Assembly: GCA_023251435.1 (NCBI GenBank)
Contig: JAHEYU010000060.1
Location: forward strand, 1-38,710
Length of the DNA stretch: 38,710 nucleotides
Origin: Bacteroidota bacterium
Lineage (GTDB): Bacteria > Bacteroidota > Bacteroidia > Bacteroidales > Prolixibacteraceae
Direction: 5' to 3'
A model generated the notes under the pieces. It saw nothing but the letters and a program-made list of their open reading frames with translations. It searched no databases and was not told where the DNA came from. Every line of letters begins with the position of its first letter. Position 1 is the stretch's first letter. A program made the translations under genes and the position numbers. Of the stretch, positions 1 through 38,710 are shown in pieces.

Positions 1-147
1 GACAGCTATCTTGAAAAACATGCTTACAATTTTGTCACTTCTGAACATGCTAAAGGTTTTAAATCGTTCAACAAGCTAAGTGCCAACAGCATTGTTGAAC
101 GGTTTATGAGAGGAAATGCATGGGAATTCCTGAAAAGGAACTTTTAA
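1..147 (+). CDS. C-terminal end of an unidentified protein (truncated by window edge)
   Basis: Frame 1 is open from the first base to a TAA at 145-147 and encodes 48 residues ending in GNAWEFLKRNF. The stretch is rich in Lys, Phe and Asn with no low-complexity bias, and it is followed after about 20 bp by the convergent DUF4249 gene. I do not recognise the family from this short tail. The start and most of the protein lie outside the window, so no function is proposed. Confidence 0.6.
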   Translation, partial: DSYLEKHAYNFVTSEHAKGFKSFNKLSANSIVERFMRGNAWEFLKRNF

Positions 148-166
148 TCAGGGTTTTTCGTCCGTG

Positions 167-988
167 TTATTTTTTGATATAATCCTTTACGATAACAGTT
201 TTCCGATCGAAAGTAAAGGCCGAAAAATAACCTAGCGCCCCATTGTTAAAGTTACTTACAGGGTTGGCAGGCGATGCTGTTTGTTGCATACTACCTCCTG
301 AAATACTTTCGAGCATCGAAAAGTAATTATAAACCGCTTTATCGATCGATTGTAATTCAATGGTCAGTGTATCAGTTTCCTGAAATACCTGTGAACGCTG
401 TCCCAAACCAATATCTTTTCCATTGAAAAGCTGGTCTGAATAAAGTGCAATTTCACCGCGATCGTCAGCAATCCGGCCATTTACGTAATACTTCAAACGG
501 TAATAATTCTCAGTTCCCGCCGGATCTCTTATGTAAGTGCTGACTTTATAGCCGCTATCAAAGAATCCGAATCCATCGAAATACGAAAAACTCAAATCTA
601 AAATCGGAACCACTTGGTTCATAAACGACTTTGCGCTATAAGTTACACCATCATATTCAACATCAACAATATACCAATATCCGGCTGTTGCAATTGTACC
701 TCTCAGCTGATAAACCCCAGGTTGTATTTCTTCAAAATACTTTGCTTTTCCCTTTTCGGCTCTCACACTTACAATGGCTCCCGAAACCGGATTATTGGAT
801 TTTGCTCCGAAATAAGGAGAAGTTTTTGAAACCAACACCGTAAAAGGCAGTTTGTTATTGGTAATGTTTGCTTCTATCACAAAGGCTTCTTTCGATTCCG
901 ACAAATCGAACTCTATTACTTTTTCGCAGGCCGAAAAAACAAAAGCAACTAAAATGAGTACTAAAATGTATGTTAGTCGACTTGCCAT
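167..988 (-). CDS. DUF4249 family outer-membrane-associated lipoprotein
   Basis: This 273-residue protein has a lipoprotein signal: a hydrophobic stretch followed by the lipobox FSAC, with the acylated Cys at residue 21. The mature start (EKVIEFDL, then an extended beta-rich region) is the pattern I associate with DUF4249, a Bacteroidota family that lies directly downstream of TonB-dependent receptors. Its ATG is separated from the receptor stop codon by 3 nt (TGA-CAA-ATG), so the two are co-transcribed and probably translationally coupled. By analogy with other receptor/lipoprotein pairs it may be a surface or periplasmic accessory of the receptor, but the substrate and role are not known. 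The family call is from memory of sequence features, not from a search. Confidence 0.85.
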   Translation of the reverse strand: MASRLTYILVLILVAFVFSACEKVIEFDLSESKEAFVIEANITNNKLPFTVLVSKTSPYFGAKSNNPVSGAIVSVRAEKGKAKYFEEIQPGVYQLRGTIATAGYWYIVDVEYDGVTYSAKSFMNQVVPILDLSFSYFDGFGFFDSGYKVSTYIRDPAGTENYYRLKYYVNGRIADDRGEIALYSDQLFNGKDIGLGQRSQVFQETDTLTIELQSIDKAVYNYFSMLESISGGSMQQTASPANPVSNFNNGALGYFSAFTFDRKTVIVKDYIKK

Positions 989-991
989 TTG

Positions 992-3310
992 TCAGAATTT
1001 AAACTTATAACTTACTGAAGGAATAATCTTAAACAACGAAACCTGCACTGCTTCGGCCATTTCCGGATTTTCCTTATTTTGCCTGAAGGAAATAAAATAA
1101 GCATTCTCTCTTCCGTAGGCGTTGTAAACCGAAAAATTCCAGCTCGATTCAAATTTTGTGGTTTGTTTCTGTAACCAGGTCAAACCCAGATCAAGCCGGT
1201 GATAATCAGGCATCCGGTAGCCATTCCGCTGTGTGTAATAGCCTACAACCCTGCCATCAACCACATATTTACCATTCGGGAAAGTTACAGCATTTCCGGT
1301 ATTATACACCCAGGTAGCCGAAAACTTCAACTTCCGGCTCAAATCGTACATCGCAACCACCGAAATATCATGACGCCTATCTTGTCGTGCCGGAAACGCC
1401 TGTCCATTATTGATCAATTCAAACTGCCGCATCGTTTTCGCCAAGGTATAGCCCAGCCAACCTGTCAGTTTTCCCTCATTTTTCCTGAATAAAAATTCAG
1501 CTCCGTAAGCCCAGCCACGCCCGAAAACCAGCTCTGCCTCCACCGTTGAATTAAAAACCAATTCTGCCCCATTCCGATAATCAATCTGGTTTTGCAAATT
1601 CTTATAATATAGCTCAACCGACGATTCGTACCTGTTTTTTGTACTGTTTCTAAAATACCCGACCGACCACTGATCAGAAATCTGAGGTTTCACATTGTCG
1701 CTGCTCGGCAGCCAAACATCGGTTGGTGTTGAAGCGGTTGAATTCGTTAACAAATGAATAAACTGATAAATCCGGTTGTATGAAGCTTTTAGGGCATCGT
1801 AAGTACCTATCCGATAATTCAATGCAAGGCGCGGTTCAGGACCGCCCTGCGTTTTTATCCACTTAAACCGGTCGAAACTGTTTGTTTCAATCAGATTTCC
1901 GTTATTGTCGAAACGATAAAAATCGCCCGGACCAACATTTGAGAACAAAGCCAGGCGAAGGCCATAATAAATTTTAAGACGCTCCGAAATCTGCTGATTA
2001 TTTGAAACATAAAATGCACTTTCGAAAGCTCGTCGAGGCCTGACTTCCAGTGTTTTGTAAACGCTTTTCGGTGATGCTTCAACTTCGCCCGGAACAATTT
2101 TATGGAAGATAAGGTTTGTCCCGAATTTTAGTGTATTCTTTGCATTCAGGTACCAGCTAAAGTCTTGTTTCAGGTTAAAATCCTGGATGACTGAACCAAG
2201 AATAACATCGTTATCACCCGACATATCAATCTGATAGGAGTAATTACTGAAAATAAGTGAACTGTTCGAAAATAACTTTTCGCTAAAAGTATGATTGAGC
2301 CTTATCGTTGCCGTTTTGCTTCCCCAATCAAACCCGAACTGATCTTCCATGTGAAACTTATCGCGACCCAAATAGCCCGAAACAAACAAACGGTTCGACT
2401 CATTTAGTTTGAAATTGGTTTTCATATTCAGGTCGTAGAAATACAGATCGGTTTCCCTGAGGTCTTTGTTGGGAGCAAACTTCAGGAATAAGTCGGCATA
2501 CGTGCGGCGGGCGCTCACCATAAACGAACTCGCATCAGCTTTAATCGGACCTTCGAAGCTCAAATTCGACGAGATCAATCCTAAGTTGCCGGTTGTGTGG
2601 TATTCCTTCAGGTTGCCTTCTTTCATTCTGATATCCAGCACAGAAGAGGCTCTTCCGCCATATTCTGCAGGAATTGAACCTTTAAGCAATTCTGCATCGC
2701 GAATGGCCTCGGAATTGAAAACCGAGAAAAAACCCAGTAAATGTGATGCATTATAAACAGGAGCTTCGTCGAGCAAAATCAGGTTCTGGTCAAGACCTCC
2801 TCCACGCACGTAAAAGCCAGTATTTCCTTCTCCAGCTTGCTTTATTCCGGGCATCAACTGCAGGGTTTTAATCAGGTCGCGTTCGCCAAACAGTACCGGA
2901 ATATTTTCGATCTGTTTTGGATTAATCTTTACGCTTCCCATGCCCAGCGAGGTAATATTATGGTCGGCACGTCGGCCACTTACATCAATATCATCAAGTT
3001 CAAAACTAACAGTTTTCATCCTGAAATTGATCACCTGTCCGGAATTCAGATTTACTTCTAAAAGCTGATTCTCATAACCAACAAATTGAATTTCAATATT
3101 ATAATTGCCTTCAGGAAGAGTGATGGAATAAAAACCATAAGGATTACAAATGGTATTGTAGCTGGTATTTCGAACCGATAGCACAGTTCCGGCGAGATCT
3201 TCCCCACTTTCGATATCGGTAATGGTTCCGCTTAGCGTATAATTCTTCTGCGAAAATGCCCCCGAGCACGCACACAATAGAATTGTTATTATAATAAGCC
3301 GGAAACCCAT
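992..3310 (-). CDS. TonB-dependent receptor with N-terminal carboxypeptidase-regulatory-like domain
   Basis: This 772-residue outer-membrane protein starts with a signal peptide (cleavage near residue 20, GAFS-QKNY). Residues about 22-105 form a carboxypeptidase-regulatory-like beta-sandwich (SGTITDIESGEDLAGTVLSV, YGFYSITLPEGNY). Then comes a plug domain, about 110-230, with the conserved FYVRGGGLDQNLILLDEAP and EYGGRASSVLDIRMKEG. The rest is a beta-barrel ending in an aromatic residue (SYKFKF), as outer-membrane barrels do. It would import a substrate across the outer membrane using TonB/ExbBD energy. It heads a two-gene operon with the DUF4249 lipoprotein. There is no SusD-like gene and no FecR/ECF sigma pair next to it, so the substrate cannot be read from context. 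At 772 residues it is shorter than SusC-type receptors (about 1000) and closer to the FecA-like size class. Confidence 0.93.
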   Translation of the reverse strand: MGFRLIIITILLCACSGAFSQKNYTLSGTITDIESGEDLAGTVLSVRNTSYNTICNPYGFYSITLPEGNYNIEIQFVGYENQLLEVNLNSGQVINFRMKTVSFELDDIDVSGRRADHNITSLGMGSVKINPKQIENIPVLFGERDLIKTLQLMPGIKQAGEGNTGFYVRGGGLDQNLILLDEAPVYNASHLLGFFSVFNSEAIRDAELLKGSIPAEYGGRASSVLDIRMKEGNLKEYHTTGNLGLISSNLSFEGPIKADASSFMVSARRTYADLFLKFAPNKDLRETDLYFYDLNMKTNFKLNESNRLFVSGYLGRDKFHMEDQFGFDWGSKTATIRLNHTFSEKLFSNSSLIFSNYSYQIDMSGDNDVILGSVIQDFNLKQDFSWYLNAKNTLKFGTNLIFHKIVPGEVEASPKSVYKTLEVRPRRAFESAFYVSNNQQISERLKIYYGLRLALFSNVGPGDFYRFDNNGNLIETNSFDRFKWIKTQGGPEPRLALNYRIGTYDALKASYNRIYQFIHLLTNSTASTPTDVWLPSSDNVKPQISDQWSVGYFRNSTKNRYESSVELYYKNLQNQIDYRNGAELVFNSTVEAELVFGRGWAYGAEFLFRKNEGKLTGWLGYTLAKTMRQFELINNGQAFPARQDRRHDISVVAMYDLSRKLKFSATWVYNTGNAVTFPNGKYVVDGRVVGYYTQRNGYRMPDYHRLDLGLTWLQKQTTKFESSWNFSVYNAYGRENAYFISFRQNKENPEMAEAVQVSLFKIIPSVSYKFKF

Positions 3311-3360
3311 AATACTGCATTGAATATTTCGCTAAAATAGTTTTATTCGAACGTGATTTG

Positions 3361-3368
3361 TACATTTG
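3361..3368 (+). promoter_or_regulatory. Probable -7 element for the acyl-CoA synthetase gene
   Basis: TACATTTG matches the Bacteroidota -7 consensus TAnnTTTG exactly and lies 19 bp before the ATG at 3388. A T-rich GTTTTA about 15-20 bp upstream could be a weak -33 element. The 77-bp gap is shared with the divergent TonB receptor gene, for which only a one-mismatch TATTTTAG on the other strand is visible. Confidence 0.5.
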
Positions 3369-3387
3369 AATTTAAATTTTTGAAATC

Positions 3388-5031
3388 ATGGAAAAATCAG
3401 ATAAACTCACCCTTCCGTTTTTATTCGCGAAGGCTGTAAATAATTTTGGCACATACAATGCCATGGCGTTGGTAGGCGAAAAACCAATGACTTACAACGA
3501 TGTTAACCGCCAGATTAATGGATTGATGCGGTTTTTGGAAGATTTCAATATACAGCCGGGAGATAAAGTGGCGATTTTAAGTACGAATCTGCCAAACTGG
3601 GGAATTGCATATTTTGCCGTCACATTTATGGGAGCGGTTGCAGTCCCTCTCCTACCAGATTTTTTACCGTCCGAAATTGAAAATATCCTGAACCATTCGG
3701 AAGCAAAAGCCATCTTTTACTCTGAAAAACTGAACTCAAAAATAGACCAGATTCAGCCCGGTAATTTAAAATACCGGATCAGGATTGAAGATTTTTTACT
3801 TATCACTAACGATCAGAACTCAATCACTTTCAATGCCGACTTAGTTTGCAATCATTCTTATAAAGTGGAAGAAGACGATCTGGCAGCAATCATTTATACT
3901 TCGGGCACTACCGGAAGTTCGAAAGGCGTAATGCTTACTCATAAAAACATTTGCTTTACCGCCGAAAATGCGCAGTGCGTTAGGATTGTGCACGAAAACG
4001 ACCGGTTCCTTTCGATTTTGCCAATGTCGCACACCTACGAAAACACACTGGGATTTGTAATGCCTCTTTTAAAAGGAACCTGCGTTTATTATCTTGGTAA
4101 ACAGCCAACTCCATCAATTCTACTTCCAGCTTTACTTGAAGTAAAACCAACCATGATGTTTGCTGTTCCGCTGATTATCGAAAAGATTTTCCGTAATAAA
4201 ATACTTCCTGTTTTTACCAGAAAATGGCCTGTTCGTCAACTCTACAAAGTCCCGTTTATCCGCAAAAAACTGCATGCCATTGCAGGTAAAAAACTGATGA
4301 AAACTTTTGGTGGCGAAATTAATTTCTTCGGAATTGGCGGTGCAAAACTTGACAAAACAGTAGAGCAATTCCTGATAGAAGCAAAATTTCCGTACAGCAT
4401 TGGCTATGGTTTAACAGAAACTTCGCCCCTTTTGGCCGGAATGAAAGTGTTCGGTTCCAGGTTACAGTCAACCGGCACAGCAATTACCGGGGTTGAGCTT
4501 AAAATCAACAATCCTGATCCAAAATCGGGCGAGGGTGAAATATGGGCAAAAGGTCCCAACGTGATGAAAGGTTACTACAAAGAACCAGAACTCACTTCCG
4601 AAGTAATTACTCCTGAAGGATGGTTTAAAACGGGTGATCTGGGAAAATTCGACAAAGACAAGTTTTTATACATTCGGGGCAGGCTCAAAAATATTATCAT
4701 CGGAGCCAGCGGCGAAAATATTTATCCTGAAGAAATCGAATCGGTTATCAACAATTACCCCGATGTAATTGAATCACTGGTGGTTCATCAAAAAGGGAAG
4801 CTGGTTGCACTGGTGCATTTGAACATGGAAGAACTGCAAACAAAATATACGGAACTGATTGAAAGAGGGTCGAAGCAGGCAGAACAAAAGCTAAACGAAG
4901 TACTGAAAGAAATTCAACACTACATCAATCAAAACGTCAACAAGTTTTCGCAGGTACAAATGATACAAAATCACTCTGAACCCTTCGAAAAGACTGCTAC
5001 ACAGAAGATAAAAAGATATTTATATAACTAG
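3388..5031 (+). CDS. AMP-dependent long-chain acyl-CoA synthetase-like ligase
   Basis: This 547-residue adenylate-forming enzyme carries the phosphate-binding loop YTSGTTGSSKG (residues 170-180), GYGLTETSP near residue 338, the ATP-ribose-binding GWFKTGDLG, and the hinge region RGRLKNIIIGASGENIYPEE followed by a C-terminal lid domain. These are the ANL-superfamily signatures, and the gapped form (RLKNIII...GENIYPEEIE) is typical of fatty-acid CoA ligases. It should activate a fatty or other carboxylic acid with ATP and CoA through an acyl-AMP intermediate, in the cytoplasm or at the inner membrane face. It stands alone, divergent from the TonB receptor. Its stop codon overlaps the stop of the convergent gene in a shared CTAG. 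The exact chain length is not readable. A carrier-protein ligase is possible but no carrier gene is nearby. Confidence 0.9.
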   Translation: MEKSDKLTLPFLFAKAVNNFGTYNAMALVGEKPMTYNDVNRQINGLMRFLEDFNIQPGDKVAILSTNLPNWGIAYFAVTFMGAVAVPLLPDFLPSEIENILNHSEAKAIFYSEKLNSKIDQIQPGNLKYRIRIEDFLLITNDQNSITFNADLVCNHSYKVEEDDLAAIIYTSGTTGSSKGVMLTHKNICFTAENAQCVRIVHENDRFLSILPMSHTYENTLGFVMPLLKGTCVYYLGKQPTPSILLPALLEVKPTMMFAVPLIIEKIFRNKILPVFTRKWPVRQLYKVPFIRKKLHAIAGKKLMKTFGGEINFFGIGGAKLDKTVEQFLIEAKFPYSIGYGLTETSPLLAGMKVFGSRLQSTGTAITGVELKINNPDPKSGEGEIWAKGPNVMKGYYKEPELTSEVITPEGWFKTGDLGKFDKDKFLYIRGRLKNIIIGASGENIYPEEIESVINNYPDVIESLVVHQKGKLVALVHLNMEELQTKYTELIERGSKQAEQKLNEVLKEIQHYINQNVNKFSQVQMIQNHSEPFEKTATQKIKRYLYN

Positions 5032-5399
5032 CTCTGGGATTTGTAATACCTTCGGAAGAGAACTTTTTTCAGATCACGGAAAATGACCTGGTGAGCCAAG
5101 ACTTCCAGATCGTTGTAATGCGGCAATTCCTGGTGAGCCTTTGCAATTTCGCGTTCGGTAATATCAACCTGGTACAAAACGGCCATCAGGCGGCTATAAT
5201 CGCGGTCGAGGTAAACAGAAATCTGATTGATTAACTGCTCATGCAACTCGTTATATGCATTTTCTACGTTTCCCGAGAAAGTGATTTCAATTCCAAACAT
5301 TCCAAAGTCCTTCATAATTTGCTGAGCTGTCTCCTGAATAATGTCTTCTTTATTCAGGAAAAACTCGATGTTGTCGTTTTGCAGATTGGGAAAGTTCAT
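5028..5399 (-). CDS. Small conserved protein of unknown function, coupled to the ABC exporter
   Basis: This 123-residue soluble protein has no signal peptide or membrane segment. It is mostly predicted helix, with acidic and Gln/Asn-rich stretches and a basic C-terminus (KKVLFRRYYKSQS). I do not recognise a family. Its ATG is one base after the stop of the upstream ABC transporter gene (TAA-T-ATG), so it is very likely translated from the same mRNA by coupling. Its stop is interlocked with the acyl-CoA synthetase stop on the opposite strand, leaving no room for a terminator between the convergent genes. A role linked to the exporter is suggested only by position. Confidence 0.75.
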   Translation of the reverse strand: MNFPNLQNDNIEFFLNKEDIIQETAQQIMKDFGMFGIEITFSGNVENAYNELHEQLINQISVYLDRDYSRLMAVLYQVDITEREIAKAHQELPHYNDLEVLAHQVIFRDLKKVLFRRYYKSQS

Positions 5400-5400
5400 A

Positions 5401-7176
5401 TTAATTCAGATTAAATTGCAACTCGCTCAAGTTACGATAAATTCCGTCTTCAAGTTGAGTTAATTCATCATGCGTTCCCTTTTCAATCAACTGTCCGTGC
5501 TCGAGCACCAAAATCTGGTCGGCTTTCCGAATAGTCGAAAACCGATGGGCAATAACAACCGAAGTACGTCCCTGCATTAATTTTTCGAGGGCATCCTGCA
5601 CGAGTCTTTCTGATTCGGAATCGAGCGACGAAGTAGCTTCATCGAGAATCAAAATTTTGGGATTTTTAAGCACCGCTCGGGCAATGGCAATCCGCTGCCG
5701 CTGACCACCGGAAAGTTGTGTACCACGCTCTCCTACAACGGTGTCAAGCTTTTCAGGAAAACGGCTGATGAATTCCATCGCGTTGGCTTTTTGGGCAGCT
5801 TCGGTAATTTCTTCGTCTGTCGCACCGCTTTTTCCATACGCAATATTTTCACGAATTGTACCTCCAAAGAGTAAAATATCCTGCGGAACAAGGGCAATCT
5901 GACTACGCAAAGCTGATAAAGAAAACTCGCGACTGTCTTTTCCATCGAAAAATATTCCGCCTGAAGTAGCATCGTGCAACCGCAGCAAAAGCGTTGCGAT
6001 GGTCGATTTTCCGGCACCACTCGCTCCAACAAGTGCAACCATCTGGTTGGCCGAAATATCGACATTAATATTTTTGATTACATTTTCGTCGGGTCTCGAT
6101 GGATATGCAAACGTCAGGTCTTTGAAACTAATCTGTCCATGCAATTCATCTTTTGCTTCCAATGCCGTGATTTCCTGAAGGTTTTCTTCCTGTTCCTTAA
6201 ATATATCAAACAAATCTTCGGTGGCACCAATAAATTTCTGAATACTGGTATAAACAGTGGCCAGTCCACCAATCGTTCCGCCAACAAAAGCCGAATAAAT
6301 TACAAATGAAAACAAGTCTCCGGCTACCAATTCTCCATTGGCCAACAAGGCCGAACCTTTCCAGATAACAGCCACCAATGCGCCAAATAAACCGAAAACG
6401 ATGAACGCAGAAAAGGCACCTTTATAATGGCCGCTTTTAATACCCACCTGGGCTATTTCTTCTGTTTTCTTACGATATCGGGCAATTTCAAAGAATTCGT
6501 TGGTGTACGATTTTACACTTTGAATACCTTGCAAAGTTTCTTCAACAATCGTATTCGATTCGGCCACCTGACTTTGAACCTCTTTCGAGAATTTCCGGAT
6601 AAATTTGCCAAATACACGTGCCAGAATCATAATGGCAGGCAAAACGGCAAGCATAAAAAGCGTAAGCTTAAGTGATGTAAAAGCCAGCAAAGCAATCCCA
6701 CCAATAATGGTAATAATCTGCCTGATGAATTCGGCCAGCGTTGTGGTAAGTGTTTCCTGAAGCAAAATAATGTCGGCTGAAATACGGCTGTTCAGCTCAC
6801 CCACCCTGCGCTGGTCAAAAAATTTAAGTGGTAATTTTATCAGGTGGTTGTAGGTATCCTGTCGTAAAAAAGCCAGTGTTTTTTCGGTTACATTTACGAA
6901 AAGCACAATACGAAAATAAGAGAAAACAGATTGAGCCAGAAGTACAATACCCAAAAGTATTGCTACTTCATTCAAACTTCTGGAAACCAACTCCTTGTTT
7001 GCAGAATTAACTAAATCGCCAAGTAATTTTGGAAAGATCAGACTAGTTGTTGTTGACCCGATCAGAAAAAACATCCCAATCCCGTATTCGCGGCGAAAAG
7101 GTTTTATGTACTTGTATAGTTTAAATGCATTGCGAAGGCCTTCGCGGGTTATTTTTTTCTTTTCAACTTCAACCAT
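5401..7176 (-). CDS. ABC exporter, fused membrane and ATPase domains (MsbA/LmrA-like)
   Basis: This 591-residue half-transporter has an N-terminal six-helix exporter membrane domain (about residues 20-320) followed by a nucleotide-binding domain. Walker A GASGAGKST is near 383-391, the signature LSGGQRQR near 485, and Walker B ILILDEATSSLD near 505-516, with the switch His in VVIAHRFSTI. The IRENIAYG Q-loop region and FAYPSRPD A-loop are also typical of ABCB-type lipid or drug exporters. It would work as a homodimer in the inner membrane. The substrate cannot be told from sequence; MsbA-type lipid A/phospholipid flipping or drug export are both possible, and Bacteroidota genomes usually hold several such genes. 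It is the first gene of a two-gene unit with the 123-residue protein downstream. Confidence 0.92.
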   Translation of the reverse strand: MVEVEKKKITREGLRNAFKLYKYIKPFRREYGIGMFFLIGSTTTSLIFPKLLGDLVNSANKELVSRSLNEVAILLGIVLLAQSVFSYFRIVLFVNVTEKTLAFLRQDTYNHLIKLPLKFFDQRRVGELNSRISADIILLQETLTTTLAEFIRQIITIIGGIALLAFTSLKLTLFMLAVLPAIMILARVFGKFIRKFSKEVQSQVAESNTIVEETLQGIQSVKSYTNEFFEIARYRKKTEEIAQVGIKSGHYKGAFSAFIVFGLFGALVAVIWKGSALLANGELVAGDLFSFVIYSAFVGGTIGGLATVYTSIQKFIGATEDLFDIFKEQEENLQEITALEAKDELHGQISFKDLTFAYPSRPDENVIKNINVDISANQMVALVGASGAGKSTIATLLLRLHDATSGGIFFDGKDSREFSLSALRSQIALVPQDILLFGGTIRENIAYGKSGATDEEITEAAQKANAMEFISRFPEKLDTVVGERGTQLSGGQRQRIAIARAVLKNPKILILDEATSSLDSESERLVQDALEKLMQGRTSVVIAHRFSTIRKADQILVLEHGQLIEKGTHDELTQLEDGIYRNLSELQFNLN

Positions 7177-7257
7177 TCTGAAATTTTAGTTCTATTTTTT
7201 TACTGCCTGAATAACAGTCCAGATCATTTTGTGTTCAATTGATACTATTAAAGACAA

Positions 7258-7286
7258 TGAGCGGACGATTTGAAGTCGTCCGCTCA
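7258..7286 (-). terminator. Perfect 11-bp hairpin, probable terminator of the fumarase gene
   Basis: TGAGCGGACGA (7258-7268) and TCGTCCGCTCA (7276-7286) form an 11-bp perfect inverted repeat with a 7-nt loop. It lies just downstream of the fumarase stop (7321, minus strand) and before the ABC exporter start. The following bases on the minus strand are only moderately T-rich (TTGTCTTTAA), so it is not a textbook terminator. Confidence 0.65.
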
Positions 7287-7320
7287 CTAAAAATACACAT
7301 TTATGTCATTCGACTTTCTT

Positions 7321-8925
7321 CTACAACTGTTTAAAGAAGTCGTTTCCTTTGTCGTCAACAATAATAAAAGCAGGGAAATTCTCAACTCGGATTTTGCGAA
7401 TGGCTTCCATTCCCAATTCTTCCATATCAATCACTTCACTCGATTTGATGCTTACTTTAGCCAGAATCGCAGCAGGTCCACCAATAGAACCAAGATAGAA
7501 TCCGCCATGTTTTTTGCAGGCATCGGTCACCTGCTGACTGCGGTTTCCTTTGGCTACCATGATCATCGAACCGCCCATGCTCATAAAGAAATCAACATAC
7601 GGATCCATTCGCCCGGCAGTGGTTGGCCCGAAACTTCCTGAAGCCATTCCTTTTGGCGTTTTTGCCGGTCCGGCATAATAAACCGGGTAACGTTTCAGGT
7701 ATTCAGGCATTGGCTGACCGGCATCCAGCATTTCTTTCAAACGAAGGTGAGCCATATCACGAGCCACAATCAACGTTCCTGAAAGGTTCAGACGGGTTTT
7801 AATCGGGTATTGCGACAAGGTTTTCAGTACCTCTTCCATTGGCTGATCCAAATCAATATCAACCGCAGGTTGCATGCTTGGCGCTTTTGCCGGAAGGAAA
7901 CGGGCAGGATTGCGTTCCAGTTCTTCCAGAAAGATGCCATCTTCGGTAATTTTGGCTTTGATATTTCGGTCGGCAGAACAGCTAACGCCCAGTCCAACCG
8001 GACAAGATGCAGCGTGGCGTGGCAAGCGGATTACCCGCACATCGTGCACAAAGTATTTTCCGCCAAACTGTGCGCCAAGTCCACATTCCTGTGCTATTTT
8101 CTCAATTTTTGCTTCCCATTCCAGATCGCGGAAAGCCTGTCCGCCCTCGTTGCCTTCGGTGGGTAAATGATCGAGGTATCCGGCAGATGCTTTTTTTACG
8201 GTAGCCAATGTTGCTTCGGCTGAAGTTCCGCCAATTACAAGCGCCAAATGGTACGGAGGACAAGCAGAAGTACCTAAATCCATGATTTTTTCCTTGACAA
8301 ATTTAGTCAGGTTTTCGTCGGTAAGCAGCGATTTGGTCTGCTGATACAAATAAGTTTTATTACCGGAACCACCACCTTTGGTAATGAACAGGAATTCGTA
8401 AGAATTACCTTTTTCTGAATAAATATCAATTTGTGCAGGAAGGTTGGTTCCTGTATTTTTTTCGTCCATCATGGTTAACGGAACCACCTGCGAATAGCGA
8501 AGATTGCGATCCTGATAGGTGTCGAAAATTCCCTTTGAAAGAAATTCTGCATCATTTACGCCGGTATAAACGTCTTCACCTTTTTTACCCATTACAATGG
8601 CAGTACCGGTATCCTGGCAGGTTGGCAATTCACCTTCAGCAGAAACCACCTGGTTCATCAACATGGTGTGAGCCACAAAACGGTCGTTATCAGTCGCTTC
8701 CGGATCTTTAAGAATTAATGCCAGCTTTTCGAGATGTGTTGCCCTAAGATAGAACGAAACATCGGCAAAAGCCTCTCTGGCCAGCAATTCAAGACCTTCA
8801 GGAGCAACTTTCAGTATTTTACGGCCATCGAACTCAACAGTCGATATAAAATCTTTGGTCAAAAGACGATACGCGGTGGTATCTTTCTTGATCGGAAATG
8901 GTTTTTGGTAAGTGAATTTGGACAT
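7321..8925 (-). CDS. fum: Class I (iron-sulfur) fumarate hydratase
   Basis: This 534-residue cytoplasmic enzyme interconverts fumarate and L-malate in the TCA cycle or its reductive branch using an oxygen-sensitive [4Fe-4S] cluster. The cluster ligands can be placed: Cys103 in [11 protein letters not shown], Cys222 in GTSACPPYH, and Cys316 in GVSCSADRN. Their 119- and 94-residue spacings fit those I recall for structurally known class I fumarases. The single chain fuses the alpha (N-terminal) and beta (C-terminal; [41 protein letters not shown]) regions, as in two-domain FumA/FumB-type enzymes. The length is typical. It is monocistronic, with its own promoter and a dyad at the start site. FumA, FumB and the archetypal class I enzyme cannot be told apart here, so the symbol is generic. 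Confidence 0.95.
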
Positions 8926-8961
8926 TTTATGGTACTGTAAATGAGTTAATAATAAATTTTA

Positions 8962-9028
8962 TCCGTTTCAAATTCAGAAATCTGAAACGGAAACAAATAT
9001 AGTTAATCCATCAGGAATAGCAGACAAA
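8962..9028 (-). promoter_or_regulatory. Fumarase promoter with a dyad at the transcription start
   Basis: Read on the minus strand, TATATTTG (plus coordinates 8994-9001) is a perfect -7 element, and TTTG (9025-9028) lies 23 bp upstream as a likely -33 element. Immediately downstream, TCCGTTTCA (8962-8970) and TGAAACGGA (8983-8991) form a 9-bp perfect inverted repeat with a 12-nt spacer. It covers the expected start point and would be either an operator or a hairpin at the 5' end of the mRNA. Confidence 0.5.
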
Positions 9029-9198
9029 ACGCTAAATCCATTCGGACAACTTTCAGATTTTTAACAAAAAATTCAGAGTGCGTTTACGATGCTGTTACGC
9101 AAATTCGTACCAGACGATTTTCAAGCTAATTTTATTTCAGTCAAGGTTGACGCAAACCTATTGTCGATTTGTCATTATCAGGACTTCCAGAAATGTTA

Positions 9199-9206
9199 TA
9201 TATTTG
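9199..9206 (+). promoter_or_regulatory. Probable -7 element for the LtaS-like gene; rest of the 342-bp gap
   Basis: TATATTTG is an exact TAnnTTTG match 61 bp before the ATG at 9268. TTTG at 9168-9171 is 27 bp upstream, longer than the usual spacing, so the -33 assignment is weak. Apart from this, the fumarase promoter and the dyad, I see no further structure or ORF in the divergent gap 8926-9267. Confidence 0.4.
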
Positions 9207-9267
9207 CCTGATTCGTAATGAAAAATTAAAATCTTACCGTAAATTCAGCAAATCAAATATCTAAGGA

Positions 9268-11256
9268 ATGAACCTAAAAAATCTAAAACAAATACTCCAT
9301 CATCGGTTTGGAGGAATACTGATGCTCTATTTTATTTTTATTGGTATCGCATTTATTAGCCGAACCAATTTGTTTTTTCAGTCATTTGATGAGGTAAGCC
9401 TTAACCCGTTAAATATTATTTGGTCGTATGGCGCAGGTTTACTAATGGATACCGTGGCTTTCTCTTATTTTATGATTCCGTTTGTACTTTTCCTGATGTT
9501 TGTTTCCGACCGAATATTCAATTCGCTAATTCATAGAAAAATAGCTTACGTTATCTATTTCATTACTTTCTTTATTCTGATTTTCAACGGTGTATCCGAA
9601 TACTTTTTCTGGGACGAATTTGGAGTCCGCTACAACTTCATTGCTGTTGATTACCTGGTTTATACCACCGAAGTTCTGGGGAATATCAAAGAATCGTATA
9701 ATCTGCCTGTATTAATTACAGGAATCCTGGTTGCTGACATAGCACTAACCTGGATGGTTGTAAAAAATAAGTATCTGGCCGTTTCGCTGGAAAGTAAAAG
9801 CATTTCTAAAAATAGACTGCGCACGGGCATAATTCTACTTCTGATTCCAATACTGTCGTTTGTGCTTGTTAAAAATACTACAGTTGAGATTACCAAAAAC
9901 CGCTACAATAACGAGCTGGCCAAAAACGGGATTCATTCGTTGTTTGCCGCCTTCCTGAACAATGAACTTGATTACGAACTCTTTTATACAATTCAAGATA
10001 ACAATGAAAACTTCAGGCAACTTCGCAACTTGCTAAAAAGCGAAAACAGCAAATTCCTGAACAACAACAACCCCTTTGATATAACAAGGGAAATCACCAA
10101 TTCGGGAGAAGAAAAGCGCTACAATGTGGTTTTCATTACGGTTGAAAGTTTGAGCGCCGAATTCATGGGATTTAAAAGAAATAAAAAAGCAGATCCTTCA
10201 GATTTCGGTGGAAATGTCACAAACTATAAAGGGAATGTCACTCCGGCCCTCGATGCCATTGCCGACAGTTCGTTGTTATTCACCAACCTTTACGCCATAG
10301 GAACCCGCACCATTTATGGGCTGGAAGCTGTAACACTGGCGGCACCGCCAAAACCCGGACAGAGCGTAATTAAACGTCCAAACAACGAAAACATGTTCTC
10401 GTTGGGTCTGATTTTTAAAGAGCGTGGTTATCGTTTAAAATACATTTATGGTGGCTATGGTTATTTCGACAATATGAATTACTATTTCTCGCACAATGGC
10501 TACGAAATTATTGACAGAAATGACCTAAAAAAAGAAGAAATCACATTTGCCAATACCTGGGGTGTTTGTGATCAGGATCTTTTTAACCGGACATTGAAAG
10601 AATGCGATGAATCTTTTAACAGCGGAAAACCTTTTCTCAATCATGTGGTGACTACCTCCAATCACCGCCCGTTTACTTATCCTGAAGGAGTGATTGATAT
10701 TCCATCACACACCAGTCGTGTCGGAGGTGTGAAATATGGTGACTTTTCAATAGGCGAATTTATATCAAAAGCCAGCCAAAAACCATGGTTCAGCAACACC
10801 ATTTTTGTCATTGTTGCCGATCATTGCGCAGGTAGCGCAGGACAGGCAGAATTGCCTTATATGGAATACCAGATACCCTTTATCATTTATAATCCAGGAC
10901 TGGTTCGTCCACAGCAAATCGATAAACTGTGCAGCCAAATTGATGTGGCTCCAACTCTTTTGGGCGTAATGAACTGGAGTTACAAAAGCAAATTTTTCGG
11001 AAAAGACATCCTGAAGATGACAGAAGGAGAAGAACGTGCCTTTATTTCGAATTACCAGAAACTGGGATATATCAAAAATAGCCGATTGACCATATTAAGT
11101 CCCCAACAAAAAATAACCCATTATAAAATTGATCCTCAAACAGGATCAATGACTACTGAAGCGATGGATAAGAAACTACAAGAAGAAGCAATAATATATT
11201 ACCAATCAGCTAATTACGTTTATAAAGAAAAGCTTGACAAATGGGATGGAAAATAA
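9268..11256 (+). CDS. LTA synthase/sulfatase-family membrane phosphotransferase
   Basis: This 662-residue protein has about five N-terminal membrane helices (residues 15-200) and a periplasmic alkaline-phosphatase-superfamily domain (about 285-600), the LtaS/MdoB architecture. Visible metal or catalytic candidates are Glu293 in FITVES, the nucleophile region GTRTIYGLEA (Thr346/Thr348), His466 in TSNHRPF, and Asp518-His519 in VADHC. The family moves phosphoglycerol or phosphoethanolamine groups from phospholipids to glycans or lipids. LtaS makes polyglycerolphosphate and releases diacylglycerol; MdoB decorates periplasmic glucans. Gram-negative Bacteroidota are not known for lipoteichoic acid, so a head-group transfer to an envelope glycan or lipid is the more likely role. 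The downstream PAP2 gene overlaps its 3' end by 16 bp, pointing to a shared lipid head-group pathway. The exact donor and acceptor are unknown. Confidence 0.88.
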   Translation: MNLKNLKQILHHRFGGILMLYFIFIGIAFISRTNLFFQSFDEVSLNPLNIIWSYGAGLLMDTVAFSYFMIPFVLFLMFVSDRIFNSLIHRKIAYVIYFITFFILIFNGVSEYFFWDEFGVRYNFIAVDYLVYTTEVLGNIKESYNLPVLITGILVADIALTWMVVKNKYLAVSLESKSISKNRLRTGIILLLIPILSFVLVKNTTVEITKNRYNNELAKNGIHSLFAAFLNNELDYELFYTIQDNNENFRQLRNLLKSENSKFLNNNNPFDITREITNSGEEKRYNVVFITVESLSAEFMGFKRNKKADPSDFGGNVTNYKGNVTPALDAIADSSLLFTNLYAIGTRTIYGLEAVTLAAPPKPGQSVIKRPNNENMFSLGLIFKERGYRLKYIYGGYGYFDNMNYYFSHNGYEIIDRNDLKKEEITFANTWGVCDQDLFNRTLKECDESFNSGKPFLNHVVTTSNHRPFTYPEGVIDIPSHTSRVGGVKYGDFSIGEFISKASQKPWFSNTIFVIVADHCAGSAGQAELPYMEYQIPFIIYNPGLVRPQQIDKLCSQIDVAPTLLGVMNWSYKSKFFGKDILKMTEGEERAFISNYQKLGYIKNSRLTILSPQQKITHYKIDPQTGSMTTEAMDKKLQEEAIIYYQSANYVYKEKLDKWDGK

Positions 11257-12314
11257 AATTAGTTAAGCCGGATTTTTTGAATTTAAAGAGTTTTACTCTT
11301 CTGATAATCTTTTCATTTTCACTAACCAACTTATTCGCCGAATCAAGAAAAGATACACTCGTAAACAAAGCCTGGCGAGATACATGTCGTGTTGTGAAAG
11401 CCCAGATTGTTGAAATTGATTCAATACAATCAATGTTATTTTATCGCCCAAAGCCATTTCAATTTATTAAAAATGTACCACTGGATTTGTATCAATTAGG
11501 AAAAGTTTCTTTCTCGAAGAAGAATCTGCCTAAATTGGGAGCAATCCTGGCCGGTACTGCAATCCTGGTAGCCGTTGACCAGCCTGTTCTGGATGCCGCC
11601 CAACATTTTGGCCGTTTTATAAATCTTGACGCTGAACGAAAATCAAAAACAGTAATAGAAGCTAATTTTGGTAGTTTCAGTGTGGATGTTTTAGATTTAC
11701 CACAAAATGTGAACTCTGCCATTTACTTTTTGGGAGAAGGCTGGCCAAGCATACTGATCGCAGGTGGATTTTACGGATATGGTCTCGTTTCAAATGATTA
11801 CCGTGCATTGCAAACGACTTCGCAAATGGCCGAAATGTTTTTCACATTAGCCATTACCACTCAGTTTCTGAAACGTATTACTGGCCGTGAAAGTCCTTTC
11901 AGGGCAATGTCTGATGGTTCAGGGAACCCTGGAGGTGGCTGGCATTTATTCCCAGCTCCATCACATTACCAGAATGATGTATCACTACATGATGCATTTC
12001 CCTCGGGACATTTGGCCACCGCCATGGCAACTATCACAATTCTTACGGGAAACTACCCTGAAAATAAATTTATAAAGCCAGTTGGATATACACTAATGGG
12101 CTTGCTCGGTTATTCAATGTTAAACAATGGTGTTCATTGGATAAGTGACTATCCGTTAGCAATTGCAATTGGTTATACCTGTGGCAAAATTGCTCTTTCT
12201 CGTGGCCGTCAGGTAATCACAGAAAAGCTCGAAAATCATGGTATATCTTCGTCGTTAGCTCCAATATATTTAGGTCAGGGAAATTTTGGCTTAAGCTACC
12301 GAATGACTTTTTGA
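11241..12314 (+). CDS. PAP2-superfamily phosphatase with signal sequence
   Basis: This 357-residue protein starts inside the preceding gene. An N-terminal hydrophobic segment (about residues 15-33, ending TNLFAES) looks like a signal peptide or anchor. The C-terminal half holds the PAP2 catalytic motifs: Lys211 and Arg216 in KRITGRESP, PSGH at 254-257, and His299/Asp303 in GVHWISDYP. These are the acid-phosphatase residues used on phosphatidic acid, phosphatidylglycerol phosphate, undecaprenyl pyrophosphate or lipid A. The ~200-residue N-terminal extension before the first motif is longer than in compact PAP2 enzymes. The chain ends in an aromatic residue (LSYRMTF), which could fit outer-membrane insertion, but that is speculation. 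Overlap with the LtaS-like gene suggests it processes the same lipid pool. Its 3' end overlaps the convergent TerC gene by 19 bp. Confidence 0.88.
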   Translation: MGWKIKLVKPDFLNLKSFTLLIIFSFSLTNLFAESRKDTLVNKAWRDTCRVVKAQIVEIDSIQSMLFYRPKPFQFIKNVPLDLYQLGKVSFSKKNLPKLGAILAGTAILVAVDQPVLDAAQHFGRFINLDAERKSKTVIEANFGSFSVDVLDLPQNVNSAIYFLGEGWPSILIAGGFYGYGLVSNDYRALQTTSQMAEMFFTLAITTQFLKRITGRESPFRAMSDGSGNPGGGWHLFPAPSHYQNDVSLHDAFPSGHLATAMATITILTGNYPENKFIKPVGYTLMGLLGYSMLNNGVHWISDYPLAIAIGYTCGKIALSRGRQVITEKLENHGISSSLAPIYLGQGNFGLSYRMTF

Positions 12315-13351
12315 TTTTTTTTATCCGGAAATAAAATAGAAAAAATAACACTCATAATCAACGTAATTGCAATAAAATACAACGAATAAGATGATTTAAA
12401 CCCAATTTCTGTGAGCCAGTGATGTGCTAGTAACTTTACACCTACAAATATTAATAAAACACTGACACCAACATTCAGGAACCTGAATTTATCAACCATA
12501 TTGGCCAACAGGAAGAATAACGACCTAAGCCCGATGATGGCAAAAATATTCGAAAAAAATACAACATAAGGATCAAGCGAAACAGAGAATACCGCTGGAA
12601 TAGAGTCTAGTGCAAAAACTACATCGGTAAATTCGACCAAAACTAAAACCAAACTCAGCGACGTGAAAAATACTTTATTGCCATGCTTAAATGCAAATTT
12701 GTCGCCGTGATATTCCTTTGATATATTTAGATATCTCGACATAAATTTAACAATTGCATAATCGTGAGGATCTTTATCATGACCGTCTTTTTTAATCAGG
12801 ATTTTAATACCCTGGAAGACCAAAAAAGCTCCGAAAATATACAATACCCATTCAAAACGATGAATAAGAGCAGCTCCGGCAAAAATAAAGATGAAACGCA
12901 AAATAATTGCTCCTAAAACACCCCAGAACAAAACGGTTTTATAATTCTTCAGCGGAACAGAAAATCCCTGAAGAATTAAAAGTATGACAAAAACATTGTC
13001 GATTGAAAGTGTTTGTTCGATAAAATAACCGGCCAGATAACTCATTGACATGTGGTTGCGATATTCTCTCAACATACCTTCAAAATCGGTAAGTTTAAAC
13101 TTCAATTCAGGAGCATACCTTGTTACCACTTCGCTTAATTCGGCAGGAGTTTCTATCCCATGAAGTAAATGACCGTAAAACCTCAGGAAAACATAGAATC
13201 CTAATGACAATGTTACCCAAACACTTGTCCAGCCCAATGCCTCTTTAGTTGACACGATATGCGAATTTCGGCCAACAACCAATAAATCGATCATTAATAC
13301 AAAAACGATCAGCAATAAAAAACCACCCATTAAAATTACTTCTGTCGACAT
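12296..13351 (-). CDS. TerC/Alx-family integral membrane protein (probable metal-ion exporter)
   Basis: This 351-residue protein has about nine membrane helices and the two acidic TerC motifs inside helices: YFIEQTLSIDNVFVI (Glu112, Asp118) and LVEFTDVVFALDSIPAV (Glu240, Asp243, Asp249). The overall shape matches the Alx subgroup (TerC family, about 320-350 residues), linked in enterobacteria to manganese export and pH response; that function is known for the family and not shown here. A hydrophilic loop at about residues 60-100 separates the first helices from the first motif. It follows the DUF502 gene by 5 nt in one operon. No riboswitch-like leader is visible because the gene is internal to the operon. 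Confidence 0.9.
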   Translation of the reverse strand: MSTEVILMGGFLLLIVFVLMIDLLVVGRNSHIVSTKEALGWTSVWVTLSLGFYVFLRFYGHLLHGIETPAELSEVVTRYAPELKFKLTDFEGMLREYRNHMSMSYLAGYFIEQTLSIDNVFVILLILQGFSVPLKNYKTVLFWGVLGAIILRFIFIFAGAALIHRFEWVLYIFGAFLVFQGIKILIKKDGHDKDPHDYAIVKFMSRYLNISKEYHGDKFAFKHGNKVFFTSLSLVLVLVEFTDVVFALDSIPAVFSVSLDPYVVFFSNIFAIIGLRSLFFLLANMVDKFRFLNVGVSVLLIFVGVKLLAHHWLTEIGFKSSYSLYFIAITLIMSVIFSILFPDKKNQKVIR

Positions 13352-13356
13352 ATATC

Positions 13357-13926
13357 TTAATTAACTTTAGTTACACCTCCTGAAACAACAAACTTCATTA
13401 CTTCCGACGGACTTAAACCAATCAACTCGACCGACTTCTCGGGAACCAAATACAATTCTCCCGAGAAATTATACGAATGAGGGAAGTAAACAGCCACCAT
13501 TTCATTTAAACCAAACTCTTCCAGATTTTTCTCGGTTAAAAACCCAAGTTTCCACAAATTATTTTCCCTGTTAATGCAAACCTTCACCGGAATATTAAAT
13601 TTTTTCTCTTTTCCGACAAATGCAGTAAACAAATCGTTGAGAGAAGTGTAAATAACATTCAGGAGCGGTGCACGTTTGAGCAACTTTTTAGTGAAGTTAA
13701 TGAATGGCCGGGCAATAATTGTTTGTCCGATCAACCCAAGTAATGTTAATGTAATAAACAAAACTACTACCCCAATTCCAGGAACATCAAACTGAAAATG
13801 TTCTTTGAGCGGATCACGAACAAGACGATCAACAAAATCGAACATCAAAAACACTGTATATAAAGTTACCGCCAAAGGCCCCGAGAATAATAACCCTTGA
13901 AGAAAATAGGTAAAAATGCGTTTCAT
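13357..13926 (-). CDS. DUF502 family membrane protein
   Basis: This 189-residue protein has two N-terminal membrane helices (about residues 5-30 and 48-72), followed by a soluble domain with MVAVYFPHSYNFSGELYLVP near 143-162. The motif FLQGLLFSGPLAVTLYTV at the start and the P-H-x-P-like turn followed by G-x-L are the features I associate with DUF502. The biochemical role is unknown. It is the first gene of a two-gene operon with the TerC-family gene, and its promoter must lie in the 132-bp divergent gap to msrB. Confidence 0.85.
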   Translation of the reverse strand: MKRIFTYFLQGLLFSGPLAVTLYTVFLMFDFVDRLVRDPLKEHFQFDVPGIGVVVLFITLTLLGLIGQTIIARPFINFTKKLLKRAPLLNVIYTSLNDLFTAFVGKEKKFNIPVKVCINRENNLWKLGFLTEKNLEEFGLNEMVAVYFPHSYNFSGELYLVPEKSVELIGLSPSEVMKFVVSGGVTKVN

Positions 13927-13994
13927 AAATTTTTGCCGAAAGATACGATTTTTAAGTATGGCATTTCGTAATGCACTTAATGCAGGCTTTAAAT

Positions 13995-14020
13995 AATTGT
14001 TATAAATAAACTAAACAATT
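13995..14020. repeat. AT-rich inverted repeat in the DUF502/msrB divergent gap
   Basis: AATTGTT (13995-14001) and AACAATT (14014-14020) form a 7-bp perfect inverted repeat with a 12-nt spacer, about 40 bp before msrB. It could be an operator for either gene. An imperfect -7 element (TATCTTTC, one mismatch) points toward DUF502. AT-rich inverted repeats of this size also arise by chance. Confidence 0.25.
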
Positions 14021-14058
14021 GGGTGTATTAAATTGTATAATTAGTAAAAAAGTGAGTG

Positions 14059-14514
14059 ATGAAGAAACTTGGATTGTTAATGCTAATCGTTTTAACCATG
14101 GCTGTCGCAGGACAGGAAAAGAGCAAACAAAAGAATAATACTACTATGAAATTCAACGAATTAAATGATTTTGAGAAGTCGGTAATTGAAGGAAAGGGAA
14201 CAGAAAGGCCTTTTACAGGAATTTATTACAAACACGAAGAAAAAGGTACTTATTTGTGTAAAAAATGTAATGCCCCACTGTACCGTTCTGCTGACAAGTT
14301 TGATGCGCACTGCGGATGGCCTAGTTTTGACGACGAAATAAAGGGTGCGGTAAAACGGACAACGGATGCTGATGGCCGCCGGACTGAAATCACCTGCGCA
14401 AAATGTGATGCACACCTGGGACATGTCTTTATTGGAGAGGGATTTACATCGAAAAACACCCGGCACTGCGTAAACTCTGTTTCATTGAATTTTCTTCCGG
14501 AGCAAAAAAAATAA
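14059..14514 (+). CDS. msrB: Peptide-methionine (R)-S-oxide reductase, exported
   Basis: This 151-residue protein reduces methionine-R-sulfoxide in oxidised proteins. The MsrB domain (about residues 33-146) shows zinc-binding pairs Cys67/Cys70 (CKKC) and Cys113/Cys116 (CAKC), the HCGWPSF motif at 84-90, and the catalytic Cys137 in RHCVNS. I choose the ATG at 14059 over the GTG one codon upstream. It gives a clean signal peptide, MKKLGLLMLIVLTMAVAG, so the enzyme should act in the periplasm. It is a single-domain MsrB without a fused MsrA. It appears monocistronic, with a hairpin terminator 2 nt after its stop. Confidence 0.95.
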   Translation: MKKLGLLMLIVLTMAVAGQEKSKQKNNTTMKFNELNDFEKSVIEGKGTERPFTGIYYKHEEKGTYLCKKCNAPLYRSADKFDAHCGWPSFDDEIKGAVKRTTDADGRRTEITCAKCDAHLGHVFIGEGFTSKNTRHCVNSVSLNFLPEQKK

Positions 14515-14515
14515 A

Positions 14516-14564
14516 CAGACCCTTCAGTTCCTGTTTTTCAAAGGAATGAAGGGCCTGCTTTTTT
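14516..14564. terminator. Bidirectional terminator between msrB and the OB-like lipoprotein gene
   Basis: CAGACCCTTCAGTTCC (14516-14531) pairs with GGAATGAAGGGCCTG (14543-14557) with one bulge and one A/C mismatch. The mismatch becomes a G-U pair in the minus-strand RNA. T-tracts follow on both strands (14559-14564 on plus; the run opposite the 3' end of msrB on minus), so it can stop both convergent transcripts. Confidence 0.8.
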
Positions 14565-14591
14565 ACAAGAACTATACTAAATTCCTGAAAT

Positions 14592-15146
14592 TTATTTTTT
14601 TGCCGGCATAAGTTCCAGTCCTTCAATAAAATAAACCGGCACATATCCATCTTCACTTTCTGCCAGTTTCTGGTTCATTTCATTCAGCTTTTTTGTTTGA
14701 TTAATACTATCGTGATTTCCACCATCAATATCATGCATTGCAGGTCCGCTATGGCCCAAAGCATGATCTTTATTTGCCAATTCGCCCTCGGCTGCTGCCT
14801 GAGTCATCTCGGCCAGATCTTCTTCATCTAATTGTACTTCCTGCAAAATTCCGCGAATTTGCAATTCACTTCCCATTTGTTCCTGCCCAAAAGAACCAAT
14901 TTTACCAGCCTCGATCCGCATCAAAATATCTTCGGTACTTCCCATTACAAAGCACCGGGCTCCACTTTGGCTGCATACATGGGTAACCATTCCTTTAACA
15001 ATTACTTCTGTACCAACCAGGTCTTTACCTTTTGCCTGAATCTGGTCAACAGTCATTACAACCAAATCGGTTGTTTTTTTCTGATTGGAGGAATTGCACG
15101 AAAACAACAATACTAAGCTTAAGAATAGAAATACTGATTTTTTCAT
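14592..15146 (-). CDS. Lipoprotein with OB-fold-like domain
   Basis: The reading frame is open further upstream, but the ATG at 15146 gives a proper lipoprotein signal, MKKSVFLFLSLVLLFSC, with the acylated Cys at residue 17; the upstream extension lacks sense as a signal. The 184-residue product then has a beta-rich domain (TEVIVKGMVTHVC, RCFVMGSTEDILMRI, SELQIRGILQEVQL) reading like a small OB-fold domain similar to tRNA-anti-like periplasmic proteins. A His/Asp-rich linker (GHSGPAMHDIDGGNHD) and a charged helix follow. The His/Asp segment could bind metal. It lies 26 bp downstream of the PepSY-type membrane protein in the same operon. The function is unknown; the fold call is by pattern only. 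Confidence 0.75.
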   Translation of the reverse strand: MKKSVFLFLSLVLLFSCNSSNQKKTTDLVVMTVDQIQAKGKDLVGTEVIVKGMVTHVCSQSGARCFVMGSTEDILMRIEAGKIGSFGQEQMGSELQIRGILQEVQLDEEDLAEMTQAAAEGELANKDHALGHSGPAMHDIDGGNHDSINQTKKLNEMNQKLAESEDGYVPVYFIEGLELMPAKK

Positions 15147-15172
15147 ATTAATAATGTTTAAAGGTTTAATTT

Positions 15173-15730
15173 TCAATTTAAATAAAAAAGAATGACTACA
15201 AGTGGAATAACCACTCCCAACGCAGTTAGCCAAAGTCCCCTTCCCATAATTCCATATTTGCCTTTCAGTAAAAACAATCCTGAAATTGCCACAAATAATA
15301 AGAAAAATGCCATTGCATCAGAAATCCAAATCCAAAGTCTGCCTGTTTGCGCCAAATGAATTTTATTGATCTGAAAAAAGAATGGTCTTCGTTTTAATAC
15401 TTCAAGCAATGCTGTTCCTTTTTCTGGTTTGTACATTACGGTGCCCTCTTCGACGAAAATTTTAACGTCGCCGGTTTTGGTCACAAAATGTTTTCTGTAA
15501 TTTGCCTGGTACTCAAAATTTCCCAACAATTCTACTATTTCAGTTTCAGCAAATTCAGTTTTCAAAACAGAAGGAATGGTAACTTCTTCAGAAACCAATG
15601 TATAGTGCGGATTCCAGTCAGAGCGATGATTTAGTGCAATACCGGAAACTGTATAAACAAAAGTAATTCCTACTACAAAATAGCCAATGTCACGATGTAG
15701 CGACCGTAAAGTTTTTCGAATATTCATCAT
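15173..15730 (-). CDS. PepSY-associated membrane protein
   Basis: This 185-residue protein starts with IRKTLRSLHRDIGYFVVGITF, the N-terminal helix pattern of PepSY-associated TM proteins. A periplasmic loop (about residues 40-110) and two C-terminal helices (about 127-150 and 160-183) follow. The His in SLHRDIG and the NHRSDWNP after helix 1 are conserved in this family, where His residues can ligand heme or metal. Related proteins work in iron or heme uptake as inner-membrane reductases, but this short form (about half the full-length family) has no proven role. Two ATGs stand in tandem at 15728-15730 and 15725-15727; either is possible. It forms an operon with the OB-like lipoprotein. Confidence 0.75.
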   Translation of the reverse strand: MMNIRKTLRSLHRDIGYFVVGITFVYTVSGIALNHRSDWNPHYTLVSEEVTIPSVLKTEFAETEIVELLGNFEYQANYRKHFVTKTGDVKIFVEEGTVMYKPEKGTALLEVLKRRPFFFQINKIHLAQTGRLWIWISDAMAFFLLFVAISGLFLLKGKYGIMGRGLWLTALGVVIPLVVILFYLN

Positions 15731-15752
15731 TAAAAGTCAATCAATTTGATTA

Positions 15753-15773
15753 GCGAAATAAAGGTAATTTCGC
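15753..15773 (-). terminator. Possible terminator of the trhO-dus operon
   Basis: GCGAAAT (15753-15759) and ATTTCGC (15767-15773) form a 7-bp perfect hairpin with a 7-nt loop, about 28 bp after the dus stop on the minus strand. No strong T-tract follows. It also sits upstream of the PepSY-type gene, so it could instead be an operator. Confidence 0.35.
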
Positions 15774-15800
15774 GTAATAACCAAATGTTAAACAATGACT

Positions 15801-16805
15801 TTAATCCATGAATTGCTCATTGTGAATAATCTGATAAACTTCATCGTATGATTTAGCTTCCATGAGCAAAGCGCGAAGCCTGGCAGCTCCGGCAAAATCA
15901 TTTGTATAGATTTTATAAAATCTCATTAAAACATTGATGTTCTTAATTTTGCCCCAGGTTTTTTCGAATAGCCGGGTATGCAGCTCCAGTTGAAAGAGCT
16001 TTTCTGATTTATCGGGAGTCGGTCTATTTGGAGCAAAAAACCAGGGATTATGAAATATTCCGCGACCTATCATGATTCCGTCGAGTCCGTAATTTGCAGC
16101 ATACTCAAACCCTTGACTGACAGAAGTTATATCACCATTTCCTATAAATTTTGTTTCAGGGCTTAGCTGATCCCTGATTCGTGCACCTTTGGCAATCTCA
16201 TCCCAGTTGGCCAAACCATCTGATTGTTGTTTCTGTGTTCGCCCATGCAAAATTACCGCAGCAGGCTTGGTTTCAAGCAAAGTTGATATCCATGATTCTG
16301 TTTCATGAGTCCGAATACCTGTTCTGGTTTTTACAGAAACAGGCAGATGAGTGGCCTCTTTGGTGGCAAGAATTATTTCTTTGGCCAGGTCAGGCTGATC
16401 AATCAAAGCTGAACAACATCCGTTTTTTACAATATTTTTCACGGGGCAGCCCATGTTAATATCCAAACCATCAAAGTCAAATTCCTGTGTAATTTCCCTT
16501 GCAATTTTGTAATACAATTCCGGCCTTTTTCCCCATATCTGCGCTATTAGTTTGATATTCTTTTGTTTGAGTAATTCTCTTTCTGATTTGTTCACAATGA
16601 GCCGCTCTCCTACCCTGATTTTACCAACCGGATGATTCATACCATCAACCGAAGTAAATTCGGTATAAAGAATATTTAAATAGCGGGGATCGGACAAACC
16701 AGCCACAATTTCGCGAAAAACAGTATCTGTAACATCTTCCATCGGGGCAAGAGAAAAAAATGGTTTTGGAAGTAACTCCCAGAAATTGGTCACGCTCAAA
16801 TTCAT
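15801..16805 (-). CDS. dus: tRNA-dihydrouridine synthase
   Basis: This 334-residue flavoenzyme reduces uridine to dihydrouridine in tRNA D-loops using FMN and NADPH. The TIM-barrel start FFSLAPMEDVTDTVFRE binds FMN; LDINMGCPVKNIVKNGC holds the family Cys (Cys120) in the N-x-GCP motif; VKTRTG and IMIGRGIFHNPWFF complete the FMN and phosphate-binding loops. The second half has the small helical tRNA-binding domain (LMRFYKIYTNDFAGAARLR). It begins 3 nt after the trhO stop codon, so two tRNA-uridine modification enzymes share one operon. The DusA/B/C subgroup and the target position cannot be told from this reading. Confidence 0.93.
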   Translation of the reverse strand: MNLSVTNFWELLPKPFFSLAPMEDVTDTVFREIVAGLSDPRYLNILYTEFTSVDGMNHPVGKIRVGERLIVNKSERELLKQKNIKLIAQIWGKRPELYYKIAREITQEFDFDGLDINMGCPVKNIVKNGCCSALIDQPDLAKEIILATKEATHLPVSVKTRTGIRTHETESWISTLLETKPAAVILHGRTQKQQSDGLANWDEIAKGARIRDQLSPETKFIGNGDITSVSQGFEYAANYGLDGIMIGRGIFHNPWFFAPNRPTPDKSEKLFQLELHTRLFEKTWGKIKNINVLMRFYKIYTNDFAGAARLRALLMEAKSYDEVYQIIHNEQFMD

Positions 16806-16808
16806 AAT

Positions 16809-17870
16809 TTATACTGAAAAGGAATCAGATTCCGAAGAAACAATTTTATTCACCAATTTGAAACTCTTCCGATAAACCTGCCTGTTACCAAATTTGCGGT
16901 AAGTGTTTAATAAGAAGCTTTGTTTTTCGTCTTCACTCCCATTTTTAACGTCATTACATAAACGAGAACAACAACTTTCATTTTTGCCTGCACAATCGGG
17001 ACATTGAATAAAAAGCAAATGGCATAGATTATTGGCACAGTTAACATGTAAATCGCAAGATCGTCCGCACTGATGACAATGTGAAATAACCTGTCCGTTA
17101 ACAGTCTCACCCATTCGTTCGTCGAACACAAAATTCTTACCTATAAAATTAGATTCCAAATTTAATTGTTTTATCTTCCGGGCATATTCAATGATTCCTC
17201 CTTGTAACTGATTGACATCTTTAAATCCTTGATGTCGAAGAAAAGCACTGGCTTTTTCACACCTGATTCCTCCGGTACAGTACAATAGAATTTTACGGTC
17301 TTTCTGATCACCAAGCATTTCAGAAACCATGTTGATTTCTTCACGGAATGTATCAACTTCAGGACATATTGCACCTTTGAAATGGCCAATTTCAGATTCG
17401 TAATGATTTCGCATATCAACAACAATATTCTCTCCGGTGCCCACCAGTTCATGAAATTCCAACGCACTCAGATGTTTACCAACATTAGTGACGTCAATAG
17501 CATTGTCGTTTAATCCGTCAGCAACCAATTTAGGGCGAACCTTTATGGTAAGTTTATAGAACGATTTACCGTCATCTTCAATGGCATATTTTATCGGAAT
17601 CTGATCGAAAATCGGATATTTATTAAGGCATTCGAAAAAAGCATCAAATTTTTCTTCCGGAATACTCATTTGCGCATTGATACCTTCCCTGGCAATATAT
17701 ATCCTCCCAAAACAATTTAGTATAGACCAGTCCTCATAAAGTTGATTTCTTAATATTTGTGGGGTCTCCAATATAAAATATCGATAAAACGAGATGGTTT
17801 TTCTGGTAAATTTTTCTTTGTATAGCTTCAGTTTTAATTCTTCGCTATTAATTCTATTGTGCAAATGCAT
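16809..17870 (-). CDS. trhO: tRNA uridine(34) hydroxylase, rhodanese-domain (YceA family)
   Basis: This 353-residue protein matches TrhO/YceA, which makes 5-hydroxyuridine at the wobble position of tRNA using oxygen. An N-terminal acylphosphatase-like region ([35 protein letters not shown]; residues 28-70) precedes a rhodanese domain (about 130-235). Its active loop is [17 protein letters not shown], with Cys198 and Cys204. The C-terminal third is Cys-rich (about 268-315: [27 protein letters not shown]), probably a zinc or structural domain found in many family members. It is the first gene of an operon with dus. Its -7 element lies only 13 bp upstream of the ATG, so the leader would be very short. 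Confidence 0.93.
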
Positions 17871-17882
17871 TTATTTTTTTTG

Positions 17883-17890
17883 CAAATATA
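17883..17890 (-). promoter_or_regulatory. Probable -7 element for trhO-dus
   Basis: On the minus strand this reads TATATTTG, an exact TAnnTTTG match. The predicted start is about 5-6 bp before the trhO ATG at 17870, giving a nearly leaderless mRNA. No clear -33 TTTG is seen. Confidence 0.45.
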
Positions 17891-18147
17891 ATAACTCCGA
17901 AATATATTAAGATATTCACATCCGAATATAAGAACGTAATTTATTACATTTATAGAATATTTTTGAATAAAATAAATGTACCAAATACACTGAAAACATT
18001 CATTTCATATTATAAAACATATCGCTAATTTTTAAACACTGAATTACAAGCATTTACAGAATGAGATTTTTGTGGGGATTTTCAACATTAATAAATTCTT
18101 AAAAAACCACAAAAAGAGTTAATAAATAACCCTTATATTAGCATCGC

Positions 18148-18290
18148 AATAGAATATAGATTATTGTTGTTTATCGTTAAATTCCTTTTCTCTTTTAACC
18201 AATATCTATTTAGGATCGAACTAAACTAAATTAAGAATGAAGGAGCCGTCTCAAAGCAAAATTTGGGACGGCTTCCTTTTTATATATTTT
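18148..18290 (+). ncRNA. Candidate small RNA ending in a rho-independent terminator
   Basis: There is a terminator in the plus direction (18241-18284) but no plus-strand gene upstream, because the neighbour trhO is divergent. Something must be transcribed into it. Upstream, ATAGATTATTG (18156-18166) pairs with CAATATCTAT (18200-18209) in a 10-bp stem with one bulge, closing a 33-nt loop rich in C/T. An imperfect -7 element, TATATTAG (18134-18141), would start the RNA near 18148, about 140 nt long. No coding sequence is visible. I do not recognise a known RNA family. It could also be a leader, but the next gene has its own -7 element after the terminator. Confidence 0.35.
18241..18284 (+). terminator. 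Orphan hairpin terminator, plus-strand orientation
   Basis: AGGAGCCGTCTCAAA pairs with TTTGGGACGGCTTCCT (about 18241-18278), followed by a T-run. One pair is T-G as written on the plus strand, so the stem is stable only in plus-strand RNA. The core GCCGTCTCAA...TTGGGACGG recurs at 29179-29208 on the other strand after the tRNA gene. Confidence 0.8.
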
Positions 18291-18370
18291 GTTTGTCTTA
18301 TCCTAAAATAAGTGTTACTCGACTAGCCAAAACACAGGCACATATTACTTCGTTGATAAATTTAAAAGTT

Positions 18371-18378
18371 TATTTTTG
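18371..18378 (+). promoter_or_regulatory. Probable -7 element for the nucleotidyltransferase gene
   Basis: TATTTTTG is an exact TAnnTTTG match 38 bp before the ATG at 18417. TTG at 18353-18355 is nearer than usual for a -33 element. It lies downstream of the orphan terminator, so the gene does not need read-through. Confidence 0.45.
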
Positions 18379-18416
18379 CATCTTCTTGAACACAAAAAGT
18401 TAAATAAATAGAACTT

Positions 18417-19316
18417 ATGAAACCGACTCTTTTAATTTTAGCAGCAGGAATGGGAAGCCGTTATGGCGGACTAAAACAAATTGAACCTGTTGGTCCAAAT
18501 GGAGAAACAATTCTCGAATACTCGATTTATGATGCAATACGGGCAGGATTTGGAAAAGTAGTTTTTGTGATTCGCGAAAGCTTTGCCAAAGATTTCAAGG
18601 CACGCTTCGAATCAATATTAGCCGGAAAAATAGAAATTGAATATGTATATCAGGAAATAGATAAATTACCCAAAGGCTTTTTACTTCCTGAAGGCCGCGA
18701 AAAACCTTGGGGAACCGGTCACGCGGTGCTGATGGCCAAAGATGTGATTCACGAACCTTTTGCAACAATTAATGCCGACGATTTTTATGGGGCCGAAGCC
18801 TACACTGTGATCGCAGGTTTCCTTTCTCCGCAAAATGACGAAAAAAAATATTCAATGGTGGGCTATCAGCTCGATAAAACGCTTTCAGATTTCGGAAGTG
18901 TTTCAAGGGGATTATGTATGACCGACGAAAATAATTTGCTAACAAAAATTACTGAAACTCATAAAATACGTCAGGAAGACGAAACCATTCTTTGCGAATC
19001 AGAAAATAATGACACCATTTCGTTGAGCTCCAATGAAACAGTTTCTATGAATTTCTGGGGTTTTCATCCATCTGTATTCGAAAATATTGAAACCCAATTT
19101 AAGGCCTTTCTTGAATTGAATATTCACCTCCCAAAATCGGAGTTTTATATTCCTTCTGTAGTTTTCGAAATGATTAAAACCGGAAAAGCTGAGGTTGAAG
19201 TATTGAAAGCGGATTCACCCTGGTTCGGCGTAACTTATCAGGACGATAAACCTTATGTAATAGAACAAATTCAGAAATTAACCAATCAGGGAGTTTATCC
19301 GAATAAACTTTGGTAA
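18417..19316 (+). CDS. Nucleotidyltransferase-like protein (sugar-1-phosphate type)
   Basis: This 299-residue cytoplasmic protein begins with the nucleotide-binding loop of NTP-transferases, LILAAGMGSRYGGLKQ (residues 5-20), followed by GPNGETILEYSIYDAIRAGF and the metal-binding NADDFYGAEAY (about 120-130). This is the GT-A fold of sugar-1-phosphate nucleotidyltransferases such as GalU or RmlA. The loop G-M-G-S-R is followed by YGGLKQ in place of the usual R-x-x-P-x-x-K, which is typical of a Bacteroidota branch with no assigned substrate as far as I know. It stands alone between its own promoter and a strong bidirectional terminator. It could make an NDP-sugar for envelope glycans or activate another phosphorylated compound; the substrate is open. 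Confidence 0.85.
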   Translation: MKPTLLILAAGMGSRYGGLKQIEPVGPNGETILEYSIYDAIRAGFGKVVFVIRESFAKDFKARFESILAGKIEIEYVYQEIDKLPKGFLLPEGREKPWGTGHAVLMAKDVIHEPFATINADDFYGAEAYTVIAGFLSPQNDEKKYSMVGYQLDKTLSDFGSVSRGLCMTDENNLLTKITETHKIRQEDETILCESENNDTISLSSNETVSMNFWGFHPSVFENIETQFKAFLELNIHLPKSEFYIPSVVFEMIKTGKAEVEVLKADSPWFGVTYQDDKPYVIEQIQKLTNQGVYPNKLW

Positions 19317-19332
19317 TCAAAACACACTATAA

Positions 19333-19373
19333 AAAAAGTCAGGAAAAGTAATTCATTCTTTTTCTGACTTTTT
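19333..19373. terminator. Strong bidirectional terminator
   Basis: AAAAAGTCAGGAAAAG (19333-19348) pairs with CTTTTTCTGACTTTTT (19358-19373) over 16 positions with a single G-U pair and a 9-nt loop. The A-run and T-run flanks serve both the plus-strand nucleotidyltransferase gene and the convergent murI. Confidence 0.88.
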
Positions 19374-19393
19374 ATTCAGCTAAAATACAGCTA

Positions 19394-20230
19394 TTATTTC
19401 AGTGTAATTTTCTCTCCTGTTATTTCCTTGCCAATAAAGGTTGTTGCATTCTTTTGAAAAACATCAATACTTTCAGTGGAATAATATTTTATAATTCCCG
19501 ATTTCGAACATCTTTGATCCATTTCAGGATGACGTTTTAAATACTCAACCAAGCTGGCGCTCACAACTTTTCCTTGTTCAAGTATTTTCACCCCTTCAGG
19601 GACAAATTTTTTGATTACAGGCAGTAATAAAGGATAATGTGTACAAGCTAATACGATCGAATCAATTTCAGGATCGGCTGCCATTAAGTTCCTGATATTT
19701 TTCTCAACAAAATAGTCTGTTCCCGGCGAATAGATTTCGTTGTTCTCGACCAGCGGAACCCATATTGGACAAGCTTCCTGTGTAGTTTTTACAACCTTTC
19801 CCCCCGCCCATTTTTCAAGCTCGATAGGGTACGAATTTGAAAGTACGGTTCCAACAGTTCCCAAAATCCCGACATGCCCATTTTGGGTAAATTGGCCGAT
19901 TGATTCAACAGCAGGACGAATGACGCCTAAAACCCTTTTGTTTTGACCAATCTTTGGAAGGTCGTTTTGCTGAATAGTACGCAACGCTTTAGCAGATGCA
20001 GTATTGCATGCCAGAATGACCAGATTGCAACCCATTTCAAAGAGTTTTTCGACAGCCTGAAGTGTGTATTCATAAACTACTTCAAACGAACGTGAGCCAT
20101 AAGGAGCGCGTGCATTATCGCCCAAATAAATAAAATCGTAACCTGGCATCGCCTGAATAAATTCTTTCAGGATGGTCAATCCTCCATAGCCTGAATCGAA
20201 AACTCCGATGGGTTGAAATTTTGTAGCCAT
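19394..20230 (-). CDS. murI: Glutamate racemase
   Basis: This 278-residue cytoplasmic enzyme makes D-glutamate for peptidoglycan. The racemase signatures are clear: GVFDSGYGGLTILKEF at 9-24 (Asp12, Ser13), the first catalytic Cys75 in LACNTASAKALR, and the second catalytic Cys196 in ACTHYPLLLPV. The length is normal. It lies downstream of the bamA-ompH block but is separated from it by a hairpin terminator, with a -7 element TAATTTTG right after that hairpin, so it probably has its own promoter. The gene order (ompH, ompH, murI) is common in Bacteroidota. Confidence 0.96.
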   Translation of the reverse strand: MATKFQPIGVFDSGYGGLTILKEFIQAMPGYDFIYLGDNARAPYGSRSFEVVYEYTLQAVEKLFEMGCNLVILACNTASAKALRTIQQNDLPKIGQNKRVLGVIRPAVESIGQFTQNGHVGILGTVGTVLSNSYPIELEKWAGGKVVKTTQEACPIWVPLVENNEIYSPGTDYFVEKNIRNLMAADPEIDSIVLACTHYPLLLPVIKKFVPEGVKILEQGKVVSASLVEYLKRHPEMDQRCSKSGIIKYYSTESIDVFQKNATTFIGKEITGEKITLK

Positions 20231-20247
20231 TTGAACTTGATTTTTAA

Positions 20248-20255
20248 CAAAATTA
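20248..20255 (-). promoter_or_regulatory. Possible -7 element for murI
   Basis: On the minus strand this reads TAATTTTG, an exact TAnnTTTG match placed directly after the ompH terminator hairpin and 18 bp before the murI ATG. No -33 element is seen. Confidence 0.35.
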
Positions 20256-20285
20256 AAAAAGCCACCTAATTATAGATGGCTTTTT
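20256..20285 (-). terminator. Terminator of the bamA-ompH block
   Basis: AAAAAGCCA (20256-20264) and TGGCTTTTT (20277-20285) make a 9-bp stem with a 12-nt loop. On the minus strand it follows the second ompH stop by about 25 bp and ends in a T-run. Confidence 0.8.
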
Positions 20286-20311
20286 GTATATTTTTTATTT
20301 TCAGTATAAAA

Positions 20312-20827
20312 CTACTGAATACCCAATTTAGCTTTTGCAGCAGGTAGCAAATCAATACTTTCTTTTGAATTATAAAGAATTACCCTTGCACTCATATCAA
20401 AAACATAAATAAGGCCTTTTTCGGCGCCAACTTCTTTTACAGCTTTATCAGCTTTATCGAATACTGGTTTCAACAATTCTCCCTGTTTGGTCTGAAGTTG
20501 CTGACTGGCACTTGATTGGTAAGTCTGAATGCGTTCATTCATTGCATTCAAATCTTCTTCCTTCATTTTGCGAACAGTTTCTGATAAAGAATCTCTGTTG
20601 GAAGCATATTCCATGTATTTTGTTTGAAATTCTTTCTGCATAATTCCCAATGCGTCTTCCAATTCTTTCTGATATGCAACAAATTGCTTTTCGGCGGCAG
20701 CTCTTTCAGGCATTACCTGAATCAAAGCCTGCAAATCGATATGACCAAATTTTGGCGCCTGAGCATTGGCAAAACCTGCTGAAAACAACAGAATTCCTAA
20801 AACACAAATTTTGAAAACACTTTTCAT
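20312..20827 (-). CDS. OmpH/Skp-family periplasmic chaperone, second copy
   Basis: This 171-residue protein has a signal peptide (cleavage near residue 22, FANA-QAPK), then FGHIDLQALIQVMPE, a long charged coiled-coil (about residues 40-120; Glu, Lys, Gln-rich), and a C-terminal strand region (KGLIYVFDMSARVILYN). This is the Skp/OmpH jellyfish fold, a trimeric chaperone that carries unfolded outer-membrane proteins to BamA. It is the last gene of the block and sits 38 bp downstream of a first ompH copy of the same length. The two are diverged paralogues. The acidic and Gln-rich coil suits binding of client barrels. Confidence 0.92.
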   Translation of the reverse strand: MKSVFKICVLGILLFSAGFANAQAPKFGHIDLQALIQVMPERAAAEKQFVAYQKELEDALGIMQKEFQTKYMEYASNRDSLSETVRKMKEEDLNAMNERIQTYQSSASQQLQTKQGELLKPVFDKADKAVKEVGAEKGLIYVFDMSARVILYNSKESIDLLPAAKAKLGIQ

Positions 20828-20865
20828 ACTTTTCTAAGTTAAATTTTTGTGACAAATTTATAATA

Positions 20866-21381
20866 TTAATTTTTATAACCAAGCTTAGCCAAAACCTGAT
20901 CGGAAAGATCAAATTTAGGATTGGTATAGATTAAGGTTATCCCGTTTGCTTTATCAAAGATAACAGCATAATTTCCTTCGTTCGCGATTTCCTGAATAGC
21001 GTTGAAAACATCATCCTGAATTGGTTTTACCAAACCCTGACGTTTCTTGAACAAATCGCCTTCGCGTCCAAAATATTTCCGCTGAAGATCTTTGTATTCT
21101 TTTTCTTTGGTAATAATTACATCTTCGCGTTTCCGTTTCATCTCGTCTGAAAGTAAAACACTTTCAGATTGAAAATCCTTGTACATCTGTTCAACTTCGG
21201 CATGCATCGATTCAAGCTCTTTCTGATACTGTGCCGACAATTGATCTAATTGCTCCTGCGATGCTTTGTATGAAGGAATATTTTCCAAAATATACTCTGA
21301 ATCGATAAAAGCAAATTTTTGTGCATAAGTTGTTGCTGCACCGAGCAACAAAATCACTGCGATAATAAACAGTTTCCTCAT
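20866..21381 (-). CDS. OmpH/Skp-family periplasmic chaperone, first copy
   Basis: This 171-residue protein has a signal peptide (TTYA-QKFA near residue 21), the motif FAFIDSEYILENIPSY, a charged coiled-coil (about 38-125, including EMKRKREDVIITKEKEYKDL) and a C-terminal region (YAVIFDKANGITLIYTN). It shares fold and domain order with the next gene, with limited identity outside the motif and C-terminal strands. It lies 63 bp downstream of bamA, its expected partner in outer-membrane protein assembly. Two ompH genes behind bamA are the usual arrangement in Bacteroidota. Confidence 0.92.
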   Translation of the reverse strand: MRKLFIIAVILLLGAATTYAQKFAFIDSEYILENIPSYKASQEQLDQLSAQYQKELESMHAEVEQMYKDFQSESVLLSDEMKRKREDVIITKEKEYKDLQRKYFGREGDLFKKRQGLVKPIQDDVFNAIQEIANEGNYAVIFDKANGITLIYTNPKFDLSDQVLAKLGYKN

Positions 21382-21444
21382 GATTGTATATTTTTAAATT
21401 GTTTCTGTTCCCTGTTTAGCAAATACCAGACCAAAACCTAAAGA

Positions 21445-24114
21445 CTAGAATTGCTGACCGATTACGAAATGGAACTGACTTCCGGCCGCATCACTCTGAT
21501 TCGGAACCTTATCAAATCCATAACCCCAGTCGATTCCCATTAAACCAAACATTGGCAGGAAGATACGAACACCCGCACCTGCAGAACGATGAAGTTTGAA
21601 TGGGTTATAGTCGCTGAAATTATTCCAGGCATTACCGGCTTCAAGAAATCCAAGAACATAAATAGTTGAAGAGGGTTTCAAAATTACCGGATACCTCATT
21701 TCTATTGAAAGTTTATTGTAGATATTCGAACCATAACCCGTGCTCAAACTGTAATCTTTGTATCCGCGAAGTGAAACAATATCGCTTCCGTATAAATTAT
21801 AACCAGACATACCCGATCCCCCAACACGGAATCCTTCGAACGGAGATTTGCGGAAGCTATCGTAATATCCCAAAAATCCATATTCGAATTTAGTATGTAA
21901 AACCAAATTTTTGTTTTTCGAAATTGGAGAATACCAGTCTCCTTTGAACATCCATTTATGATATTCGATCCATTTGTAGCGCTCCTGATTGGTAAGGGTC
22001 GGATCGCTGTAATTAACATTATTCATTAACGAATACGGAGGTGTTAACTGGAGCGAAAGACTGAAACTTGAACCACTGCGGGTGTATAACGGATTATCCA
22101 TTGAATTTCGTCCAAAAGCAGTTTTTAAACTGAAATTATTAAAGCCTCCGTTTCCGCTGCTTGTTCCATCGTTGAGGAAATAATAATAACCAGCCATATT
22201 CTGAAGCTCATAATGTTGGAACGAAAGTTCGTGGTACATGGTAAAAAAATCGTCGGGCCACGACAAGCGATACCCATAACCTAATGCAGCAGCAGAAGTT
22301 ATCTGTATCTGATCATCGGTACTTGATTGGTCGTCGTATGTGTAATTAGTTCCATAGTCGTATCCATAGTTTCCGTAACCGTATCCATAAGGAGAATAGC
22401 TGGATCCATAAGGAGAATATCCACCTCCATAGCCATAACCACCTCCGTAACCACCACCGTAACTGCTGTAGGGATCGTAGCCATAATTGCTGTAGGAATT
22501 GTTATTGGCCGAATAATTTACTGCAGAGTGCGACAACGAAAGAGTAAATGAATTTGGTTTCTTTCCGCCCAACCAAGGTTCGGTAAATGTAAGACTGTAC
22601 GATTTATAAAATGCTCCACTGGTTTGTGCCCTGATGCTCAATGTTTGTCCATCGCCCGTTGGCAAAGGTCTCCATGCTTCTTTGTTGAAAATATTACGCA
22701 CCGAGAAATTCGAAAATTTCAATCCAATTGTACCCACAAACATATTGGCGCCCCAGCCTCCCGAAAGTTCAATCTGATCGTTAGCTTTTTCAACCAGCTC
22801 ATAATTAATATCAACAGTTCCGTTTTCGGGATGCGGTCGAACATCCGGATTAATGGCTTCAGGATCGAAGTGACCTAGCTGTGATAATTCCCTGATTGTA
22901 CGGATAATATCTGATTTACTGAAAAGATCGCCTGGCAAAGTTCGAAGTTCGCGACGAGCTACGTGCTCATTTGTTTTTGTATTTCCTGAAATAATAATCT
23001 TTTCGATGGTTGCCTGACGGCCTTCCTGGATGCGCATTTCGAGGTCGATAGAATCGGCTTCGACACGTGTTTCCATGGGTGTGAGATTAAAGAACAAATA
23101 GCCGCGGTCGAGGTAATCGCTGCTAACAGCATCTTCGTCTTCTTTGGTGCGTTTATCCAGTAATTTCTGATCGAACACGTCGCCTTTTTTTATACCGAGT
23201 CTTGCTGACAGATATTCGCTCGGATAAATTGTATTTCCAACCCATTTTATGTCGCGGAAGAAATATTTACTTCCTTCGTCAATCCAGATATCAAGCCGAA
23301 TACGGTCATCTTCAAGTTTGGAAATAGAGTCCTTTACGATTGTTGCATCGCGATAACCTTTTTCATTGTACTTCTTTATAAGGTTGATTTTATCTTCAGA
23401 ATATTTTTCTGCAAGGAATTTCTTCGAACTAAAAAAGTTCATAATTTTCTTTGCCTTGGTTTTTTTCATCGAACGATCCAGAATCATCGGCTTCAGATTA
23501 TCATTCCCATGATAAATGATTTCACTGATCTTCACCTTTTCTTTTTTGTCAACTACAATGTCAAGAATTACACTATTTGTCTGGGTAGTATCATCTCGTT
23601 GAATTATATTGACATCAGTATTAAGAAAACCCTTTTCAGTAAAAATAGATTTAATTGCTTTTTGTGCCGAAGTCACCTGATTATCTGTAACCTGACTGCC
23701 TTTTAGCAGCAATACTTTCTTGGTGATATCGTCTTTTTCGGATTTTGAAACACCGGCGAAATTAACTTCGGCCAACCTTGGTCGTTCCTGTAAATTAATA
23801 CGAAGCCAAATGCTGTCGCCCAAAACTTTATCGGCTGAAATTTTCACATCCGAAAACAAACCGTGATTCCAAAGTTTTTTGATTGAATTGGTAATTTGGT
23901 CGCCCGGAACAGTAACAACATCACCTACATTTAGTCCGGAAATCTGAATAAGAACCTGTGTATCCAAATAGCGAATTCCCTGAACTTCTATACCACCAAT
24001 GGTATATTCTTTGGGACTTGAATAAAAAATGGAGAAATTGGTGCTCTCGGCTTCCTGAGAAAAGATTTTCGTACTGATTAACAGCAATATAAAAAACAGT
24101 TTAATTCTTTGCAT
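21445..24114 (-). CDS. bamA: Outer-membrane protein assembly factor BamA (Omp85)
   Basis: This 889-residue protein is the core of the BAM machine that folds barrels into the outer membrane. A signal peptide (ISTKIFSQEA) leads into five POTRA domains (about residues 37-420; for example VEGIRYL-type starts such as IGGIEVQGIRYLDTQVLIQI and IEKIIISGNTKTNEHVARRE). The 16-strand barrel with the R-G-Y lock region follows (SDIVSLRGYKDYSL; FRVGGSGMSGYNLYG) and the chain ends in the beta-signal HFVIGQQF. The barrel is interrupted at about residues 535-605 by a Gly/Tyr/Ser/Asp-rich segment with repeats of YGGGYG and SPYG, probably a long surface loop. It is preceded by uppS (16 bp) and followed by the two ompH genes. 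Confidence 0.97.
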   Translation of the reverse strand: MQRIKLFFILLLISTKIFSQEAESTNFSIFYSSPKEYTIGGIEVQGIRYLDTQVLIQISGLNVGDVVTVPGDQITNSIKKLWNHGLFSDVKISADKVLGDSIWLRINLQERPRLAEVNFAGVSKSEKDDITKKVLLLKGSQVTDNQVTSAQKAIKSIFTEKGFLNTDVNIIQRDDTTQTNSVILDIVVDKKEKVKISEIIYHGNDNLKPMILDRSMKKTKAKKIMNFFSSKKFLAEKYSEDKINLIKKYNEKGYRDATIVKDSISKLEDDRIRLDIWIDEGSKYFFRDIKWVGNTIYPSEYLSARLGIKKGDVFDQKLLDKRTKEDEDAVSSDYLDRGYLFFNLTPMETRVEADSIDLEMRIQEGRQATIEKIIISGNTKTNEHVARRELRTLPGDLFSKSDIIRTIRELSQLGHFDPEAINPDVRPHPENGTVDINYELVEKANDQIELSGGWGANMFVGTIGLKFSNFSVRNIFNKEAWRPLPTGDGQTLSIRAQTSGAFYKSYSLTFTEPWLGGKKPNSFTLSLSHSAVNYSANNNSYSNYGYDPYSSYGGGYGGGYGYGGGYSPYGSSYSPYGYGYGNYGYDYGTNYTYDDQSSTDDQIQITSAAALGYGYRLSWPDDFFTMYHELSFQHYELQNMAGYYYFLNDGTSSGNGGFNNFSLKTAFGRNSMDNPLYTRSGSSFSLSLQLTPPYSLMNNVNYSDPTLTNQERYKWIEYHKWMFKGDWYSPISKNKNLVLHTKFEYGFLGYYDSFRKSPFEGFRVGGSGMSGYNLYGSDIVSLRGYKDYSLSTGYGSNIYNKLSIEMRYPVILKPSSTIYVLGFLEAGNAWNNFSDYNPFKLHRSAGAGVRIFLPMFGLMGIDWGYGFDKVPNQSDAAGSQFHFVIGQQF

Positions 24115-24130
24115 TCTCTTCGTTATTGAA

Positions 24131-24871
24131 TTAGCTTACTAATTGTTGACTAGTTTTACCAAACCTTCTTTCTCTATTCTGAAAGTCGTAGATGGCCTCA
24201 AATAAATCTTCTTTCCTGAAATCGGGCCACAATTTGGGAGTAAAATATAATTCGGTGTAGGCAATTTGCCACAATAAAAAATTACTGATACGACATTCTC
24301 CGCTGGTACGAATAAGCAATTCCGGATCAGGCATTTCGGATGTGTTTAAATAACAATTCATCATCTCAAAATCTATTTCCGAAGGCTCCATTTTTCCCAA
24401 CTTCACTTGCTCGGCAATTCGCTTTACAGCCTCAACAATTTCCCATTTAGAACTGTAACTGAGTGCCAAAACCAGCGTAAGCCCTGTACATGAATGAAGT
24501 TTATCTATCGACCAGGTCAATTTTTCCTGAACATTTTGTGGAAGGCTTTTTACATCGCCGATCACTTTCAGACGGACATTGCTTTTTTTCAATTCGTCAG
24601 TTTCGTCCGAAATCGCCTGAACCAAAAGCCCCATCAATGCATCAACCTCTTCTTTTGGTCGCGACCAGTTTTCGGTTGAGAAGGCATAAAGTGTTAAAAA
24701 ATCGACGCCAATCTCGCCAGCTCCCTCAACAACCGAACGAACAGCCTCAACACCATGTTCATGGCCAAAGGTACGTTCGTTCCCGAATTGGGCGGCCCAC
24801 CGGCCGTTTCCATCCATAATGATGGCTACATGCCTTGGTATTCTTTCTTTTATCAGTTTATCTTTAAACAT
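24131..24871 (-). CDS. uppS: Isoprenyl transferase (undecaprenyl diphosphate synthase)
   Basis: This 246-residue cytoplasmic enzyme builds the C55 lipid carrier for peptidoglycan and surface glycans. The cis-prenyltransferase signatures are present: HVAIIMDGNGRWA at 14-26 (catalytic Asp20), FSTENWSRP near 65-73, and the C-terminal PDLLIRTSGE-type motif (PELLIRTSGECRISNFLLWQ) with FTPKLWPDF. The length is typical. It is 16 bp upstream of bamA and is transcribed with it. The short gap to DUF6089 (54 bp) contains a possible hairpin, but no -7 match is visible, so it may depend on an upstream promoter. Confidence 0.96.
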   Translation of the reverse strand: MFKDKLIKERIPRHVAIIMDGNGRWAAQFGNERTFGHEHGVEAVRSVVEGAGEIGVDFLTLYAFSTENWSRPKEEVDALMGLLVQAISDETDELKKSNVRLKVIGDVKSLPQNVQEKLTWSIDKLHSCTGLTLVLALSYSSKWEIVEAVKRIAEQVKLGKMEPSEIDFEMMNCYLNTSEMPDPELLIRTSGECRISNFLLWQIAYTELYFTPKLWPDFRKEDLFEAIYDFQNRERRFGKTSQQLVS

Positions 24872-24894
24872 TTCTTACCGTTAATCTATTAATT

Positions 24895-24916
24895 ACCAGA
24901 CAAATTCCGATCTGGT
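24895..24916 (-). repeat. Short inverted repeat between DUF6089 and uppS
   Basis: ACCAGA (24895-24900) and TCTGGT (24911-24916) pair with a 10-nt loop. It may be an attenuating hairpin or an operator. The stem is short and no T-run follows, so the call is weak. Confidence 0.3.
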
Positions 24917-24925
24917 TATATTTTT

Positions 24926-25735
24926 TTATCTATGTTTTACATCGTTTTCAATACCCCAGTCAATAATATGCTTCTTTGGAGTACGTAATGTCCATTCTTT
25001 ATTTCCGTAGAATAGTTTGTATACCAAATGAATACCTGAATAAACCGTCCAATCGTTGTTGTGGTACTGGTCGGTATATTTGACCACCAAGCCACCACTA
25101 CCAACATAACTCAACGGATCGTCCTTGTCATCAAGTTTATCCGAGAAGGTTTTTCTGAAGCCGGTTTCGATGCCAAGGCCAATTCTCTTGCTTACATTAA
25201 ATTTAAAGCCCAAACCAAACGGAATCATTGGTGTAACTTCTTTATAATCAACATATCCATAACCAAATTCCCCTGCAACACCAATTGTTTCCATGTAACT
25301 ATAGTTCTGTATTCCAACACCGGCAAACAAATAAGTTGAATATGGAGTTGTTTTATCTCCGACAATGTACTTGAAATAATTAAATTCAAATTGAATTGAA
25401 ACATCTAACACATTTTTTTCAAAGGTTTGAGGCAAAGAGAGAGATCCGATAAATATATTCTGAAAAGCAGTTTGATTGTTAATGCCTTTAGAATCGAAAA
25501 GGCCTGTAGCACCAATGTTTCCATTATAAACATTTAAACGTAAGGCATACCGTGGATTGAAATTATACCGCAGAAATGCTCCATAAGCCGGATTGATTGA
25601 TTTTTGCCATTCAGTTTCTGTCATATCACCAAAATAAGCACCAGCCCCTCCAAAAATACCCACATCAACGCTTGGTTGTCCATGCGCTTTAAAAACCATC
25701 AATCCTATCAAAAAAACCATTAATAATCGCTTCAT
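24926..25735 (-). CDS. DUF6089 family outer-membrane beta-barrel-like protein
   Basis: This 269-residue protein has a signal peptide (KAHG-QPSV near residue 19) and a beta-rich mature part with GGAGAYFGDMTETEWQ, NPAYGAFLRYNFNPRYALRL and FGLGFKFNVSKRIGLGIETG. The alternating aromatic strands resemble OmpA/OmpW-like barrels, and I recall it as the Bacteroidota DUF6089 family. It lies between nadK and uppS, the usual place for this gene, which suggests an envelope role. The exact function is unknown. The mature C-terminus (DVKHR) is charged and does not end in an aromatic residue. Confidence 0.8.
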   Translation of the reverse strand: MKRLLMVFLIGLMVFKAHGQPSVDVGIFGGAGAYFGDMTETEWQKSINPAYGAFLRYNFNPRYALRLNVYNGNIGATGLFDSKGINNQTAFQNIFIGSLSLPQTFEKNVLDVSIQFEFNYFKYIVGDKTTPYSTYLFAGVGIQNYSYMETIGVAGEFGYGYVDYKEVTPMIPFGLGFKFNVSKRIGLGIETGFRKTFSDKLDDKDDPLSYVGSGGLVVKYTDQYHNNDWTVYSGIHLVYKLFYGNKEWTLRTPKKHIIDWGIENDVKHR

Positions 25736-25822
25736 TGAAATCCAATTTGAAAGGGTTTAAAACTCTATAAATCATTCAGTCACTATCATTTACATTCTGA
25801 ACATAACACCTTTCAAGTGCTA

Positions 25823-25830
25823 CAAAAGTA
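25823..25830 (-). promoter_or_regulatory. Possible promoter for DUF6089-uppS-bamA-ompH
   Basis: On the minus strand this reads TACTTTTG, an exact TAnnTTTG match in the 175-bp gap after nadK and 88 bp before the DUF6089 ATG. No convincing -33 element is seen. The rest of the gap shows nothing else. Confidence 0.35.
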
Positions 25831-25910
25831 ATACAATTCTGGTATATACGTGCCTGATGCATACTATAAAACCCAAATAGAGGTTAAAAATTGTTAAGCA
25901 TGTTCAGAAA

Positions 25911-26792
25911 TTAATTTCGTTTATCAACGCCCCACATGAGTTTATTTCTAAGCGTTGTGAAGAAATTATGGTCTTTTAATCTGACTGTCTTGACATTAAA
26001 AGACGCTTTCCGGATCATTAATAATACCGAAAAGTAAATTGCTTCTGATTGGGAGTCAACCGAGGTAAGAAAATGGAGTCCGCGTCCCTCGACCCGCAAA
26101 GTGATTAAATTATGGTCGGGAACCACAATTGGGCGAACTGTCAAATGGTGAGGTGCTATCGGACTGATAACAAAATTTTGAGAATCGGGTGTAAGTATAG
26201 GGCCGCCAACACTTAGCGAATAGGCTGTTGAGCCGGTAGGAGTGGCAACAATCAACCCATCAGCCCAGTATGTATTTAGAAATTCATTGTTGATGAGAGC
26301 ATGAATATTGATCATCGACGAAGAATCGAGTTTGGTGACCGTAATTTCATTCAGTGCATAATGAAAATCTGAATGATCGTTGTGTACAATCTCCAATTCG
26401 AGCACAGTTCGTTCGTCAATAATTATATTGCCTGAAATAATATTATCCAGCGCAGTTTCAATTTCATCTCGCGAAATATCCGAAAGGAAACCAAGTCGCC
26501 CGGAATTGATCCCCACCAATGGAATGGAGATTTTTTGCGCTACGGTAAACGATTTGAGCAATGTACCATCGCCTCCGAGACTAAAAATATACGATACATC
26601 GGCCGGCAAGTCTTCTCCATTTTCGAAAATACCTGCCACTTCAGGAAATAAATCACATTCCTGCTGCATATATTCCAAAAATGGGCGATAAACGAAATTT
26701 TCAATCTGTTTCTCCTTCAGGAGTTCTAAAAGTCGGGCTAATTCATCCTTAAAATCAGGATTCACGGTAAGTCCGTATAGTGCTATTTTCAT
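25911..26792 (-). CDS. nadK: NAD kinase
   Basis: This 293-residue cytoplasmic enzyme phosphorylates NAD to NADP. The phosphate-binding GGDG is at residues 73-76 (FSLGGDGTLLKSF), followed by GRLGFLSDI, the NE-motif (ALNEITVTK) and DGLIVATPTGSTAYSLSVGGPI, all conserved in ATP-NAD kinases. The length matches. It lies 20 bp after the CBS-domain gene in the same direction, the typical Bacteroidota order, so the two are likely one operon. The CBS protein may sense adenine nucleotides in this context, which would suit NAD metabolism, but that link is inferred. Confidence 0.96.
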   Translation of the reverse strand: MKIALYGLTVNPDFKDELARLLELLKEKQIENFVYRPFLEYMQQECDLFPEVAGIFENGEDLPADVSYIFSLGGDGTLLKSFTVAQKISIPLVGINSGRLGFLSDISRDEIETALDNIISGNIIIDERTVLELEIVHNDHSDFHYALNEITVTKLDSSSMINIHALINNEFLNTYWADGLIVATPTGSTAYSLSVGGPILTPDSQNFVISPIAPHHLTVRPIVVPDHNLITLRVEGRGLHFLTSVDSQSEAIYFSVLLMIRKASFNVKTVRLKDHNFFTTLRNKLMWGVDKRN

Positions 26793-26812
26793 GAATAGTT
26801 GTGTGTAATAAA

Positions 26813-27478
26813 TCAGATACTCATAAATTTCATTAGCTGATCATAGCGATCGTCATACAAATTCTGAATGATTGATTCATCCATGTACACCGCTTTGATA
26901 TTATAATCGTAACGCACAAAAGTCTGAATGATTGATGATAAATCGACTACATTTATTTTCAGGGTTACATGTAAAACATTCGATTCTACAGGCTGCGAAA
27001 TGTAAAAACTTAGGATTTTGGCATCGTTTCCTTCGACAATCTGAGCAATTTGCGAAAGCGAATAATCAATCGCATTTAATTCGAGTACCATAACACCACC
27101 CGGATCGCGAACAGCAACCAAATCAGCAAATTGCCGAGATAAATCGAAAACAGTAATTACGCCACAGTACTGATGGTGAAGGTCGAGTACTGGTACGGCG
27201 GTAAGTTTAAGTACAGAAATAACCGAAAACACTTCGTAAATATGCTGGTCTGTATGCACATGCGGCGAAAGTAAATGCTCGATATAATCGCCAACAGGTT
27301 TTTCGATAATATTCAAATCATAAATAATTTTGTCTGAAATCAGACCAACCAGTACATCCCCATCGACAACCGGTAAATGAGAAATCCTGAATATTTCCAT
27401 CCAGTTAAGTGCCTTCTGGCCACTATCGGTCGGTCGCAAAGGAGGAACAACTTCAGAAAGAAGGTTTTGTGCTATCAT
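26813..27478 (-). CDS. CBS-domain protein
   Basis: This 221-residue cytoplasmic protein holds two CBS motifs: about residues 1-65 (ALNWMEIFRISHLPVVD, VLVGLISDKIIY) and 75-130 (VFSVISVLKLTAVPVLD, CGVITVFDLSRQFAD). A C-terminal region of about 80 residues (GGVMVLELNAIDYSLSQIAQ and on) reads like an ACT-type fold. CBS pairs bind adenosine nucleotides and regulate a partner. It lies directly upstream of nadK, suggesting a link to NAD(P) or nucleotide status, but no partner is proven. Its ATG faces pdxJ across a 67-bp divergent gap. Confidence 0.85.
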   Translation of the reverse strand: MIAQNLLSEVVPPLRPTDSGQKALNWMEIFRISHLPVVDGDVLVGLISDKIIYDLNIIEKPVGDYIEHLLSPHVHTDQHIYEVFSVISVLKLTAVPVLDLHHQYCGVITVFDLSRQFADLVAVRDPGGVMVLELNAIDYSLSQIAQIVEGNDAKILSFYISQPVESNVLHVTLKINVVDLSSIIQTFVRYDYNIKAVYMDESIIQNLYDDRYDQLMKFMSI

Positions 27479-27505
27479 TTTTTAAAGTTTTCATTATCTG
27501 CCATT

Positions 27506-27513
27506 CAAATCTA
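27506..27513 (-). promoter_or_regulatory. Probable -7 element for the CBS protein-nadK operon
   Basis: On the minus strand this reads TAGATTTG, an exact TAnnTTTG match 27 bp before the CBS-protein ATG. On the plus strand the same gap holds only a one-mismatch TAAAATTG for pdxJ. Confidence 0.45.
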
Positions 27514-27545
27514 AAATTGTAACTTGCGCCATTAAAATTTAGATT

Positions 27546-28259
27546 ATGACCAGACTAAGCGTAAATATAAACAAAATAGCAACATTAAGAAATTCGCGGG
27601 GAGGAAATACTCCAAGTGTTACCGAAGCCGCAATTAACTGTCAAAATTTTGGTGCACAGGGCATTACTATTCATCCGCGACCCGATGAAAGACATATTCG
27701 CCGTAAGGATGTTTTCGAAATCAGACCATTTATTACCACAGAATTTAATATTGAAGGCTATCCGGGCGAAGATTTTATTAAAATGGTAATTGATGTAAAG
27801 GCTCATCAGGTTACATTGGTCCCCGACACCCACGATCAGCTTACTTCCGATCATGGATGGGATACCATTCAACACCTTTCGTTCCTGAAAGAGGTAATTG
27901 CCCGTTTCAAAGCTGCCGGAATCCGCACCTCCATTTTTGTCGATCCTGATTTAAGAATGATTGAAGGCGCCAAAGAAACAGGAACAGACCGTATTGAACT
28001 TTACACCGAACCCTTTGCAAAGATGTATCCTGCTGATCCGATCAAAGCAGTTGCACCTTTTACCGAATCAGCAAAACTTGCCCACAAACTCGGTTTGGGA
28101 ATCAATGCCGGTCACGATTTAAGCCTGAAAAATCTTCGTTTTTTTAACGATCATGTTCCTTTTCTCGACGAGGTTTCAATTGGCCATGCCTTGATTGCCG
28201 ATGCACTTTATATGGGGCTGAAAAATACCATTCAGGATTATCTGTCCTGCTTAAAATAA
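27546..28259 (+). CDS. pdxJ: Pyridoxine 5'-phosphate synthase
   Basis: This 237-residue cytoplasmic enzyme condenses 1-deoxyxylulose 5-phosphate with 3-amino-1-hydroxyacetone phosphate to form pyridoxine 5'-phosphate, in the DXP-dependent vitamin B6 route. The N-terminus [17 protein letters not shown] and [17 protein letters not shown] (phosphate and His ligands), [15 protein letters not shown] and [15 protein letters not shown] all match PdxJ. The length is normal. An alpha/beta hydrolase starts 7 nt after its stop, so the two are co-transcribed. Confidence 0.97.
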
Positions 28260-28266
28260 ACTCACA

Positions 28267-29073
28267 ATGAACCTTTTTTTCAGAGAAGAAGGCGAAGGAT
28301 TTCCGCTTGTAATTGTACACGGATTATACGGATCGTCGGACAACTGGCTTACTGTTGGCAAAAAATTAAGCGCACGATTCAAAGTTTATATGATCGACCA
28401 GCGCAATCATGGCCGGTCGCCCAATTCGGATGTGCATAGCTACGAAGCGATGAAAGATGATTTGTCCACTTTTTTTGATCAGCACCGAATTGAAAAAGCA
28501 ATTGTGATGGGACACAGCATGGGCGGTAAAACTGCCATGTGTTTTGCCGCCGACTATCCTGAACGAATTGAAAAACTGATAGTAGTTGATATTGCTCCCA
28601 AAAACTACTTTTTACTAAATGACGAAAGCCAGTATTTCCTGCATAAAAACATACTTCAAGCAATGCTCGAAATCGATTTCAGCAAAATGGAATCGAGAAA
28701 AGAAGTTGAAAATTATCTTCTTCAAAAGATTGACAGTGCTCAAATTGTTCAATTTCTATTAAAAAATGTGCACCGGAAAAAGGAAACCCATCATTTCGAA
28801 TGGCGACTGAATGTAAGCGTATTATTAGACAATTTGGATGAAATCATCAGCGGAGTGAATGAAAGATGGTTCGAGGATCGTCTTCCAATCTTTAATTATC
28901 CGGTTTTGTTTATCAAGGGTTCAAACTCAAATTACATACTTCCCGAAGACTTCAAAATCATCCACCGTATATATCCAGAAGCAACTATCAGTGAAATTCC
29001 AAATGCAGGTCATTGGCTTCATGCCGAACAACCGGAACTATTTCTGGAGGCCATGAACGAATTTATGCAATAG
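28267..29073 (+). CDS. Alpha/beta hydrolase (YbfF-like esterase)
   Basis: This 268-residue cytoplasmic hydrolase has the oxyanion strand VIVHGLYGSSDNW, the DQRNHGRSP turn, the nucleophile elbow GHSMGG with Ser84, an Asp candidate near NYPVLFIKGSNS, and the catalytic His in NAGHWLHAE near 248. The DQRNHGRS/GHSMGGK pattern is closest to YbfF-type acyl-CoA/ester hydrolases. The natural substrate is not known. It follows pdxJ by 7 nt in most relatives I can recall, but any link to vitamin B6 metabolism is only positional. Confidence 0.9.
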   Translation: MNLFFREEGEGFPLVIVHGLYGSSDNWLTVGKKLSARFKVYMIDQRNHGRSPNSDVHSYEAMKDDLSTFFDQHRIEKAIVMGHSMGGKTAMCFAADYPERIEKLIVVDIAPKNYFLLNDESQYFLHKNILQAMLEIDFSKMESRKEVENYLLQKIDSAQIVQFLLKNVHRKKETHHFEWRLNVSVLLDNLDEIISGVNERWFEDRLPIFNYPVLFIKGSNSNYILPEDFKIIHRIYPEATISEIPNAGHWLHAEQPELFLEAMNEFMQ

Positions 29074-29170
29074 TTTCAATAAAAAACTCTCCTGTAAATG
29101 TAAAATTTTGGCATAGAATTATAATGTTCGGTATTTGATTTACACTAAAACTATGCGGTAAAATAAACCT

Positions 29171-29208
29171 AAAAAAAAGACCGCCCCAAATTTTATATTG
29201 AGACGGCC
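29171..29208 (-). terminator. Terminator after tRNA-Arg, same hairpin family as at 18241
   Basis: In minus-strand RNA, GGCCGTCTCAA pairs with TTGGGGCGGTC (plus 29179-29208) with three G-U pairs, then an eight-base T-run. The mismatches only become G-U pairs on the minus strand, so it ends the tRNA transcript. Confidence 0.85.
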
Positions 29209-29213
29209 TATTG

Positions 29214-29287
29214 TACCCCGGACGGGATTCGAACCCATGACCTACGGCTTAGAAGGCCGTTGCTCTATCCAGCTGAGCTACCGAGGC
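29214..29287 (-). tRNA. tRNA-Arg (anticodon UCU)
   Basis: The 74-nt cloverleaf is complete. The acceptor GCCTCGG pairs with CCGGGGT (with G-U pairs at 1-72 and 4-69) and the discriminator is A. The anticodon stem is ACGGC/GCCGT with loop CTTCTAA, giving anticodon TCT (29251-29253) for AGA codons. The T-arm is ATGGG-TTCGAAT-CCCGT. The CCA end is not encoded. AGA is a major arginine codon in AT-rich genomes. Confidence 0.97.
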
Positions 29288-29304
29288 ATCCTTTTAAGCG
29301 GTTG

Positions 29305-29312
29305 CAAATATA
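29305..29312 (-). promoter_or_regulatory. Promoter -7 element for tRNA-Arg
   Basis: On the minus strand this reads TATATTTG, an exact TAnnTTTG match 17 bp before the tRNA 5' end. Transcription would start about 10 bp before the mature tRNA. Confidence 0.55.
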
Positions 29313-29358
29313 TAAAAATTAGTGTCCCTTCGGTTACGATTTTTTGAATAATTAGAAA

Positions 29359-29401
29359 GAAACCGGCACTCTGCGTTAAATATGCGCTAAGTACCGGTTT
29401 C
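29359..29401 (-). terminator. Terminator of asnA
   Basis: In minus-strand RNA, GAAACCGGTACTTAGCG pairs with CGCAGAGTGCCGGTTTC over about 17 positions with two G-U pairs and one mismatch, and a short AT loop. It begins about 28 bp after the asnA stop and is followed by TTTCTAATTATT. Confidence 0.75.
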
Positions 29402-29429
29402 AGTGTGTTTTACAAATGCCAAATCCTCA

Positions 29430-30464
29430 TTAAATCAATATAATCTGATTCTCTTTGCAAATTACTTTCATTTCGTCAGGCCAAATACTCGACTGAATTT
29501 CGCCAATATGCGCTTTCCGTAGAAAATACATACACAGGCGCGACTGCCCAATTCCACCACCAACAGAAAGCGGAAGTTCGTCATTCAATAAACGTTTGTG
29601 CCAGTATAAATTTTTGCGGTCTTCGGTTCCGGTGAGGGCTAGTTGCTTCAGGAGTGCTTCTTTATCAACACGAATTCCCATCGATGATAATTCGAGCGAA
29701 GTTTCCATCATTGGATTCCAGACCAGAATATCGCCGTTTAATCCTTTGCGGTTGCCAATTGTAGGAGTTGTCCAGTCGTCGTAATCGGGAGCACGGCCAT
29801 CGTGTTTTTCACCACCCGGAAGTGTACCGCCAATACCAATGATAAACACTGCTCCATATTTTTTTGCAGCTTCATGCTCGCGTTCCTTCGGTGTTAACTC
29901 CGGATACTGTTCTTCCAGCTCTTCTGCATGAATGAAGGCAATTTCTTCAGGAAGAATAGGTTTGATCTGAGGAAAATTTTCGTAAACAATGAACTCTGTC
30001 CGCAGCAGTGTTGAGTATATTTTACGCACTATCTTTTTCAGAAAATCGAGGGTACGCTCTTCGGCAGAAACAACCCTTTCCCAGTCCCATTGGTCAACGT
30101 AAAGTGAGTGAATATTAGAGAGTTCTTCGTCGGGACGTATGGCATTCATATCGGTATATAATCCGTAGCCGAGATCAATATTCAGATCTGCCAAAGTCAT
30201 ACGTTTCCATTTTGCCAGCGAATGAACCACTTCTGCCTTGTTGTCGCCCAATTCTTTCACAGGGAATGTCACCGGACGCTCAATTCCGTTCAAATCGTCG
30301 TTGATTCCGGTACCCTTCATCACAAATAAAGGCGCTGTAACACGGCGCAACCGTAATTCGGATGCCAAATCCTGCTGAAAACTGTCTTTCACGAGTTTAA
30401 TGGCCTTTTCAGTCTGATTTACATCGAGCAAAGGCTGGTAATTTTGAGGGATAAATAGTTTCAT
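29430..30464 (-). CDS. asnA: Aspartate-ammonia ligase
   Basis: This 344-residue cytoplasmic enzyme makes asparagine from aspartate and ammonia with ATP. It matches AsnA in length and motifs: IPQNYQPLLDVNQTEKAI at the start, SLAKWKRMTLADL, GLYTDMNAIRPDEELSN, SLYVDQWDWE, and the class-II-synthetase-like C-terminal SVGGGIGQSRLCMYFLRKAHIGE. It is related to class II aminoacyl-tRNA synthetases. It is a single-gene unit between its own promoter and a hairpin terminator, next to tRNA-Arg, which has no functional link. Confidence 0.97.
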   Translation of the reverse strand: MKLFIPQNYQPLLDVNQTEKAIKLVKDSFQQDLASELRLRRVTAPLFVMKGTGINDDLNGIERPVTFPVKELGDNKAEVVHSLAKWKRMTLADLNIDLGYGLYTDMNAIRPDEELSNIHSLYVDQWDWERVVSAEERTLDFLKKIVRKIYSTLLRTEFIVYENFPQIKPILPEEIAFIHAEELEEQYPELTPKEREHEAAKKYGAVFIIGIGGTLPGGEKHDGRAPDYDDWTTPTIGNRKGLNGDILVWNPMMETSLELSSMGIRVDKEALLKQLALTGTEDRKNLYWHKRLLNDELPLSVGGGIGQSRLCMYFLRKAHIGEIQSSIWPDEMKVICKENQIILI

Positions 30465-30526
30465 TAATTCTTCTTTTTATATTTGGTTGTATATTTACTT
30501 TGAATCCAAAATTTCATTTTTCGACA

Positions 30527-30556
30527 CAAAAATAGCAACAGATTGTTCATTTCGAA
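30527..30556 (-). promoter_or_regulatory. Promoter of asnA
   Basis: On the minus strand, TATTTTTG (plus 30527-30534) is an exact -7 element. TTCG (30553-30556) lies 18 bp upstream as a one-mismatch -33 element. The predicted leader is about 55-60 nt. Confidence 0.5.
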
Positions 30557-30638
30557 GCTTTTTTGATCATTTCTATTTGAATTTCATAGTTTTTTGCGAC
30601 TTTTTGTAAAGAATTTATATTTTCACGCAAAATTAAAA

Positions 30639-31826
30639 TTGAAAAATCTTCCCCAAAATACAATACAACTCTACCTGATCAAGGTTGCCAAATGGTTCAA
30701 TCTGGTAATGCCCATTGTGGTGCTTTTCTATCACGACAATGGATTGAGCATGTCTCAGATTTTTTTGCTGAAGTCGGTGTACTCCATTGCAATGGTAGTA
30801 TTCGAATTGCCTTCAGGGTATCTTTCAGATGTTTGGGGATGCCGGCGCACGCTGATTTTCGGATCTTTAATGGGCACTCTGGGTATTGTTATTTATAGTA
30901 TTTCGTCAGATTTTGCCAGTTTTGCCGTGGCCGAAGTTATTCTCGGCATAGGGTTCAGCTTCGTTTCTGGAGCCGATTCGGCACTGCTTTACGATTCGCT
31001 GAAAGCCGAAAACAGAGAGAAAGAGTACATTAAATTTGAGGGGCGGATTACATCGGTTGGTAATTTCGCGGAAGCGCTGGCTGGCGTGGCTGGCGGATTA
31101 CTGGCTACCATCAGCCTGCGAACGCCTTATTATTTTCAGATTTTTATTGCGGCCATTGCAATTCCGGCTGCATTTTTCCTGAAGGAGCCCAGTCATGTTC
31201 AGGAAAAAATCCATTTAAAACTGAAGGAAATTCTGGCGATCGTAAAACTTACCTATCAGCAACCCGAAATGCGGAGCGCCATTCTGATTTCGTCGTTTAC
31301 AGGTGCAGCAACGCTCACTTATGCATGGTTTGTACAACCCTATTTTGAAGAAGCCGGTGTACCAGTTGCAATTTTCGGCATTTTATGGACAATGCTCAAC
31401 CTTTCAACCGGAGTTTTCTCGATTTTTTCGTACCGCATCGAGCGGTGGATGGGCAGAAGAAATACACTGCTGTTCATTGTAATCCTCCTGTCGCTGGGAT
31501 TTATCCTTACTTCAGTAGAAATTAGCCTTGCAGGGATTGCCATTTTGTTTGGTTTTTACATGGTTCGCGGTTTGGCCACACCCGTGCTAAAAGATTACAT
31601 TAATCAATACACCGACTCGAAAGTGCGGGCAACCATCCTGTCTGTCAGAAACTTCGAAATCAGGATTATTTTCGCCGCAGTTGGTCCTGCGCTTGGTTAC
31701 CTGACAGATACATTTAGCCTTCAAACTGCTTTATTTGTTGCAGGAATCAGCTATTTTGTTGCTGCAATGGCAAGTATTGTACCATTGTTAGCCTCCCCCA
31801 CCCCCCCTCCAAAAGAGGGAGCTTAA
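30639..31826 (+). CDS. MFS transporter (start codon uncertain, TTG)
   Basis: This major facilitator protein has about 12 membrane helices and the loop-2 motif ELPSGYLSDVWGCRRTL, a variant of the MFS G-x-L-x-D-x-x-G-R-R sequence. There is no ATG before residue 60 of the open frame. A TTG at 30639 (preceded by an A-rich AAAATTAAAA, then KNLPQNTIQLYLIK) fits the first helix best. A TTG at 30594 gives 15 more residues; the ATG at 30699 would cut the first helix. The product is about 395 residues. The substrate is unknown. The last ten codons (SPTPPPKEGA) are read from a C-rich palindromic repeat and look like a non-functional tail added by that element. Confidence 0.88.
   Translation: MKNLPQNTIQLYLIKVAKWFNLVMPIVVLFYHDNGLSMSQIFLLKSVYSIAMVVFELPSGYLSDVWGCRRTLIFGSLMGTLGIVIYSISSDFASFAVAEVILGIGFSFVSGADSALLYDSLKAENREKEYIKFEGRITSVGNFAEALAGVAGGLLATISLRTPYYFQIFIAAIAIPAAFFLKEPSHVQEKIHLKLKEILAIVKLTYQQPEMRSAILISSFTGAATLTYAWFVQPYFEEAGVPVAIFGILWTMLNLSTGVFSIFSYRIERWMGRRNTLLFIVILLSLGFILTSVEISLAGIAILFGFYMVRGLATPVLKDYINQYTDSKVRATILSVRNFEIRIIFAAVGPALGYLTDTFSLQTALFVAGISYFVAAMASIVPLLASPTPPPKEGA
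31791..31822. repeat. C-rich palindromic element overlapping the MFS 3' end
   Basis: A run of C/T bases (31791-31810) pairs with GAGGGAGC (31815-31822) through CCCTC/GAGGG or GC(C)TCCC/GGGAGC. This composition differs from the AT-rich surroundings. It resembles the dispersed C-rich palindromes seen in many Bacteroidota genomes, from memory. It sets the C-terminal residues and stop codon of the MFS gene. Confidence 0.5.
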
Positions 31827-31928
31827 TGAACCTGAATTCGGAGATTTGTTCCTTGACAGGTATTAAAAAAGGTAACGATGCCAAAAATAGTTGGTGGTAA
31901 AGGCAAAAATTTGGATTAATCGGGATAA

Positions 31929-31959
31929 TTTATATTTTGTCTTTGGACTAAAATATAAA
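31929..31959. terminator. Hairpin between convergent MFS and TPR genes
   Basis: TTTATATTTTGTC (31929-31941) pairs with GAC-T-AAAATATAAA (31946-31959) over 13 bp with one bulge and a 4-nt TTTG loop. Its site between convergent genes suggests a bidirectional terminator. The stem is AT-rich, so it would be weaker than the others. Confidence 0.5.
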
Positions 31960-32015
31960 AACAATTGGCATAAATTATAGGCGAATTAATCAAAAATAAA
32001 ACGGGCGACTACTGC

Positions 32016-33257
32016 TCATTTATTCCCGATAAACAATTCCTCTTTAATCTTTTGCAGCCTTTCAAGTGCGTAATCGGCGTTCTTGGCTTTTGTACCGGCT
32101 ATTTTCAGGTAGTTCGAATAATAATTTAGCGCCAGCGTTTTATTAAAATTGAATTCTTCGTAAGTGGTAGCAATTTCGAATAAAATCTCAACACGCTCAT
32201 TGTTGCATTCATACGCTTTTTGCAAAGCATCAATCGACTTCTCAAATTCGCGGTTGTTGCCATAAACCTGCCCCAGATGATGGTACATTTCAGTCATATA
32301 AACCGGTTGTGCGCAAGCAATTGCAGCGATCAGATATTCGGCGCTTCGGGTATAATCGGCCAGACTTTTATAGGCCAACCCCAGATAAAAATGTACAAAC
32401 TGATCGTTTGGAACCAGCGAGTAGCACTTTTCGAGCATTTGAATTGCCTTTTGCTCGTTCTTACAGAAGTACTGACAAATTCCATAATTTTTCAAAACAT
32501 CAAAAACCGAATCATTCGAGGCAAGATATTGTTCGTAAGGAAAAACTGCTTTTTCATACTCCTGAAGTTCAAACAAAGCGTCGGCCTGCCGGAGCAAAAT
32601 TGTTGGATTTTGAGGAAAGAAAGACAAAGCTTTTGCACCGGTGCGGGAAATATCTTCCGCGCTTTTCTTTCTTTTGAAAATTGCAATCAGGTTAAGGTGC
32701 GAGCCAAAATCACCCGGATTTTCGGCAAGAACCTGCTCATACAAGCGGATGGCCAGATCGGGTTTGCCATTCCTGAAGGCGGCAAAAGCAAATTGCTTGT
32801 TGAAGTAAACATTCGTTGAATCAACTTTATGGATGGCTTCAAAGGTTTGGTATGCCCTCTGGAAATCGTCGATACTGATGTAAGCCCTTCCCAGTTTTGC
32901 CTTCAGGCTTAAATCTTTCGGCGACAGATCAACGGCACGACGATAGCAATCTACTGTTTGATAAATATTTCCAAGACTTGAATAATTTTCGCCCAATTCG
33001 GAAAGATACAAACTGTTTTGAGGATCGTAAAACAAAGCCGTTTCGAGTGATTTACATGCTAAAAGCGGCATCGACTGCTCTTTGTATATCACAGCCTGTT
33101 TGAAATACAAATCGGCTTCAGGTTTTTCCTGAACTTGTTTTGAAATACGTTCTAAAGCCCGATCGTATTTTTTGTTCAGGATAAGCTCATCAATGGATTG
33201 GGAAAATAGCTGAAACGGCAGAATGAGCAGAACAAGGATGATTGTTTTCAGTTTCAT
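32016..33257 (-). CDS. Secreted TPR-repeat protein
   Basis: This 413-residue protein has a signal peptide (QLFS-QSID near residue 20) and about ten TPR-like helix pairs over the whole mature chain, such as LYLSELGENYSSLGNIYQTV, DLSLKAKLGRAYISIDDFQR and VHFYLGLAYKSLADYTRSA. It has no catalytic domain and no anchor, so it should be a periplasmic or surface scaffold. It is downstream of the blaI - M56/TonB - TonB genes on the same strand, 243 bp after the TonB gene with a repeat cluster between them. Whether it belongs to that operon is unclear, but TPR proteins often accompany M56/TonB sensors in Bacteroidota. The binding partner is unknown. Confidence 0.88.
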   Translation of the reverse strand: MKLKTIILVLLILPFQLFSQSIDELILNKKYDRALERISKQVQEKPEADLYFKQAVIYKEQSMPLLACKSLETALFYDPQNSLYLSELGENYSSLGNIYQTVDCYRRAVDLSPKDLSLKAKLGRAYISIDDFQRAYQTFEAIHKVDSTNVYFNKQFAFAAFRNGKPDLAIRLYEQVLAENPGDFGSHLNLIAIFKRKKSAEDISRTGAKALSFFPQNPTILLRQADALFELQEYEKAVFPYEQYLASNDSVFDVLKNYGICQYFCKNEQKAIQMLEKCYSLVPNDQFVHFYLGLAYKSLADYTRSAEYLIAAIACAQPVYMTEMYHHLGQVYGNNREFEKSIDALQKAYECNNERVEILFEIATTYEEFNFNKTLALNYYSNYLKIAGTKAKNADYALERLQKIKEELFIGNK

Positions 33258-33288
33258 GGCTGGTTGATTTTTGGTTATTGATTACGCC

Positions 33289-33301
33289 CCCGATAGTCGG
33301 G
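33289..33301. repeat. Small palindrome at the edge of the repeat cluster
   Basis: CCCGA-TAG-TCGGG is a perfect 5-bp palindrome. It resembles the CCCGATAG-type repeats common in intergenic DNA of this phylum, from memory. Confidence 0.35.
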
Positions 33302-33362
33302 ATTAACTTCCATTTTAAAATCGATTATCATTGTTTATTCGTCCAAAACGCTGTCGAAGCTT

Positions 33363-33490
33363 TTTCCGAAATGTCGGAAACCTTCGGACGCTGACAGGTT
33401 TTCCGGTTGCGGCAAGACCTGTCAGCGTCTGGAAGACCTGACAGCGTCAAAAACAGATCGGAATTTAAAATGCTCCACCTGTCAGGTCTG
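33363..33490. repeat. Cluster of REP-like inverted repeats
   Basis: A 7-bp hairpin (TTTCCGA/TCGGAAA, 33363-33380) is followed by GACGCTGACAGGT (33387-33399) and its perfect 13-bp complement ACCTGTCAGCGTC (33417-33429). Next is GACCTGACAGCGTC (33435-33448), one base different from the same unit, and then TGTCAGGTC (33480-33488), a perfect complement of its first nine bases. Four related copies of a GACCTGWCAGCGTC unit thus nest as alternating inverted repeats. The GC content is clearly higher than in the flanks. It fills most of the 243-bp gap between the TPR and TonB genes, which otherwise shows nothing. Confidence 0.7.
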
Positions 33491-33500
33491 AATAAAAATT

Positions 33501-33956
33501 TTACTTCAACGCAAAATTGATTGGGAGAACATATTGAATAGCAACGTCCTTACCCTTTTCTTTACCGGGTGTCCATTTTGGCATACTATTTACCACGCGA
33601 AGTGCCTCTGCATCAAGCAACGGATCAACAGCTCTCAAAATCTCAGCACCCGAGATTGCACCGTCTTTTCCAACGATGAACCTTACAAATACTTTCCCTT
33701 GAGTACCTTTCTTTTTAGCTTCTGTTGGATAACTAATTGACTTTAACATGAAATTGACTAATTCTGACTGTCCTCCCGGAAATTCAGGCATCTGGTCAAC
33801 TTTATCGTACACTTTCTCCTGAGTCTGTTCCGATTTTTGAGATTTCGGCTGAGCCCCTTGTCCAAAGGCAAATACCGGGAATAAACTAGCAGCCAATAAC
33901 ATTCCAACCATGATTTTTACATTGGCAATTCTTCTGAATTCTATTTGTGTTTTCAT
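33501..33956 (-). CDS. Stand-alone TonB C-terminal domain protein
   Basis: This 151-residue protein has an N-terminal anchor or signal segment (about residues 11-32, VKIMVGMLLAASLFPVFAF), a short linker (GQGAQPKSQKSEQTQEK) and a TonB C-terminal domain (about 55-151: MPEFPGGQSELVNFM, YPTEAKKKGTQGKVFVRFIV, LLDAEALRVVNSMPKWTPG). It lacks the long Pro-rich spacer of energy-transducing TonB, so it is too short to span the periplasm. Both the anchor and the TonB domain closely resemble residues 268-481 of the neighbouring M56 protein, so it looks like a partial duplication of that gene. It lies 169 bp downstream of the M56 gene. The role could be to compete with or assist the M56 sensor. Confidence 0.9.
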   Translation of the reverse strand: MKTQIEFRRIANVKIMVGMLLAASLFPVFAFGQGAQPKSQKSEQTQEKVYDKVDQMPEFPGGQSELVNFMLKSISYPTEAKKKGTQGKVFVRFIVGKDGAISGAEILRAVDPLLDAEALRVVNSMPKWTPGKEKGKDVAIQYVLPINFALK

Positions 33957-34125
33957 ACGTAAATAATTTGTTTTTTAATTGCCATATGGAACTCGCCAAC
34001 TAGTCATCCTCCTGTGTGAGAAGCAATTCTCATGGCTCGTTTCATTTTGACACTAATTTTAATTGTTAAATAAATTAAGTTATTGGAGAACGCTATGCTT
34101 TCACCAACAACATGATTTGACAGTT
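33957..34125. other. Gap between M56/TonB and TonB genes
   Basis: The gap holds a TGAGAA-GCAA-TTCTCA palindrome near the middle and, on the minus strand, an AGGAGG followed by a ten-codon mini-ORF. No -7 element or ACTA-N6-TAGT operator is visible. The TonB gene may be read through from the M56 gene. Confidence 0.35.
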
Positions 34126-35571
34126 TTATTGCAAAGTAAAATTGATAGGGACTGTATACGATACATTAACAGCCTCGCCTTTTTCTTTACCAGGCTTCCA
34201 TTTTGGCAGACTTTTCACAACCCGTAAAGCTTCTGCATCAAGCAAAGGATTTGCACTTCTTAGAATCTTTAGATTTGAAACTAAGCCATCTTTACCAACT
34301 ACAAAGTTTACAAATACTTTTCCCTGAATGCCATTTTTAATAGCTTCGGGAGGATATTTAACCGATTCTGCAATGAAATTACGCAATGCTATTTGGCCGC
34401 CGGGAAACTCTGGCATTTCTTCCACAATAAAGAATACCTGTTCCTGTGCTGAATTTTCCTGAACGTTTTCCGAAATTGAGGCATTTTCTGCTTCAACTTT
34501 GGCGTTTTGAATATAAATCTTCTCTCCTTTTACGCTATCAATTTGCGAAGCATAATTTCTTGATTTACCAATTATACTTTTCAGTATTTCAATTCCTGCA
34601 GAGTCTCCGGTCACCTGAAGAGTATGGCTCCCCTCTGTCACAAGCGTAATTGTCCTACTGTCTTTTGCGGTTTGCATTGTTACCGATTCCTTTTGTTCGC
34701 AGGCAAATACGGCGACTAAACTCGCGGCAATAACAAACCCAACAAGGATTTTAACGTTGGCTATTTTTCTTGATTTTATTTTTGAAATCATTTTGATACG
34801 GGATTTAATTAACGAATAATTGAAGTTGTTGGTCAAAACCAGTTGGTCGCCAACATACTGATTCAATAGGATTTGCTTGTACCACGAAGGTGCAGTTCCG
34901 TGAGAGATGACGGCCTGATCGGCCAGAAATTCGTGATTTTCGCGCAGCGCCCGCCGAAACATCCAAAAGAAAGGATTAAACCACTGAAATACAGCAACAA
35001 TCTCAAGAACAAGTACATCAAAAGTATGTCCTTGCTGAATGTGCTGTTTTTCGTGCTCGAGCATTTTTTCCCAACCTTTGGTGCTTTGCAGGTTTTTGCT
35101 TACGAAAATGTAATTCAGAAAAGAAAACGGACTTAACTCCCGATCCAGAAAAACCAACTTGATTTTTCCTTCAGGAACAACCTGGTTTTGCGCAATCAAC
35201 CGGATGATCTGGTAAATCCGAAGAAAAAATATACCGGCGAAAACTGCCACTCCCAATAAATACGCATAGCCTAATAAACTGAAGTTCAACACAAATTGCT
35301 CAGCACCATGCGACAATGCCGTTCCGTAAATAGTTACCGAACTTAGCAAATTTATGTATGGAGTTACAGTAACTTCCTGCAAAACGGTTGCCTGAGGCGT
35401 ATAAAACGGGATGTGCAACAGTGGCAAAAATGCCGAGAAACCGATAGAAACCAGCAAAAACCAGCGGTTTATACTGAAAAAAGTTTCTCTCCGTAAAAAC
35501 AGGAAATAAACAAGTGCAAACAAGCTCAGGCTTATTCCCGATTCGAGCAGGTAATTTACAAAACTAGTCAT
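34126..35571 (-). CDS. M56 (BlaR1-like) membrane peptidase fused to a TonB C-terminal domain
   Basis: This 481-residue protein has four membrane helices (about 9-27, 37-56, 94-122 and 272-291) and the M56 zinc-protease domain between helices 3 and 4. HEKQH at 173-177 is the HExxH motif and ENHEFLAD at 211-218 holds the likely third ligand. After helix 4 a periplasmic linker leads to a TonB C-terminal domain (about 389-481; MPEFPGGQIALRNFI, LLDAEALRVVKSLPKWKPG). In BlaR1/MecR1 the periplasmic part binds beta-lactams and the cytoplasmic protease inactivates BlaI; here a TonB domain replaces the beta-lactam sensor. It overlaps the blaI-type gene by 8 bp. The signal could come from TonB-dependent receptors or cell-envelope state, which is inference. 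Confidence 0.92.
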   Translation of the reverse strand: MTSFVNYLLESGISLSLFALVYFLFLRRETFFSINRWFLLVSIGFSAFLPLLHIPFYTPQATVLQEVTVTPYINLLSSVTIYGTALSHGAEQFVLNFSLLGYAYLLGVAVFAGIFFLRIYQIIRLIAQNQVVPEGKIKLVFLDRELSPFSFLNYIFVSKNLQSTKGWEKMLEHEKQHIQQGHTFDVLVLEIVAVFQWFNPFFWMFRRALRENHEFLADQAVISHGTAPSWYKQILLNQYVGDQLVLTNNFNYSLIKSRIKMISKIKSRKIANVKILVGFVIAASLVAVFACEQKESVTMQTAKDSRTITLVTEGSHTLQVTGDSAGIEILKSIIGKSRNYASQIDSVKGEKIYIQNAKVEAENASISENVQENSAQEQVFFIVEEMPEFPGGQIALRNFIAESVKYPPEAIKNGIQGKVFVNFVVGKDGLVSNLKILRSANPLLDAEALRVVKSLPKWKPGKEKGEAVNVSYTVPINFTLQ

Positions 35572-35953
35572 TGGGTGATGGATTTTCGGGTTCCAAATCT
35601 TTTCCTACTTCCTTGATTAATTCTTCAAGTTCTGAGAGGCTCATTTTGTCTTCTTTGGCAAAAAACGAAACCATTTCCTGAAACGAATTACTAAAATAAC
35701 CATTCAGAAAATTTTTGAAGTACGATTTTGTGTAATCCGGTTTGCTGATCAGCGGAAAATACTGATGTGTTTTTCCATACGCGTAATGGTCAACAAATCC
35801 TTTCTTTTCCAGAATCCGGATAATGGTAGAAACCGTGTTGTATGCAGGTTTTGGCTCGGGAAGCTTGTCGACAATTTCTTTTACAAAAGCTTTTTCGAGC
35901 GTCCACAATTCCTGCATAATCTGTTCTTCTGCTTTGGTTAATTCTTTCATCAC
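35564..35953 (-). CDS. BlaI/MecI-family transcriptional repressor
   Basis: This 129-residue protein is a winged-helix repressor: LTKAEEQIMQELWTLEKAFV (residues 4-23) starts the domain, the recognition helix lies in PKPAYNTVSTIIRILEKKGF (about 33-52), and HYAYGKTHQYFPLISK forms the wing. The C-terminal helix (MSLSELEELIKEV) is the dimer arm cut by BlaR1-type proteases. It is the first gene of the operon with the M56/TonB gene. The regulator should bind ACTA-N6-TAGT dyads, and arrays of such dyads stand directly upstream. It is not a proven beta-lactam regulator, since no beta-lactamase or PBP gene is nearby. Confidence 0.93.
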   Translation of the reverse strand: MMKELTKAEEQIMQELWTLEKAFVKEIVDKLPEPKPAYNTVSTIIRILEKKGFVDHYAYGKTHQYFPLISKPDYTKSYFKNFLNGYFSNSFQEMVSFFAKEDKMSLSELEELIKEVGKDLEPENPSPND

Positions 35954-35994
35954 GTAATCAGTTAAATTTAGTTTTCAAATCTCAAAAATCTTGC

Positions 35995-36033
35995 CAAAAC
36001 TAAGCAATTAGTTCGTCAACTAATAATCTAGTT
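35995..36033 (-). promoter_or_regulatory. BlaI operator array 1 and blaI promoter
   Basis: Four half-sites stand at exact 10-bp steps: AACTAA (35998), TTAGTT (36008), AACTAA (36018), CTAGTT (36028). They form two tandem dyads AACTAA-N4-nTAGTT, that is ACTA-N6-TAGT, the spacing I recall for MecI/BlaI operators. On the minus strand, TAGTTTTG (35995-36002) is an exact -7 element merged with the outer half-site and pointing to blaI, so bound repressor would block the promoter. Confidence 0.7.
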
Positions 36034-36139
36034 ATAAAAGACAAAAAAAATAGAACACATTCGTCAGCCAGATTAGAAAATTAGTTTTTTACGCCAATGA
36101 TCCGTTTCATAGCTGATTGGATATCCTGCACAAACATAT

Positions 36140-36178
36140 AACTAACTTTTTAGTTATACAACTAATTCGATAGTTTTG
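36140..36178 (+). promoter_or_regulatory. BlaI operator array 2 and probable kinase promoter
   Basis: AACTAA (36140), TTAGTT (36150), AACTAA (36160) and ATAGTT (36170) repeat the architecture of array 1, with the same N4 spacers in length but different bases. The central TATAACTAA-N4-TTAGTTATA has 9-bp perfect arms (36137-36158). On the plus strand, TAGTTTTG (36171-36178) is an exact -7 element merged with the outer half-site and pointing to the histidine kinase, 203 bp upstream of its ATG. Confidence 0.65.
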
Positions 36179-36310
36179 TTTGAAAATAATGGGAAATGCC
36201 CTGTCTCTACCGAAACGGGTTGAATATTAAAATCTATACAATGCGACAGGTCTTTATTCTAACGGGAATTTTGTCGTACATCCGAATCCTCCAATATCTG
36301 TGAATTTTAC

Positions 36311-36347
36311 AACTTTTTACCATAGTTATACAACACTTATGGTTTTG
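36311..36347 (+). promoter_or_regulatory. Degenerate third copy of the operator/promoter
   Basis: AACTTTTTA (36311-36319) and TAGTTATACAAC (36323-36334) are also found in array 2, where they overlap and are not separated by extra bases. The copy ends in TATGGTTTTG, an imperfect -7 element 35 bp before the kinase ATG. Half-sites ATAGTT-ATAC-AACACT remain. The 428-bp gap holds no other gene; a 20-codon ORF at 36241 has no support. Confidence 0.4.
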
Positions 36348-36381
36348 CACTTGCATAACTTGCCGCGATCAGAATTCATTA

Positions 36382-38472
36382 ATGGTGAGTGATGTATATG
36401 CTCGTAAAATGCAATTACCAATGGAAAAACACAACAAATCAGATAAGGTAGCTCTTCGGCAAAAGGCAGAAGAATTGCAAAAAGTGGATACATCAAAATC
36501 AGTTTCAGTAATTATGGAAGCGCAGATGCTGAAAATGATTCACGAGCTTGAAGCAAACCAGATGGAGTTGAAAATAGAGAATGAAGAGCTCAGAACCCAG
36601 CTCATCGACCGACAGGGGGCCGAAGAATCGCTTATAGCATCAGAAACCCGATACCGCAGACTTTTTGAATCGGCCAAAGACGGGATTCTGATTCTCGATG
36701 CCGAAACCGGGATGATTACTGATGTGAACCCATTTTTAATTGAGATGCTGGGCTATTCAAAAGATCAGTTTCGTAATAAAGCAATATGGGAAATCGGGTT
36801 CCTTAAAGATATAGTTGCCAATCTGGATAAATTTTTGGAATTACAACAGAAAGAATATGTGCGTTATGACGACCTTCCGCTCGAAACGGCTGCCGGACGA
36901 AAAATCAGTGTGGAGTTCGTCAGCAATAGCTATTTTGAAAACAATAAGAAGGTAATTCAGTGCAACATACGGGAGACAACCATTCGAAAACAGGCAGAGC
37001 TGGCGTTGCAAAAGAGTGAATCTCATCTTCGCACACTTGTACAAACAATACCCGACTTAATTTGGTTAAAAGACACCAATGGGGTGTACCTCTCGTGCAA
37101 TCCGATGTTCGAGCGGTTTTTTGGAGCCAATGAAGCTGACATTATTGGTAAAACCGATTATGACTTTGTTGACCGGGAATTGGCAGACTTTTTCCGCAGA
37201 AACGACCGAAAAGCCATAGAAGAAGGGAAACCTACCAGTAACGAAGAATGGGTTACCTTTGCTGACAATGGATACCGTGCCTTTCTGGATACGATTAAAA
37301 CCCCGATATACGATTCAGACGGAACATTGCATGGTATTCTGGGCATTGGGCGGGACATTACCGAACGGAAGAAAGCAGAAGATGCACTGTTTGAAAGCGA
37401 AATAAAATACCGATCATTTTTTGAAAACAGCATGGACGCCATACTTTTAACAAGTCCTGATGGGAAAATACTATCAGCCAACCAGGCAGCATGCAATATG
37501 TTTGGATATACGGAAGATGAACTTATAAAACTGGGCCGATCAGCCATTGCTGATCTGTCAGATTCCCGTTTACCTGTTTTGCTGGACGAACGGAAATTAA
37601 AAGGAAAAGCACGGGGTGAAGTAACATTTCTACGTAAAGACAGAACAAGATTACCTGCAGAAATTTCATCAGCTATTTTCAAAAATCATGAGGGTTTTGA
37701 ACTTTCCAGCATGATCATACGCGACATTACTGATCATATAATTGCTAAAAAAAAACTCATTAGTGCCAAAGAAAAAGCACAGGAAAGCGACCGTTTAAAA
37801 TCTGCTTTTCTATCCAATATGTCGCACGAAATCCGTACACCGTTAAACAGCATCATCGGATTTTCTGAATTGCTGGGCGATCCGGACTTTGAGGAGGATC
37901 AGAAAACTGAATTTACTCAGCATATCATTGCCAATGGAAATAACCTTCTAAAAATTATCAGCGATATAATGGATATATCAAAGATAGAATCAGGTGAAAT
38001 TACCATCCGAAAAAAACATATCAATGCTCATGAATATGTGTTGGGCATTTATGAACAATTTTCTCTTCAGGCCGGAACGCACAAGCCCGAACTAATACTA
38101 AACCTTCCAGACAACGATAAAGAAATAGAAATTTTTGCCGATCCAGACAGGCTCAGACAAATATTTAATAATCTGATTAGCAATGCCTTAAAATTCACCT
38201 CAAATGGCAATATCGAAATTGGATACCGCCCCAAAAGCAAAATGATGGAGTTTTTCGTTAAAGATACCGGAATCGGGATTCCGGCTTCTTATCACCATAA
38301 AATATTTGACCGTTTTAGGCAGGTTGAAGATTCAAAAACACGCAAATACGGCGGAAATGGACTTGGACTGGCCATTACAAAAAATCTGGTTAAGTTAATG
38401 GGCGGAAAAATATGGGTCGAAAGCGAAGTAGATAAAGGTAGTGCGTTTTATTTTACTATGCCCATGAATTAA
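36382..38472 (+). CDS. Cytoplasmic multi-PAS histidine kinase
   Basis: This 696-residue sensor kinase has no membrane helix. A coiled-coil (about residues 45-75, HELEANQMELKIENEELRTQ) leads to three PAS domains: about 83-205 (LFESAKDGILILDAETG), 213-335 (IPDLIWLKDTNGVYLSCNP, with PAC end GIGRDITERKKAE) and 338-455 (FFENSMDAILLTSPDG). HisKA follows with the phosphorylated His482 in SNMSHEIRTPLNSI. HATPase_c has the N box FNNLISNALKFT, G1 VKDTGIGIP and G2 YGGNGLGLAITKNL. There is no receiver domain, and no response regulator in the window. The ATG at 36382 is the first in frame; MEKHNKSD at residue 14 is an alternative. Its promoter region carries the BlaI-type operators, so it may be part of the M56/TonB regulon. 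Confidence 0.93.
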   Translation: MVSDVYARKMQLPMEKHNKSDKVALRQKAEELQKVDTSKSVSVIMEAQMLKMIHELEANQMELKIENEELRTQLIDRQGAEESLIASETRYRRLFESAKDGILILDAETGMITDVNPFLIEMLGYSKDQFRNKAIWEIGFLKDIVANLDKFLELQQKEYVRYDDLPLETAAGRKISVEFVSNSYFENNKKVIQCNIRETTIRKQAELALQKSESHLRTLVQTIPDLIWLKDTNGVYLSCNPMFERFFGANEADIIGKTDYDFVDRELADFFRRNDRKAIEEGKPTSNEEWVTFADNGYRAFLDTIKTPIYDSDGTLHGILGIGRDITERKKAEDALFESEIKYRSFFENSMDAILLTSPDGKILSANQAACNMFGYTEDELIKLGRSAIADLSDSRLPVLLDERKLKGKARGEVTFLRKDRTRLPAEISSAIFKNHEGFELSSMIIRDITDHIIAKKKLISAKEKAQESDRLKSAFLSNMSHEIRTPLNSIIGFSELLGDPDFEEDQKTEFTQHIIANGNNLLKIISDIMDISKIESGEITIRKKHINAHEYVLGIYEQFSLQAGTHKPELILNLPDNDKEIEIFADPDRLRQIFNNLISNALKFTSNGNIEIGYRPKSKMMEFFVKDTGIGIPASYHHKIFDRFRQVEDSKTRKYGGNGLGLAITKNLVKLMGGKIWVESEVDKGSAFYFTMPMN

Positions 38473-38510
38473 TAACGGAATGGCATTCGACTAATTTAGA
38501 ATAAAAAAAA

Positions 38511-38540
38511 AAGGCCGCCTGACTTTACATCGGCGACCTT
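38511..38540 (-). terminator. Terminator hairpin, minus-strand orientation
   Basis: AAGGCCGCC (38511-38519) pairs with GGCGACCTT (38532-38540); the one mismatch is a G-U pair in minus-strand RNA. A 10-base T-run follows on that strand. It should end a minus-strand gene entering from the right; it may also stop the kinase transcript. Confidence 0.75.
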
Positions 38541-38600
38541 CTTTTGATTTAAATGGTTGAGGTGGTTTACGAAATTTATATGGTACAGACCTGTTTTCCG

Positions 38601-38710
38601 CTATGGGACACCCTGAAAATTTTTTGAGATAATTTGACAAAGTTCAGCTTGCATATCGTCCATTTTCAGGAGTTGCGACTTGGTTTGTTTTGATTCGGGC
38701 AGCATATATG
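38601..38710 (-). CDS. C-terminal end of an unidentified minus-strand protein (truncated)
   Basis: A minus-strand frame is open from the window edge to a TAG at 38601-38603 and encodes about 35 residues (with KSQLLKMDDMQAELCQ, ending NFQGVP). The matching minus-strand terminator lies 60 bp further on, which supports real transcription. The stretch is too short to identify, and an open frame of this length can occur by chance. Confidence 0.4.
   Translation of the reverse strand, partial: YMLPESKQTKSQLLKMDDMQAELCQIISKNFQGVP

Follow-up and report, generated by a model that had tools for sequence, protein, structure and literature searches.

Twin arrays of predicted BlaI operators upstream of a blaI–M56-TonB gene pair in a Bacteroidota genome

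Genes and Features of the Locus

The window, i.e., the whole stretch of 38,710 nucleotides of Bacteroidota contig JAHEYU010000060.1 that was analyzed, contains a BlaI-family repressor gene, a gene for an M56 peptidase that overlaps it and, upstream of both, two arrays of inverted repeats. The features are as follows.

33501..33956, minus strand: gene for a TonB_C protein (Pfam), probably the last gene of the predicted operon
34126..35571, minus strand: gene for an M56 (BlaR1-type) peptidase that carries HEKQH and has a TonB_C domain at its C terminus; the gene shares 8 bp with blaI
35564..35950, minus strand: blaI-family repressor gene (PF03965), ATG at 35950, with GTG at 35953 as a second possible start
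35983..35995, minus strand: GGCAAGATTTTTG, a GGYA-N6-TTG element after the proximal array with sigma54-like spacing, recognized by conservation
35998..36033, no strand: proximal array, made of two dyads at 20-bp spacing, recognized by sequence and kept in relatives
36043..36126, minus strand: predicted leader of ~84 nt, with a putative start at GGATATCC (36119-36126) and its end at an 8-T run (36043-36050)
36131..36138, minus strand: -7 box TATGTTTG of the predicted distal promoter, facing blaI and separated from the array by 1 nt
36140..36175, no strand: distal array, made of two AACTAA-N4-TTAGTT-type dyads at 20-bp spacing, recognized by sequence and kept in relatives
36159..36161, minus strand: -33-like TTG in the spacer that separates the distal dyads, 20 nt ahead of the -7 box

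The repressor belongs to the BlaI family (112.4 bits against PF03965, curated cut-off 22.6) and matches MecI chains by sequence (E 5e-13); where the staphylococcal cleavage site has Asn, the aligned residue of this BlaI is Phe. Its M56 partner scores 39.1 bits against PF05569 and carries its HExxH motif as HEKQH at residue 173. Pfam shows only M56 and TonB_C in this protein, and no penicillin-binding sensor domain was found by it. On the plus strand, a histidine kinase gene (PAS, HisKA, HATPase) begins 206 bp past the distal array. Beyond the kinase, positions 38500-38545 hold an A run and an inverted repeat GGCCGCC...GGCGACC, then T, and similar GGTCGCC...GGCGACC stretches lie upstream of blaI in several relatives. 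Elsewhere in the window, genes for an OmpH-like protein, a POTRA-repeat surface antigen and undecaprenyl diphosphate synthase follow in series (20866-24871).

Sequence and Uniqueness of the Arrays

Scanning the window with the four-half-site pattern described in a first-pass annotation of this DNA returned the proximal array, AACTAAGCAATTAGTTCGTCAACTAATAATCTAGTT, and the distal array, AACTAACTTTTTAGTTATACAACTAATTCGATAGTT, each with 0 mismatches, and bore out the design, positions and spacing reported there. Half-sites follow one another at steps of 10 bp and dyads at 20 bp, and the array starts are 142 bp apart. The pattern had zero matches across 100 shuffles of the window, and these two copies are the sole occurrences of the 36-bp array in the 5.73-Mb genome at up to three mismatches; four of the five places in the genome with the palindrome AACTA-N6-TAGTT lie within them. 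Chance is excluded as the origin of the two arrays. Copying of one array from the other was also considered and rejected, because the spacer sequences are different and the half-site steps persist from genus to genus, which makes selection the better reading. The start-to-start distance ranges from 136 to 146 bp across 12 loci of the same genus (set A, defined below), so a fixed helical phase between the arrays was likewise discarded, and phase lends no support to looping between them.

Conservation and Association With BlaI

Set A consists of the best 80 of 269 confirmed loci found with the BlaI protein; these loci are interrelated and many come from metagenome bins. When a dyad was accepted at no more than one mismatch in 10 positions and within 420 bp upstream of blaI, at least one was present in 80/80 of these best-ranked loci, with 204 dyads in 32,845 bp of upstream sequence versus 58 elsewhere in these loci (558,318 bp). 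Successive dyads were spaced by exactly 20 bp in 85 of 124 cases, which supports the suggestion that the half-sites and their spacing are under selection. Conservation of half-site spacing at homologous loci, proposed at the outset as a check, was thereby established. Variant loci have one dyad, three dyads, a 25-bp spacing (Marinilabilia) or a 53-bp spacing (Carboxylicivirga). The 20-bp spacing is thus preferred rather than universal, and the lone dyads show the unit to be AACTAA-N4-TTAGTT.

A blind scan of 395 Bacteroidota genomes used the array pattern alone, with no protein, at up to two mismatches. It matched 25 genomes including the source of the window (24 others), and the reversed pattern matched 2. 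One locus per other genome was inspected (24 of 29 places), and a BlaI ORF, recognized with a profile built for this analysis, was present in 21 of the 24, while no BlaI lay near the array in L093, L098 and L103. A further group, set C (L115 and up), was retrieved with a pattern containing the -7 box, and its promoter count is left out here; BlaI fell within the fetched stretch in 55 of the 90 loci L115-L204. A pattern tally of 117/140, at one mismatch allowed, includes chance matches, as shown by the many genomes in which the reversed pattern scores too. The array sequences, their conservation and their association with BlaI are direct observations. Together, the dyads at all 80 BlaI loci and the BlaI ORFs at 21 of 24 blind-scan loci support the original proposal that the arrays are, very probably and judging from sequence, operators of the adjacent BlaI-family repressor.

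Several observations extend this picture. In L093 the array (1501-1536) is flanked by genes for an ABC-transporter ATPase and a MacB/FtsX-type permease. Eight records titled Aminicenantes or Acidobacteria (L049, L060, L061, L071, L072, L076, L078 and L079) have the same dyads before a BlaI that is 57-67% identical to the window protein; wide spread, transfer and misbinning are alternative explanations. Draconibacterium-like genomes have a lone extra dyad 61-64 bp, or about six helical turns, upstream of a two-dyad array (L145-L175 and others; dyads at 397, 459 and 479 in L146).

The source genome also encodes BlaI paralogues. One of these (L005, C57) has GACTA-N6-TAGTC dyads at 1396 and 1437, 41 bp apart, with TACATTTG 1 nt after the second, and would appear to differ in operator specificity while placing its promoter in the same way. 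No such dyad pair was found at the second (L004).

Promoter Direction

Because the arrays are nearly palindromic, direction was read from their flanks, using 94 non-redundant arrays from 67 loci of the protein-found set and 21 blind-scan arrays. A TAnnTTTG box stands exactly 1 nt past the last half-site on the side toward BlaI in 44/94 protein-found arrays and on the far side in 0/94, the blind-scan figures being 10/21 and 0/21; the exact box is missing at this usual place in 50/94. Between the dyads, TTG or TTTG reads toward BlaI in 66 and away in 11 of the 94 arrays, and toward BlaI in 16 and away in 1 of the 21. At the twin-array loci of the same genus in set A, the exact box accompanies the distal array in 12/12 and the proximal array in 0/12. 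The direction of the -7 box is observed directly and, since it occurs only on the BlaI side, the distal promoter most likely fires toward blaI.

The Bacteroides sigma-ABfr consensus consists of TTTG at -33 and TAnnTTTG at -7 (PMC7366714). The distal array of the window resembles it in its exact -7 box and in the TTG or TTTG of the dyad spacer, and differs from it in that operator half-sites alternate with the promoter elements (PMC7366714). The -33 element is TTTG-N19 in many relatives, and the window has TTG only, 20 nt ahead of the -7 box.

The first-pass annotation had instead fused a TAnnTTTG element to the outer half-site of each array, one facing each way. Both TAGTTTTG strings are present (36171-36178 on the plus strand and 36002-35995 on the minus strand), but the placement is not conserved, being found toward BlaI in 5 and away from it in 2 of 150 non-redundant arrays upstream of BlaI. 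The idea of promoters facing each way, and with it an outward promoter toward the kinase, was abandoned on the far-side counts of 0/94 and 0/21. Control of the kinase by the array fared no better: the first mechanically called ORF of at least 70 aa upstream runs in the same direction as blaI in 15/15 of the closest loci (L011-L025), and the sole one identified by Pfam encodes a GH97 glycosidase (L011).

The Slot Between the Arrays

The region between the arrays was compared in 40 non-redundant twin-array units, 14 from the same genus and 26 from others. A T-run of at least six occurs within 35 nt ahead of the proximal array in 33/40 units and an A-run in 1/40, and the corresponding figures before the distal array are 7/40 and 8/40. 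The 26 units from other genera gave 19/26 and 1/26 before the proximal array, and 7/26 and 2/26 before the distal array. Such a bias toward a single strand is suggestive of RNA.

Within the genus, the predicted leader starts with GGATATCC in 13/14 units. In several genera this palindrome, in a few cases with one base changed, also occurs a few nucleotides past the distal -7 box (window 36119-36126; L011-L025, L156, L161, L162, L165 and L185). The TCAACT region pairs with the AGTTGA region in 13/14 minimum-energy folds from the genus, as read by eye, and fold z-scores of six of the 14 leaders ranged from -0.97 to -4.10; RNAalifold picked another hairpin, in which one of eight pairs changed on both sides. 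The leader of this genus may fold, with modest support. Hairpin energies across the twin-array units lie between 0 and -8.2 kcal/mol. A scan of the window leader found no intrinsic terminator hairpin before the U-tract, and no Rfam RNA reached the gathering threshold in 33000-38710.

No conserved ORF was seen in the 14 leaders of the genus, including that of the window. Among the 26 units from other genera, an ATG-initiated ORF ends in Pro-stop in 16, in THDLRV or a close variant in 5 and in DHW in 1, and none of these was present in 4. The leader peptide TnaC likewise ends in Pro-stop. The short ORFs with the Pro-stop or THDLRV-like end span 10-17 codons, and the stop codon falls within a few nucleotides of the T-run in most of the 22 ORF-bearing units. 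Codon comparison of related sequences against column shuffles revealed a synonymous excess in two of the four ORF groups tested, all from outside the genus. Coding was supported for the THDLRV group (six sequences, one partial; 0/2000 shuffles reached the score) and for the RPDP group (four sequences; 3/2000 shuffles), and not for the GIPP group (1236/2000 shuffles) or the QHPP group (0 synonymous of four codon differences).

Larger genes occupy this position in some relatives. The six ORFs examined in L030, L034, L036 and L039, located between the array and blaI, all encode TonB_C proteins, the distal arrays of L030 and L036 being assigned to these loci by contig-length match, and the gene after the array in L146 also encodes a TonB_C protein. 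By eye, L112 has a further open frame, another kind of payload, between its array (1501-1536) and BlaI. The inter-array slot thus seems to carry a payload, i.e., a short leader in the window and TonB genes or micro-ORFs in relatives.

The Proximal Start Region

Past the proximal array, a GGYA-N6-TTG element is conserved in 10/12 twin-array loci of the same genus in set A. In the larger collection of 150 arrays, it was found at offset +3, +2 or -3 in 27/150 toward BlaI and in none away, with a background rate of 2.1e-4 per position. Its spacing is that of the sigma54 -24/-12 consensus (PMC12316311). Compared with GG at -24 and GC at -12, separated by 10 nt, the GG and the TTG at this spacing are conserved; in place of the -12 C the window has A, and most relatives also have a base other than C. 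The rpoN gene is present in 21/23 genomes of the genus, including the source of the window. Searches with sigma54 patterns gave no excess, either in this genome (three matches versus four for the reversed control) or across 21 genomes (two matches versus nine for controls). The element is perhaps of sigma54 type.

An explanation with a single start would place the promoter at the distal array only and make the proximal array a roadblock in the transcribed leader, so that one transcript is checked twice. This would suit the 12 proximal arrays of the genus, none of which has TAnnTTTG at the usual place, as well as loci L019, L023 and L024, in which leader and second array are missing and one distal-type array with its promoter stands directly before blaI. 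It is nevertheless rather unlikely in view of the GGYA-N6-TTG element conserved past 10 of those 12 proximal arrays and the canonical -7 box found at some other proximal arrays (L048).

A Model for Control of the blaI Operon

The favored reading, to which we assign a probability of roughly 0.7, is that the two arrays repress BlaI's own operon at two successive start regions. Each AACTAA-N4-TTAGTT dyad would be the site of one BlaI dimer, with two dimers per array. The distal array would overlay a standard Bacteroidota promoter, with TTG between the dyads and the -7 box 1 nt past the last half-site, and because of this overlap bound BlaI would block RNA polymerase. The distal promoter would read toward blaI through a short leader whose U-tract ends just before the proximal array, and the latter would sit on a second start region directly ahead of blaI, possibly sigma54-type. 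BlaI would in this way repress its operon (blaI, M56-TonB, TonB_C) at two successive points, and cleavage of BlaI by the M56 protein upon some signal would lift both blocks. We infer binding, transcription starts and cleavage from the families involved, and the role given to leader and U-tract is conjectural too. Counting against this model are the 50/94 arrays without the exact -7 box at its usual place, the three blind-scan loci that lack a nearby BlaI, the L004 paralogue without a dyad pair, the Phe at the aligned cleavage-site position and, for the second start region, the mostly absent -12 C and the lack of an excess of sigma54 patterns.

A more elaborate extension remains speculative and is rather doubtful as a whole. 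In it, the slot would be a repressor-gated leader cassette, in which a short RNA from the distal promoter is controlled by BlaI and ends at the U-tract ahead of the second array, in several genera a selected micropeptide with Pro-stop or THDLR[VI]-stop ends against the U-tract, and ribosome stalling decides readthrough into the blaI/TonB-linked operon, the slot serving as a modular site for structured RNA, micropeptide or tonB genes.

It is very improbable that another regulator binds the arrays and BlaI is a mere neighbor. The BlaI-array link does come from sequence, and the array of L093 lies beside ABC-transporter genes without BlaI; however, BlaI adjoins the array in 21/24 blind-scan loci, and BlaI proteins of Clostridium thermocellum bind the CTA-core half-sites GTCTAT and GACTAT in two inverted-repeat pairs (PMC8457756). 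The divergent switch first proposed, in which the histidine kinase would be under the distal array and blaI under the proximal one, has in its favor the TAGTTTTG at 36171-36178 that faces the kinase and is scarcely credible against 0/94 and 0/21 far-side boxes, 2/150 boxes at the outward position and upstream neighbors that vary and, in 15/15 closest loci, read away from such a promoter.

Relation to Known Systems

The window arrays are a variant, with another half-site, of a known four-protomer BlaI array. In C. thermocellum, sites for four BlaI protomers, arranged as two pairs of inverted repeats, were reported ahead of the BlaI operon on the strength of DAP-seq and motif scanning (PMC8457756). 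BlaI_0696 and BlaI_1845 each have such an arrangement of four half-sites with a CTA core before their own operon, and autoregulation was inferred for both in that paper (PMC8457756). In the window, too, pairs of inverted repeats, two per array, precede the predicted operon of the repressor itself. The C. thermocellum half-sites are GTCTAT/GACTAT, with the BlaI_0696 repeats five nucleotides apart, and the consulted part of the description contains neither twin arrays nor an embedded TAnnTTTG promoter or payload (PMC8457756). The initial impression that the layout was undescribed therefore holds for the half-site and not for the four-protomer array (PMC8457756).

Staphylococcal MecI/BlaI and CopY operators, characterized by TACANNTGTA, are dyads of same-family repressors, often two per control region (PMC7253601). 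The window dyads, AACTAA-N4-TTAGTT or close to it, hold no TACANNTGTA, and their conserved bases (ACTA-N6-TAGT) lie farther from the dyad center than in MecI/BlaI/CopY operators (PMC7253601). Leader-peptide attenuators, of which flavobacterial cases have been mentioned (PMC9723704), resemble the relatives with a short Pro-stop ORF beside a U-tract ahead of the operon; they differ in that the relatives' ORF lies between two repressor arrays and the window leader has no conserved ORF. A Porphyromonas BlaI and M56 gene are named, in the part of the source considered here, in tables only (PMC10470040). In a search that had most subscription papers outside its reach, no literature was found on an AACTAA-N4-TTAGTT operator, on Bacteroidota BlaI/M56-TonB control or on ORFs between BlaI operators.

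Implications

The inter-array micropeptides offer a testable case of a leader ORF within a BlaI control region and, if the cassette reading were true, a single control point would respond both to BlaI proteolysis and to the state of translation. More broadly, AACTAA-N4-TTAGTT pairs at 20 bp on TAnnTTTG would provide a readable operator code for Bacteroidota BlaI paired with M56-TonB, one that may be used for regulon finding in draft genomes and that would tie the BlaI/M56-TonB pair, in Draconibacterium- and Maribellus-like relatives, to genes for TonB energy transducers.
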